Part shown: positions 1 through 64,000 of the stretch, piece after piece
Layout of the letters: each line of letters opens with the position of its first letter
Numbering within the stretch: position 1 is the stretch's first letter
Origin: Arthrinium phaeospermum
Taxonomy: Eukaryota; Ascomycota; Sordariomycetes; Amphisphaeriales; Apiosporaceae
NCBI GenBank assembly: GCA_006503535.1
Contig: QYRS01000019.1
Coordinates: 32,494-96,493 of the forward strand
DNA: 64,000 nt
Reading direction: 5' to 3'
Notes under the pieces: generated by a model
Databases searched by the model: none
What the model saw: the letters and a program-made list of their open reading frames with translations, nothing else
Told to the model about the DNA's origin: nothing
Position numbers and translations under genes: made by a program

Positions 1-7197
<7,197 letters not shown>

Positions 7198-7551
7198 ACT
7201 TATAGATGATCTTAATGTAATATTATTTTGCATGTGCCTATCTTCCTGATCGTGAACGACATACACAAAAAAAAACATTCTTTTTTTTTATACATATGTA
7301 TATTAAGTACTCAATAAATTATAATAAATATATTTATTATAATTTATTTAAGTAAATATTCTGCTGATATAAATCTTTGATTTATAAAGCAGCCCAGCGC
7401 ACCCCTTCTTCCCCTATTCCCGGATATATCTTCGATATAAGAGGGATGAGGGGGATCCGGTGCTTATTAAAATCGAAGATTTTAATTAGCGGGGCTAAAA
7501 ATTATTTAGAATATTGTTAAAAAGAAGCTAGATAGTTATATAAATATAAAG
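7198..7551. other. intergenic, cox1 upstream region
   Basis: No gene seen. AT-rich leader to about 7370, then a GC-rich patch (7383-7500) with several imperfect inverted repeats around 'ggatatatcttcgatata' and 'gaggggggatccgg'-like runs. Confidence 0.5.
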
Positions 7552-7693
7552 AAGATTATGGAGGAATCGAACCTCAAACTAAAGATTTGCAGTCAAAGTG
7601 TAAACCATCTACAATCATAATCTTTATAAATATTTTGGAATTCCAAAATATTTATAATGGTATTACATCACTACGAAATATTGGCCACAAAAT
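7503..7693. repeat. direct repeat copy A (contains trnC)
   Basis: Nearly the same as 8149-8350: shared leader 'atttagaatattgttaaaaa', trnC, and the tail 'ggtattacatcactacgaaa...ggccacaaaat'. The two copies differ mainly at a palindrome after the tRNA, short here and GC-rich in the other. Confidence 0.85.
7552..7624 (-). tRNA. trnC: tRNA-Cys (GCA), copy A
   Basis: Acceptor AAGATTA/TAATCTT pairs fully, T arm GAGG-TTCGATT-CCTC, anticodon GCA after U33. The anticodon stem has mismatches on its 5' side, in both copies. The position between cob and cox1 is the usual trnC site in this group. Confidence 0.75.
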
Positions 7694-7851
7694 AAAATCC
7701 TTTATTTTGTATATATGCTCGGTTAGTTTTTTTTATAAGGCGGAACTAGAGACAGTAGGTATCATAAAATTACTAGTCTATCACCTCAAGATTATTGTAT
7801 TATTATAAGTATTATCTAAATATTTATTATAATATTTACTAATAACTTTCA

Positions 7852-8089
7852 TTAATAAAGATCTAATCCGTCTTGGATATAACCAGAGGATAAAACTACA
7901 AAAACTTGAGCTTGTATAAATGCAATTCCTAATTCTAAACCTGAGAAAGCTATAATAAATGACAAAGGTACTAATCCTAAGAACAAGAAGATTATACTAT
8001 TCGAATAGTTCTCAAAATACATTGAAAGCAAGTAATTCCTCATCTGAATTGTGAGAATGAGGAAAATAATTAGATAGATCTGGATCCAT
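7852..8089 (-). pseudogene. atp6: atp6 C-terminal fragment, chimeric start
   Basis: The last about 45 residues are the C-terminus of ATP synthase subunit a: FLFLGLVPLSFIIAFSGLEL then GIAFIQAQVFVVLSSGYIQD and a stop. Upstream of it the frame reads into unrelated sequence. An overlapping acidic frame starts at ATG 8089 (MDPDLSNYFPHSHNSDEE). The N-terminal two thirds of atp6 are absent, so this is a partial copy; the functional gene must be elsewhere. It is bracketed by the two trnC repeats. Confidence 0.8.
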
Positions 8090-8148
8090 TGATACTCCTA
8101 TTAGAGACAATAAAAAGCTCTTGTATAAAAGTTAAGTCTATTGTAATT

Positions 8149-8350
8149 TATTTAGAATATTGTTAAAAAGAAGCTAGATAGTTATATAAATATAAAGAAG
8201 ATTATGGAGGAATTGAACCTCAAACTAATGATTTGCAGTCAAAGTGTAGACCTACTACATCATAATCTTTATAAATATTTTGGCTGGCGCGCCAGCCAGC
8301 CAAAATATTTATAATGGTATTACATCACTACGAAATATTGGCCACAAAAT
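8149..8350. repeat. direct repeat copy B (contains trnC)
   Basis: Partner of 7503-7693. Carries the GC-rich palindrome at 8279-8308 where copy A has a short AT-rich one. Confidence 0.85.
8198..8269 (-). tRNA. trnC: tRNA-Cys (GCA), copy B
   Basis: Same acceptor, T arm and anticodon as the copy at 7552, with a better anticodon stem (GA/TC pairs extended by T-A) and a different D arm. Either copy could be the working gene. Confidence 0.75.
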
Positions 8351-8495
8351 ATAATAAGTATTAATAATAAAAAAAATTTTTTTTTATTATTTCATATATT
8401 ACCTTGATACCTCTCTTATCTCTGAGATCACGGATCCCCGGATATCCAGGATAAAGGGATAAAGGGCACGAAATGAAACTTTACTTAAAAAAACA

Positions 8496-8926
8496 TTACC
8501 CAGTCAATAAAGAATTTTGAAGAAAAGAAGGTAATACACCAATTATTGAATGACCATCTATCCAAACAAATACATCAGTACTGTCTACAATATTAAAAGG
8601 AACATGACTAGGCCCGGCGTAATTAGGATTTGGAATTCTATTTGGTGGTAAAATCCCTTGTTCTATACAATCATGCACATTAAGGCATGTTACATTTTTA
8701 GGAAGCCGGTCATCTCATGTGAACATTATACTTTTATCTTTATAACCATTGTTATGTTGAACCAATATAGATCAATTATCACCATTTCTATCTTTAAATT
8801 TATTTAAATAAGGATATTTAACAAAACTTAAATTAGTAGTACCTTTAGCATGCGGTTGACCATTTTGAGGCACTAGCGCTAAAAAAGCTGTAGAAACTCA
8901 AATACCTACAGTAGCCTGCAAGGTCA
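8496..8926 (-). CDS. unknown ORF downstream of cob, one membrane segment
   Basis: 143 codons from ATG 8926; the frame is open further up to the cob stop, overlapping it in another frame. Starts with a hydrophobic stretch (LQATVGIWVSTAFLALV), then a hydrophilic region with Asn, Pro and several Trp, two Cys (VTCLNVHDCIEQG) and a Pro/Asn-rich patch. No family recognised. It begins at a tandem 14-mer, TCGAGGAAATAATT, one copy of which supplies the cob stop codon. Confidence 0.5.
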
Positions 8927-9001
8927 TTAATTTTCCTTCTATTTTGTCTGCAAAAGTTTGGATTTTAGTAGCAAAATATTTATAATTATTTCCTCGAGAA
9001 A

Positions 9002-12000
9002 TTATTTCCTCGATAAAGATAAATCAACTAATGTATTTTCGATTAAACTTATAGCAGGAACTATAAATGCAAAGTGTCCAAAATATAATGCTGTACTAAT
9101 TTGTCCAAATTCTATAAATGGTGTTTCAACGTGTTTAGCTCCTATTTGCATTAACACTAAGAAATTAGCCACAAATACAAAGAAAGCTATTTTACTTAAC
9201 GGTCTAAATTGTAAACCTTTTGATCTCCCTAAATCTGTTAAAGGCAATAACATAATAATTAAGATAGCACTAAACATTGCTATAACCCCTAATAATTTGT
9301 TAGGTATAGATCTTAAAATAGCGTAGAATGGTAAAAGATCAATAAAATTTAAATATAAATTTAATATTATCTCCTCTTAATACCGGCAAGAAAATAGCAA
9401 CAGCTTTATAGCCCCAATTTATATAACATTTCTTTAATAAAATAAGGTTTAACTAAAGTTCTTAAAGTATCCATAGATTCTTTGAAAATATAAATACGGG
9501 GTTTTTTATCTCTATTATAATGTATAGAGCATTTAAGGTTAAATTTATCTTGTAATGTGAACATTAACTTATCGACGTCTGTGTTAGTAAAAGCATAAAC
9601 ACTTATATGTACACCGTCACCATGTCTACTTCCATCATCCATCAATCAAAAAGCTAAACCTCTAGGAGATAACAATTCGTAAATGTTAGAAGGAACTATT
9701 TTCACATTTGATTCATAAAACATTGCTCTAAATTCATTAAAACAGGGAAGTTGCATAGTTGTAAAAGATATAGCACTATATGTTTTTTTAGTCCTATTAT
9801 CTACCACTATTCTAGATTGAGGAGTATAATCCTTTACACAAAAAGGTAAAAGAAGCTTAACACATAATAAAATATTCTTTATGTGCTACAGCTGTTTGAG
9901 CATAAACCAATCTAGAATTACCAGTAGATGATCTTTGTACTATGTGGGCATCACCAAGTAAAATCCCTACCAATATATCTTTGGTTTCATCCGGTAATTT
10001 GATTAAAGCTCTATCAGAAGAAGATAAACGTCCAATTCCTTTTGTAGAACGAACAGCTTTTAATACCGGACTAATCACAAAAAATAATAAGGAGATAAGA
10101 TCAATTTTGATTTAAATTAAGTTAACACAGTATTTCTACTATGATCGGACTATATCTTCAATTTAAACTGTAGCTAAATCAGAAATTTGAAGCTGCAGTG
10201 TTATAATTTAAATCGTCCCGCGTATAGTCTCTGAGGATCCTACTTATAATGTGACTCATTATTTTGGTTTCCCGCTGATTGTCCATTAATATATCCTTGA
10301 GGATTTTCACTTAAATATTTTTATTTAAGTACCTAAGGTTTTAGGAGTTTCCAGCATATAGCGGGATTAAGTGACATCTTTTTTGTTCTATCACTCTGGT
10401 ACAATAGCAGGAGGAGTTTGCATAGGATTTGCCATTATATAGTTTTCACTATCACCTAATACATTAGGCATAAAGAAAACAAATAAACTTAATACAAATA
10501 TAAACATAAATATAGTAATTAAATCTTTAAACAGGAAGTAAGGAGCAAAAGGTAATCTATCGTAATTACCTGATACACCTAATGGGTTACTTGATCCTGC
10601 AGCATCGTGTAATGCTATTAAATGCATTAAAGCTAATGCAGCTAATACAAAAGGTAATACAAAGTGTAATGCAAAGAATCTATTTAAAGTTGCGTTATTC
10701 ACACTGAAACCTCCTCAAATGACATGTTTATTTCGTATAATATTTAACTTATACTTTACACCCTCACGGATGTAGTTAGACTATTTCTTAAATCTTCAGA
10801 CCCCGCATCCCCTTTATCACGTAGTGATATCAGGGGAATAGGAATAATGAATATTTTGGGGTTATCGTGTTGAGCTTATTGTAGGTATAACTCACTCATT
10901 AGTCGTTGAACGCTTTTAATCCATTTATGTATACCGAATTAAATTCCGCTACAGATAATCTTCTAATAAACCGGAGGTTGTTTATGAGATGTCCCTGTAA
11001 TTTTCCCCATTTGCCTCTAAAATAATCTTATTATAATAAGATTATTTTAAGGAGCCCGTAATTATTATTAATATATATTTAGGAGTATTTATCTATTCAC
11101 TACTTACAGTTCAGGGAAGTTTAAATTTTTATAACGTGAACTTTCACGTAAATTATTTAATCATTTAGCATATTGTATATATTTTAGTCCAATTAAAGAA
11201 TGTAATCCTGAAAATGAAAAGAAATTTATAACTTTTTGTACATCAGATTTAGAACTAACACCAAATTGATTATAATTATTTGTTGTATCTATTTTTCTAT
11301 TAGTATCAAATACTAATTTAAAAGCTTCAAATAAATTAGAGTGTACTCTTTGCTTTAATTGAAAACAACCATCATTATTCATTTTAATAAAGAAAGAACC
11401 TTCTGAACATGTAAATCCTACAATTCAATTTTTAAAAAAATGTAATAATGTATAATCAAATGGATTTTTAGGTATTTCAAAAATAGCAGGTATATTGTTT
11501 ATATCCCCTATTAGATTATAATCTTTAATATCATTCATCAATATATGCATGGCTAAATTAAATTGATTTACTCTGGTGTCTGTTAAGAAATATTTTATTA
11601 TGCACAAGTAATGGAAATAAGACTTCTTGTAGATCAGTTTTATTTATTACTAGTTTACAAGTAGGACTTCTTAAATCCTTATAAATATTTATTTTACCTA
11701 TTTTTAAAACAGAATAAATATATTCTAAGGTAGAAATATCTTCTAAGTGTAAAGATATTACCATTTTCATAGTGATAAATCCTTTTGTAGTTTTACTTAT
11801 TTGAATATATCCATCACCATCAATCAATCCAACTAAAAAAGCTAAAAAGGTTGAAGGTATTGAATTATATTCTTGTTTATCTAATCTTAAAGTTTTATTC
11901 CCTTTTTTTAAAGCATTTTTATGTACAACACCTATAGTAGGTAAAAGGGCTTCATTATCTGAAGCCTTAATAAGTAATAAACTTAAACTATAGTAAACAG

Positions 12001-15000
12001 CAATTAAAAATGAAAATACAATAAAAATACCTAAATATATATTAATTGTTATTATTTTTGACTCAACAATATCTTGTCCAATTCATGGTATAGCACTTAT
12101 AAGGTTAGTAATAACTGTTGCACCTCATAGACTCATTTGACCATACGGTAAAACATACTAACTTACTTATATTAATTTATAAAGTTATAAATATAAGCTG
12201 TAAATACTTTAATCTTCGTATATCACATTAGCATAAGCTAAAAGTTCCGACTGTGCATTAAGCATCATTTCAGACACCCATCAGTGACCCAGTCTGTCGC
12301 GATCATATAAATAACCGACGATCTTGTACTATAAATATAAACATATATGTGTAAGTTTACTTATTACACATAGAATAATTTTTATGTATTTTGATCGTTT
12401 TCACTAATATTGCCAAAGAAAGTATTTCTTTCTTCAATATCCCTGTCGGGTTATTCTGCTTTAACGTATTATTTTTCTTTATAGATTACATAATAACTTA
12501 ACTCACAGGACTATAATTTTTATTCAAATAAATAGTACTAATTAACAACAACATTAACTAATATCAACTAAGCAAAATCAACAATTCAACGGTTTTTAAG
12601 ACATTTACTTACACTTTTTAAAGATCTATAGACAGTTTTGATAGAACAATTCAAATTTTCAGCTGTTTCTTTAGTACTAGGATATTTACCATGTATTGTT
12701 CGACCTAAATTCTAAACTATTATAGACTTAGAAGCTTTTTGCATATTTTATTTAGCTTGCTTAGAATAAACAGGTTTTTCTATTCCCATAATCCCATAAT
12801 CCCTTATCCCTTATCCCTGAGGGATTAAGGGTTTAAAGCTTTTTCTCTCATCAATTCTATAGTTTTAAAGGAAAAGACTTCATTTCTGTTTAAGCCACCA
12901 ATTCTGTCCCCACGATCTTGAATATAGTTCGATTTCATTTTTATTCTACTTAACTCACTATGTTTATAACCAAAAGTAGAACCAGCCTCAGTTAAAATAT
13001 TATAATTAGGTAATAAAGATTTTAAATAAAAATCTTCTAAGTTTAATAACTTTTGATTATTTTCCGCTGTAATAACTTCAGGGTAAATTTCTAGAATTAA
13101 AAAAGCAAACTTGGATAATTTATATTTTTTAACTGCATTTTTTAAAACTTTACTACCTGTTAAATGAATCAAATGATTAGCAAATCTTTTATTTATTCTG
13201 TTGGTAGAAGCTGACCCTATGTAATAATCTAAAGTAACTTTATTTAAAATTAAATATATACCACTGAGACCCTTTGTTTCAGTTAGTATGTTTTTTTGTG
13301 TAGAAGCATTATTTAAATCTTCGTAAACATAGATAGGTTCAAGATTTTTTTCTAGAATAAAATCTTTTAATAATTTGGAAATATTTCTAGAACCAACACA
13401 TATCTCTTCTTTTTTATTTTTTTTTAAAATACAGGAGGCATCATAAGACCTATCTGCCTCTTCAGATTTATCAGTATTATTTGATTTAATAACTTCTTTA
13501 TTTTTAGAATAGTTTATAGTATAATTTTTTATAGCTATATGTACCTTTTTCTCAAAATCTATCATAAAATTTGATTTGACATGATTCTTCCTAAATATTT
13601 TTAATTTAGGTTCTATGTATATAAGATATACGAGAATATATGTTTCAAGTATTGACTTAAATGTATCAGGATCTGTTTTAAAAGAAGGGTCTTCTCTTCT
13701 TTTTAAATTTAATACTATTTCATCTATCAAAATAGTGTAAAGACCTATTTTGTCTGCATGTGTACCTACTTTATCCATACTTGCAGGGAAGTTACATAAT
13801 TTTTTACTGTATTGTAATAATAAATCATAAATCTTAAGAGAATCTAATTCAGTGTTAATTCTACAGTAAATATTTGTACAGTTTTTTTTTGTGGAGTAAT
13901 ATCTTACACCTTGAGGTATCTTAACGAAGTTAAGTCTAAAAGGGTTAGAATTTTTTTTTCCGTAATGCAATTGAACTTGTTTTTGTTGATTTTGTTTTTG
14001 TTGATTTTGTTGTATTGAATAAAAATCATTTTGGGCTATGTAAAAAAAACCCAGGAAAGCTGTCCAAGTTCCGATAAACTATAACCTAAATTTATCTGTA
14101 TAGTATCCCTGTACTTTATCAATATATTAATCCCCGATATTTAGCTTATATCTTTCTAATATATCCTTTAAAGCCTTGTGTAATCTCTCTGGTTCTAAAA
14201 AAAAAAAAAAAGAAAAATTAGGAACTTCCGACTGTACATTAAGCATCATTTCAGATACCCACCAGTGACCCAGTCTGTAGCGATTAATATAATTAACCGA
14301 CGGTCTATAAACAGATAACAAATGTTTAACCGTTTTCACTAGTATAGCCAGGCATATTACCCAATACCCCTGTCAGGGTATTCTACTTTAGTTTTAATCT
14401 ACGACCTAACCTTTGTCCAAATCGTGGACGAAGGATTAATCAAAACTTTATATCATAAAACAGTATATTTCTAATTATATTATTGCATATACTCTAATTT
14501 CAAGTAGGACTTTTATTTTTAGTATCAAGTTAAAGATATCCTTCAAATTTATATTTCATTTCATCTATAATATAAGGTTTAACAATTAAAACTAAATCCG
14601 ACATAGATTGTTTTCATATACTAATTTTCATTGATGGATATGTCCTGCTTTTACAACACTAGTCTTAAGCCCAAATTTTTCATTAAGTATTTTACTTAAA
14701 TAAATACAATCCTCATATGAAAAACTGTTAGTTGCAAGGGAAATTCCTTGATTCTTTTGTCTAGATCCGTCTTGTTGGATTCAATGGGCCAAACCCATTG
14801 GTGTAATAAACTCTCCTATTCACTCTGGTATTCGTTTTATCATAATACCATTAACTTCATGATAAAATGAATTATAGATCCATAAAAAACTAGTAAAACT
14901 ATAGGTAGTTAATCTATAATTATACCGAGTTAATGTAGGATCTAAACGTTTATCGTTAATAGATTCCGACTTAACTACCAATTTAGGTGTGACAGTTGAA

Positions 15001-18000
15001 CAATAGCCTAATTCATGTAATAGAATATTCAGATGATGAATATAAGCAGAGTTTTTTACTCCTTGTTCTATACTAAAGCGTACACTATCCATCTGACTAC
15101 CTTTAATCTTATTACCTCATCAATCTCCTAATAATCCACAGATTATTATAGATAATGCGTCTATATTATGAGGACCAATTCTATGAATAGCCTTGGTTCT
15201 ACTTTTATTAAAAGGTAAAGAAGGAGAAATTACTAGATTATCTTTTTCTTCCCCCTTATCCCCAAAATCACCCCCCCGGATCCCTAAAGGGAAGAGGGGG
15301 GGGTCAGGAAAGGGGGACCAACTTGAGAAACTAAAAATAAATTTGGCCACAAACTAGCCATCATAAGGATAAGTATAACTGTTCCTAAAGCTCATACTAA
15401 TGTTCTTGGAGATCTGTAAGATCCGTAATACATTCCTCTTCCTATGTGAAGATACACTAAGAAAAAGAAAGCTGAAGCTGTATTAGCGTGTAAGTAACGA
15501 ATTAATCATCCATTATTAACGTCCCTCATAATATGCTCAATAGAATTAAATGCTTCTAGTACGTTTGGACTATAATGAACTAGAATAATATCACTCAACA
15601 GGTATATTTTATTTGAAAATACTATCATTATCCGGCATCAAAAGTAGGTGGAGATGGACGATTATTATCTATTAATGTGCTTAATAGCCCTCTGACTTCT
15701 ATAGTATCTAAATTATCTCAACTAGGAGAGACTGTGATATTATATTCGTCAAAGCCAGTGTTAACCTTTAGATCAAATATATGTGAGCAGAATAATCATA
15801 AAATTCTATTAGGTGATACGAAATTAGTACTAATATGATATTCTGTATTATCATACAAATAAGGACCTAAGCTAACATATGATCCATTAATATTAGAAGA
15901 GATAGGTTGATTACAATATACACAACATCGTACATCTGGCGTTAAGCCTGGGCAATGTATAATTATGCTTTCAATATTAGCATTGAGAGCATATAAGAAT
16001 TTCAGAGAGGACCCCGTAGGGTCATTTAAATCTATAATTGCTTTATAATAATCATTACCCTTCTTAAGAATTACAGGAGTTATATCTAACTCTAAAGGTT
16101 TTCTATTTTTTATAGCTATATGTAAAATAGCTAACAAACTTAAAATAATAGATCATAATGCTAAATAGTCTAAATTCAGACCTAATAATATTTTTATTAA
16201 AGCTAGGATTATATCTAAGCTATCTAAATTGAGATCATCTAGTTCGATCTCCAGCCCATCTACCTCAATACCCAGTGCTTCTAGGACCTCTCTTAATGTA
16301 AGCTTCTTAAGAATAACAATATAATGAAATAGAATATTTTTTACTGTTAAGTATAAAATTATCCCTTTCCCGAACCGTACGTGAAAGTTTCCCCTCATAC
16401 GGCTCTCCACAACCTTAATGTTCGTCGATTGATCAATGTTCCAATTAAGTTGATTTGTCTAATACTGTTTCTCTTTTTCTATGCTTCATCATGTGACATT
16501 GTCTACATAAAGCTATTCTCTTACGGTTATTTCTAACCATTTGTCTATCCAGATAGGATATCTTGGGATTTAGATCCTTCATAGCTCTAATGTGATGCAT
16601 TTCTACTCTGTAAGTAGATTCACATATACTACACTTAAGGTTGTCTAATGTGGCCGTGGATTTTTCTTGGTATAGTCCTCCGATAACGGGAGATGCACTA
16701 GTTAGGAATCTAAGAGTAAGCTTGTAGCTAGGCTTGAACAAGGATTTCCCTTTAGGGCCTGTTAGTGAATTTCCAAATTTCTTGTAGACTTTAGCCATAG
16801 TTCCTAAACTAAATTTAGCAGCAAGTAGTTTGGCACATGATTGTTTCAGGATGTATTCCGTGTAACTCGCTAGTCTACCATAGTTGTGAACGAAGTTATA
16901 GTAGTTAAGATAACCTCTCATTACCGAGTTATACAGTAGTATAATTTGGTCGTGTTCAAGGTGTAATCAGAGAAATTTAGGACTGGATTTACCGTTTTTC
17001 ATGAAGCTTGCTTGAGATAGTTTTTCATTTATCCTGTTTAGCGGCGCTTCAAGACGTAAACCTAGTTTATTTCTTTTAAGCCTTCTATAAGTTCCAATTC
17101 TGGAGAAACTAGTGTGATTGGATCTAAATATTTTAGTACCGAGGAAAAGTACTGCACCATCGTTCAAAGAGGTTACTTTGGTTTTAGTTTCATTAAGTTT
17201 TAGTTCAATGGTAGCTAAAAACTCTTTCACTTTGTTTAAGATTGATAGTGTTTCTTCTTTTGTACCTCTGACACCTATTACTCAGTCATCCGCATATCTA
17301 ACATATACTAATCTTTTCAATTCGTCGGATCCAAAGTCTGTCGCTGGTGCTCTAGATCTTTCTCCTATTAATTTACGTACTAGTTTTTTGTCGTTATTTT
17401 GCCTGGCTTTGAGTAAATGGTATTCGTAGTATCTACTTTCTTTAGATCTTGTGGATCTGACCCCTTGGTCGAAGTCAACCTTTAGATTTTGCATGTATTC
17501 GTCAAAAGAGTGCAAGAATATATTAGCTAAGATAGGGCTAACTATGGAACCTTGAGGAGTACCAATTATGTTGCTTTTGTAGGATCTGAAGTCAAAATAA
17601 CCAGCTTTTAGGGCTTTCCAGATAAGATTCGTAAACCTTCTATCTGATATTTTTCCTTCGATTATCGTCATCAATTTGTGATGTGAGATGGTGTCGAAGA
17701 ATTTAGTTAGATCTCCTTCGATAACCCATTGAACGGGTTGGAATTCCTGTTTTACTTGTTTAAGGGCCGTATGGCAACCTCTGTTGGGTCTAAACCCGTG
17801 AGAGCTGTCCTTGAACAGTGGTTCATAAATAGCTTCTAAGGTAAGTCTAATAGCTTCTTGAACAATTTTGTCCATAGGAGAGGCAATAGAAAGAGTTCTT
17901 GTTCCCCCCGATGCTTTAGGGATCTGGACTTTACGGCTTGGTGAAAAAGTGAATTGTTCACTTTTAAGTTTAGCCGCGAGGCTTTCCAGTTTTCCTCTTG

Positions 18001-18895
18001 ATATACCATCCAAAGTCTCGGGGTTAACTCCGGGGGTCATGTTCCCCGGTTTACTCTTTATGTTTTCGTAAGCATATATTAGAGTTTCAGTATTAGATAA
18101 TAGATTATGTAAATCCCTGTCTATTATTAGATCGTTTGCGGAATGTGATCTTAACGCGAGTTTATTTAACTTAGCACTTACGTTGGCTCAAGTGTCCGTA
18201 TCTCCTCCGGAGACATAAGTCCGGTTAAATAATAAAGTTGCTGCAATTCTTCCCTTTCTCTTAGCGTTACCTAAGCCGTATTCTACTCAGGGAGTGGTAG
18301 ATCAGGTACTATAATTGCTCTGTTGCCGATAGGAATTACTTCCCTTAGGCAATCCTGTGTTCAATGGCAATGTTCGTATATCTCCCTTAGATGCAATACC
18401 CATAACCTTAATTGTTCTTCCTGAACAACCTGTACTCTCTCCTTCTGTAGAAAATCACGCACTACAATTTTCTAAGAGAGTAATACACCTGTAACCGAAG
18501 CGTGTTCCCCATAGCTTGAGGGCAGTGGTTATTATTGTTTGACTAGTATGAGCCTCATCATAGGAGAAAGATCTTGCGAGATTCTCCACACTCGGGTAGT
18601 AGAAATTATTCGCTTTTAGCTGAGATGCTATGTTCAGCAAAGGGTTTTCCCCATTACCTAACTCAGATGATCTATTCGCAATTGAAGGAACGAATGTGTT
18701 TAAAACACACGACATTGTATTGTTACCACAGCGCACGTGCATAGCTAGTGTAACACCTGTTATAATTTGTATAATTAAACATAAAGCTAATAAAGACCCG
18801 AAATTTCATAAATAGCTAATGTTACTAGGCTCTGATGCATCAATAAGATATGAATTCACTAATTTTAATAAAGGATGACTTTTTAATATTCTCAT
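9002..18895 (-). CDS. cob: cytochrome b (six exons)
   Basis: Heme-bearing core of complex III. Exons: 18895-18737, 15574-15356, 14063-14049, 12157-12061, 10722-10390, 9339-9002. These sum to 1161 nt, 386 residues plus stop, the normal length, with no frameshift. Landmarks: start [35 protein letters not shown] (heme His), [16 protein letters not shown] (Qo helix), [10 protein letters not shown] (heme His), and [20 protein letters not shown], where PEWY spans an intron and uses UGA for Trp. Exon 1 is also followed in frame by a second possible 3' exon (16323-15628). Confidence 0.95.
9340..10389 (-). mobile_element. cob intron 5 (group I)
   Basis: Splits Trp-Tyr of PEWY (exon ends UGA-T, next begins AT). 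P7-like rev. GATATAGTCC near 10147-10156, 'gtctctgaggatcc' near 10210-10223. Ends in G9340. Confidence 0.85.
9406..10078 (-). pseudogene. LAGLIDADG endonuclease of cob intron 5, frameshifted
   Basis: The first half (ATG 10078) holds [12 protein letters not shown], the second half [12 protein letters not shown], the pair typical of the single-chain family found in fungal cob introns. Between them a one-base shift near 9868 brings a stop after HKEYFIMC at 9857; the other frame continues without loss to TAA 9406. Probably inactive, unless the shift is a base-calling error. Confidence 0.75.
10723..12060 (-). mobile_element. cob intron 4 (group I)
   Basis: After DIVE+T; the next exon starts TC-ATT-UGA (FIW). 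The core downstream of the ORF has 'agtcgttgaacg' at about 10898-10909, an element shared with the atp9 intron and nad2 intron 3. Ends in G10723. Confidence 0.85.
11104..12060 (-). pseudogene. LAGLIDADG endonuclease of cob intron 4, frameshifted
   Basis: Fused in frame to exon 4 through a hydrophobic lead. First motif [12 protein letters not shown], second [12 protein letters not shown]. The frame breaks near 11588 (…HNKIF / [16 protein letters not shown]), where a one- or two-base change separates the halves. Stop at 11104. Confidence 0.75.
12158..14048 (-). mobile_element. cob intron 3 (group I, ID-like core)
   Basis: Between the 15-nt exon and YVLPYGQ. ID-like core at about 12245-12335 with the 'aatgatgcttaatgcacagtcgg' block. 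Ends in G12158. Confidence 0.85.
12825..14048 (-). CDS. GIY-YIG homing endonuclease of cob intron 3
   Basis: Opens in frame from TAFLG, passes a Gln-rich linker, then about 200 variable residues and the GIY-YIG domain ([11 protein letters not shown], then YYIGSAS with the catalytic Tyr/Arg region), followed by the modular DNA-binding repeat [15 protein letters not shown]. Ends at 12825. A helix-turn-helix remnant ([20 protein letters not shown]) lies after the stop at about 12600-12690, so the C-terminus has probably been truncated. Confidence 0.85.
   Translation of the reverse strand, partial: FFYIAQNDFYSIQQNQQKQNQQKQVQLHYGKKNSNPFRLNFVKIPQGVRYYSTKKNCTNIYCRINTELDSLKIYDLLLQYSKKLCNFPASMDKVGTHADKIGLYTILIDEIVLNLKRREDPSFKTDPDTFKSILETYILVYLIYIEPKLKIFRKNHVKSNFMIDFEKKVHIAIKNYTINYSKNKEVIKSNNTDKSEEADRSYDASCILKKNKKEEICVGSRNISKLLKDFILEKNLEPIYVYEDLNNASTQKNILTETKGLSGIYLILNKVTLDYYIGSASTNRINKRFANHLIHLTGSKVLKNAVKKYKLSKFAFLILEIYPEVITAENNQKLLNLEDFYLKSLLPNYNILTEAGSTFGYKHSELSRIKMKSNYIQDRGDRIGGLNRNEVFSFKTIELMREKALNP
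14049..14063 (-). other. cob: cob exon 3 of 15 nt
   Basis: ACAGCTTTCCTGGGT encodes TAFLG exactly, in phase 0 on both sides, between MMA (exon 2) and YVLPYGQ (exon 4). Preceded by the intron-terminal G14064. Confidence 0.85.
14064..15355 (-). mobile_element. cob intron 2 (group I, ID-like core)
   Basis: Between MMA and TAFLG. Core at about 14228-14345 with the 'aatgatgcttaatgtacagtcgg' block; a poly-A/T-rich segment separates it from the 3' end. Confidence 0.85.
14530..15355 (-). pseudogene. LAGLIDADG endonuclease of cob intron 2, C-terminal frameshift
   Basis: Fused to exon 2. A Pro-rich lead encoded by a GC patch (15250-15320) precedes [21 protein letters not shown] and the second motif [12 protein letters not shown]. 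Near 14625-14628 an A-run one base short puts the expected ending ([15 protein letters not shown]...) out of frame. UGA as Trp. Confidence 0.75.
15628..16323 (-). CDS. unknown ORF fused in frame behind cob exon 1 by the group II intron
   Basis: Begins exactly at the predicted 3' splice site of the group II intron, in frame with cob exon 1 (…[12 protein letters not shown]…), and runs 231 codons to TAA 15628, only 53 nt before the true exon 2. The start resembles exon 2: VLEA followed by IE in both ([11 protein letters not shown] here, [11 protein letters not shown] there). Next come a Leu/Asp-rich segment ([19 protein letters not shown]), two hydrophobic helices and a soluble part with [16 protein letters not shown] (four Cys, possible metal site) ending PSPPTFDAG. 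No known family. A Cob-N/ORF chimera would be the direct splice product. Confidence 0.65.
16372..16405 (-). other. group II intron domain V
   Basis: 34-nt hairpin from GAGCCGTATG to CGTACGGTTC, the catalytic core hairpin of group II ribozymes. It fixes strand and the approximate 3' end. Confidence 0.9.
16445..18736 (-). CDS. group II intron reverse transcriptase/maturase with HNH endonuclease
   Basis: About 763 codons, in frame with cob exon 1, no break. RT domain: [67 protein letters not shown] and the catalytic YADDW. Maturase (X) region follows. C-terminal zinc [18 protein letters not shown] … [13 protein letters not shown] full retro-homing enzyme judged by motifs. Base composition is clearly more GC-rich than the neighbouring LAGLIDADG genes, suggesting later acquisition. 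Confidence 0.92.
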
Positions 18896-19477
18896 TTTTT
18901 TTTTCTATTTCTATTAATAATATTTAAAATTTAGAGCTATTTGTCCCAACAAATCTACACCCTTCAAATCTTATGAAGTCCTTATCTTCCCTTCATATCT
19001 AAATTTTAGTAGTGATAAAGGGACCAATTGGATAAAGGTACTATTTTATACTCTATTATGTATTATATACACTATTTTTCTATATCCCTATCTCTTATTT
19101 TTTTGTGCCTTTACCACTGATGTCGCGCAGTGATAAAGGGATATCCGAAACCGTCCTATTATCTCTTCGAGATTAGGGACTAGTCCCTATTGGTATTACC
19201 TACTAAGAGCGGTGATATATCACTATAAGTTATAATATTAAAATAAATCGGACTATAAAAATGTAAAAAAGGGTTTAATTCTCTCCCCCCCCCCAGATAC
19301 CCATCCCCTCATATATCATAGGGATAACGGGATCAAAAATAATGCAATTGTTTTGTAATAAACAAAAGAAAATATGATGATATATGATACGATACGATAT
19401 GATAGGATACCTATTTTAGGCTCCATAACTTCCCCCCTCTTATCTCGAAGAGATAAGAGGGGGGGACTAAAAAGAGT
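18896..19477. other. intergenic, cob leader side
   Basis: No gene seen. AT-rich, with GC patches at 19085-19145 and 19280-19330 (poly-C run) and the hairpin 'cttatctcgaagagataag' near 19438-19458. Confidence 0.5.
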
Positions 19478-19549
19478 AATACGTGTAAGATTTGAACTTA
19501 GCGTCTTAGTAGTTTAACTACTAGGTTTTTCCAATTAAACTAACATATT
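19478..19549 (-). tRNA. tRNA, anticodon reads UAA by structure, short variable loop
   Basis: 72 nt. Acceptor AATATGT/ACGTATT, D arm GTTT…AAAC, anticodon stem TAGTA/TACTA around GTTAAAC (U33, then TAA), T loop TTCAAAT. UAA is a Leu anticodon, but the long variable arm of tRNA-Leu is absent; the normal tRNA-Leu(UAA) is at 59115. Identity uncertain. Confidence 0.55.
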
Positions 19550-19737
19550 TTTAAATTATCACATTAATATGATAATTTAACTAGTCCCCTCACCTTCCAA
19601 AAGGAGCTAATCTTTATCGTACTTGCTAGATAAAATTAGCGACCTAAAGACAGAGGAGATCTAAAAATTCCGATTAAAAGCAAAACTGTAATTCATTAAA
19701 GTGATAACAGTTGGTATAAAAAAAATTTTTTTTTATA

Positions 19738-20427
19738 TTATTTTTTTTGTGAAGGACCGGCATTCAAATCTTCACCTGATCTCTTGCTACCCGAAATATT
19801 GCTTGTATTATAGCTAGATTTACCTTTAGTTAAATCAATTTTTTCTTTAACCTCTTTATTTATAAATCTTTCTATATCCACCTTTTGTTCCAGTAAAGAT
19901 TCTTTATCTTCGAGTTGTTGTGGAGTTAAATTTGATTGATCCTCAAGAGCACTAAGTTGGTTTTTAATTAACTTTAATTGCTCCTTTTGGTATTCAATCA
20001 TTCTATTTTCCACAGCTATCTTTCTATTTTGAAAAGAATCTTTTCAATTTTCATCATTGGATGCAAATTGAAAAGGTTCTACTCCAAATATATCAAGTAA
20101 ATAAGGTAAGTTTTTAATAACTAGATATAGGAATAGAAGTAAATAAACTACTTTTTTTAATTTTTCTACATCAAACATGTACAAAGTGCAACTTGTGATA
20201 ATACCAGTACTTAATCATGCGATATTTTTACTTAATCTAATTGATCCTTTTGTTATTAGATTTATAAGCCCAGGAAAACCTAAACTGCTAGTTAACATAA
20301 CAGATTTCGGAGATAACTCATTAACTCTTGCTTTGTTCATAGCAGATTTAATATTTTGTATTTGGTTCAAACCATCTAAAGTAGAATCTACTTTAAACCC
20401 CCCTCCTCGAACTGTAATTACGAGCAC
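19738..20427 (-). CDS. unknown ORF behind nad5 carrying a diverged nad5 C-terminal helix
   Basis: About 229 codons overlapping the nad5 3' end in another frame. Residues encoded at about 20175-20290 (INLITKGSIRLSKNIAWLS then TGIITSCTLYMF) match the nad5 tail at about 20590-20690 ([19 protein letters not shown]…LY). Another hydrophobic stretch follows (VVYLLLFLYLVIKNLPYLL), then a long charged, probably coiled-coil segment (EYQKEQLKLIKNQLSALEDQ) and a basic end (GSKRSGEDLNAGPSQKK). No known domain. A translational shift from nad5 into it is possible but unproven. Confidence 0.6.
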
Positions 20428-23400
20428 TATTGTGTATTAACGATGCATGTAAAATTTTACTCGTGAAGGATCTTCTTCCAAGAGAAGGTACCATAAGTGA
20501 AGAACCTGCAAATAGAATTAATAAGATCATACTTCATTCAATTTGCCCTAAGAAAACATAAAATAGTAAGTAAGTAATAAATCCAGCTAGTATGTATAGA
20601 GCGTAACTTGTAACTACACCTGTACTTAAAGATCCTATACTTTTACTTAGTTTTATTAACCCAACCTCAAGACCAAAAGGTCCTAATAATTCTATACTTC
20701 CTTTATCTAATACTTTAGTAGTTTGTCCACCTAAATCTAAAACTAAATTTGTAATATATTATAGAACATTTCTACTAAGAATCTTTGATTAAAGAAACCA
20801 AAAATATTATATCCTAATTTAGAGAATTTAAAGCTTATTAAAGATTCAGGTAAAAATTCAGATAGGATAATAGCTAATGCACTAAATGAAATAGTACAAA
20901 CTAAAGGTAATAATTTGAATAAAACAGGTACTGCAAATTCAGTATCAATCATTATTTCATGAACAGGGTGTATAAATATATTATCTATAAAGAAACTTGA
21001 CCCTAAACCTATAAATATATCTTTAGTTAAGTAACCAAAGAATATAGAAAAAATGGCTAATATAACTAAAGGTAAACTTAAGAAAATATCACCTTCATGA
21101 GCATGTTTATAATATGTCATTGATCCATTAGGATTAGTTAAGAAAGTTAAGTATAAAACTTTCACTGAATATAAAGTAGTAAATATTGCACCTATTACTG
21201 CTATAACATATACAGCTATACTACTAAAATGGAATTGACCATAAGCAGATTCTAATATAAAATCTTTACTATAGAATCCAGTCATGAAAGGGAAAGCAAC
21301 TAAACTAAGACTAGCTATTAATATAACAGAATATGTTAAAGGTAAGAATGATATTAATCCTCCATATTTTCTGAAATCTTGATTATCAGCTACTGCGTGA
21401 ATAACCGCACCTGCTCCTAAAAATAATAATCCTTTATAAATGCATGATTAACTAAATGAAATAATGCTAAATTATATGAAGATAAACCTATAGCTATAAC
21501 CATCATTCCCAATTGCTTAAATTCTTTACTTAAATTAGGTGAAACTCTGTAAATTCTATCTAATAATTTAATTTTTTCTTGATAAACCAGGGTCCCCAAA
21601 ATTTGGTTTTGAAGGACCTTTAGGTCCCTTATATTTAGGTTCTACAGTAGGTTTTGAGGATATACCTGAACCAGGCATATATGGACCTGGCATATTTTTT
21701 CCTGTACCATCTGGATTTAATCAAGGTCACTTATTGGGGTTTCATTTTTCTTGTCCTTTCCCCATAATAAATAGGTTGTAATAGAAAGTATAACAATACA
21801 AATAATAACACTAATAATAATAATAATATCAATTATATTGATAATAGATAAGAATTTGTGAATTCACAAATCTAAATTTGAAAATGTGAAACTAGAATCA
21901 TGTAAACCTGCTTTACTTGTAGGGTAAAAGGCTAAACAAAAAACACTAGACATTTTATCCGAGTTTAAAGAATCACATTGCTAAAATTTTGGACCATTTC
22001 TTTACTAGTCTGCTGAGCGTACGCTCTTAGCTGACACGCGGCTTATAAAAAAAGATATATTTTTTTTAAGACCGCGTGTCAATGTATTTTTCTCATCTAT
22101 CTTTGAATTTAACTCATTCATTAAATTTAACAATGTCTTGATTTTTCTTAGATAATCTAACTAAATAAAATTCTTTATTAAATTAACTCTTTTCATTTTC
22201 TCTGTTCTCAGAGGATATTTATTAAATAATTATCAATTAAATTAAATAATTCACCCTTTCTATATATAACATACTTAAACGCTTCTATTTTAGGACTACT
22301 AATATCTACTCTTCCCCCATATATATGTATTAAGGGTTCTAATAAGTATTTATTTTTTTGAGATATACTAATAAAAACTTGCCCAGATGCTTCATTATAA
22401 TAAATTGAACCATCACTATCAATAAACCCACTAAGTCATCCATTATTAAAAGTAAGGTTATTAGAATATTTTAATTCTATGTTAAATTTTACACAAAGTT
22501 TATTCATTTGTAATAAACGTGTTGGATTTCGAATTAATCCGTTGACATCTTTTATTAATGCTATTAAACCTGCTCTATTTCTTAGTTTATATTTAAAAGC
22601 AAGAGCATTTGAAATTTGTTTAACACTTCCTCCATACATATGTTGTACTAAATATAAAACTTTTTTATCTCTAGTATCCATGGTTATCTCACAACTATTG
22701 TATCCATTTTTCGATAATAAAAAGTAACCATCTCCATCTATTAATCCCGCTAATCATTCTTTGAAAGCAAGATCCTTAATATCCTTAGTATTATTACTAT
22801 TATCTAAATTATTTATAGCCCTTCGTCCGTTTGAGGACGTACTGGGCAGCGGAGCAGTTGTGGACATTTTTCTACTAAGCATTAAGCAATATTTAGGGTT
22901 TGTATATTTTAATAATGTTAGAACAGGGATTTTAATAGTTTGCGGATTTTTTTTGATTATTATAAATAATAATCAAAAAAATAATCGAAGACATGTTTTT
23001 CTAAGATAGATAATTTTAATATTGAATTAATTAAATTTAATTCAATAAAGACTAATATCAAACGTATGGCCTCTGAGATTCCTACTAACTTACTGATAAT
23101 ATCAAATTTTCACCTTATTAACTCAGACATAATATGCTGGAATAACCATATAGTGGTAGATGAATTAAAAAACTTGAAATTATAGTGATTATAGAGATTA
23201 CCTCTAAAATAATCACGAGCTTTGGTTATCTGCGAATTAGCTTCCCCTAACCCCTTTGGGGTACGGGACGCCTCTACGCATATAGTTTGATGCCTGAATA
23301 TACTTGAATGAGAAGTATATTCTTGAGCCAATTGACTCATTGTAGAATAAGCTATAACTTTTTTTATATCTTGTTGGAATAATCCTATAAGAGAACTAAA

Positions 23401-26400
23401 TACAGTAGTAATTGCACCTAATCATAAACATATTAATAATATAGTAGAACTATATTCTATTAAAGGAGATGAACGAATTAATAGGTATACACCCGCAGTA
23501 ACCATAGTTGCAGCGTGTATTAAAGCAGAAACTGGAGTAGGCAAAAAAATGTTGATTTTCATTATATACAATGTCAATAACGACAACAGTACAAATACGA
23601 TGAAAATACTCAATAACTTTCGCTATTGTTCGGACTATATCTTCAATTAAATTATTGATTGATAAATTTAGCTAAAAATTTGATTATTGCTAAACCTTCA
23701 GGAGTAAAATGTTTTTTATCTTTAACTAATAAATAAATTTTTAATCATCTACGATAAGATATAAGTTTTTTAGTTTTTAAAGGGTTATTTTGTAAATAAA
23801 CAAGAATTTTATTTAACTTACCATGATTTACAACTGTATTATATCCATTATAGCTTTTAACATGAGTAATAAACCATCTATTTGCTTAGCTAAATTTTTA
23901 TTAAATTCTATATCATTTTCTGAGATACTACATATCTAACTGTTACAATAGTTTTACCTGTAACTTTAGATGTTAATACAGATGAAGTAAAACAACCTTC
24001 AGCATCTGTAAACCCTGATAACCAAGCGTTTTCCAAATTTAATGGATGTTGCTGGTCTAAACATTTTATATCCATTTTATAAACTTTATTAAAACCTTCT
24101 ATTCATAATTTGAATTGATTTATTTTATATTTAGTTATAATATTACCATTAAAAATCTGAATTAAAGTTAAAATATCTTTCTTATTTCTAACTCTAAAAT
24201 GATGAGTTTTATTAACTTTGTCTTGTACGGATACAGATCCAAAACCTAATTGTTTTTTAATATAAAATAATATTTGAGCATCTACACTAGATTGTGTGAT
24301 TTTAAACTCTAAATATCCATCTTTATTAACAATAAATGATCCATCTCCTTCTGAAAAGCCTATAAATCATTTAAATTTATCATTAAATTTAATTGCTTCA
24401 CATGTAGTCTCTGAGGATCCCTTATAAATACCAAGGTTTCCTGCGGATTGTCCCTCTTCTTGGATTTTGCCGAAGCTCAGTAAATGAACAGAGGACCAAG
24501 AATTCATATCAGGATGTTCCCGCATACAGTAAAGTTTAAGGAGAGCCCTATTTAACAAACCCTCCATGGCCATAGGTAATCAAACGTGAAGTCCCACTTG
24601 AGAACTTTTAGCCATAGCCCCTATTAATAAACATATTCCTATAATAGTAACTACATTTTCATTTATGTAAGGAGCTAATGAAAATACTGTAGCGTAATCT
24701 AAATTCAAGTAGATTATAGCCTTTCAGCTATAACTTGGACTATATCTTCACCCTTAAAGCTAATATACTCTTAATATTATCGACAATAAGGGGTATAACG
24801 TGTAGTCTCTGAGGAACCTTTTAATAAAATTTTATTGTCAGTTTCCTGCGGATTGTCCATTGTCACATAGTTCTATTCTTTTTAATTTTTAAGTTTTGTG
24901 TACATCCTATTTATATAAGTTTCCACAATTATCTATAAAAAGACTTTAGGAGTTTCCCGCATATAGTTATATAATAAGAAGGATATTAATATCCTCCACG
25001 GCAATTTATTTAATTTGTAAAGAATTAAGATGCGAAAAATCAAATACTTTTCGTTTACTGTTAAATTGATTTTTTATATGTTTTATTTTTTCCAGATTAT
25101 CTTTACTTAGACTTCCTCTATGAAGATCTTGAACAAGACATCAGTCCTTATAAGCTAAATACTTAGAAGAGTATAAAGGAAACTTTTCAAAATATCTATG
25201 AACTATTTCATGGCTTCTTGAATTATGAGCTACCACAACAAAGGCATAAAACACTTTATCCTTAGTTTTTCGAGTTCTAGTATACAAATTAACAGTAAAA
25301 AAAGCCGCAATTTCACTCATAATAAAAAAAAAACTAGATCCCCCTTGTTCAAGAGTAACCTCTCTAGAATAATTCTGTTTTACTTCTATACGGAAAAAAG
25401 TTTGAACACTAGTTCTTAAATATACACCATTTTTCTTACGATCGTAAACAGTTATACTAAAACACCCATCAGAATCTGTAAACCCTGCTAATCAGCCATT
25501 ACTATCTAAAGGAGATTTATCTAAACCTAAGTAAGGTATAGAACTATTATCTTTTCATTTATTCAATCAATAGCTCTATGTAAAGCTTCTATTTTAGGTG
25601 TTCGCATATAACCATTAATTAAATGAATTATTTTTAAAACTTCTTCTTTAGATAAAATTTGTAGTATTACATGACCTTCTTTAGGTTTACTTATAACTTT
25701 ACCTACTTTTAAATCCATAGATAATTTATCCGCTAAAGGTTTATCGTGTATATTAAAAGCAATAATTATTTTAGGTCTACGTATAACTTTTTTTTCTATA
25801 TTTTTATCTTGTACAGCTATGTGCCCATCTCCTTCTACCAATCCTGCTAAATAGGGGCCAAAAGAAGAATATTTTCTTATTTGGCCTAATCCCTGTCAAG
25901 CAGGGGTACAAGATACAGAATTAAATTGAGAAGTTTTACCTATTTTATTTTTATATAATAAAATTGAATATTTTTATTTTTCGATCTTGTTAAAACTTTA
26001 TAATTTTTTTTCTTCTTACCTAAAGATCATAAAATAGCAAACATTCCTACAGTTAAAAAACAATCACCCACTCTATTAGTTAAAAATGCAGATATAGAAC
26101 TTTGATTTGCTGCTATTCTAGTAAATCAGAAACTTACTAATAAATAAGAACAAACTCCTACACCTTCTCAACCTACAAACATTAATAAGTAATTATTAGC
26201 TGTAACTAATATAATCATCATAAATGTGAATAAGCTTAAATAACTAAAGAATCTTTGTATGTGAGGATCATTACTCATGTAACTTATAGAGTAAATATGA
26301 ACTAAAGAACTAATAATTAAAACAGGTATTAACATAGAACAACCTTAGTTAACAAGATTTTAAAGTCACCTCCGTAATAGAAGGAATAGACCTTAAAAGT

Positions 26401-28876
26401 AGAATTTCTACTCAGGAGTTTTTACCTTAGTGGTAAGGCTATCCACTGTGCATAGTGTTTTTTATGAATATTCCTCCCTACGATATTGCACTCGTTCTAA
26501 GGCTCGACTGTACATTTGGACAGACATTTCAGCCTAACCCCGGTGATCCAGTCTGTAGCGACATTTACAACTGCCGACGGTCTTTAATCATATCATCATT
26601 AACCGTTTTCACCTAATTTTTGTATAAGAAGAATGGAATGTTTGATTGTAATCTTGCTCAATTCCTCTAATGATTATCCTCAGCTAATACTATTTACTAC
26701 CTAAATATTACAACTTTGTATGAAGTTGTAAAGAATTCATATCGTGAATTAACATGAGGATTTCCATTATAATATTTATTCTTTGGTGCCAAAGGAAAAA
26801 AAACCAAATCTTGGCTTATCTGAAGATAAACCCGTCTAACCCGCTACCGTAAGTCTAATAATTATTATTAACGTAAAAACCAGATATTCTTCGCTACTGT
26901 AAATCAGATAAAATTGCCCTCCCACATAAAATATACCTATTTACCTTTACTACACTTAATCTTAAACTACCTAACTTCACCTAACAAGTTCAGATAATTA
27001 AAAAGTAATAATTCCTAATAGATAACTTAGACAAAAAACAAGTGCTAAACAAAAAAAAACTAGGGAAAGCCAAAGGAGAATCTATAATTTTAATTTAAAA
27101 CAGATTGCCTACTTAGGGGCAAATACTCTTACTCTTCTTATTTTATATTTTTTAATTTCTATATAGACGTCCTTTGAACTTAATACATCAATATCTAAAT
27201 GTCTACTTAATGTATCAGGGTATAATCCTACAATTGAAGCCGCTTCCGTTAAAGATTTAGCCAAAAAATCTCTCCATCTTGGTCACATATTTCATAAACA
27301 CAACTAGTTCACTTAGGTAGTACCTTTTTAGTTGTAATATCTATTACTCTTCCATCTAAAAGGTGTTCTACTGTAGGTGTATGGAACAAAATTTGGCTAA
27401 TTTCTTCTTGGCTTAAATATAGGACTTCTTCTTTATAAGTAGATAATCGTGAGTTATTCATCGTGTTAGATAATTTTAAGATTAAGTCACGGATATACTC
27501 TTTTCTATGAGCCCCAGCATAAATAGCTTCACACATTATTTTTAAATCCTTAAAATCTTCACCTTTTTTAGTTAAAAATTCCATATCGGCAAAGAAAGGT
27601 ATCAAATAGTTATTTAAAACATAAGGGTTTTTGATAATAAGTGAGACGGTACTTTTGGCATTGCTATTTTTAGGTGTATTTTTTTCGGTTGTTATAGCTA
27701 TAATGGATGAATTTTTTATTTTATATAAAGAATATCCATCAAAACCTAAAAATTTTTCTAAAAATTCCTTTATTTTTACCATAAGAGGAAGTTGAACTAC
27801 AGAATTCTTAAGAGCAAATGTAGGTACTAAGTTATCTCTTCTAAGAAAAAAGACCCATCTCCTTCGATGAATCCTAGTAGTCAACTTTTAGTTATGATAA
27901 CTGGAGAGTTTGCCGGTCTATCAAAATGAATACGGTTGGTGTTCATTTTATTTTTTAATCTTATTAATGGAGATTTAACCATTTCGGCGGTTAAATCTTT
28001 ATCTCTATTAGAGTAATAAAGGAAAGCTTCCTTAAAATCTAAATAGTCAAGAAACTTTGTAGTATTTAGGTTAAATTTATCGAAAATAGATATTAATAAA
28101 GCTATACCCTTTTGATCTGTAACGTTAAAAATACATTCGTCTTTATATAAACGAACACCTCCGATGGCTAACTTGTCATTAATATATCTTAAAACCTTTT
28201 CATCATCTTTATGTAAAGTAATCTTAAACATAAATGAAAAACTCGAAGTAGTGACTTTATCTTTTTTAAGTGTACGGTTAATAATAAAATTTCCTTCAGC
28301 ATCCGTGAATCCTACAAATCACTCAAGAAATCTTGAGTCTATATATTCTAATTCCCCTTTGTCTTTTACGTTTAAACGGGAAGAAAGAGTTGAATAGAAG
28401 CAGCAGTGCATTTTTTTCAAACCATTAGTAGGTTTTTTAACAAAGCTGCGAACGTATCCTTTTGATAATACGGTAGGGGATTTTCAAACAACGGGTGGTT
28501 TGGCTCAGTAACCGTAAACCAAACCTAATTTGTAAAGTATGAATCTAGAAATAAATATATCCTTATACAGTTGGATTCAAACCAACACAGCTTCCGTCTC
28601 TCATATAAATGAAAAACCCACTAAACTTACTGTTAAACTATCGAACTCAAAACCTCATACAATGTTAAATCATTCACTATCTATTCATCTAAATAATTCA
28701 ATTGAAACTGGTATATTATTAAAACCTACTTCAAAAAAAGCTATGATTGCTAATATTGTAGTTGTAATTACACTAAAACATGTAATAAACTGTGCACCGC
28801 TAACTCCAACTTTTCTACCAAAAAAGCCAGCAACTATAGATCCTAATAAAGGTAAAATTATTATACTTAAATACAT
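20393..28876 (-). CDS. nad5: NADH dehydrogenase subunit 5 (five exons, two single-base gaps in exon 5)
   Basis: Proton-pumping subunit of complex I. Exons: 28876-28629, 26339-26018, 24705-24559, 23541-23335, 21515-20393; about 682 residues. Start [20 protein letters not shown]. Recognisable: [115 protein letters not shown]. Exon 5 is open only if one base is added at 21438-21440 (HAF/KGLLF) and one near 20752-20757 ([14 protein letters not shown]). The gene starts on the last base of the nad4L stop codon. Confidence 0.93.
21568..21953 (-). pseudogene. unknown ORF: membrane segment plus Gly/Pro linker, frameshifted
   Basis: ATG 21953: [16 protein letters not shown], then an Ile-rich helix ([19 protein letters not shown]) ending TTYLLWGK. 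A one-base slip at the GGGGAAAGG run (about 21765) separates this from the next frame: GQEKWNPNKWPWLNPDG, then a Gly/Pro/Lys linker ([20 protein letters not shown]). The end runs almost into nad5 exon 5 (another frame reads …[11 protein letters not shown] across the splice site). No known domain. Confidence 0.55.
22066..22882 (-). pseudogene. LAGLIDADG endonuclease of nad5 intron 4, frameshifted near its end
   Basis: Both motifs are clear: [12 protein letters not shown] and [12 protein letters not shown]. The last about 50 residues (…[15 protein letters not shown]…FNEWVKFKDRW) need one base added near 22216 and one near 22181, both in A-runs. Ends at 22066 in IDTRS. Confidence 0.75.
23542..24558 (-). 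mobile_element. nad5 intron 3 (group I)
   Basis: Between MAMEG and PTPVSAL. Core element rev. GATATAGTCC near 23632-23641; 'gtctctgaggatcc' near 24408-24421. Ends in G23542. Confidence 0.85.
23652..24558 (-). pseudogene. LAGLIDADG endonuclease of nad5 intron 3, two frameshifts
   Basis: Fused to exon 3. [12 protein letters not shown] and [12 protein letters not shown] are intact. Downstream of VRYVVSQK an A-run is one base short (about 23921), and a second shift follows near 23877 before the typical ending [17 protein letters not shown]. Stop at 23652. Confidence 0.75.
24706..26017 (-). mobile_element. nad5 intron 2 (group I)
   Basis: Between AILWSLG and NLDYATV. Core downstream of the ORF: rev. 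GATATAGTCC near 24738-24747 and 'gtctctgaggaacc' near 24805. The 3' part resembles cox1 intron 1. Confidence 0.85.
25006..26017 (-). CDS. LAGLIDADG endonuclease of nad5 intron 2
   Basis: Motifs [12 protein letters not shown] and [12 protein letters not shown]; ends [15 protein letters not shown] at 25006. The frame carried from exon 2 stops near 25950, and the endonuclease frame opens a few codons later, so either it has its own start or one base is missing there. Confidence 0.75.
26340..28628 (-). mobile_element. nad5 intron 1 (group I, ID-like core)
   Basis: Splits the Val codon of LTVS (GT/T). ID-like core at about 26510-26610 with the 'tgtacatttggacagacatt' and 'ccgacggtct' blocks. Ends in G26340. 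26340-27108 holds only intron RNA. Confidence 0.85.
27109..28628 (-). pseudogene. LAGLIDADG endonuclease of nad5 intron 1 with a C-terminal helix-turn-helix, one frameshift
   Basis: In frame with exon 1. Motifs [12 protein letters not shown] and [12 protein letters not shown]. The tail [19 protein letters not shown] (a NUMOD-type DNA-binding helix) is reached only with one extra T near 27265; as written the frame stops after GEIFWLNL. Confidence 0.75.
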
Positions 28877-30476
28877 TATTTATATTCTATCGCTATACTT
28901 CCTCTTCAGTTTACCTTAATATTCCCATATTAAGCCTGACTATATCTTAAGCCTAATATTAATAATTAATTATTAATAAATAACCAACTCACATCTAGTC
29001 GATGAACTGCACACCGTTATTAATTAAAATACTTGGCGCTTGGCTGCAGATATTCTACATATCCAAATCGTTTTTACCATACAACGAGTCATTACCTGTT
29101 CCATTAATTATATTACTACATTAACTTGGTAGATTTGGTTTTAAGATTTCCCCGCAATTTGAGAGTTTCGCCTTATTTAAGACTAGACAAAGGTTTACTT
29201 TGCCTTTTTTGATCAAGATAATATCTCTCTTTAAGCAAAATTAATCATTCTTATTCATAGATTTTTTTAAATCTATTACCTTATTTAAACCTTTTTCAGT
29301 TAAATGTTCTTTATTTTTTATAATAATAGCAGCTTCTTTAAATTTAATATAATCATTATATTTAGTACCTTTAATTGGATATTTTTCAAAAAAAGGTATA
29401 ATATACATCATTATGTCATTAATTTTTGTTACTACAAATTCACATACTTTACGATTTTTATATTGAGATACATAACCACAATTAAAAATTTCAACTAAAT
29501 TCTTTAATAACCATAAATCTCTTGAATCCTGAGCTATAGAAAAACGTAATCATACTTTATTACCTGATATTGCTATGAAAAAATTGGATTCCCCTGAAGA
29601 GAATCCAGCTATCCATTCAGGTTGTATATTATTTAATAAATTAAGAGGGGAAGGATTCCGCGCCTCCATTTTTATGGTTTTAGCTTCTATTAAAGGAAAA
29701 TGTTCTTTTAAAATTGTAGATAAACCTCAATTAAGAGATGCTTTATATTCTAAAATTTCTTTTAGTCCTTCTATATTAGTATGTTTATTTTCTAACATTA
29801 ACAATACAATTTGTTTAAAGATTTGCAAATCTTTATATTTATTAGTTAATAATAAATATTTTTCAAAATGAGGTATAATTAGATTATTTAGATTAGTTAT
29901 ATCACTAACTCTAAATTCTACTGTAGATTTATCATTAATTTTTGATATATATCCTATATTATTAAAATATTCTTGAATTAATAATAATAAAGCTCTATCT
30001 TTTTCATGTAATTTTATTTGAAATCTAGCTTGTACATTTCATCCTATTTTATATCTAGGATTTTTTAAAATAGTTACAACAAAAGAACTTTCAGCATCTG
30101 AGAATCCACTTATAAATAAAGGATTTAACTTCATTTTTCTATCCGTACTATAATTTCTTGATTGAATCATAGTACTTGATAAATTTGAAGGTATATAAGA
30201 AGAATTTAATTTTGGATTTTTATTAAGGGAATTGTTTAATCTGTAGAAAGCAACTAGAATACCCAAACCTATAGCAGATTCTGCACCTGCTACTGCTATT
30301 ATATAGATAGCATATGTTTGACCTATTATATCATCAATGTTAAGTGAACTTACCAATATTAAAAATGTTATAGATAATAGCATTATTTCTATAGAAATAA
30401 GCATTAATATAATATTTTTTCTATTTAAAACGAATCCTAAAATTCCTATTAAAAAAAGTATCAAAGTAATATTCAT
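28876..30476 (-). CDS. nad4L: NADH dehydrogenase subunit 4L (two exons)
   Basis: Exons 30476-30238 and 28906-28876: 270 nt, 89 residues, intact. Start [15 protein letters not shown]; conserved [18 protein letters not shown] with the membrane Glu; end RGSIAIEYK. The stop TAA shares its last A with the nad5 ATG, the classical fungal nad4L/nad5 overlap. ATG 30476 is chosen over the upstream one (30491) for fit to family length. Confidence 0.95.
28907..30237 (-). mobile_element. nad4L intron (group I)
   Basis: Splits the Leu codon of FYRL (TT/A). Core downstream of the ORF includes 'gtcgatgaactgc' near 28999, an element shared with cox2 intron 5. Confidence 0.85.
29241..30237 (-). CDS. LAGLIDADG endonuclease of nad4L intron
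   Basis: Fused in frame to exon 1, about 332 codons to TAA 29241, no break seen. Motifs [13 protein letters not shown] and [12 protein letters not shown], where Ser replaces the second acidic Gly position, as in the cox2 intron 1 and nad2 intron 2 enzymes. Confidence 0.85.
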
Positions 30477-30975
30477 TGTATATTTATTCAAAATTAAATT
30501 ATTGTAAAAGTAGTAATACCACTGGTTAACAGTGTGAGGATAGAGCCCCGCCTCGCTCTATCAATAGTATCCTGCCTGGTGTGCATCCATGGATAGATGG
30601 ATACATGCATGGATAGATGGATCCATGCATCCATCCATATACTTCTTACTACTAAGTAGTCATCGGCATAGATAAAACAAATAAGTATTTATAGTGTCCT
30701 TATATCTCTCATATCTCTTTTATCACTAACGATAAAAGGATAAAAGAATAAAAGGCACTTTAAATATTTAAGTTTTAAACTTATATTTAACTTTATTGAC
30801 AAAACCTACCTATGCACCACATACTGATAACAATAATTTAATATTTTGACCCTATTTTAAAAAGTTTATAGCCTTCTTAATATAGCCAACCTATGTTAAT
30901 ATCAATATAAGCATAAACTTTTTTTTTACGCATTACTAACCCTAGTAATACATAAAAAACTAACATTAAGGTAAT

Positions 30976-32508
30976 TTACTCTTCTGGTTCTGATTCTGAT
31001 TCTGATTCTGATTCTGATTCTGATTCTGATTCTGATTCTCACACATCCTCAGGTTCAAAACCCTCTACATAACCCATTTTGATCATTAACCTGTAATTGT
31101 GATCACTTAATCTGTCCATAGTTTTTACTAAGCGTGGGTTATGATAAGTTTGTACTATTCTACCTATCCTGTCGTTTTCCACTCCAATATATGAAGTAAA
31201 AACATCATAAAGCGCACGAATACGACGATTACTGCCCAAATTTGACTCTAGTATACCTACTAATATATCTAAATTCCTTCATTCTTCATAATCTATAGTC
31301 ATATCCTCCTCTGTAGGTAAATCAAATTGTTGTGCTGTCTCCAGTCAATCTGATATTGCATCGTTCAAATGGTCAGGTAACAAGGGTATAGTAGAAAACC
31401 GTGTACGGTATGGGTTTGAATGTGGTCTAGGATTGTTAGCTTCATCAGATGATAAACTATTTCTTTCACTTATTGTTTCTGAAGTTGAAGACATAATTTC
31501 GACTTCAGTTTGAGTAAGTTGAGGAATATAGTTAGGTGAAGTTAAAGACAGAATTTCGACCTTAGTTTGAGGAGGAAGAGGTATATAGTTAGGTGAAGTT
31601 AAAGATAAAATTTCGACCTTAGTTTGAGGAGGAAGAGGTATATAGTTAGGTGAAGTTAAAGATAAAATTTCTAATATACTTACCGGTGGTAAGCTTATCT
31701 CCGAAGGAGATAAGTTAGGATTTAAAGGTTTAATAGAATATTTTCGGAATTCTGATTCTAAAGTAGTTCTTTGAAAATAAGAAGGAAAACATTGACTTTT
31801 AGATTTATTTAATATATTTTCTAATACAGGGAATTTAGAAAATATATCTAAAAAACTACGACCGGGTTTTTTAGAATTTAGTTCTAATTTATTTATATCT
31901 AAATTTTCTAAACTTTTTAGTTGAGTCAAGAATTTTTCGGACATAAAATCAAACCTAACTAATTCATAACTAAAAGATCTTATATTTATTTCTTTTTGGG
32001 CCTCCGGTCAATGATATGTATAAAAATAACCAGAACTAAAAACAAATATAATATTTAAAGTAACGCAAATTATTAATAAACTAGATATCAAATTACCAAA
32101 TTTTATTAAATTTTTTTTAGTTAAAGGCGTAAAATAAAATTTTTGTGCAATAAAAATAAATATTAATTCACCTACATTATATCTTATTTGTAAAAAACTT
32201 TTTAAAAGTATTAAAAATAGGGTAGAATCCTCAAAGTAAATATAAATACTTAAAGGTAAACCTACTAATACAACTAAAACAAAAAATGAACAATAAATAT
32301 TTATTTTATCTACCAAATCACTTTTTAAAAACTCAGGATAAACTTTATATATCATAAAAAATATATTAAAGGTATAAACCCTAAAAGATAAAAATAACGT
32401 GATCCTTCTATATAAAATACTAAAATTAAAATCATCACTGAATATGGAATAACTATAGCATATACTATAGAATAAAAATTTTTTTTTATCTTTAACTGAT
32501 TTGAACAA
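30976..32508 (-). CDS. unknown 511-codon ORF: membrane domain, 19-residue repeats, acidic (ES)8 tail
   Basis: Long intact frame (open a little beyond 32508, where a TTG would start it). The N-terminal 165 residues hold about five hydrophobic helices, ending GYFYTYHWPEAQKE. The middle holds a tandem repeat, VEILSLTSPNYIPLPPQTK, present about three times (31520-31690), then a Ser-rich stretch. A folded-looking region (RALYDVFTSYIGVENDRIGR, DRLSDHNYRLMIKMGYVEGF) leads to Trp-(Glu-Ser)8-EPEE and the stop at 30976. The tail is a hexanucleotide microsatellite. No family recognised. It sits between trnR and nad4L. Confidence 0.7.
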
Positions 32509-32576
32509 AAATTTTATTAAAAGTAATAAAACCTAAATCCTTAACTCCTGAAATAAGAAGTGGAAATTGTCTATAA

Positions 32577-32795
32577 ACCATACAGAATAGTAAACAGTAA
32601 AGATAAGAACCCGTTGTTTATTGCAGGGAAAACAATGATAAAACAATTACCCAAAATATAAAGAATATTATATAAAGGATTTTCAGTAGAAAATCCTAAT
32701 ATTCATTTGAATATTTGTCATATTAATATTGATACACAAAAGCATAATAGTGTACCTCAAGTTCGTTTTTCAAAAAGTATCTTAGTAATATTCAT
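32577..32795 (-). CDS. short ORF with nad4L-like start
   Basis: 72 codons from ATG 32795: MNITKILF then unrelated hydrophobic sequence. The first codons and the leader 'ttaaattattgtaaa' match nad4L at 30476-30515. It may be the detached start of the 30976-32508 ORF, which follows 17 nt later in another frame. Confidence 0.45.
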
Positions 32796-32852
32796 TGTAT
32801 ATTTTTTTATATATTAAATTATTGTAAAGAAAAACTGAAGATAACAATCTTC

Positions 32853-32922
32853 AAGTGTATAAGACTCGAACTTATATTAAAGTAGCCGTAATACTTGGTT
32901 TTACCATTAAACTAACACACTT
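32853..32922 (-). tRNA. trnR: tRNA-Arg (ACG)
   Basis: Acceptor AAGTGTG pairs with TACACTT, anticodon arm AAGTA-TTACGGC-TACTT, T loop TTCGAGT. Lies between cox2 and nad4L, its usual place in Leotiomycetes, so this is probably the original copy; another is at 60716. Confidence 0.9.
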
Positions 32923-32999
32923 TATACATATATAAATTTTTCATATATATATAATTAAACTGTAATGAGTCTAAATCTTCTAAGATAAGAATTTAAATT

Positions 33000-35900
33000 T
33001 TAGATTGTTTCTATCCTTATTTGTTCCTCTAATCAAGTCAAGAATTTTTCTAAACTTACTGATTCGACTACAATAGGCATTGAACTGTGTAAAATTCCAC
33101 ATATTTCAGAACATTGCAAATTATCTCTACTGTAATTTAATATAATTAATAAACTTATATTAGTACACTTACTTCATAAAGTAGCATTAAGCTGAAAATA
33201 TCAGCTTAAATCTAATTATTTATAAGTAAAATAATAATCTTTATAAACTTTACCGTCTTTTAAACGAGTATATAAAGTCTTTCTATCTAATGAGATGTTT
33301 AGAGTTTTAAAGTATCTAATTGTATCCTTAATACTTTCAAATTCTTTTTCTAAATTTTCTCCTACCCGGCCCGCCGGGTTGCCTAGGCGACTCCTTGAAG
33401 TCGCCGCCAAGGCTTTTACTAATAAAGGTTTATTTTTTTTATTGACTTTTAATAAGTCAGTATCTATTTTTAATTTTTTATATTCATCAATAATTAATCC
33501 AACTTGTTCAAAATTATCCGGTAGAATTTATCTGAGTATTTACATAAGAAATGATGAAACACTTTTGCATTTTTTATGTATTTAGTAAGGGTGTCTCTTT
33601 TTATAATTAAACCTAATTCTCTTAAATACTCAACACAAGATGTTAAAGAATCAAAATTTAAAGTATGACCTCAAGAATCTATAAATTTATTTCCTTCTTT
33701 AATTTCTAACTCCACAAGAACACTTCTACGAGTTCCCAATGCATACGTATTTTGTCTTTCTTTTTGCATTATACTCACTAATTCTTCTACAGAAATATTG
33801 CTAATTAAAGCAGTAGGAATAGGATAGCTTAATAATAAAAAATTGTTAAGATAGGGTATTTTAGAATCTACAAACTTTTTACTAGTTTCAGTATGTATTT
33901 TTAAGACTCTTTTTAACTCAATTTTAGATTTAGCTTTGTAATAAAGAGTGCTACATGTTAGATCATAAACATATACAGCATCACCTTTTGAAGATCCTGC
34001 ATTAACAACTCTTAAGTATTCAAGTTAAATTCTTTATTTAATAAATAATATTGTTCTAAAATTAATGCGTCTTGATTACTAAATTTACTACTATCTAATT
34101 TAAAGATTATTAATTTAAAAGCTTCTAGTCCTTCTTGGTGAAGTAAAGGTAGAAATTTACCTGCTGCTTCGCTGCCTAGCGCACCCCTTGAGCCAGCTAG
34201 CTGGCGAGGTGCGCGCGAGGCTAAAGGAAAATCTCCTTTAAAATAGTAATCCATTCTACGTCTCAATAAATTAGATGAACCTACATATTTATCACCTCTA
34301 TTTTTATGTATAAATATGTATACACCAGAGAAACCCTTATATTGAGATTTACCTGTTAAATCATCTAAAAGTTTCTTTTTTTCCGGTGTATAAATAGGAA
34401 GATCCATTTCAACACCTTTAACTTTTAATAATTCTACTAATTTTGAGTCATTAACTGATAAATTTTGATTTAATAATATTTGATTGATTACTGATGAAGT
34501 AGTAGGTTTTTCACTTTTGATGTGTTCTAACGCTAAAGACTCGGGATTACGCTGCCCCTCCAAAGATCTAACTGATCTAAAAGATCTAGTTAATGTTAGA
34601 GCAGGTATAAAACCTAATCCTAAGCGTTTACCTAATTTTAAGTGATTATTAAAAACACTTCTCTTAATTGCACATTGCAAAAACTACTGTAGTATTTACG
34701 CCTAACCCTACTTCTAAATTTTTTTTATTATTAAAAAATGCATTTTTTAATAATAAAAAAAATAAAGCCCCACACACTCCTTGAGCAGCTTTGCTGCGTA
34801 AGTGTGTGAGGGCTAAAAGGACATAAGCTTTATGTCCTTTAAGAATAATTAAAATTTTATTTTTATATTAAAAAATAAGTTTAGCAAACTATTGTAGAGA
34901 TCCCTAAATATAATTAACGAATTAATATATAATTAACAAAAAATATGTGGGGCCTCTTCCGTAAGGAAGTATGACACTAAACTATTCATATTTTTCTACA
35001 CCTTTTCAGGAGGGGCTTGACTATATCTTAAGCATTATTAAAACTAATAATACCAACCACCGTCTAGTCGATGAACTGCATACCATTATAAATAACTTTA
35101 CCTAGCTTGTAATGAATCTAATCTTAACTGATCCATTATGCAAAAGGTACGCTCTCATTTTTATGGTACTTGGCTGCGGATTGCCCATTGAATAATAAAT
35201 CTTGATTTTACTGTATCACGAGTCATTACCTGTGCCATAAGTTATGTTACCATACTTACTTAGTTAAGATTCCTTTAGGGGTTTCCCGCAATTTGATGAT
35301 TTTTAACCATAGGTTCACTACAGTTTTGGCCAATGTTAAAGACCATAAAATACCCCTTCTCTATTTACAAAAACAGATACTTGGTTTAATCTACCAGGGT
35401 CGTGCTACAACTTCGACCTAAAAAATACCGGCTTTTTATAATTTTCTTTTACCATCTTTATCCCCTTTATCACTAGTGATATCTGGGGAACGGTTAAAGA
35501 GAAACAAACTTAAACATAACGATGTTTGTATGGCTTTCCATTAGATATGTAATTTCTTACAGATGATCTACTAATACCGAATTTAGATGCTGCTTTTGCT
35601 ACTGAATCAAATAATATAGTATTTTGTATCTGTATCAAAACCTCTACTGAGCTACCAGAAGATTTGTGCAATTTACCTAAACTATTTATTCTTTGTTTAT
35701 CAATAAGCGCACGAACCTGTAACTCTGTTAAATCTGTAGATACTGCTTCTGAAATAAGGTTATTAGAGATAATAAAATGATCTAAAAAAGTTCATTCTTG
35801 TTTACATGTTTTTTATAAGAAGTATGGTGTATACCTAAATCAGCACAAAAAGCATTTAATGAGATACTAGAATAATATAAAGTTTTACAGTCATTATCGT

Positions 35901-38900
35901 ATAAATATATTTAAACCCTTGATTAACTCTGAAATTCACTATCTTATGAGTATTAAGATTAAATCTCTTGTCTAATAAAAAATACTGTTCTAAAAAACAA
36001 TGAGAATATTTAGAAAAAGCAGAAGGTATAACGGCAACCTCTAGAGTAAACGCCTTTAAATCTTCTTTTTCTAACATAGGTAACAAAATACCTGTATCTT
36101 TGTTAGAAAATAAAGTATTTTTTTCAAAATATTGTTTAAATCTTCTTGCTAAATCATTGCTTGATCCTACATATTTTTTATCAGAATACTTGTGAGAAAA
36201 AATATACTCCTGCTTTACTACGCCTAGAACCCGGTTTTCCTATTAATCCTACTAAAGCAGGATATGTTTGATCTGTAATAGGTAAATCAAAATTAACTTT
36301 AGGAAGAGATAAAAGATCGTCTAAATCTTTCTGAGTTATAGAAACATTTTGATTAAGCAACACACTATTAATAACTTCACTTGTTATAGGATTACCGCTA
36401 TTAATATGTTCTAAAGCTATAGTGTTAGGACGATAGTCCTTTTCTTTCCCCTTCGGGGAACTAGATAGTGTTAATCCAGATTCAAATCTATATAAGAATT
36501 TAAATTTATCCGTACATGATCATTTATTATTGAATAAATTAACATTAGGACGCTTATTAAAACCAATTAAACTAGCTCTATTTGGAAATTCTAATTTTAC
36601 GGTATTAGATTTTATTTTACCTGGAATAAATTTAAGCATTAATCCATAAACTTTTCATAGCCTTTTCCCCTTATCCCTTAATGAAATTAAAAGGAAAAGA
36701 AGGCTAGAACTATAAAAAAACCGCATAACAACTTAAACCTAGTAAAAAGGTCAGGCCGTTGTAGAAACTTTAATCTAGGGTTATATTCAGAATAGTAAAT
36801 ACTATCTCGTTTTATTTGATCCTAGAACCGGATTTCCCGGCGACTAGAGTACACCTTACAATCAAAAAAATAGTCATCGGCGCTCCGCTCGTAACATATA
36901 TAAACTTGATTGAAGAACTGTCTACTCGTTGCTCTTTTACAATAATAACCTAATTCTATCCCGTGATACAACCACTTCCCCTTCTTATCTCGAAGAGATA
37001 TCAGGGGATCTGGGGTAAAAGAAATATATTACTGATTTAGATCCGCGATCGCCCATTTCAGTTACCATCATCTTTAGTGATATTACCTTACCCTGAGTCA
37101 TTAATCAGGCCAGTTAAAAAGTTTCCTTTTTATCTTTGGTTACTAAAGCTTTAGGGCTTCCCCGGAGTTTAGCTCTTTAGCACACATAACGAATAGCCTA
37201 CATCCATTATTTTTTTATGCATCACATTTTATACCTAAAGCATTAACAGAAAAAGAATGTATAACATCACCAGAAGTAATGATGAATCTAACGTGTGTTA
37301 ATTCAGGAAGGATAACTCTATTATCAACTTCTAACATTCTTAAAGCTCCGTCTTCTAAATCAGATTCTGGCACTAAGTATGAATCAAATTCTATAAACTC
37401 TTCATCTGAATTTAAGAAATCAGGGTATTGATAACTTCAATATCATTGGTGCTAAAAATTAATACCTTTTATTTTATATTAACTCCTAAATCTCTCAACT
37501 CAACTTATAAAAGTTGAGTTAGGACGTGCTTGCTCTTTTGGGGATAACCCTATTCTTTTTACAGTCTTACGAGTAACAGAATATCTGTCCTCCTCAGAAA
37601 AATGATATTGTAGACTGTTGTCAGTCAAAGATCTAATTTCTGTTTTGTAAGTACCTTTTGGCCCACTATTCATAGCACAACGATCTAATATATCCTGATC
37701 CGCACTAGTAATGATCTCTTTTTGTTGTATATCATATATACTTAAATTAGGATCCATTCTTCTTAATTTTTGAATGAATAAATCTTCATTAGTAGGACCT
37801 GGTGTAGGAGCAAATGCCATATCAGGAAATACAGATCTTAGGCCAGGTAAAGTAGGGCGCCCTCCCTCAGATGTAAACACGCCGCCTTTAAAATAAGATT
37901 CTGGCACTAAGTATGAATCAAATTCTATAAAGTCTTGATCGGAGTTTAAGAAATCAGGGTACTGATAATTTCAAAATCATTGGTGTTAAATTATTATATT
38001 TCGACTGTACATTAAGCATCAAATAAATTGACACCCACAAGTGACCCAGTCTGTGGCAATAAATAAAAAAAAAACAAATTATTTACTGACAGTCTCGTAT
38101 TGTTTATTCACAAATTTAAAGTAAACAATATTTTAACTGTTTTCACTCGTGTCGCCAGAAAAATTTTATAAATTTTTCTAAGAATCCTGTCGGAAACTTA
38201 TAAATAAATTATAATGAAACTTTCATTACGAATTTATTTATCGACTATCATATGTATGTAGGGGGGTAAGAAGAACTTTAAAAATATATACAACATTATT
38301 ATATAGAATTAACCTTTAATTTTTAAGTTTAATTTATAATACATAGAAGGGTGTAAGTAAGGTAAAACTAAATTAGTTAAAGTTATTAAGGATGAACCTT
38401 TTATATATAGAATATTTATTTATATCTTTTAAATATTGAATAGTACAATTTAAATTAAATTTATTTTCCAAAATTTGAACTAAAAATTGTATTTCTTCCA
38501 GGTTAAATGAATTTGTAGCTAATCTAACGCCAGGTTTAGCTCAACCACCATCATCCATAACCCATATAGCTAAAGCCAACGGAGTTAAATATTTTTCTAT
38601 TTCTTTATTAATATTTTTTTACCTTTTTTATAAAACATTTTATGTATTCAATTAAAACTTCTAAAGGTAAAAGTATTAAATTCATACCCATAATAAAATT
38701 TATTTCTGTTTTTCAATGATCTAGTATATTTTCTAGGCTGTAAATTAGAACAATAACCTTTACTATGAAAAAATTCATACAATCAAAATAAATAATCCTT
38801 ATGAATTTCGCTTTGTCTGTAACAAAATCTCGTTCCTTCTATAGATCTGCTATTAGCATAACCATCACCTAATAAGGAACCAATTACTACAGAAATAACG

Positions 38901-41900
38901 TCAATATTATGCGGACCTATTCTAGAAGCAGCTTTAACTTTAGTATGAAACTTAGAATGTGGGTATTTATATCTAAAATTTTTATTGGTTATACACATTC
39001 CTTTTCTATTTTCTTTCCCCTGATCCCAAAAAAGGGGAAGAGGGGATGTTGTGTATATTTTGGTTTTTTGACCTATTATTGGTATGTAACAGGTGTCTTC
39101 TCTTTTATTTAATACATATGATTTAGGGCCACCGGTTAAAGAACCCTCTGCTAAAACAGACATTGAAGAATCATTTACTTCATCCATTAAGTATAATAAT
39201 TTAAATGAAGGGAATGCAATTAATATTAATATTACTGCCGGGTAATAGTTCATATTAATTCTATCAGTGTCAAAAACATAAGTACTTTCATACTTAACTG
39301 GACTATATCTTACCTTATAAAAGGTTTCCACGTTTAGTCTCTGAGGATCCTACTTAAGTACTTAATACTTGTTGGTTTCCTGCTGATAATCCATTGTACA
39401 TCCTTTAGGGTTATCACTGATAAAGTTATATTTATTGTCTTTATAGTACCTAAAAGCTTTAGGAGTTTCCAGCAAATAGTGGAATTTGACTGATAGTTTT
39501 TTTAAGTTTATTTTGGAGATTCTCCGGTAAATTTATATCTATCTTTAAATATTTTACCTGAATTTATATAAAGTCTTACAGTATTACTACTAATACCTAA
39601 AAATTTGGCTGCTCTTCTTATTGAAACAAAACTACCTATTAGTTTAAATCCTTCTGAATCACATTTTTCAAGTATGTTCACGGAATAACCTCTTATACTA
39701 CTCATTTTTAATAGAGTTTCTTCAGAATGTTTTCTGCCTAAAGCTTTTTGTCTCATTAACTCTTTAGTTTCTTCAGTATGAGTTTTCCCTAAATTATTTA
39801 TTTTGGATCTAGTTAAAGACATAAGTGCTTTAGTTTCTTCAGAATGAGTACGACCAAATCAGGGTGATTTTTCTTTAACATATGTCCCCTTTAAAGCTTC
39901 ACTAGGGCGAAGCCCAAGTTCCAGCCACCAAGGGTGGCGGCCGGAACTAATTTTTGCTTTAGTTTCTTTAGCCTCGCGCGCACCTCGCCAGCTAGCTGGC
40001 TCAAGGGGTGCGCTAGGCCTTATAAAAAAAAAGATATTTTTTTTTTATTAGGAGCCGAGAGTTTATGGCCTGAAGAACTACCTGCTATTTTTAAAGTATT
40101 ATATCTAGGATTTAATTTATCCATGTAATATTGTTCTCTTTCTGTTAAATTCTTTATATCACAGTATTCTAGTATTTCCAATGAAAAATTAGAATAACCA
40201 TATTTAATTAAAGCTCTACTTATTACAAGAGTTTCTCTATTTTCGTGCCCGGAGGGCAACAAATAACTTAAATTGAAATATTTAATAAATCTTTTAGCTA
40301 AATCTATAGATTGCCCAACATAAATATCATTTGTTAATTTATTGGTTCATTTATAAATCCCTGATCTATCTTTATTCTCCTTTATAATTAATTTTCTCAT
40401 AGAAAAAGCATCTTCATAAAACTTTACATTAAGGTTAGGAGAAGTACTGTAAAACTTTATACAATTCATATTATTAAACTTAAAACACTTTTTAGAAGGC
40501 ACAACTTTACCGTGATTTAAGTATTTATGAGATATAGGTGATTTAGTTTCAACGTAATTTCTGATAATAGATAATAATACTCATGATACTGCGAATAATA
40601 TTATCACAAGGTAGTACATAATATTATCATGTAATTCTACTAATCCTTCCATTTGCAAATAAAACCAAATTTAACATTCAATATTAAAAACCTTTTATTC
40701 CCCCTTCTTCCTCCCTTTATTACTACTAAAATTTAGATATCAGGGGATCCGGGATCAGATTGTAAGCTAATATAATAGATTACTAATCCTTAAAAATTCT
40801 ACCAGTATTCATATTAGCTTTGATACTCTTAATTAGGGATAATCCTTCTTCGGTTAAGTGTACTTTATTAAAAGTTAATTCTCCTATGGAGCAGAAATCT
40901 TTAAAGTCTAAAGCTTTTATACCTAAGATAGGATATTTAGTAAAGAAAGGGATTATTTTTTCAGTTAAGTCAGATCTTTTAGATACTCTGTATACTACTG
41001 CATTTTTAGAGTGTTTATAAACTTTACCACATTCTAAATATTCAGAAATAGAAGCTATTAGTTGTTTATCCCGAATATGTTGATTAATTTGGAATATCAA
41101 TTCAATAACAGCTTGTGAGTTTTCTTTAGGATTTCTAACTTTAACTCCAAATGATCCCTCTCCACTAGTAAATCCAGCCAATCATTGAGGATCATGAATA
41201 TAGATATTCTCTTTTTTTACGACAGGAGCAGGCTTAATGTAAGGAAAAGCTTCTTTTAACGATTCCGATAAACCGTTATTTATAGAAGCTTTTATTGACA
41301 CAATTTGTTCAAAACCTTCAGATGTTAAATGTTCTTTGTTTACTAATAATAAATAAGCTTGTTTAAATAAAAAATAATCCGCGGATTTTTGTGTAATCAA
41401 AGGAAATTGATCAAAATGTTCTAAAACTCTTTTTAGATCTTTTATAGAGAACACTCTGTATTGTATTGAAGTTTCACCTTGTTTATAAATTTCACCTACA
41501 CCTAAATAATTTTTAATGGCTTTCAATAAAAATAAATCTTTTTCATGTAAACCTATTTGAAATCTAGGTTTGATTACTCAACCTGATTTTACTTCATTAC
41601 TCTTTGTAATACTTAAAACAAATGAACTTTCTGCGTCCGCAAAACCTGTTAAAAAATAAGGATCTATAGCTAAATCGTGATTGTTTGTAGAATAAGGTCT
41701 TTTAACTAATTGAGTAGTAAGGATTTTGTTCCGATAACTTCTTTCGAAACCCGTTAGAGTACACTTTAACATTATATCCTTAGATATAATGCAACTACCG
41801 TCTACTCGTTGCTCTTTTACAGCAATATTTTCACATATTGCTGACTTAGATCCGCGATTGTCTATTGCTCTTTCGATTATCCTTAGGCTTATTACCGTAC

Positions 41901-42105
41901 ATAAATAATTAATTCATCCACCTATATATTTTCACATAAGGCTTGGTACCTTTGGCTTTAAGATTTTCCCGGAGTTTGGCAGTTTATTCCCCATTAAATA
42001 TTTCCCAGATATTTTAGGAAGAGGAGTAGCACTATCTTGGAAATATATACCTCAAGGAGTAGGTACATCAAAATTTAGATTTAAAATATTTTGAATAAAT
42101 AACAT
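33000..42105 (-). CDS. cox2: cytochrome c oxidase subunit 2 (six exons, one single-base gap)
   Basis: CuA subunit of complex IV. Exons: 42105-42022, 40655-40509, 39270-39143, 37451-37217, 35400-35342, 33116-33000; about 256 residues. Start [19 protein letters not shown]; two helices ([30 protein letters not shown]); CuA region [18 protein letters not shown] … [13 protein letters not shown]. Exon 3 reads TLIELIWTIT/PAVIL only if the CCC (GGG at 39240-39242) is CCCC. Exon 4 exists twice; 37451 is chosen because the intron then ends in G and the downstream frame is complete. Confidence 0.93.
33216..34680 (-). pseudogene. GIY-YIG endonuclease of cox2 intron 5, frameshifted and carrying GC-rich insertions
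   Basis: ATG 34680. GIY-YIG domain: [21 protein letters not shown]. Two GC-rich insertions are in frame: [20 protein letters not shown] (34170-34226) and about 17 residues at 33361-33411. Shifts near 34018 and 33530 separate the middle ([20 protein letters not shown]) and the C-terminal segment ending [13 protein letters not shown] at 33216. Confidence 0.7.
34175..34222. repeat. 48-bp GC-rich element, copy 1
   Basis: Begins cctagcgcaccccttgagcc, with the palindrome agccagctagctggc and the run gcgcgcgaggct. An exact reverse-complement copy is at 39970-40017. Sits inside the cox2 intron 5 endonuclease gene without breaking its frame. Confidence 0.85.
34681..35010. other. 5' part of cox2 intron 5 without a gene
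   Basis: Contains a hairpin of two 'catttttaataataaaaaa' arms near 34700-34760 and a GC-rich inverted repeat (cacacactcc…gtgtgtgagg) at 34772-34812. No coding sequence recognised. Confidence 0.5.
35401..37216 (-). mobile_element. cox2 intron 4 (group I)
   Basis: Splits the Tyr codon of CDAY (T/AC). The core at the 5' end includes 'gctcttttac' and 'gatccgcgat' blocks at 36932-37050. Ends in G35401. Confidence 0.85.
35510..36639 (-). pseudogene. GIY-YIG endonuclease of cox2 intron 4, frameshifted
   Basis: ATG 36639. Related to the cox2 intron 5 enzyme (shared [32 protein letters not shown] / [14 protein letters not shown]). The GIY domain breaks near 36200 (T-run one short: [21 protein letters not shown]) and again near 35905. 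C-terminal helix-turn-helix [20 protein letters not shown] ends at 35510. Confidence 0.75.
37479..37985 (-). CDS. cox2 exon 4 copy fused to an unknown hydrophilic ORF
   Basis: 168 codons. The first 30 residues are a diverged copy of cox2 exon 4: [30 protein letters not shown], against [19 protein letters not shown] in the true exon at 37451. After VPES the sequence changes to [20 protein letters not shown], a Gly/Pro-rich link, and a charged region ([20 protein letters not shown]), stopping at 37479, only 27 nt before the true exon. It is in frame with exon 3 if splicing used this acceptor, giving a truncated Cox2 chimera without the CuA site. No known domain. Confidence 0.65.
38309..39142 (-). 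pseudogene. LAGLIDADG endonuclease of cox2 intron 3, frameshifted
   Basis: Fused to exon 3. [20 protein letters not shown] is the first motif, [17 protein letters not shown] the second; the same subfamily as cob introns 2 and 5. The A-run near 38616 is one base short, cutting the frame after FYKKGKK. Ends in [10 protein letters not shown] at about 38309. Confidence 0.75.
39508..40508 (-). pseudogene. GIY-YIG endonuclease of cox2 intron 2, split by a GC-rich insertion
   Basis: Fused to exon 2. [27 protein letters not shown]. The modular repeats [26 protein letters not shown] and [13 protein letters not shown] (NUMOD3) and a final helix-turn-helix [20 protein letters not shown] follow. Between the catalytic part and the repeats lies an inserted segment (about 39905-40050) containing the 48-bp GC element; it introduces a stop after KKKISFFL. 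Confidence 0.75.
39970..40017. repeat. 48-bp GC-rich element, copy 2 (inverted)
   Basis: Exact reverse complement of 34175-34222, inside another GIY-YIG gene. A neighbouring T/A-rich hairpin (40020-40047) may belong to the same insertion. Confidence 0.85.
40656..42021 (-). mobile_element. cox2 intron 1 (group I, translated core)
   Basis: Between DSATP and QMEGLVE. The core ('ttgctcttttacagc', 'gatccgcgat') lies at 41797-41860 and is read through by the endonuclease frame. Ends in G40656. Confidence 0.85.
40783..42021 (-). CDS. LAGLIDADG endonuclease of cox2 intron 1
   Basis: Intact frame from cox2 exon 1 to 40783. The intron core is translated as [20 protein letters not shown]. Motifs [13 protein letters not shown] and [12 protein letters not shown]. 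Closely related in order and sequence to the enzymes of nad2 introns 1 and 2 and the nad3 intron; this is the best preserved of the four. Confidence 0.88.
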
Positions 42106-42719
42106 AATTTATTTTTTTTATAAATATCTCTATAAAACTATTCTTTTCGTGCCCTTTTCCCGTGTACCCTTCTTATCTCCAATAGATAAGAGGGTAATAG
42201 GGGAATAGGCAATAAAATAATTTATTACATAATTAATTAATTATAGAGTTAAAGATTAATGTGTGTGTGCCTTTACCATGCCGAAGGCATGGTAAAGGCA
42301 AAATATAATACAATTTTAGTCTTTAAGCTAAAATTATTTTATATTTGCTTCCTTATTTTTTTTACGGCTTTATTATTTTTATCCATACTGGTATCAGAAA
42401 GACTAAAATATCTTCTCCGTCATTCTCTTGTTCCCTTTTTACCACGAAGTGGTAAAAAGAGACACCGAAGGCTATTAAAAATGATTATATTTAATATTCT
42501 TATACGAGGATCTAAATATTAAAAATAACTATTTCGTGTCCTTATATCCCCGTGTAGCCCTGATGTCATGACATCAGGGCTAAGAGGGGATAAAGGGCAA
42601 ATATATATGTATTTTTCTTATTTAGGTTTAAATATATAATAGTTTACAATTAAACAATTCAAATTATAATATTATAAGTATACTTATAATATATTATATA
42701 AACACTTAGTTTTAGCTAC
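42106..42719. other. intergenic hairpin cluster upstream of cox2
   Basis: No supported gene. Three perfect inverted repeats: tttaccatgc/gcatggtaaa (42270-42297), ttaccac/gtggtaa (42438-42455) and the tgatgtcatgacatca palindrome within agccctgatg… (42556-42582). Candidates for processing or recombination sites. Confidence 0.6.
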
Positions 42720-44124
42720 TTATATACTATTATTTTTATATTTTTTTGTCTCCCTCAATACTTCAGATACTTTAGTTTTTAAATATTGTTCTTGTTTATT
42801 GAATTTTTGTTTACCTTCAATATAATCCTTATTGATCAATTCCTTGAAGATAGGTGATTTAGAATAAGGACTTCTATTAAAGCTTGATTGGAATATTTTT
42901 TCTGCTTTATTCACAGTAGAAGTATTTTTATTACGAAAAGCATTAGTTTCTTCAAATAATTCATTATAAAAAGCTAACACATCTCCTTTTTCACCTAACT
43001 TAGCAGTTAACTCTTCTATTTTATTTATATGTTTATCTATATTGTCTAAAACAAGATCATGTATTTTTTGAATTGCTTTTGAATCATCCTCACTCAAGAA
43101 TTTCATCGCACTATTCATATTATTCATTCACATCATTCTTTCTTGAAGACCAGCTCTAGTTAATTGTGACCCAACTCTAAAAACACCCCCAAAAGATTTT
43201 ATAATATCAGGTGTCATAATACCCATAGGTGTATCATTTCATTTTTCCATTATCTTTATCTTTTCTTGGCAACCTAAATTATACGTAAGTGGCGTCTCGT
43301 GCTGAATAAATTATTATTCTTAAATTTTCCGCATTAATTTCAGCAAGAGCCGCTTTAGGATCTCCTGAAGTTGGATGAAATTTAGGAGGATAGTCTCAAG
43401 ATAAACCTTGGACAGTACGACGATTACTATCACTATCATTATCCATTAAAAGAGTACTTACTTTAATTTTTATATTAGGGTGTTTATCTACACCTACACC
43501 TATACCAGCTGGTTGTTTAAATGAATCAGTAGAAAAGAAGGTTTCATATAAAGTTCTCCCTAAATTACCTCCTAGGCCACCTGTAAATATAGTTTCTATT
43601 GTATGTTTATGGTTTTCTAGGTTATCAAAAGTTAATATATATTCATTCCCTCAAAGAGAATTCATTAAGGATTCTCCTATAAAAGGAATGTTACTTACCA
43701 ACTGTTGAGTAAAAAAAACTAAAGTTCAGACATCATAGTATCAACAATGATATGTAGTTCTAAATAATATAATAAAGGAAAGATAAATACCACATATTTT
43801 ATAATATTAATAACTATTTTAAAAGATAAATCCTTTAAATATTTAAAATATGGATTAGGGTTTAAAAATGAACTTTGTAAAGGAAGACTCACAAAAGCGT
43901 GAGGTTTAGGTGGGCTACTTAAAGCTCATTCGAAGAGCCCTTGACTAATAGATTTATTTATGCAAAAATATACTGTTCTTATGTTTAGTGTAGAACATAA
44001 ACCTAAAAGTATACCTATGCATAAACTAATAATCATCAATAAGTTATTGCATAATTGAGAGTAAGATACCAATACTCCAATTATGCTACATAAAGTAGCA
44101 AAAAAGCCATCATTAATGCAAATA
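42720..44124 (-). pseudogene. unknown ORF forming the 3' exon of atp9, frameshifted
   Basis: Starts at the atp9 intron 3' splice site (G44125 then TATTTGC). In frame with atp9 exon 1 it gives …TGLFALMMAF, then leaves the family: FATLCSIIGVLVSYSQ, a second hydrophobic stretch, and SPPKPHAFVSLPLQS. The frame stops at 43719 but continues in another frame (WGNEYILTF, GGLGGNLGRTLYETFFSTDS, NRRTVQGLSWDYPPKFHP) to 43279, and a third segment (MEKWNDTPMG … KIEELTAKLGEKGDV) ends at 42720. The tail is charged and helical. No known domain. Confidence 0.6.
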
Positions 44125-45775
<1,651 letters not shown>

Positions 45776-46358
45776 CCGTGCTTTAACTATTCATAATTAT
45801 ATAAATAGGCTTCTAAGGGTGGCTCCCTAATTTTGGAAGGATTCCTTAACTAGAATATCGTGAAAGATATTCGTTAAAGAGTAGATTTTTACTTAAAAAT
45901 TTAGGGCAATAATTTATTTTTCTTTTCCCTAATCCCTAACCCCTAACCCTTTCAGGGTGTGGGGTGTGGGATGTGGGAATCAAATAAATTATTTCTCTTT
46001 ATATTTTAAAGTTTTCGATAAAATGTTAAAGTAAATAAAAAGGGATAAAGGGATAAAGGCACTATATACAGTAAATTTAGGTTAAAAACCACGAATTTTA
46101 TATTGGGTATCTCCTCTATAACTTAGTTGTATAAGGGTAGAGTTAAGCTATAAGTAGAACTTAACAATATAGGAATATAATTTTGAATTTTCCTCATATA
46201 ACTCGCTCCTCATTCCCTTTATCACTAGCCCGGATCCCCTCCCTAATCCGAAGGATAATGAAGAGGGCTAGTGATATGAGGGCAAGAGTGATATAAGGAC
46301 AAGAAGGATATCTTAGATCTGAGGGGATCTAAGGGCAAGAAACACCTATTTTTAATAT
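45776..46358. other. intergenic between nad3 and atp9
   Basis: No gene. GC patches: 45930-45975 (imperfect 'ccctaac' runs facing 'gggtgtggg') and 46215-46290, where 'tcactagcc…ggctagtgata' forms an inverted repeat related to the palindromes of the tRNA block. Confidence 0.5.
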
Positions 46359-48072
46359 TTAAGATGTTTTACTTATTAGTTCTGTAACATTAGATGATTT
46401 TACGTTTAATAGAGTTATCACTTGTCTACTATCAATTTTTAACGCACTTTTACCTAATTCGAATACAAATCCTATGGTAATAATACCTATAAATAATAAT
46501 GCTACGATTAATCCATAAATATTATTCACATATGCACTTAGTGCAAAAGGGAAAGTTAAAAGAATTTCTAAATCTAATAACAAATAAACTAATGCAAAAA
46601 TAAAGAATTTTACACCAAACTGTGTTCTATTTGACCTAAAAAACTGTGGAAACCACATTCAAAAATACTATATTTTTCTTGATACGTTTTTATCAGATTT
46701 ATCTTACAAATAAAGATAATAAGATTTGATTATTCAATTGTATTTATTTTCTAGAATTATTCATCCCATTTTTTATTACACGAATCTTGTTTAATCCTTC
46801 TAAAGTTAAGTGTTGCTTACTATCTAGTAATTTGACCACTTCTAAAAAATCTTGAAAATCCAAGATTTTTTTACTTTGTAAAGGGTATTTTTCAAAAAAA
46901 GGAACAATAACATTTTTTAATTCAGTTAATTTAGTTATTTTAAAATCAACTGTATTTCTATTTTCTGAAGCTACATATCCACATTTAAAGTATTCAACAA
47001 AACTTCTCATTAAATTAATATCTCTTACATTTTGAGTTAATATAAAGCTTAATTTAGTAGCCTCCCCTAATTTAGATGTGTTAGATTTGAATAATACAAT
47101 ACTAAACAACCCTCTGCATCTACAAACCCTGTAAATCAAAAAGGATCAATAATCCCTGGTAATTTGACTTCCGGTCTTAAAACAGCAGTTATATCAGGAA
47201 AAGCAATATTTAAAGTTTCGCTTAAACCTCTGTTTAATGAAGCTTTCAAAGATACAAGTGTAAGTAACCCTTCACGGGTCACATGTGATTTACTCATAAT
47301 TAATTATAACCTGATTTAAATAAAACATAATCTGCTTGTTTTTGAGTAATAAGAGGATATTTATCGAAATGATTTATTATAATAGATAAATCATTTAAAG
47401 ATTCCACACGATACTGTATAGAATCTTTATCTTTTCCCATAAAAATTATATTACCAACACCAAAAAATTTTTTAATGTTATTTAATAAATTAAAATCTTT
47501 TTTATTCAAACTAATTGCAAATCTACAAGCTACACGTCAACCTAACTTATATTTTTTATCTTTTATAATTGTCAACATAAAAGAACCTTCACCATCTGCA
47601 AATCCAGTGATAAATCAAGGATTCAAAACTAAGTTAGATTGATCATTAGAATAATATCTTATGATATTTATTTGATTAGAAGGGATTCTGACTTGATAAT
47701 TTCTTTCGAAACCCACTAGAGTACATCTTAAATATGCTAAATTTTTAGCATATCAACTACCGTCTACTCGTTGCTCTTTTACAGCTATATTTTCAAATAT
47801 TGCTGACTTAGATCCGCGATTACCCATTACTCTTTCAAATATCTCTTGACTTGTTACCATACCTGAGTGATTAGTTCAGCCACGAAAAATATTTCCAATA
47901 TCGCTTGGTATCAAGAGCTTTAGGGGTTCCCCGGAATTTGATAATTTACTCCCAACGTTTTCGATTTCCCAAATCAAATTCTAGGATTGTGCGGAGCTAA
48001 AATTAAATTTACTAGTAAAAACACTAAGGCTAATATAGATACAAATAAAAAGAAAAAAGTCATACTACTCAT
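46359..48072 (-). CDS. nad3: NADH dehydrogenase subunit 3 (two exons, one single-base gap)
   Basis: Exons 48072-47983 and 46684-46359, about 138 residues. [20 protein letters not shown] … LAPHNP, then [18 protein letters not shown] with the conserved loop Cys, and [26 protein letters not shown] requires one more base at the TTT of 46630-46632. ATG follows the nad2 stop with no gap. Confidence 0.93.
46685..47982 (-). mobile_element. nad3 intron (group I)
   Basis: Between APHNP and YQEKYS. Core near 47755-47820 ('ttgctcttttacagct', 'gatccgcgat') belongs to the same subfamily as cox2 intron 1. Ends in G46685. Confidence 0.85.
46744..47880 (-). pseudogene. LAGLIDADG endonuclease of nad3 intron, frameshift inside the second motif
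   Basis: [19 protein letters not shown]…[11 protein letters not shown], then [13 protein letters not shown]. The second motif starts [11 protein letters not shown] and then loses one base near 47107 (…[10 protein letters not shown]). The rest follows the family to TAA 46744. Confidence 0.75.
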
Positions 48073-51000
48073 TTAATTATTAAATAAAATTTGTACCAAT
48101 ATGGTCAAGGGTGTTAGCAATTAATTAGTTAATGAAATGAAATTTCATCTTAACTAGAATTAATTTATCAATATATTACTATATGTTCAGACTATGTCTT
48201 TATCTACTCAGTATTTAATACATAAGTAAATATTGGATTTTAATATAGGATTATTGTTAGTATTACTCACCTATTAGTCGTTGAACGGTTTTATCTCACA
48301 TATTTAGAGAGGACTCTTGCGCGGAGCGCATGTAGAGATCCCTACTCTAATAATGATAATACTGAGATAAACTTCGCTGCAAATTCTCAATCAAACGTCG
48401 GGGTGTTGAAGTCTTTGCAATTTATCCAATGGATTTAAATTTTCCCTCGGCCTCCGGCCAAGTTTCAGCCACCACAGGTTTATAAAAAAAATATACTTAC
48501 ATATATTTTTTTTATTAGCCCTTCTATGTTTTTTCTAATGAAAAAACAAAGTCCTAGGACGTACTGGGCAGCGGAGCAGGCCGAAACTAATTAATAGTAG
48601 AAAATTTAGCGGGCTACCTATTGCATCTCGGCTAAGTACTAGAAATATAAAAAAAAAGATAAATTATCTTAGCGTATTCATACCGGATTTTATTTTACGT
48701 ATTTTATCTAACCCCTCTTCGGTTAGATGAGCCTTACATGTTATTAGTTCGGCTACTCTCAATCAATCTTCATAATCTTCTCTTTTAACACCTTCTACTG
48801 TATGATCTTTAAAAAAGGGTAATATTTTATCTGAAATATCTGAAAACTTTCTAACAATAAATACCCCTGACCCTGCTGACTTACTTTTTCCATGGTGGTA
48901 ATTGAATAGACCACATCCAAAAAAAGAAATAAAAGATCTTAACAACAACTCATCTCTCAAATGTTGAGAGACCTTAAAACTTAATGAAACACCATCTAAT
49001 TTACCTTTACCATATTTAGCTATTTGAACTAAAAAGCATCCCTCACCTGAAACAAACCCAGCCATTCAATCAGGATCAAGGGTAGAAATGTCTTTGATCA
49101 AAGGTCTATGGACAGGCACAGTATTAGGAAAAACAGTCTTCAAAGAATCCGATAAACCCAAATTTATCGAAGCACGAATATTTACAATCTCTTGTAATCC
49201 CTTTACTGATAAATGTTCCCCTTTAACTACTTTAAGGATTATTTCCTTAAATAATATGTAATCTCCCTTTTTTTGAGTTATTAAAGGGTAATTATCAAAA
49301 TGCGAAATTATTTTTAAGATTTCGTCTAAAGATCTTACAACGAATTTTGAATCATCATTAGTTAGATAAATTTTTCCTATATCTCCAAAATAATGTTTAA
49401 TACGCATTAATAATAAATTATCTCCCCCTCGGCCTCGGCGCAGAGACTGCGCAGCGAGTCCTGGGCCTGAGGTTGAGTGTACTTTTATCTGGAATGAAGG
49501 TCGTACATAATATTTACCGTTCGGATTTTTTTGAAGACTAACATTGAAACAACCTTCTGCATCAGAATAACCTGATATAAATCAAGGTGAAATAGGGTGA
49601 ATGTTGTCATGATTAAAAGTTGAGTAACCTGACATTTGTACAGGGGTGATAGAAGAGAATAGAGTATTATATTTAGTACATTTAAAACTATTTTTAACTG
49701 AGGCAATCGAAAGACGAGTGCCTGACAATAGATTGTACATACTAAAGAGATGATGACGAGAGTTTGTTAAATAAGCATCCGATGAAATACGATTTATATT
49801 TAATAGCATTAATAAATTATGAGCAAAATAATGCCCCTTAGCACATAAGAAGATTAGGAGGTTAATGGTACCCATACTTAATCATTCTTTATTCATAAAT
49901 ATAAATAATAAAATTAATAATGTGATACTAGATATTGTAATAGAAATAGGACTAGTCATCATAATATTATTATATTTGAATTCTAAATTTCTTACTAAAA
50001 GATTATCTCTGTTATAAATATAACTTATTAATTTACGATCTTTTAATATAGAATTTAGTTTATATTCAGGTTTATAAAAGAAAATTTCTTTTACAACGTT
50101 AAGGTAATATACTCCACCTATTACACTAGTTAATATAGCAACTAAAGATAAGAAAACATAACCACTATCTAAAGCAGCACTTAATACCATCTGTTTAGCA
50201 AAGAACCCTACAAGAGGTGGTACTCCTACAAATGAAAATATTGTAATCGCAAAACTTAAAGCTAAAAAAGGATTAATATAAAAATATCCTCTTAGTTGAC
50301 TTATTAATTGAATCATGGCGGCCAGATTTATCATACAAATAATTACATACAAAATGAAAAAACAAGAACTTACGCTTAAAAACTTAACTTAAATCTATTG
50401 AAGTTTTGTTTTTATAATCTACCTCTATTCATACCTTGTTTTAATACACGTAATTTATCTAACCCTTCGTCAGTTAAATGTTCTTTTTTTTTATTATCTC
50501 TATTGCTTTACAAAAATCTGCAAAATCTAAATATTTTACACCTTGTAAACCTATACTTTGAAATAAAGGAAGAACTTTTTCACACAGGTCTCTAAATTTT
50601 AATATTTGAAAATCTACTTTATTCTCTCTAAACCTTAAAAACACTTTACCACAACCTCAAAATTTTCCAAGCTATACATAAATACCTTGTCGATAGAATG
50701 TTGAGTAATTTGATATCTTAATTGTACTTGATATCCAGTTTTTGTGGTTAAAGACTTAGTAATTCTAATACTAAAACACCCCTCTGCTGCTGTAAAACCT
50801 ACCATTCAATATGGATCGATATTAGAGTTTAATAATTGTTCATTAGAACGTATAGGTCTTATAGCTGGAGTAAGATCAGGAAAAGCCACTTTTAGTGCCG
50901 TAGGTAGACCTAAATTCATAGAAGCTTTAAGAGATATAATTGTTTGTAAACCTGAAGCTGTCAAATGTTCTTTTCTATTAACTAAAGTAACAATTTGAGA

Positions 51001-54000
51001 AAATAACTTAAAATCTTCAAGTTTTTTAGTTAAAAGGGGATATTTTTCAAAATGATTTACTACTACAATCAAGTCTCTTAAAGATTGTACCATATAGTTA
51101 CAAGAGGTTTCTTTATGATAAATTTCTCCTACACCTAAATATGCTTTTATATTCTCTAATAAGCTCAAATCTTTTTTATGAAGACCTATTTGAAAAACTG
51201 GTTGAACAGTTCAACCAACTTTAACCAAATTACTTTGAAAGATTCTTACTGTAAAGTTAGACTCCCCGTCTGAAAAACCAGTTAAGTATAAGGGATTTAG
51301 ATTATTGGGTAAATTACGTGATAAATTTGTAGACGAAGTGTATGATCTTGTTGATGTAATTAAATGCTTAGAAAGGATTCTGATTGGATAGTTTCTCTCG
51401 AAACCCATTAGAGCATACCTTAAATGTATTAAACTAACACATTTATGACCGTCTACTCGTTGCTCTTTTACAGATTTAAAAAAATCTGATTTAGATCCGC
51501 GGTAATCCATTAATCTTTCGATCATAATCCGAGTTATTACCATACATGAGTGATTAGTTCATCCACTTAAAATCTTTCGATTAAAGCTTGGTATCAGAAA
51601 ATTTTGGAGGTCCCCGGAGTTTGGCCATAGCTCCCATTGAAGAGGTTTCCTACACCTCAAGGCAGGAGAATTATTTTTATCTAAAAGTTCTTTATGTTCT
51701 TTATTTTCCGTAACATAAAAATAGAAAGAGAATCCCATAGTAACTAATATAATAAATACGTTTAGATTACTTATAGAGTATTGCATTAAATAAAATATAA
51801 ATGCTTGAATAGATTCTATAGAAGTTATACTTAAAGCTAATAATATAAAACCTACATGACTTATTGTACTATAAGCAAATAATCTTTTAATTCTAAATTG
51901 TGTTAGACCTACCACTGTACCTATTATTAAAGAAAGGAAAGAACTCATTAATAAACCAAATGTTCAATTAAGAGATGAACTTGTTTCTGAAAAATAATTA
52001 CTTGTAAAATACACTATTTCTAATAATAGTATAAATATAGATATTTTAGCTATAATAGCTACAAATGTTGTAACAATTGTTGGTATAGCGTCATAAACGT
52101 CCATATGACGACGGTTAAATTTATCGTTCAAATTAAAGAAAAGAACAACTTTATATGGTTATATTCTTCCCACCTTAGGGCGGGAAGAATAAAGGAGGCA
52201 AAATATTACTCTCAGCCAAATCTGAAAGATTTGGCTATTCCGGTATCCCGTAGGGATAAAGGAGGGGTGGGAGGGCACGAAGGGTAGTTAATTAAAGTAG
52301 TTTATTTTAGATATCTACCTTTATTCATTCCTGTTCTTATTTGACGAATCTGATCGAAACCTTCGTTAGTTAAATGATCTTTTGTTTGTATCATTTTTGC
52401 TACTTTAGCTCAATCTTCAAAATCCTTAGATTTAACGCCAATAATAAGGTATTTATTGAAAAAAGGTAAAATCTTTTCATAATTATCTTTGAATGATTGA
52501 CATCTAAACTCAGTATAATCTTTATACGAATAAGTTTGACCGCATCCAAAGAAATCTACTAAACTTTTCAATAGTAATTGATCTCTAATGTGTTGAGTTA
52601 CTACAAAAAGTAATACTACACGGCTTCCTGTTTTATGTAATTTAGATTCTCTAATACTAATTTTAAAACAACCATCACCACTTGTAAAACCAGCTACCCA
52701 TTGAGGGTCTAATTTTACACTAAGTGGTAACAATGGTCTTGCTAAAGCAACAGTATTAGGAAAGGCTTCTAATAGTAAAGGAGTTAATCCTCTATTTAAA
52801 GAAGCTCTAATATTAATTTTTTTTGTAAACCTTCAGCTCTTAAATGTTCCCCACGTTGCATAATAATGACTACTTTTTTAAATAAATAATCAGAATATTT
52901 ATTAGTTTTTAGAGGATATTTATCAAAATGAGGTATTACTTTTGTTATAATTTGATCTAAAGAACCTATTGTAAAATCACAACAACCATTTCTTTCTTTA
53001 CCTATTCTTCCTACTCCAAAATAGGCTTTAATAAGTTTTAAAAGATCTAGGTCTCTAGCATGAAGATTAATTGTGAAATTAACCTCTAATTGTCAACCTA
53101 GTAGGTTTTTTGGTGATTTACGAATTAAAACAAGAAAGCATCCTTCTGCATCAGAGAATCCTGAGATAAATCAGGGGTATAGAGGTAGTTTGCTGCTATT
53201 GTCTAACTTAGACACAGTAGAATAAAGTTGTCTTTGAATAATTTGGTTAGAAAGGATTTTAACTTGATAACTTCTTTCGAAGCCCAGTAGAGTATATCTT
53301 AAACGCGGTAAATTAATACCACATCAACTACCATTTACTCGTTGCTCTTTTACAATAATACTCGACTGTTTGGTCGAATGTATTACTGACTTAGATCCGC
53401 GATTGCCCATTTCGTTTTTACTCATCTTCTGACTTATTACTATACCTGAGTAATTAGTTCAGCCACTCATATATTTTCATATATGGTTTAGTACCAGAAG
53501 CTTTAGGGGTTCCCCGGAATTTGATAATTTACTCCCAACGTTTGTTGATAAGGATTTCCTAAGTCCTTTTTTAGGAGATCAAAAATGAAATGGTGCAGCA
53601 CTTACTTTAAATAAAAATCCTATGCTAAAAATTAGTAAAGAGAAATTTATATAATAAGGTTGATATCAAGAAGAAGCACCTCCTATACTATCACTTATAC
53701 TAGTAATTACGTATAAACCATCCATATTTGTTGTACCAGAATTTGCATATAATAAACTTGTACCTAATAAAATAAAACAGGAGCTTAAACCTCCTAATAA
53801 GAAATAGATTAAACCACCTGTAGTAGCTAATTCTGAGTTTCTATATATAGTACTTAATAAATATAAACCGTAACTTTGTAATTCTATGGATAAAAATATA
53901 GAAACTAAGTCGTTAGTTGACATTAAGAAAATGGCTCCACTTACTACAAATAATAAAATTAAAGGGTATTCTATTATTTTTAAATGGTCTCCCATTTTAT

Positions 54001-54339
54001 TTGTAATTTTTGTTCTATAGTACACAAAATTATTCATTAAAATATGTTTTAAAGATGAATGTTCTTTAACTCAAACTTTTCTTGGAAAGAAACTTGTTAA
54101 TTGTAAAATTAACATACTAATTAAAAAACAAACATATGAAATATTTGTGTAATATTAGTAATGTGAAGTAAACCCCCATGTAAACCTATTCCTTTGTTTA
54201 CTAAAGATAAACTTACCAAATCTTGTAAAAAACAATAAGAAATAGCTATTATAGCTATTCTATTAAATAGAATGGACATATCTCGTCTTAATGTGACAGC
54301 ATTAGAAAATAATAAACATAATATAGATAAAGTTATCAT
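48073..54339 (-). CDS. nad2: NADH dehydrogenase subunit 2 (four exons, one single-base gap)
   Basis: Antiporter-like subunit of complex I. Exons 54339-53573, 52101-51664, 50313-49876, 48096-48073; about 555 residues. Start [100 protein letters not shown]. The last exon is 24 nt (VQILFNN-stop), chosen by the T/G rule (AGT | …G | GTA). In exon 1 the T-run at 54123-54128 must be one longer ([12 protein letters not shown]). Confidence 0.92.
48522..48586. repeat. dispersed 'gtcctaggacgtactgggcagc' element, forward copy
   Basis: Runs from agcccttctatgttttttct to gtactgggcagcgg. An inverted copy is at 44404-44484 in the atp9 intron ORF, and a part (ggacgtactgggcagcggag) at 22834-22855 in nad5 intron 4. 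Confidence 0.8.
48664..49875 (-). CDS. LAGLIDADG endonuclease of nad2 intron 3 with an in-frame GC insertion
   Basis: Open from exon 3 to TAA 48664. Motifs [13 protein letters not shown] and [12 protein letters not shown]. Between FQIKVH and [11 protein letters not shown] lies an insertion of about 18 residues ([17 protein letters not shown]), encoded by the GC-rich hairpin at 49427-49475, which keeps the frame. Activity of such a protein is uncertain. Confidence 0.82.
49427..49475. repeat. GC-rich hairpin element in nad2 intron 3 ORF
   Basis: Contains gcgcagagactgcgc and cgagtcctgggcctgagg. A shorter relative, cagagactgcgttacgagtcctg, is at 55638-55660 in the tRNA region. Confidence 0.7.
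50314..51663 (-). mobile_element. nad2 intron 2 (group I, translated core)
   Basis: Between NNSP and IQLISQ. Core 51445-51510 translated as [20 protein letters not shown]. Ends in G50314. Confidence 0.85.
50412..51663 (-). pseudogene. LAGLIDADG endonuclease of nad2 intron 2, late frameshift
   Basis: Fused to exon 2. [13 protein letters not shown] and [14 protein letters not shown]-run near 50665 is one base short (…[15 protein letters not shown]), after which the family ending continues to about 50412. Confidence 0.75.
52102..53572 (-). mobile_element. nad2 intron 1 (group I, translated core)
   Basis: Between HFWSP and DVYDAIPT. Core 53335-53420 translated as [11 protein letters not shown]…[10 protein letters not shown]. 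Ends in G52102. Confidence 0.85.
52302..53572 (-). pseudogene. LAGLIDADG endonuclease of nad2 intron 1, one frameshift
   Basis: Fused to exon 1. [13 protein letters not shown] and [12 protein letters not shown]. The A-run near 52815-52823 is one base short ([18 protein letters not shown]). Stop at 52302. Confidence 0.78.
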
Positions 54340-54438
54340 TATATAATTTGAATAAAAATAAAACTTCTTAGTCCCGAAAAAAAAAATTTTTTTTTTTCGA
54401 GACTTGCCCTGTAAAGACTATTAAGAACCTTTTATTAA

Positions 54439-54514
54439 ACCAGGAGAGAAAATCGAATTCTCATCTTAAATAATACACGAAATTAAGGTTTTAGCCTATT
54501 AAACTACCACTGAT
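54439..54514 (-). tRNA. tRNA-like gene, identity uncertain
   Basis: Clear T arm GAGAA-TTCGATT-TTCTC and D arm GTTT…AAAC, imperfect acceptor ATCAGTG/TCCTGGT. The anticodon arm resembles that of the tRNA at 55336 with extra bases, so it may be a decayed duplicate of that gene. Confidence 0.45.
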
Positions 54515-54515
54515 T

Positions 54516-54549
<34 letters not shown>

Positions 54550-55335
54550 GTATGTATATTATGTACTTTCAATTATATATTAGGTTTATTTTATTACATT
54601 TATATAAGGTTTTTGCCCCTTGACACCAAAGAACTTATACATTAAAAAAAATTTTTTTTTTTTTTTTTTTTCAATTAAGTTACAATATCTTCACCTGATA
54701 TCCCTGATATCACTGATATCAGTGATATCACTACCATCCCCTCTTCTCGGAGAGAAGAGGGAATAGATAAAGTGATAAAGTGATAAAGGAAGAAAGGGGC
54801 CAAAAATATTAATAAAATAATAGGGACTCTAAGACTAATATACTAAGACTATTTATACTTATTTCTGTTGAAAGGGTTATTTATAACCCTTTCTTCCCTA
54901 GGATATCGAGAGACATAAGAGAGGTATTAGGTGCCTCTTTATAACGCTATCTATTACTCTGATACCACGGATCCCCCCCCCCCCCTTATCACTAGCTTTG
55001 GCTTGCCATGCTAAAGCAAGGCGAAGCCTAGTGATAAGGGGGCAAGAGCGATAAAGGGAAATAAGATCAGTGATATCACATCCCATCCCATAATCCCTAA
55101 TCCCTTAGGGATTAGGGATTAGGGATTCGAGATGGGAGGGATAAGGAGTAAGGGAATAGAATAAGAAAAGAAATATATATTATTATAATAGACATGTATA
55201 TATAAATATATTTTTCTTTCCTTCTTTACCCCCCCCCCCTTCCGGTATCTCTTATCTCATTATCTCTTCGAGATAATGAGATAAAGAAGGGGATAAATAG
55301 GATCCGTAGTGGTAAAGGAGACTAAAAATATAGTT
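54515..55335. other. intergenic with palindromic GC clusters
   Basis: TA microsatellite at 54518-54538, T/A runs at 54643-54672, then GC-rich inverted repeats: the tcactagctt…aagcctagtga type at 54990-55042 and 'ccctaatccctta/gggattaggg' at 55092-55126. No gene. Confidence 0.5.
54988..55043. repeat. dispersed GC-rich palindrome family (tcactagctt…aagctagtga)
   Basis: Unit with arms 'tatcactagctt' and 'aagctagtgata' around 'gccatgctaaagcaaggc'. Further copies at about 56036-56100, 56988-57062 and 59430-59478, some with an added 'tctaatccgaaggataatgg'. All lie between tRNA genes. Confidence 0.8.
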
Positions 55336-55405
55336 AGCTTGAGGGGAGAATTGAACTTCCATCTTACTGTATGAAATAAGGTTTTACCTTTAAACTACTC
55401 AAGCT
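55336..55405 (-). tRNA. trnM: tRNA-Met (CAU), probable
   Basis: Perfect acceptor AGCTTGA/TCAAGCT. CAT lies in an enlarged (8-nt) loop closed by CTTAT/GTAAG. Position just before nad2 fits a trnM in related genomes. Confidence 0.65.
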
Positions 55406-55435
55406 TTATAATTTAATTTATATACTAATTTAATG

Positions 55436-55509
55436 GGAGGATACCCCGACTTGAACGGGGAACTTACTGTGCCACATACAGTCGCTCTACCGATTGAACT
55501 ATATCCACC
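55436..55509 (-). tRNA. trnH: tRNA-His (GUG)
   Basis: Acceptor GGTGGAT/ATCCTCC, anticodon arm ACTGT-ATGTGGC-ACAGT, T arm CCCCG-TTCAAGT-CGGGG. Confidence 0.92.
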
Positions 55510-56348
55510 AATATGTATATATTTAATTAATACAGATTAAATAATCATTTAAATTAATAACCTTAGCCAATATTATATAGTTTTTATCTCCCCCTTGGTC
55601 TCTAATTTTTTGTTGTGCTTAAGCACAACAAAAAAAAACAGAGACTGCGTTACGAGTCCTGTATATTTTTGGAATCTTTTTAACATTAACCCTATTAAAG
55701 ATTGTAATATAATTAAAGATTTAAAAATATAGGTAGGAAGTGATAAACAAGGAGATGTGGATTTAAAATACTATACTATGCTATACTATATAAGGTTAAA
55801 ACTAATTCCCTTGTATTACCATTATAGTATGTAATATGAATAATTTTTAGGGTTTTGTGTGTATATTGTTAGTCTTTCAAACAGATAGCTAAGTTTAAAA
55901 CTAGCCTCGCGGGTATTAGGCCTATATTTTTATTTTTAATTTTTTATAGTACTAATATTTTTAATTTTTTTTTAATACTAATCTATTTTGTCTTGTCTCT
56001 TGCTTATTCCCCTTTATCCCGAACCCCCCCCCTTTATCACTAGCTTTCTAATCCGAAGGATAATGGCTTCGCCATGCTAAAGCAAGGCGAAGCTAGTGAT
56101 ATGAGGGCAAGAGTGATATCACATCCCGGATCCCCGGATCCCCCAAAGGGGAAGAGGGGAAGGGAAAAGGAAAAGGGATATAACATCCCGGATCCGGGGA
56201 AGGGGGGGGGGTAGCAAGAGTGATATGAGGCAAGAGTGATATGAGGGTAAGAGTGATATCACGGATATCAGGGGGGGGGGGATCCGGCATCTATAAAAAA
56301 AATAGAAGGGGGATGAGGAAATAACTATACATATGATCACTTAAAATT
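55510..56348. other. intergenic with GC clusters
   Basis: No gene. AT-rich to 55980, then G/C runs and palindromes: the tcactagctt element at 56038-56098 and ggatccccggatcc-type repeats (56126-56290). Confidence 0.5.
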
Positions 56349-56420
56349 TATGTTGGAGTGACTCGAACACTCAATAGTAAATACCAAAAATTTATGACTT
56401 ACCCATTAGTCCACAACATA
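56349..56420 (-). tRNA. trnQ: tRNA-Gln (UUG)
   Basis: Perfect acceptor TATGTTG/CAACATA, D arm GACT…AGTC, anticodon arm TAAAT-TTTTGGT-ATTTA giving TTG. Confidence 0.85.
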
Positions 56421-56421
56421 T

Positions 56422-56489
56422 AAGGTAAATCCGACTTGAACGGATATGATTTTTACATCAAATCTTTATTGTTTAGCTCTTGTCGAATT
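56422..56489 (-). tRNA. degenerate tRNA-like sequence (Thr-like anticodon)
   Basis: Good T arm ATCCG-TTCAAGT-CGGAT and anticodon stem GATTT/AAATC around GATGTAA (TGT, but U33 replaced by A). The 5' acceptor strand does not pair with TTACCTT. Probably a pseudo-tRNA. Confidence 0.4.
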
Positions 56490-56572
56490 AAGGGCAGCAG
56501 GACTTGAACCTACACAATCTCACGATCAGATAATCCTAAGTTATCTATGTCTACCAATTCCATCATACCCTT
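56490..56572 (-). tRNA. trnL: tRNA-Leu (UAG)
   Basis: 83 nt with a long variable arm. Acceptor AAGGGTA/TGCCCTT, anticodon arm GATAA-CTTAGGA-TTATC. Confidence 0.92.
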
Positions 56573-56807
56573 TTAATGTAAATAGAATACAATGAATGTT
56601 CTACTACAGTTTTTACTCTTGGTTTGCCTTTATATAACTTTGACTATGTGCGGTATCCCCACACCCCGAAGGGGTTAGGGATTAGGGAAGGGGATCGGGA
56701 TGTGATATCACTACTAAAATTTAGATAAAGGGAGGACCAGAAATAAAAGATCCATTTTCTTTAGTATTATTATTTATTCTTGTAATAAATACTCCATTAT
56801 TACCTTT

Positions 56808-56879
56808 GCCTAAGATAGGACTCGAACCTACAACCAAAGAAGCTTCAATTCTCTGCTCAACCAATTGAGCTTCTCAAGC
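56808..56879 (-). tRNA. trnF: tRNA-Phe (GAA)
   Basis: D arm GCTC…GAGC, anticodon arm GAGAA-TTGAAGC-TTCTT, T loop TTCGAGT. Confidence 0.92.
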
Positions 56880-57367
56880 TTATATTAAAAATTGTATTTT
56901 TATGCCTTTATCGCGGATATCCCCTTTCCTATTCCCCTTCCCCTCTTCCCCCAAAGGGGATCCGGGATGTGATATCACGGATCCCCTTTATCACTAGCTT
57001 TCTAATCCGAAGGATAATGGCTTGCCTTGCCATGCTAAAGCAAGGCGAAGCTAGTGATATGAGGGCAAGAGTGATAAAGGGGAAGAGGAATAAAGCGATA
57101 GCAGGCAAAATACTTTACTTTTTATTTTATTCTCTGACCTTACAACCTGATCCCTTTATCACTTTATCACTTTATCACTGCTAAAATTTAGATATCACTG
57201 ATATCAGTGATATCAGGGGGGGGGGAAGTAATTATAAATAAATTAATAACAATAAAAAAAATAGAAATAATATCACATCCCGGATCCCCTGATATCACTA
57301 AAATTTAGATATGACATCCCGGAGGGATTAGGAAGAGGGAATAGAAATAAACATATAAAATTACTAT
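56880..57367. other. intergenic with GC clusters
   Basis: No gene. tcactagctt palindrome at 56990-57060; 'actaaaatttagatatcac' units at 57178 and 57297. Confidence 0.5.
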
Positions 57368-57438
57368 GGAGATATTAGGAATCGAACCTAAGATAACGAT
57401 ATGCAAAATCGCAGTTTTACCAACTAGACTATACCCCC
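57368..57438 (-). tRNA. trnA: tRNA-Ala (UGC)
   Basis: Acceptor GGGGGTA/TATCTCC, anticodon arm GCGAT-TTTGCAT-ATCGT, T arm TTAGG-TTCGATT-CCTAA. Confidence 0.9.
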
Positions 57439-57476
57439 TCTGAAAATCTAATTAATTAGATTTTCATTATTATGCT

Positions 57477-58350
57477 TTAATAATCTAACGATTTAACCAA
57501 TTTTATTTGGTATCTGCCTTTAAATGGGGCCAAAGATTGGCCTTGTGATAATTTAACTAAATAATTTCTAAGACTACTTTCATTCAAATCCGAACTTTTA
57601 ATTGTTTGATTTAATGACTCATAAGTATAAGTTATATTAGTATTTAGATCTATTATTTCTACAGCTCTAGCTACTTTTAAATGTAATGATCTAATATTAG
57701 CAATATAAGCTGAAAGATCTTGTAAATCCATAATATTTGTACTATAAATATCTTCATTTAACTTTATGTCAGAAATAAAAAAACGTTTAAGGTAAAATCT
57801 TTCGCTTTTCACTAAATAATTCATTATTTTATTTTTATTAACCCCCATAGCCTCAGCCATAAAACGACGAGTTTTTGCTTTAAAAATTAATTCTTTTTTA
57901 ACGTCATCATACAAATAAGAAAATGTTCCTTTAACAGAGTCTATACCTGCTCTAGATCCTGCTACTTTTAAATCATTATATTGGGATTTAAAGCTAAAAT
58001 TAAGATTTGTTCTAAAGATAAACCCAAATTTCTTAATTTTATTTTTTCTATATTACCATTATTTTTTTGTATAGATTCTATCAAACAAGATGGTAATACA
58101 TATACTTCTAATTTAAAATAAGATAATCCTATCTCTCGCATAACTCTAATTATAGATCTTTTACCTTTAGGGTTTCTAAAATAACCGTCCGTTAATCTTG
58201 TTATTAAAGAAAGAGATGATCCTACATAAGAATGACCGTTAATTTTTTAGTAAAGACAGACATATGCCCCTGGAGTACCTATATTGCCTCCTTGAATATA
58301 TTTACCTAATAATTCATGAGACAATACTGAAGTCTTTGTGTTATGTAATT
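57477..58350 (-). pseudogene. stranded, frameshifted GIY-YIG endonuclease between tRNA genes
   Basis: GTPGAYVCLY and HSYVGSSLSLITRLTDG (58215-58300) are a GIY-YIG domain; the C-terminal half (57914-57477) is one open frame ending in a helix-turn-helix (TYESLNQTIKSSDLNESSLR) and KGRYQIKLV. Breaks separate the two halves. It lies between tRNA genes, not in an intron I can recognise. Confidence 0.65.
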
Positions 58351-59114
58351 CAAATTCTAAGGGCTTAATCTTATTTAAGATATCAAACCTTCTAATGAGA
58401 ACTTGTATTGAGATAGGTGGAGAGTATGGATTTTATTAATAAGAGAATAATTAATATTTTGAATTCTTGAATAATTATCAGTAAAACGTTCAAAAAAGTT
58501 ATCCACTAGATAATAAGGATTAGCTTCATTTTTCTTCTTATAATAAATATTAGATCAATATTGAGAATTATTATTGTTATTTGTATCAGTAGAATAGTAC
58601 TTTATACCTAATTCTATTTTATCTTATTACCTTTATTATCTAATATGGCCAGGAAAGGCTGAAAATTTGGCAACGAACCCTGTTTTCATTCCTGGGGTTG
58701 AAATACTAACCGTCCCGATTTCATTCCTAGGGTTGAAATACTAACTATCCCTTTGTTTATTAAAATTCTTCCTTTCATATAGATTAATGGGATTCACACC
58801 CATTATACAGCAGTTAAGCTATATATATCTTAAATAATCTACACCTTTTAATTTAAACCATTCATTTTTATAAATAAGTTAATTAAAATTAATTTCATAC
58901 TGTAACCTAAAATATTATCTCTACCGTTATTATCTTAAAATAAAAAAGTACCTATTTACTCTACACAGTCATTGAAATTATACTGTATTAAATATATACA
59001 CTATCTCACTAACAAATTTTATTAAGAATAAAAATTTTAGATTAAATAACTTGATTATAAAAAAAACCCTGTTTTACTACTAATTTTACTTCACCTAAAC
59101 CTAAAAATTTTTTT

Positions 59115-59196
59115 ATCCGAGAGACGACTTGAACGTCCACGATTATTCATCAACAAAGCTTAAGTTTGCACTGTCTACCAATTCCAGCACTCGGAT
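59115..59196 (-). tRNA. trnL: tRNA-Leu (UAA)
   Basis: 82 nt with a long variable arm. Perfect acceptor ATCCGAG/CTCGGAT; anticodon arm GCAAA-CTTAAGC-TTTGT. Confidence 0.92.
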
Positions 59197-59197
59197 T

Positions 59198-59269
59198 AAG
59201 GCTAAAGTGACTTGAACACTTATAAAAGCTGTTATGAGCAACTCACTTTACCAATTAAGTTATAGCCTC
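59198..59269 (-). tRNA. trnM: tRNA-Met (CAU)
   Basis: Acceptor GAGGCTA/TAGCCTT, anticodon arm AGTTG-CTCATAA-CAGCT. One base from trnL(UAA). Confidence 0.9.
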
Positions 59270-59782
59270 CTGATCCCCATGTACCCTACGAGGTAATAGG
59301 GGAAGAAATTAAACATATAAATTATTTTAGCTTATCAAACCAAATAATTATAGTCCCTCTTATTTATCAATTCATGATATTAGGCAAGTACGGGTACGGA
59401 TTTTCCCCTTCTTCCCTCGGATATCTCTTTATCGCTTGGCTTGCCATGCTAAAGCAAGGCGAAGCTAGTGATAAAGAGATAAGAGAGGGATCAGAGAAAT
59501 TAAACAGTATAATAGTTAAACCAAAGAGTAACATAAGCCGGCCCTCTGATCTACCCCTTTTTCCCTTTATATTGCTTCCCCTATTCCCTTATCCCCGTGT
59601 ACCTATTCTCACATCTCATTATCTCGAAGAGATAATGATAAGAGATTAGAGATGGTAGGGGTAATAGGGATTATGGGATGTGATATCTCTTTATCTAAAT
59701 TTTAGTAATGATATCAGAGATAAGAAGGGATCAGTTATATCGGGACCAGAGACTTTATTTCATAGCCTGTTTTTATACTGTA

Positions 59783-59852
59783 TGCGGACAAAGGATTCGC
59801 ACCTCTATCATTTGATCATGAGTCAAATATGTTACTATTACACTAATCCGCA
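59783..59852 (-). tRNA. trnM: tRNA-Met (CAU)
   Basis: Acceptor TGCGGAT/GTCCGCA, anticodon arm TTTGA-CTCATGA-TCAAA. Confidence 0.9.
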
Positions 59853-60486
59853 TTTTCAATAAGACTCATTTTTTTTTTATTAATGTAACCACTATCACTA
59901 TAAATTTTTCAGATTATATGAGAATAATTCCAAATTTTTAATTTAATAATTTTAAAACTACTATATAAATAAAAAAAAATAAATTTTGGATCTAAAAACT
60001 TGCTAATACTATAGCTAAAAAAAAAAGAATCTTAGATCCATGTAGTTATTGAAAAATTACTAATATAGTAATAACATTATAAAATAAAACTTCATCATTT
60101 TAAATTATAAATTTAGTTTATTTTATCTTTCTTTTCTAAAATAATTTAATTTAAATTATTTAGACTTCTAGTTTTTAATTATAATGAAGATTTGTATTTT
60201 AGGATATTATACTTAATATAGTTATTCTCATTTATATACAAAATGTCCAATAAATTAAATATATTTATATCAAGAATACAAAAGGAGGGGGGGGGTTAGG
60301 AAAAATTTATTTTACGTGAACATTTTAATCCTATTTATCTCTTATTTTTGGAGCCTTTATCGCAGATATCTGGTAATAAAACCTATAAGGGTATTAATAT
60401 AACATCTAAATGTTGTATAAATATATTTAAGTTTATACAATTAACGTATAAAGGTAATATTACTTAAGAGTAATGGTTATATATCG
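59853..60486. other. AT-rich intergenic region
   Basis: No gene seen. Poly-A/T runs, one G9 run at about 60287-60295. Confidence 0.5.
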
Positions 60487-60588
60487 CTATAAGTTATAAA
60501 AAATAGAATAAAATTGAATAGAATAAATACTTAAAACAAACCTTATAATTCCTATTAAAAAAGGGGGTATTAAGCGTGTAATTTTCAT
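60487..60588 (-). pseudogene. nad4L: nad4L 5' fragment
   Basis: ATG 60588 opens MKITRLIPPFLIGIIRFVLS, a diverged copy of nad4[19 protein letters not shown], with the same leader (ttaaattattgtaaaa) and a trnR copy upstream. The frame ends after 33 codons. Confidence 0.7.
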
Positions 60589-60715
60589 TATATACTTTTA
60601 AATTATTGTAAAATCCTATATAATTATAGTTAAATTACCCACTTTACCACCAGCGCACCTTATTAAAGGTGCGCTGGTGCACAGGCTAAAAATTAATAGG
60701 AGTAAAGTAATCTTC

Positions 60716-60787
60716 AAGTGTGTATAAGACTCGAACTTATATATAAGTAGCCGTAATACTTGGTTTTACCATTAAACTAACACACTT
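60716..60787 (-). tRNA. trnR: tRNA-Arg (ACG), second copy
   Basis: Perfect acceptor AAGTGTG/CACACTT and anticodon arm AAGTA-TTACGGC-TACTT. Differs from 32853 mainly in the variable loop and one acceptor pair; looks functional. Duplicated with the nad4L leader. Confidence 0.9.
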
Positions 60788-61197
60788 TATATATAATATA
60801 TACTATATATAAAAAATTTAAAGTATAATTAATATAAATTTATAGATTAAATATAAACTATAATTATATGCCGAAAGATACAACATACCTAGTCAACTAA
60901 GTATTTTAATAAAACACTTAGTCAAGTAAGTATTTTAATAAAACACTAAAAAAATCTAGATAAAGTGTGGAGCCACTATTCTATTCCCCAGATCCCCATA
61001 TCTCCTAATCCCTAATCCCACATCCCACATCCCTAATCTATTACCCGTATGGGGTGAGAGAATAGGGATGTGGGATCTCCGACTTCCCTAAACATCCTCG
61101 CAGGCTGGGGACCCGGTGGGTGATGTAGGGGGATAGGAATAGAGATTATGAGATAACAAGGGTGAGAAGAATCGAAAAACAAAGATAAACTTAAAGT

Positions 61198-62040
61198 TTA
61201 TCCATCAGAGTCACTAAAATCAAACAATTCCCCTTCAGAATTAACATCGCTTGAATCTTGTTTTATTCTTTTATTTGGGTTTTTAGATTCAGTTTCACCA
61301 TCAGAGTGACCTCTTTTATTAACTTGAGGAGAAGAACCTGCTCGAAGTCTATCAAATATACTTCCCAGAGAATCATCAGAATCAGAATGATCTCCTTTAT
61401 CTCTCTTAACTTCAGCAGAAGAATCTGCACCGCGATCATCCAATCAACGACCCTGAGAATCAGTAGATTCAGTGGAAGGACTCTCAGCTACAGGAGGAGT
61501 AGCTGGATTCGGATCCCTCCCACTATAGTAGCCAGGGTTAGGTAATTCTCCCCCATGATCAAAAGCTTTTTCTGACACTTTTCGCGTCATTCACTTTCTT
61601 TACTACCGTATTGCATAGATTGAATAGCCTGATCCTGAAATTCATGTCTAAATCTCAGAGCTTGTACTTTGGATATATGATCCGATACTTTCGTAGAATC
61701 TACATCTGGATGTTTAGCTTTTCAAGCGTCAGTTATAGTTTCTTTAGCTACCGCTTCCTGGTCCCTTACTTGACCTTCTACGCTATGCTTATCCATAAAT
61801 TTATCTACAGATTTCATATTCTCTCTGAGTTTGACTTGATCTAGCGATCTCTTCAAAATCAGGGTAACCTGGGTTTTTAAATTTTTTTTTGCGGATGTTC
61901 TCTATTGTATCTAGAGATATCTTACCCAATTCTTCTTCGTCGTCTTGAGAGAGGCGGGTATTTTGAAAAGTAGACGTTGAAAAAGGTGATACTAAATGAA
62001 AAGGATGATTTTGAAAATTACTTCTAACTAATTGAGTCAT
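61198..62040 (-). pseudogene. unknown hydrophilic, acidic ORF, frameshifted
   Basis: ATG 62040 (MTQLVRSNFQNHPFHLVSPF). Charged, probably helical middle (RENMKSVDKFMDKHSVEGQV), a Pro/Ser-rich link (NPATPPVAESPSTESTDSQG), then an Asp/Ser/Lys-rich tail with a basic cluster (NPNKRIKQ) ending FDFSDSDG at 61198. Two shifts (about 61843 and 61580) interrupt it. No membrane segment and no gene fragment found. No family recognised. Confidence 0.55.
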
Positions 62041-62306
62041 TGCCTATCTATATCTTAATAAATTAAAAACATACCTAAGTATATAATTGTAATAGTATTT
62101 TTTTTTAGATCGCTCACACCTAGTCCCCTTTATCCCAAAACCTGTTCACAGAAAACAGCACCTCCACATGCGTCAAATACCATATTTCGGCTATTTTCTA
62201 TGATGAGCTAATATTTAAATGCCTTCTTGAGTACAGGATAGTTATTGTTAAGACCCATCCAGATCAAGTGTGCAATTCGATGGGAGGGGAGGAAGGAATT
62301 AAAGCA

Positions 62307-62390
62307 ATCTTTAAGTGTATAAGACTCGAGCATATGTTCGAATCTTAAAAATCCGTATACTAAGGTCTTACCTTAAGACGAATAAGTTAT
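62307..62390 (-). pseudogene. trnR: decayed tRNA-Arg copy
   Basis: Ends TCGAGTCTTATACACTT like both trnR copies and keeps TATACGG, but the stems are rearranged and extra bases are present. Confidence 0.5.
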
Positions 62391-62582
62391 ATTAATAAAA
62401 ATAGAACTAGGCCTTTACCTGTTTAAATCTTTACTTGAACAAACTTCTACCCAGTTCTCTCATAAAGAGAGGATTCTTAAATAAATGTACTGTAAAAGAT
62501 ACTTTTATAGAGTATATTTTATATAAAAACCTGTGAATATTTTTTATATAAAATCTATTTTTCATTCACCTTGTGTTTTAAA

Positions 62583-63076
62583 GGGTTAATGCCTCCAATG
62601 TACCTCTTAATTTAGGCATAGTACAGTTAAAGCACCGTATTTACCCTCGGAGTGGGAACTTCTAACTAATAATTCTCCTATTCCCGCATCTTTACCACCT
62701 TGTGTTAATATAGAAGGACTGGTTACTCCTGTTTTATACATTACTGGTCTATCTAGATCAGGATATTTGATTTATAAGCTTTTACTAGTCACGCTCTTTG
62801 AGTACTATCTAGTAAATGAGATTGGTTAAGGGGAGAGCCCTCCCTACTAGTAATGCTATCTTTTTTATTTTCTATTCGGTCAATAGTACCTAATATACTC
62901 TCTAAATTAGCTGCCTTGGTTGCATTAAAGCCAGTAGGAGACAGATCTAACGCTACTGTCACTATCCGAACCTTCGTCTCCAGGTAAATTGGGGTGGACC
63001 ATGCCCAGGTCCACCTGGGCCACCTGATCCCCCTGGGCCACCTGATCCCCTGGGCCACCTGATCCCCCTGGGCCAC
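62583..63076 (-). pseudogene. unknown ORF: (Gly-Pro) linker plus hydrophilic tail, frameshifted
   Basis: A repeat of 'ggcccagggggatcaggt' (63000-63075) encodes GPGGS/GGP units; G-run slips switch it into other frames. The tail reads EGSDSDSSVRSVS, NATKAANLESILGTIDRIEN, YPDLDRPVMYKTGVTSPSIL, GGKDAGIGELLVRSSHSEGK and ends LRGTLEALTL near 62583, again with frame changes. Probably the soluble half of the membrane ORF at 63297-63599. Confidence 0.55.
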
Positions 63077-63296
63077 TTGAACCGCCTGTACCGTCTAAAC
63101 CACCAATTAATAAAAAACCTGTTGCAAATAATATCTAAACTAAAAGAGAGTGCCGTAAAGGTAGTATATGACTAAAAACTGAATAAAAGTATACATAAAT
63201 ACTTAAATATGCAATACAATTTTTGATAGACTAAACCTTGTTGTTCAAAGGTAGTATAAATTTTATAAAAGATGTTTGTCACTAATAAATATGTAG

Positions 63297-63599
63297 TTAA
63301 GCCTTTAAAGAACCATGAGCTATAAATAAACTACCTACCTCTGTTAAATCACCTATTATAAAACCTATACTGTAGAAGAATAATAGTAAACAAGATATAC
63401 ATAACGTCATGAAGACATGACCTATTATATAATTATATGTAAAACATAATCTGTTAATAATAAAAACCTTGATGGAAAATTTGTCCCCCCATATCCCTAT
63501 AGATAACAATAGGGAGATAAATAAAAAAAGGTTTATGTAAGATTGCATAAAAAAAAAAACCTGGCAACAAAAGGAGCCCTGATATAACCAAAATAACAT
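63297..63599 (-). CDS. unknown membrane ORF behind atp9 copy 2
   Basis: 100 codons with three hydrophobic stretches (YINLFLFISLLLSIGIW, YNYIIGHVFMTLCISCLLLF), stop at 63297. It lies between the truncated atp9 and the Gly/Pro-linker ORF, the same order as in the other accessory ORFs here. Confidence 0.45.
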   Translation of the reverse strand: MLFWLYQGSFCCQVFFFMQSYINLFLFISLLLSIGIWGDKFSIKVFIINRLCFTYNYIIGHVFMTLCISCLLLFFYSIGFIIGDLTEVGSLFIAHGSLKA

Positions 63600-63651
63600 T
63601 GGAATTTTTAAAGAAAAATTCCTTTCGAATTAAAAAGTATTTAGATATATA

Positions 63652-64000
<349 letters not shown>

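Follow-up and report, generated by a model that had tools for sequence, protein, structure and literature searches.

Nuclear introns presumably descend from group II introns, few of which are described as yielding different proteins by alternative splicing (PMC4424553, PMC3919590). C.te.I1 of Clostridium tetani joins one 5' exon to several downstream ORFs, as was shown in RNA (PMC3919590). B.a.I2 of Bacillus anthracis has two 3' sites that are 4 nt apart (described in PMC3919590 and PMC4424553), and Bacillus group II introns are reported with a 3' extension of 53-70 nt, termed domain VII (PMC3261151). In fungal mitochondria, "core creep" by alternative splicing has been described, in which an exon is fused to an intron ORF (PMC10448965, PMC7902536).

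Here, we analyzed a cob gene in which a group II intron and two candidate 3' exons lie downstream of the first exon. Our main reading is that this mitochondrial intron would join one 5' exon to either 3' exon via the 5' strand of its domain VI. We give this reading, which draws on modeled pairing, a probability of roughly two in three.

The cob gene and the segment to be removed

The window, i.e., the whole 64-kb stretch of DNA that was analyzed, corresponds to contig positions 32494-96493 in a genome of 48.4 Mb and 19 contigs. We consider it mitochondrial DNA because it contains cob, cox1 and pieces of nad genes, and we translated it with code 4. In its Cob sequence, the locus resembles a Pezizomycotina ascomycete. 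Cob exon 1 (18895-18737, minus strand) has 53 codons in phase 0 and ends with ...ITGVTLAMH. GTGCG follows it at 18736, the intron start that was originally predicted, and the cob reading resumes at 15574, the start that had been assigned to exon 2. The first 57 codons of exon 2 occupy 15574-15404 (minus strand), and by similarity the exon extends to about 15356. Thus, the order on the minus strand is cob exon 1, the group II intron, an ORF that we call N, and cob exon 2. The remaining gene is seemingly intact, with Cob probe matches at 15580-15353, 12157-11969 (only the first part of which is exon), 10714-10394 and 9337-9020. An ORF near 14060 runs through the residues TAFLGF, and a few residues at the cob exon joins are unplaced.

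A probe made of exon 1 and the start of exon 2 revealed no second cob in the 48 Mb genome (E<=10, best candidates scored). It matched two places genome-wide, and these are the two exons of the window locus. Because cob is made here as far as these searches see, and because N ends in a stop, 18736-15575 must be excised. We regard the removal of this segment, down to cob exon 2, as close to certain.

Several other features surround the gene. Two GC-rich inverted stretches were noticed by eye, one downstream of cob exon 2 (15270-15303, CCCCCCCGGATCCC...GGGAAGAGGGGGGGG) and one upstream of cob (about 19430-19467, CCCCCCTCTTATCTC...GAGATAAGAGGGGGGG). Also upstream of cob, at 19738-20427 (minus strand), is a 229-aa ORF that has a hydrophobic stretch and is charged in its C-terminal part; it matched no Pfam family at E<=0.01, and N had no match there. 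A 510-aa ORF at 30976-32508 (minus strand), likewise lacking a Pfam family at E<=0.01, adjoins LAGLIDADG endonuclease ORFs.

The group II intron and its recognition elements

Up to its nearer 3' end, the group II intron spans 18736-16324 on the minus strand (GTGCG ... CAT). The 5' end agrees with GUGYG, and the 3' AY occurs as AT at both 16324 and 15575. Domains V and VI, EBS/IBS pairing with the 5' exon and a reverse transcriptase/maturase, all expected of a group II intron, were also found. The intron-encoded reverse transcriptase/maturase/HNH protein (18736-16448, minus strand; stop at 16445) is in frame with exon 1 and has 816 aa including exon 1, with Pfam matches to RVT_1, Intron_maturas2 and AI2M-like_HNH. 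Among 7996 scored candidates, 483 were relatives of this protein at E<=1e-100 (best 120 listed), and those covering the exon read LAMH followed by VR, or in one case by AR. A relative with 39% identity is encoded on IMGVR_UViG_2648501160_000003, a 71 kb contig classed as viral (viral_contigs); none was found in genome_contigs. A search of the genome with the intron protein returned a single match. The third-position GC content of its gene (18600-16448, minus strand) is 0.41, compared to about 0.20 for the measured cob exons and N, and this contrast may reflect a recent arrival of the intron.

IBS1 (TATGCAC, 18743-18737, minus strand) ends at the last exon base and pairs at 7/7 positions with EBS1 (GTGCGTG, 18462-18456, minus strand), six of whose seven bases are in a predicted hairpin loop. 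We also propose an IBS2 (TTACACT, 18753-18747, minus strand) that pairs 7/7 with AGTGTGG at 18592-18586 (minus strand). This EBS2 is weak and only proposed, as it is located in a stem of the predicted fold and other matches of 6-8 pairs are present in the first 640 nt. The delta position is next to EBS1. Here, the A at 18463 adjoins EBS1 and could form an A-T pair with the T that opens each 3' exon; delta-delta' pairing is described for IIA introns (PMC4424553). None of these contacts, including the putative delta pair, would speak against either 3' exon.

Domains V and VI at the near 3' end

The Rfam model of domains V and VI (RF00029) matched the minus strand at 16407-16324 with 68.8 bits (cut-off 40; E 2e-11 within the 64-kb window), in agreement with the 3' site originally placed at 16324. 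Domain V occupies 16407-16372 in this alignment and is present in the predicted fold at 20-37 C. The 5' strand of domain VI (16371-16344) can pair, as predicted, with either of two 3' strands. The near one (16343-16324) has an A at 16330 (position -7) and leads to the predicted splice site to N; all of these features are on the minus strand. The architecture of the near local hairpin recurred in 453/3000 shuffles and its energy was matched by 36/3000.

A third intron in 15575-16323, a possibility raised by the original prediction, did not appear in the Rfam search (no intron family at E up to 10) or in the genome-wide RF00029 search, where no second group II domain V was found among the best 57 of 2964 candidates that were scored. 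With a single domain V/VI, a single intron protein and no Rfam intron in this stretch, there is no second ribozyme at hand, which makes a second group II intron there unlikely. These results also bear on the idea that the group II intron exits at 16324 and that a second intron or a trans partner removes 16323-15575. We consider this very improbable, as the last base of exon 1 is C, unlike group I 5' exons, which end in U, and the stretch begins with TATATTG and not with GTGYG. In its favor, tandem and nested introns have been reported from fungal mtDNA (PMC12308204, PMC7902536).

Predicted pairing of domain VI with a far 3' strand

The far 3' strand of domain VI (15602-15575, minus strand) has an A at 15581, also at position -7, and ends at the predicted splice site to cob exon 2. 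The near and far ends (ATTCTATTTCAT and ATTCTAGTTCAT, each followed by TATA) differ by one mismatch in 16 and are the two best matches to this motif in the 64 kb. Matches with up to three mismatches are not clearly in excess: they number 14, compared to 9.4 expected (sd 2.8), and 8/100 shuffles had as many. Over the last 48 nt, the likeness of the two ends is not significant (reached by 440/5000 shuffles, and by 1411/5000 that kept the AT content).

The repeat ATTCTA(T/G)TTCATTATA is thus present on both sides of N, as would suit recombination between the near-identical 16-nt ends, with a second type of mtDNA carrying an N-free cob for cytochrome b. This is the most improbable of the explanations that we weighed: the assembly shows one form only, and the 21-bp pairing described below would be left unexplained.

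The far end had been interpreted as a second end like that of domain VI but without a domain V. The proposed local hairpin is no better than chance. As a branch helix, it was rejected because the same architecture arose in 203/3000 shuffles of a 60-nt piece that kept the last 9 nt and in 183/3000 of a 64-nt piece; in a 58-nt piece, it was absent from the window's own sequence and present in 219/3000 shuffles. Its energy was equaled in 984/3000 of the 60-nt shuffles, and the architecture test is a lax one, as the count for the accepted near hairpin (453/3000) shows.

A helix of 21 bp (-18.7 kcal/mol, the A at -7 unpaired) is predicted between the far strand and the 5' strand of domain VI (16371-16344), and this pairing is better than chance. 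In this helix, GGGAAAGGGATAATTTTATACTTAACAG pairs with CCTGTTGAGTGATATTATTCTAGTTCAT as 3 + 8 + 10 bp. Equal stability was reached by 47/10,000 shuffles of the far strand and 97/10,000 of the 5' strand, and by 44 of 63,973 overlapping 28-mers on the minus strand and 53 of 63,973 on the plus strand, the site itself counted. For the inner 19-20 nt alone, the picture is mixed: 8/1000 shuffles were as stable, but in another test, which was weak, so were 292/6306 random 20-mers and 50/731 20-mers ending in CAU. The 10-bp helix at the tip (TACTTAACAG/CTGTTGAGTG) has, by eye, no counterpart in the near strand. Only two of 63,991 minus-strand 10-mers pair perfectly with the tip, namely the far site, in register, and one other; on the plus strand, three of 63,991 do so, including the antisense of the 5' strand.

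Folding of longer segments gave a similar picture. In an unconstrained 797-nt fold, the pairs of the far helix had probabilities of 0.69-1.0 (18 pairs listed) and the near hairpin 0.0. When the interior was shuffled, at least 8 long-range pairs were kept in 140/150 folds of this length. When the far 30 nt were shuffled, 18 pairs were reached in 3/150 folds and at least 8 long-range pairs in 45/150, so a certain amount of far-strand pairing is easily obtained. The minimum-energy fold of 868 nt contained 21/21 far pairs together with domain V at 20, 25, 30 and 37 C. All of this pairing evidence comes from the DNA of one genome. In these models, a helix between the far strand and the 5' strand of domain VI accounts for the far site better than a separate hairpin without a domain V does. 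The simplest anatomy suggested by the pairing results is a domain VI of the normal type whose loop holds an insert; this insert would consist of the 20-nt near strand, N and a short tail.

ORF N as a candidate alternative 3' exon

Beyond 16324 the frame is open and does not encode cob, as originally noted. The candidate alternative 3' exon, ORF N (16323-15628, minus strand), has 231 codons and a stop at 15630-15628, and 53 nt separate this stop from cob exon 2. N begins with TATATTG at the base after the near 3' end and continues the phase of exon 1. Met is absent from the window copy, in which GTG or TTG first occurs at codon 63. Three TGA codons are read as Trp. Among 12 aligned rows including the window copy, counting rows with a residue at the position, these columns hold W57 in 11/11, W176 in 12/12, and at the third W in 6 and L in 6. 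The third-position GC content of N is 0.20, compared to 0.21 for cob exon 1 and the start of exon 2.

The window copy of N matched no Pfam, NCBIfam or PHROG family and no PDB sequence, and two AlphaFold models were uninformative (mean pLDDT 39 and 46). The next best tblastn match in the window had an E of 0.27, and the single further match in the genome (E 0.11) was taken as noise. No DNA of relatives carrying N was found among viral_contigs and genome_contigs. The start of N (VLEA...IE) had been regarded as a diverged version of cob exon 2; this likeness is due to chance, since 1352/2000 shuffles align as well.

In a hydropathy profile of the Cob-N chimera, the first helix of Cob is followed by a linker with a weaker hydrophobic stretch and by an N helix that precedes KNRK. 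We infer from this profile a hairpin in the membrane with a C-terminal domain in the matrix, a topology that would obey the positive-inside rule provided that the weaker stretch is not membrane-spanning.

Relatives of N and their junctions

Among 5.8 billion proteins, a first search found 11 relatives of N at E<=1 (57-71% identity), and a profile search that scored the 7999 candidates with the most shared words found 12. On the strength of these 12 relatives, N is a real protein family. Judged by such counts (483 for the intron protein), the intron is common and N is rare. Strong family matches among 12 N rows were to cytochrome b families only, in one row each, which is expected because the relative P0002 has a Cob start.

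The relatives are known from protein letters alone. Upstream of N, two of the 12 have a same-looking intron end, three have a copy of the end of exon 1, and in seven the sequence is unreadable or different (P0012 has a different upstream sequence, and P0005-P0009 and P0011 start inside N). P0010 runs through plainly the same domain V/VI (...FYFH followed by YI) and P0001 through an apparent domain VI end (VLFH followed by YI), so the order of intron and N appears to be shared.

The junction copies are protein records as well. In P0002, a Cob sequence that ends with SIEH (residue 67) is followed by 32 other residues and then, immediately upstream of N, by a second ITGVTLAMH. Residue 67 corresponds to cob position 201 in the numbering of the window; a complex group I intron is reported at a site called cob-201 (PMC12308204). 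Decayed versions of the exon 1 end are located directly upstream of N in P0003 and P0004, the latter reading IIGVTLAMD. Identity to ITGVTLAMH is 9/9 in P0002, 6/9 in P0003 and 7/9 in P0004, values reached by 0, 1 and 0 of 2000 shuffles, respectively. The joining of the exon 1 end and N at exactly the predicted splice point resembles a fossil of the kind expected from a reverse-transcribed exon 1-N RNA, and DNA rearrangement could also have produced these copies. P0003, from a 31.5 kb contig, has in addition a Cob-like EAFHSVEH upstream of N (EAFNSIEH in the window and P0002), perhaps a duplicated cob fragment.

Junctions in relatives without the intron also fit a reversed history that is compatible with the same splicing, in which N lay next to exon 1 first and the intron later homed into the junction because the exon 1 target is present there. 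The third-position GC content of N is cob-like (0.20 vs 0.21), whereas that of the intron protein is 0.41. However, without the intron nothing seen here removes N from cob, and we regard this history as rather improbable.

One domain VI strand and two proposed outcomes

Taken together, the sequence, the predicted structure and the relatives best support a reading in which one 5' exon has two 3' splice sites. The choice would arise from the 5' strand of domain VI, for which pairing with either 3' strand is predicted. This retains the alternative 3' splicing of the original prediction, with the far strand paired to domain VI in preference to a separate far hairpin.

If the near strand (16343-16324) is paired, the branch point would likely be the A at 16330, and exon 1 would be joined to N to give a Cob-N membrane protein of 284 residues. 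If the far strand (15602-15575) is paired, N would be placed in the loop of domain VI, the branch point would likely be the A at 15581, and joining of exon 1 to cob exon 2 would give normal cytochrome b. Both choices would be served by the same domain V, 5' splice site, EBS1/IBS1 pairing and delta contact.

The near hairpin could form upon transcription, and the far one, which is predicted to be more stable, about 750 nt later. With one early and the other later and stabler, the product ratio would be set by the speed of splicing relative to that of transcription. In stepwise folding of the growing RNA, starting with the 5' strand, 18/18 pairs of the near hairpin were present at 48, 60, 80, 120, 200, 600 and 760 nt, 14 pairs at 400 nt and none at 700 and 780 nt. 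At 790 nt, the far helix had 8 of the 11 tested pairs and at 797 nt all 11, and the near hairpin had none. Forcing the near hairpin gave -187.6 kcal/mol and forcing the far one -196.8 kcal/mol; such energies are rough for long AT-rich RNA and take no account of protein and ribosomes. We put forward the timing switch as a proposal based on these folds.

Since the near hairpin has a probability of about zero once the far strand exists (797-nt fold), N might be made rarely or never. This preference for the far pairing suits the view that only the far junction is used and that the domain VI loop simply houses N as an ordinary intron ORF. From an ATG at 16398, within domain V, the frame is open into N in both the window and P0010, so N could be translated without splicing, and in this account it would be translated, if at all, from that ATG in unspliced RNA. 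However, N suits a downstream exon, with its exact phase at the splice site, its lack of Met and the A at -7 in the near domain VI, and it is joined to the exon 1 tail in 3/12 relatives. We consider exclusive use of the far junction unlikely, although less so than the reversed history. Returning to the choice between two 3' exons, use of the near site is likely, and we infer that both junctions are produced in the cell. A fuller version, in which domain VI is a two-state switch timed by transcription, the start-less N is expressed only as Cob-N and relatives keep the junction without the intron, is tentative, and we lean slightly against it as a whole.

Discussion

If this reading is true, a branch helix of domain VI that is completed by either of two strands would be a simple route for a ribozyme to choose its 3' site. 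A single start, transcript and intron would then serve both an orphan membrane protein and a gene that is essential for respiration, and alternative group II splicing would be on record in an organelle. In the literature searched, which included few subscription papers, we found no mitochondrial group II intron whose alternative 3' exon is coding, and no coding alternative exon inside domain VI or organellar group II intron so arranged.

The comparison with C. tetani in the original prediction holds for the outcome and fails for the anatomy. As in C.te.I1, the choice of a 3' site would link one 5' exon to several ORFs. C.te.I1 has four 3' exons, each preceded by its own domain V/VI repeat, and no intron protein (PMC3919590). 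At the cob locus, there is no separate domain V/VI unit before each 3' exon: one domain V was found, with one domain VI 5' strand and two 3' strands, and the intron encodes a protein and interrupts a core mitochondrial gene. B.a.I2 is also one group II intron with two 3' sites, which here are 749 nt apart with a separate exon between them. The Bacillus domain VII introns likewise splice past the canonical end of domain VI, but their extension follows domain VI and contains no coding alternative exon, whereas the insert at cob would be located within domain VI. Core creep resembles our case in the fungal mitochondrial setting and in the fusion of an upstream exon to a downstream ORF. It is reported for group I introns and endonuclease ORFs, while the cob locus would combine a group II intron with N, a protein without a known domain.
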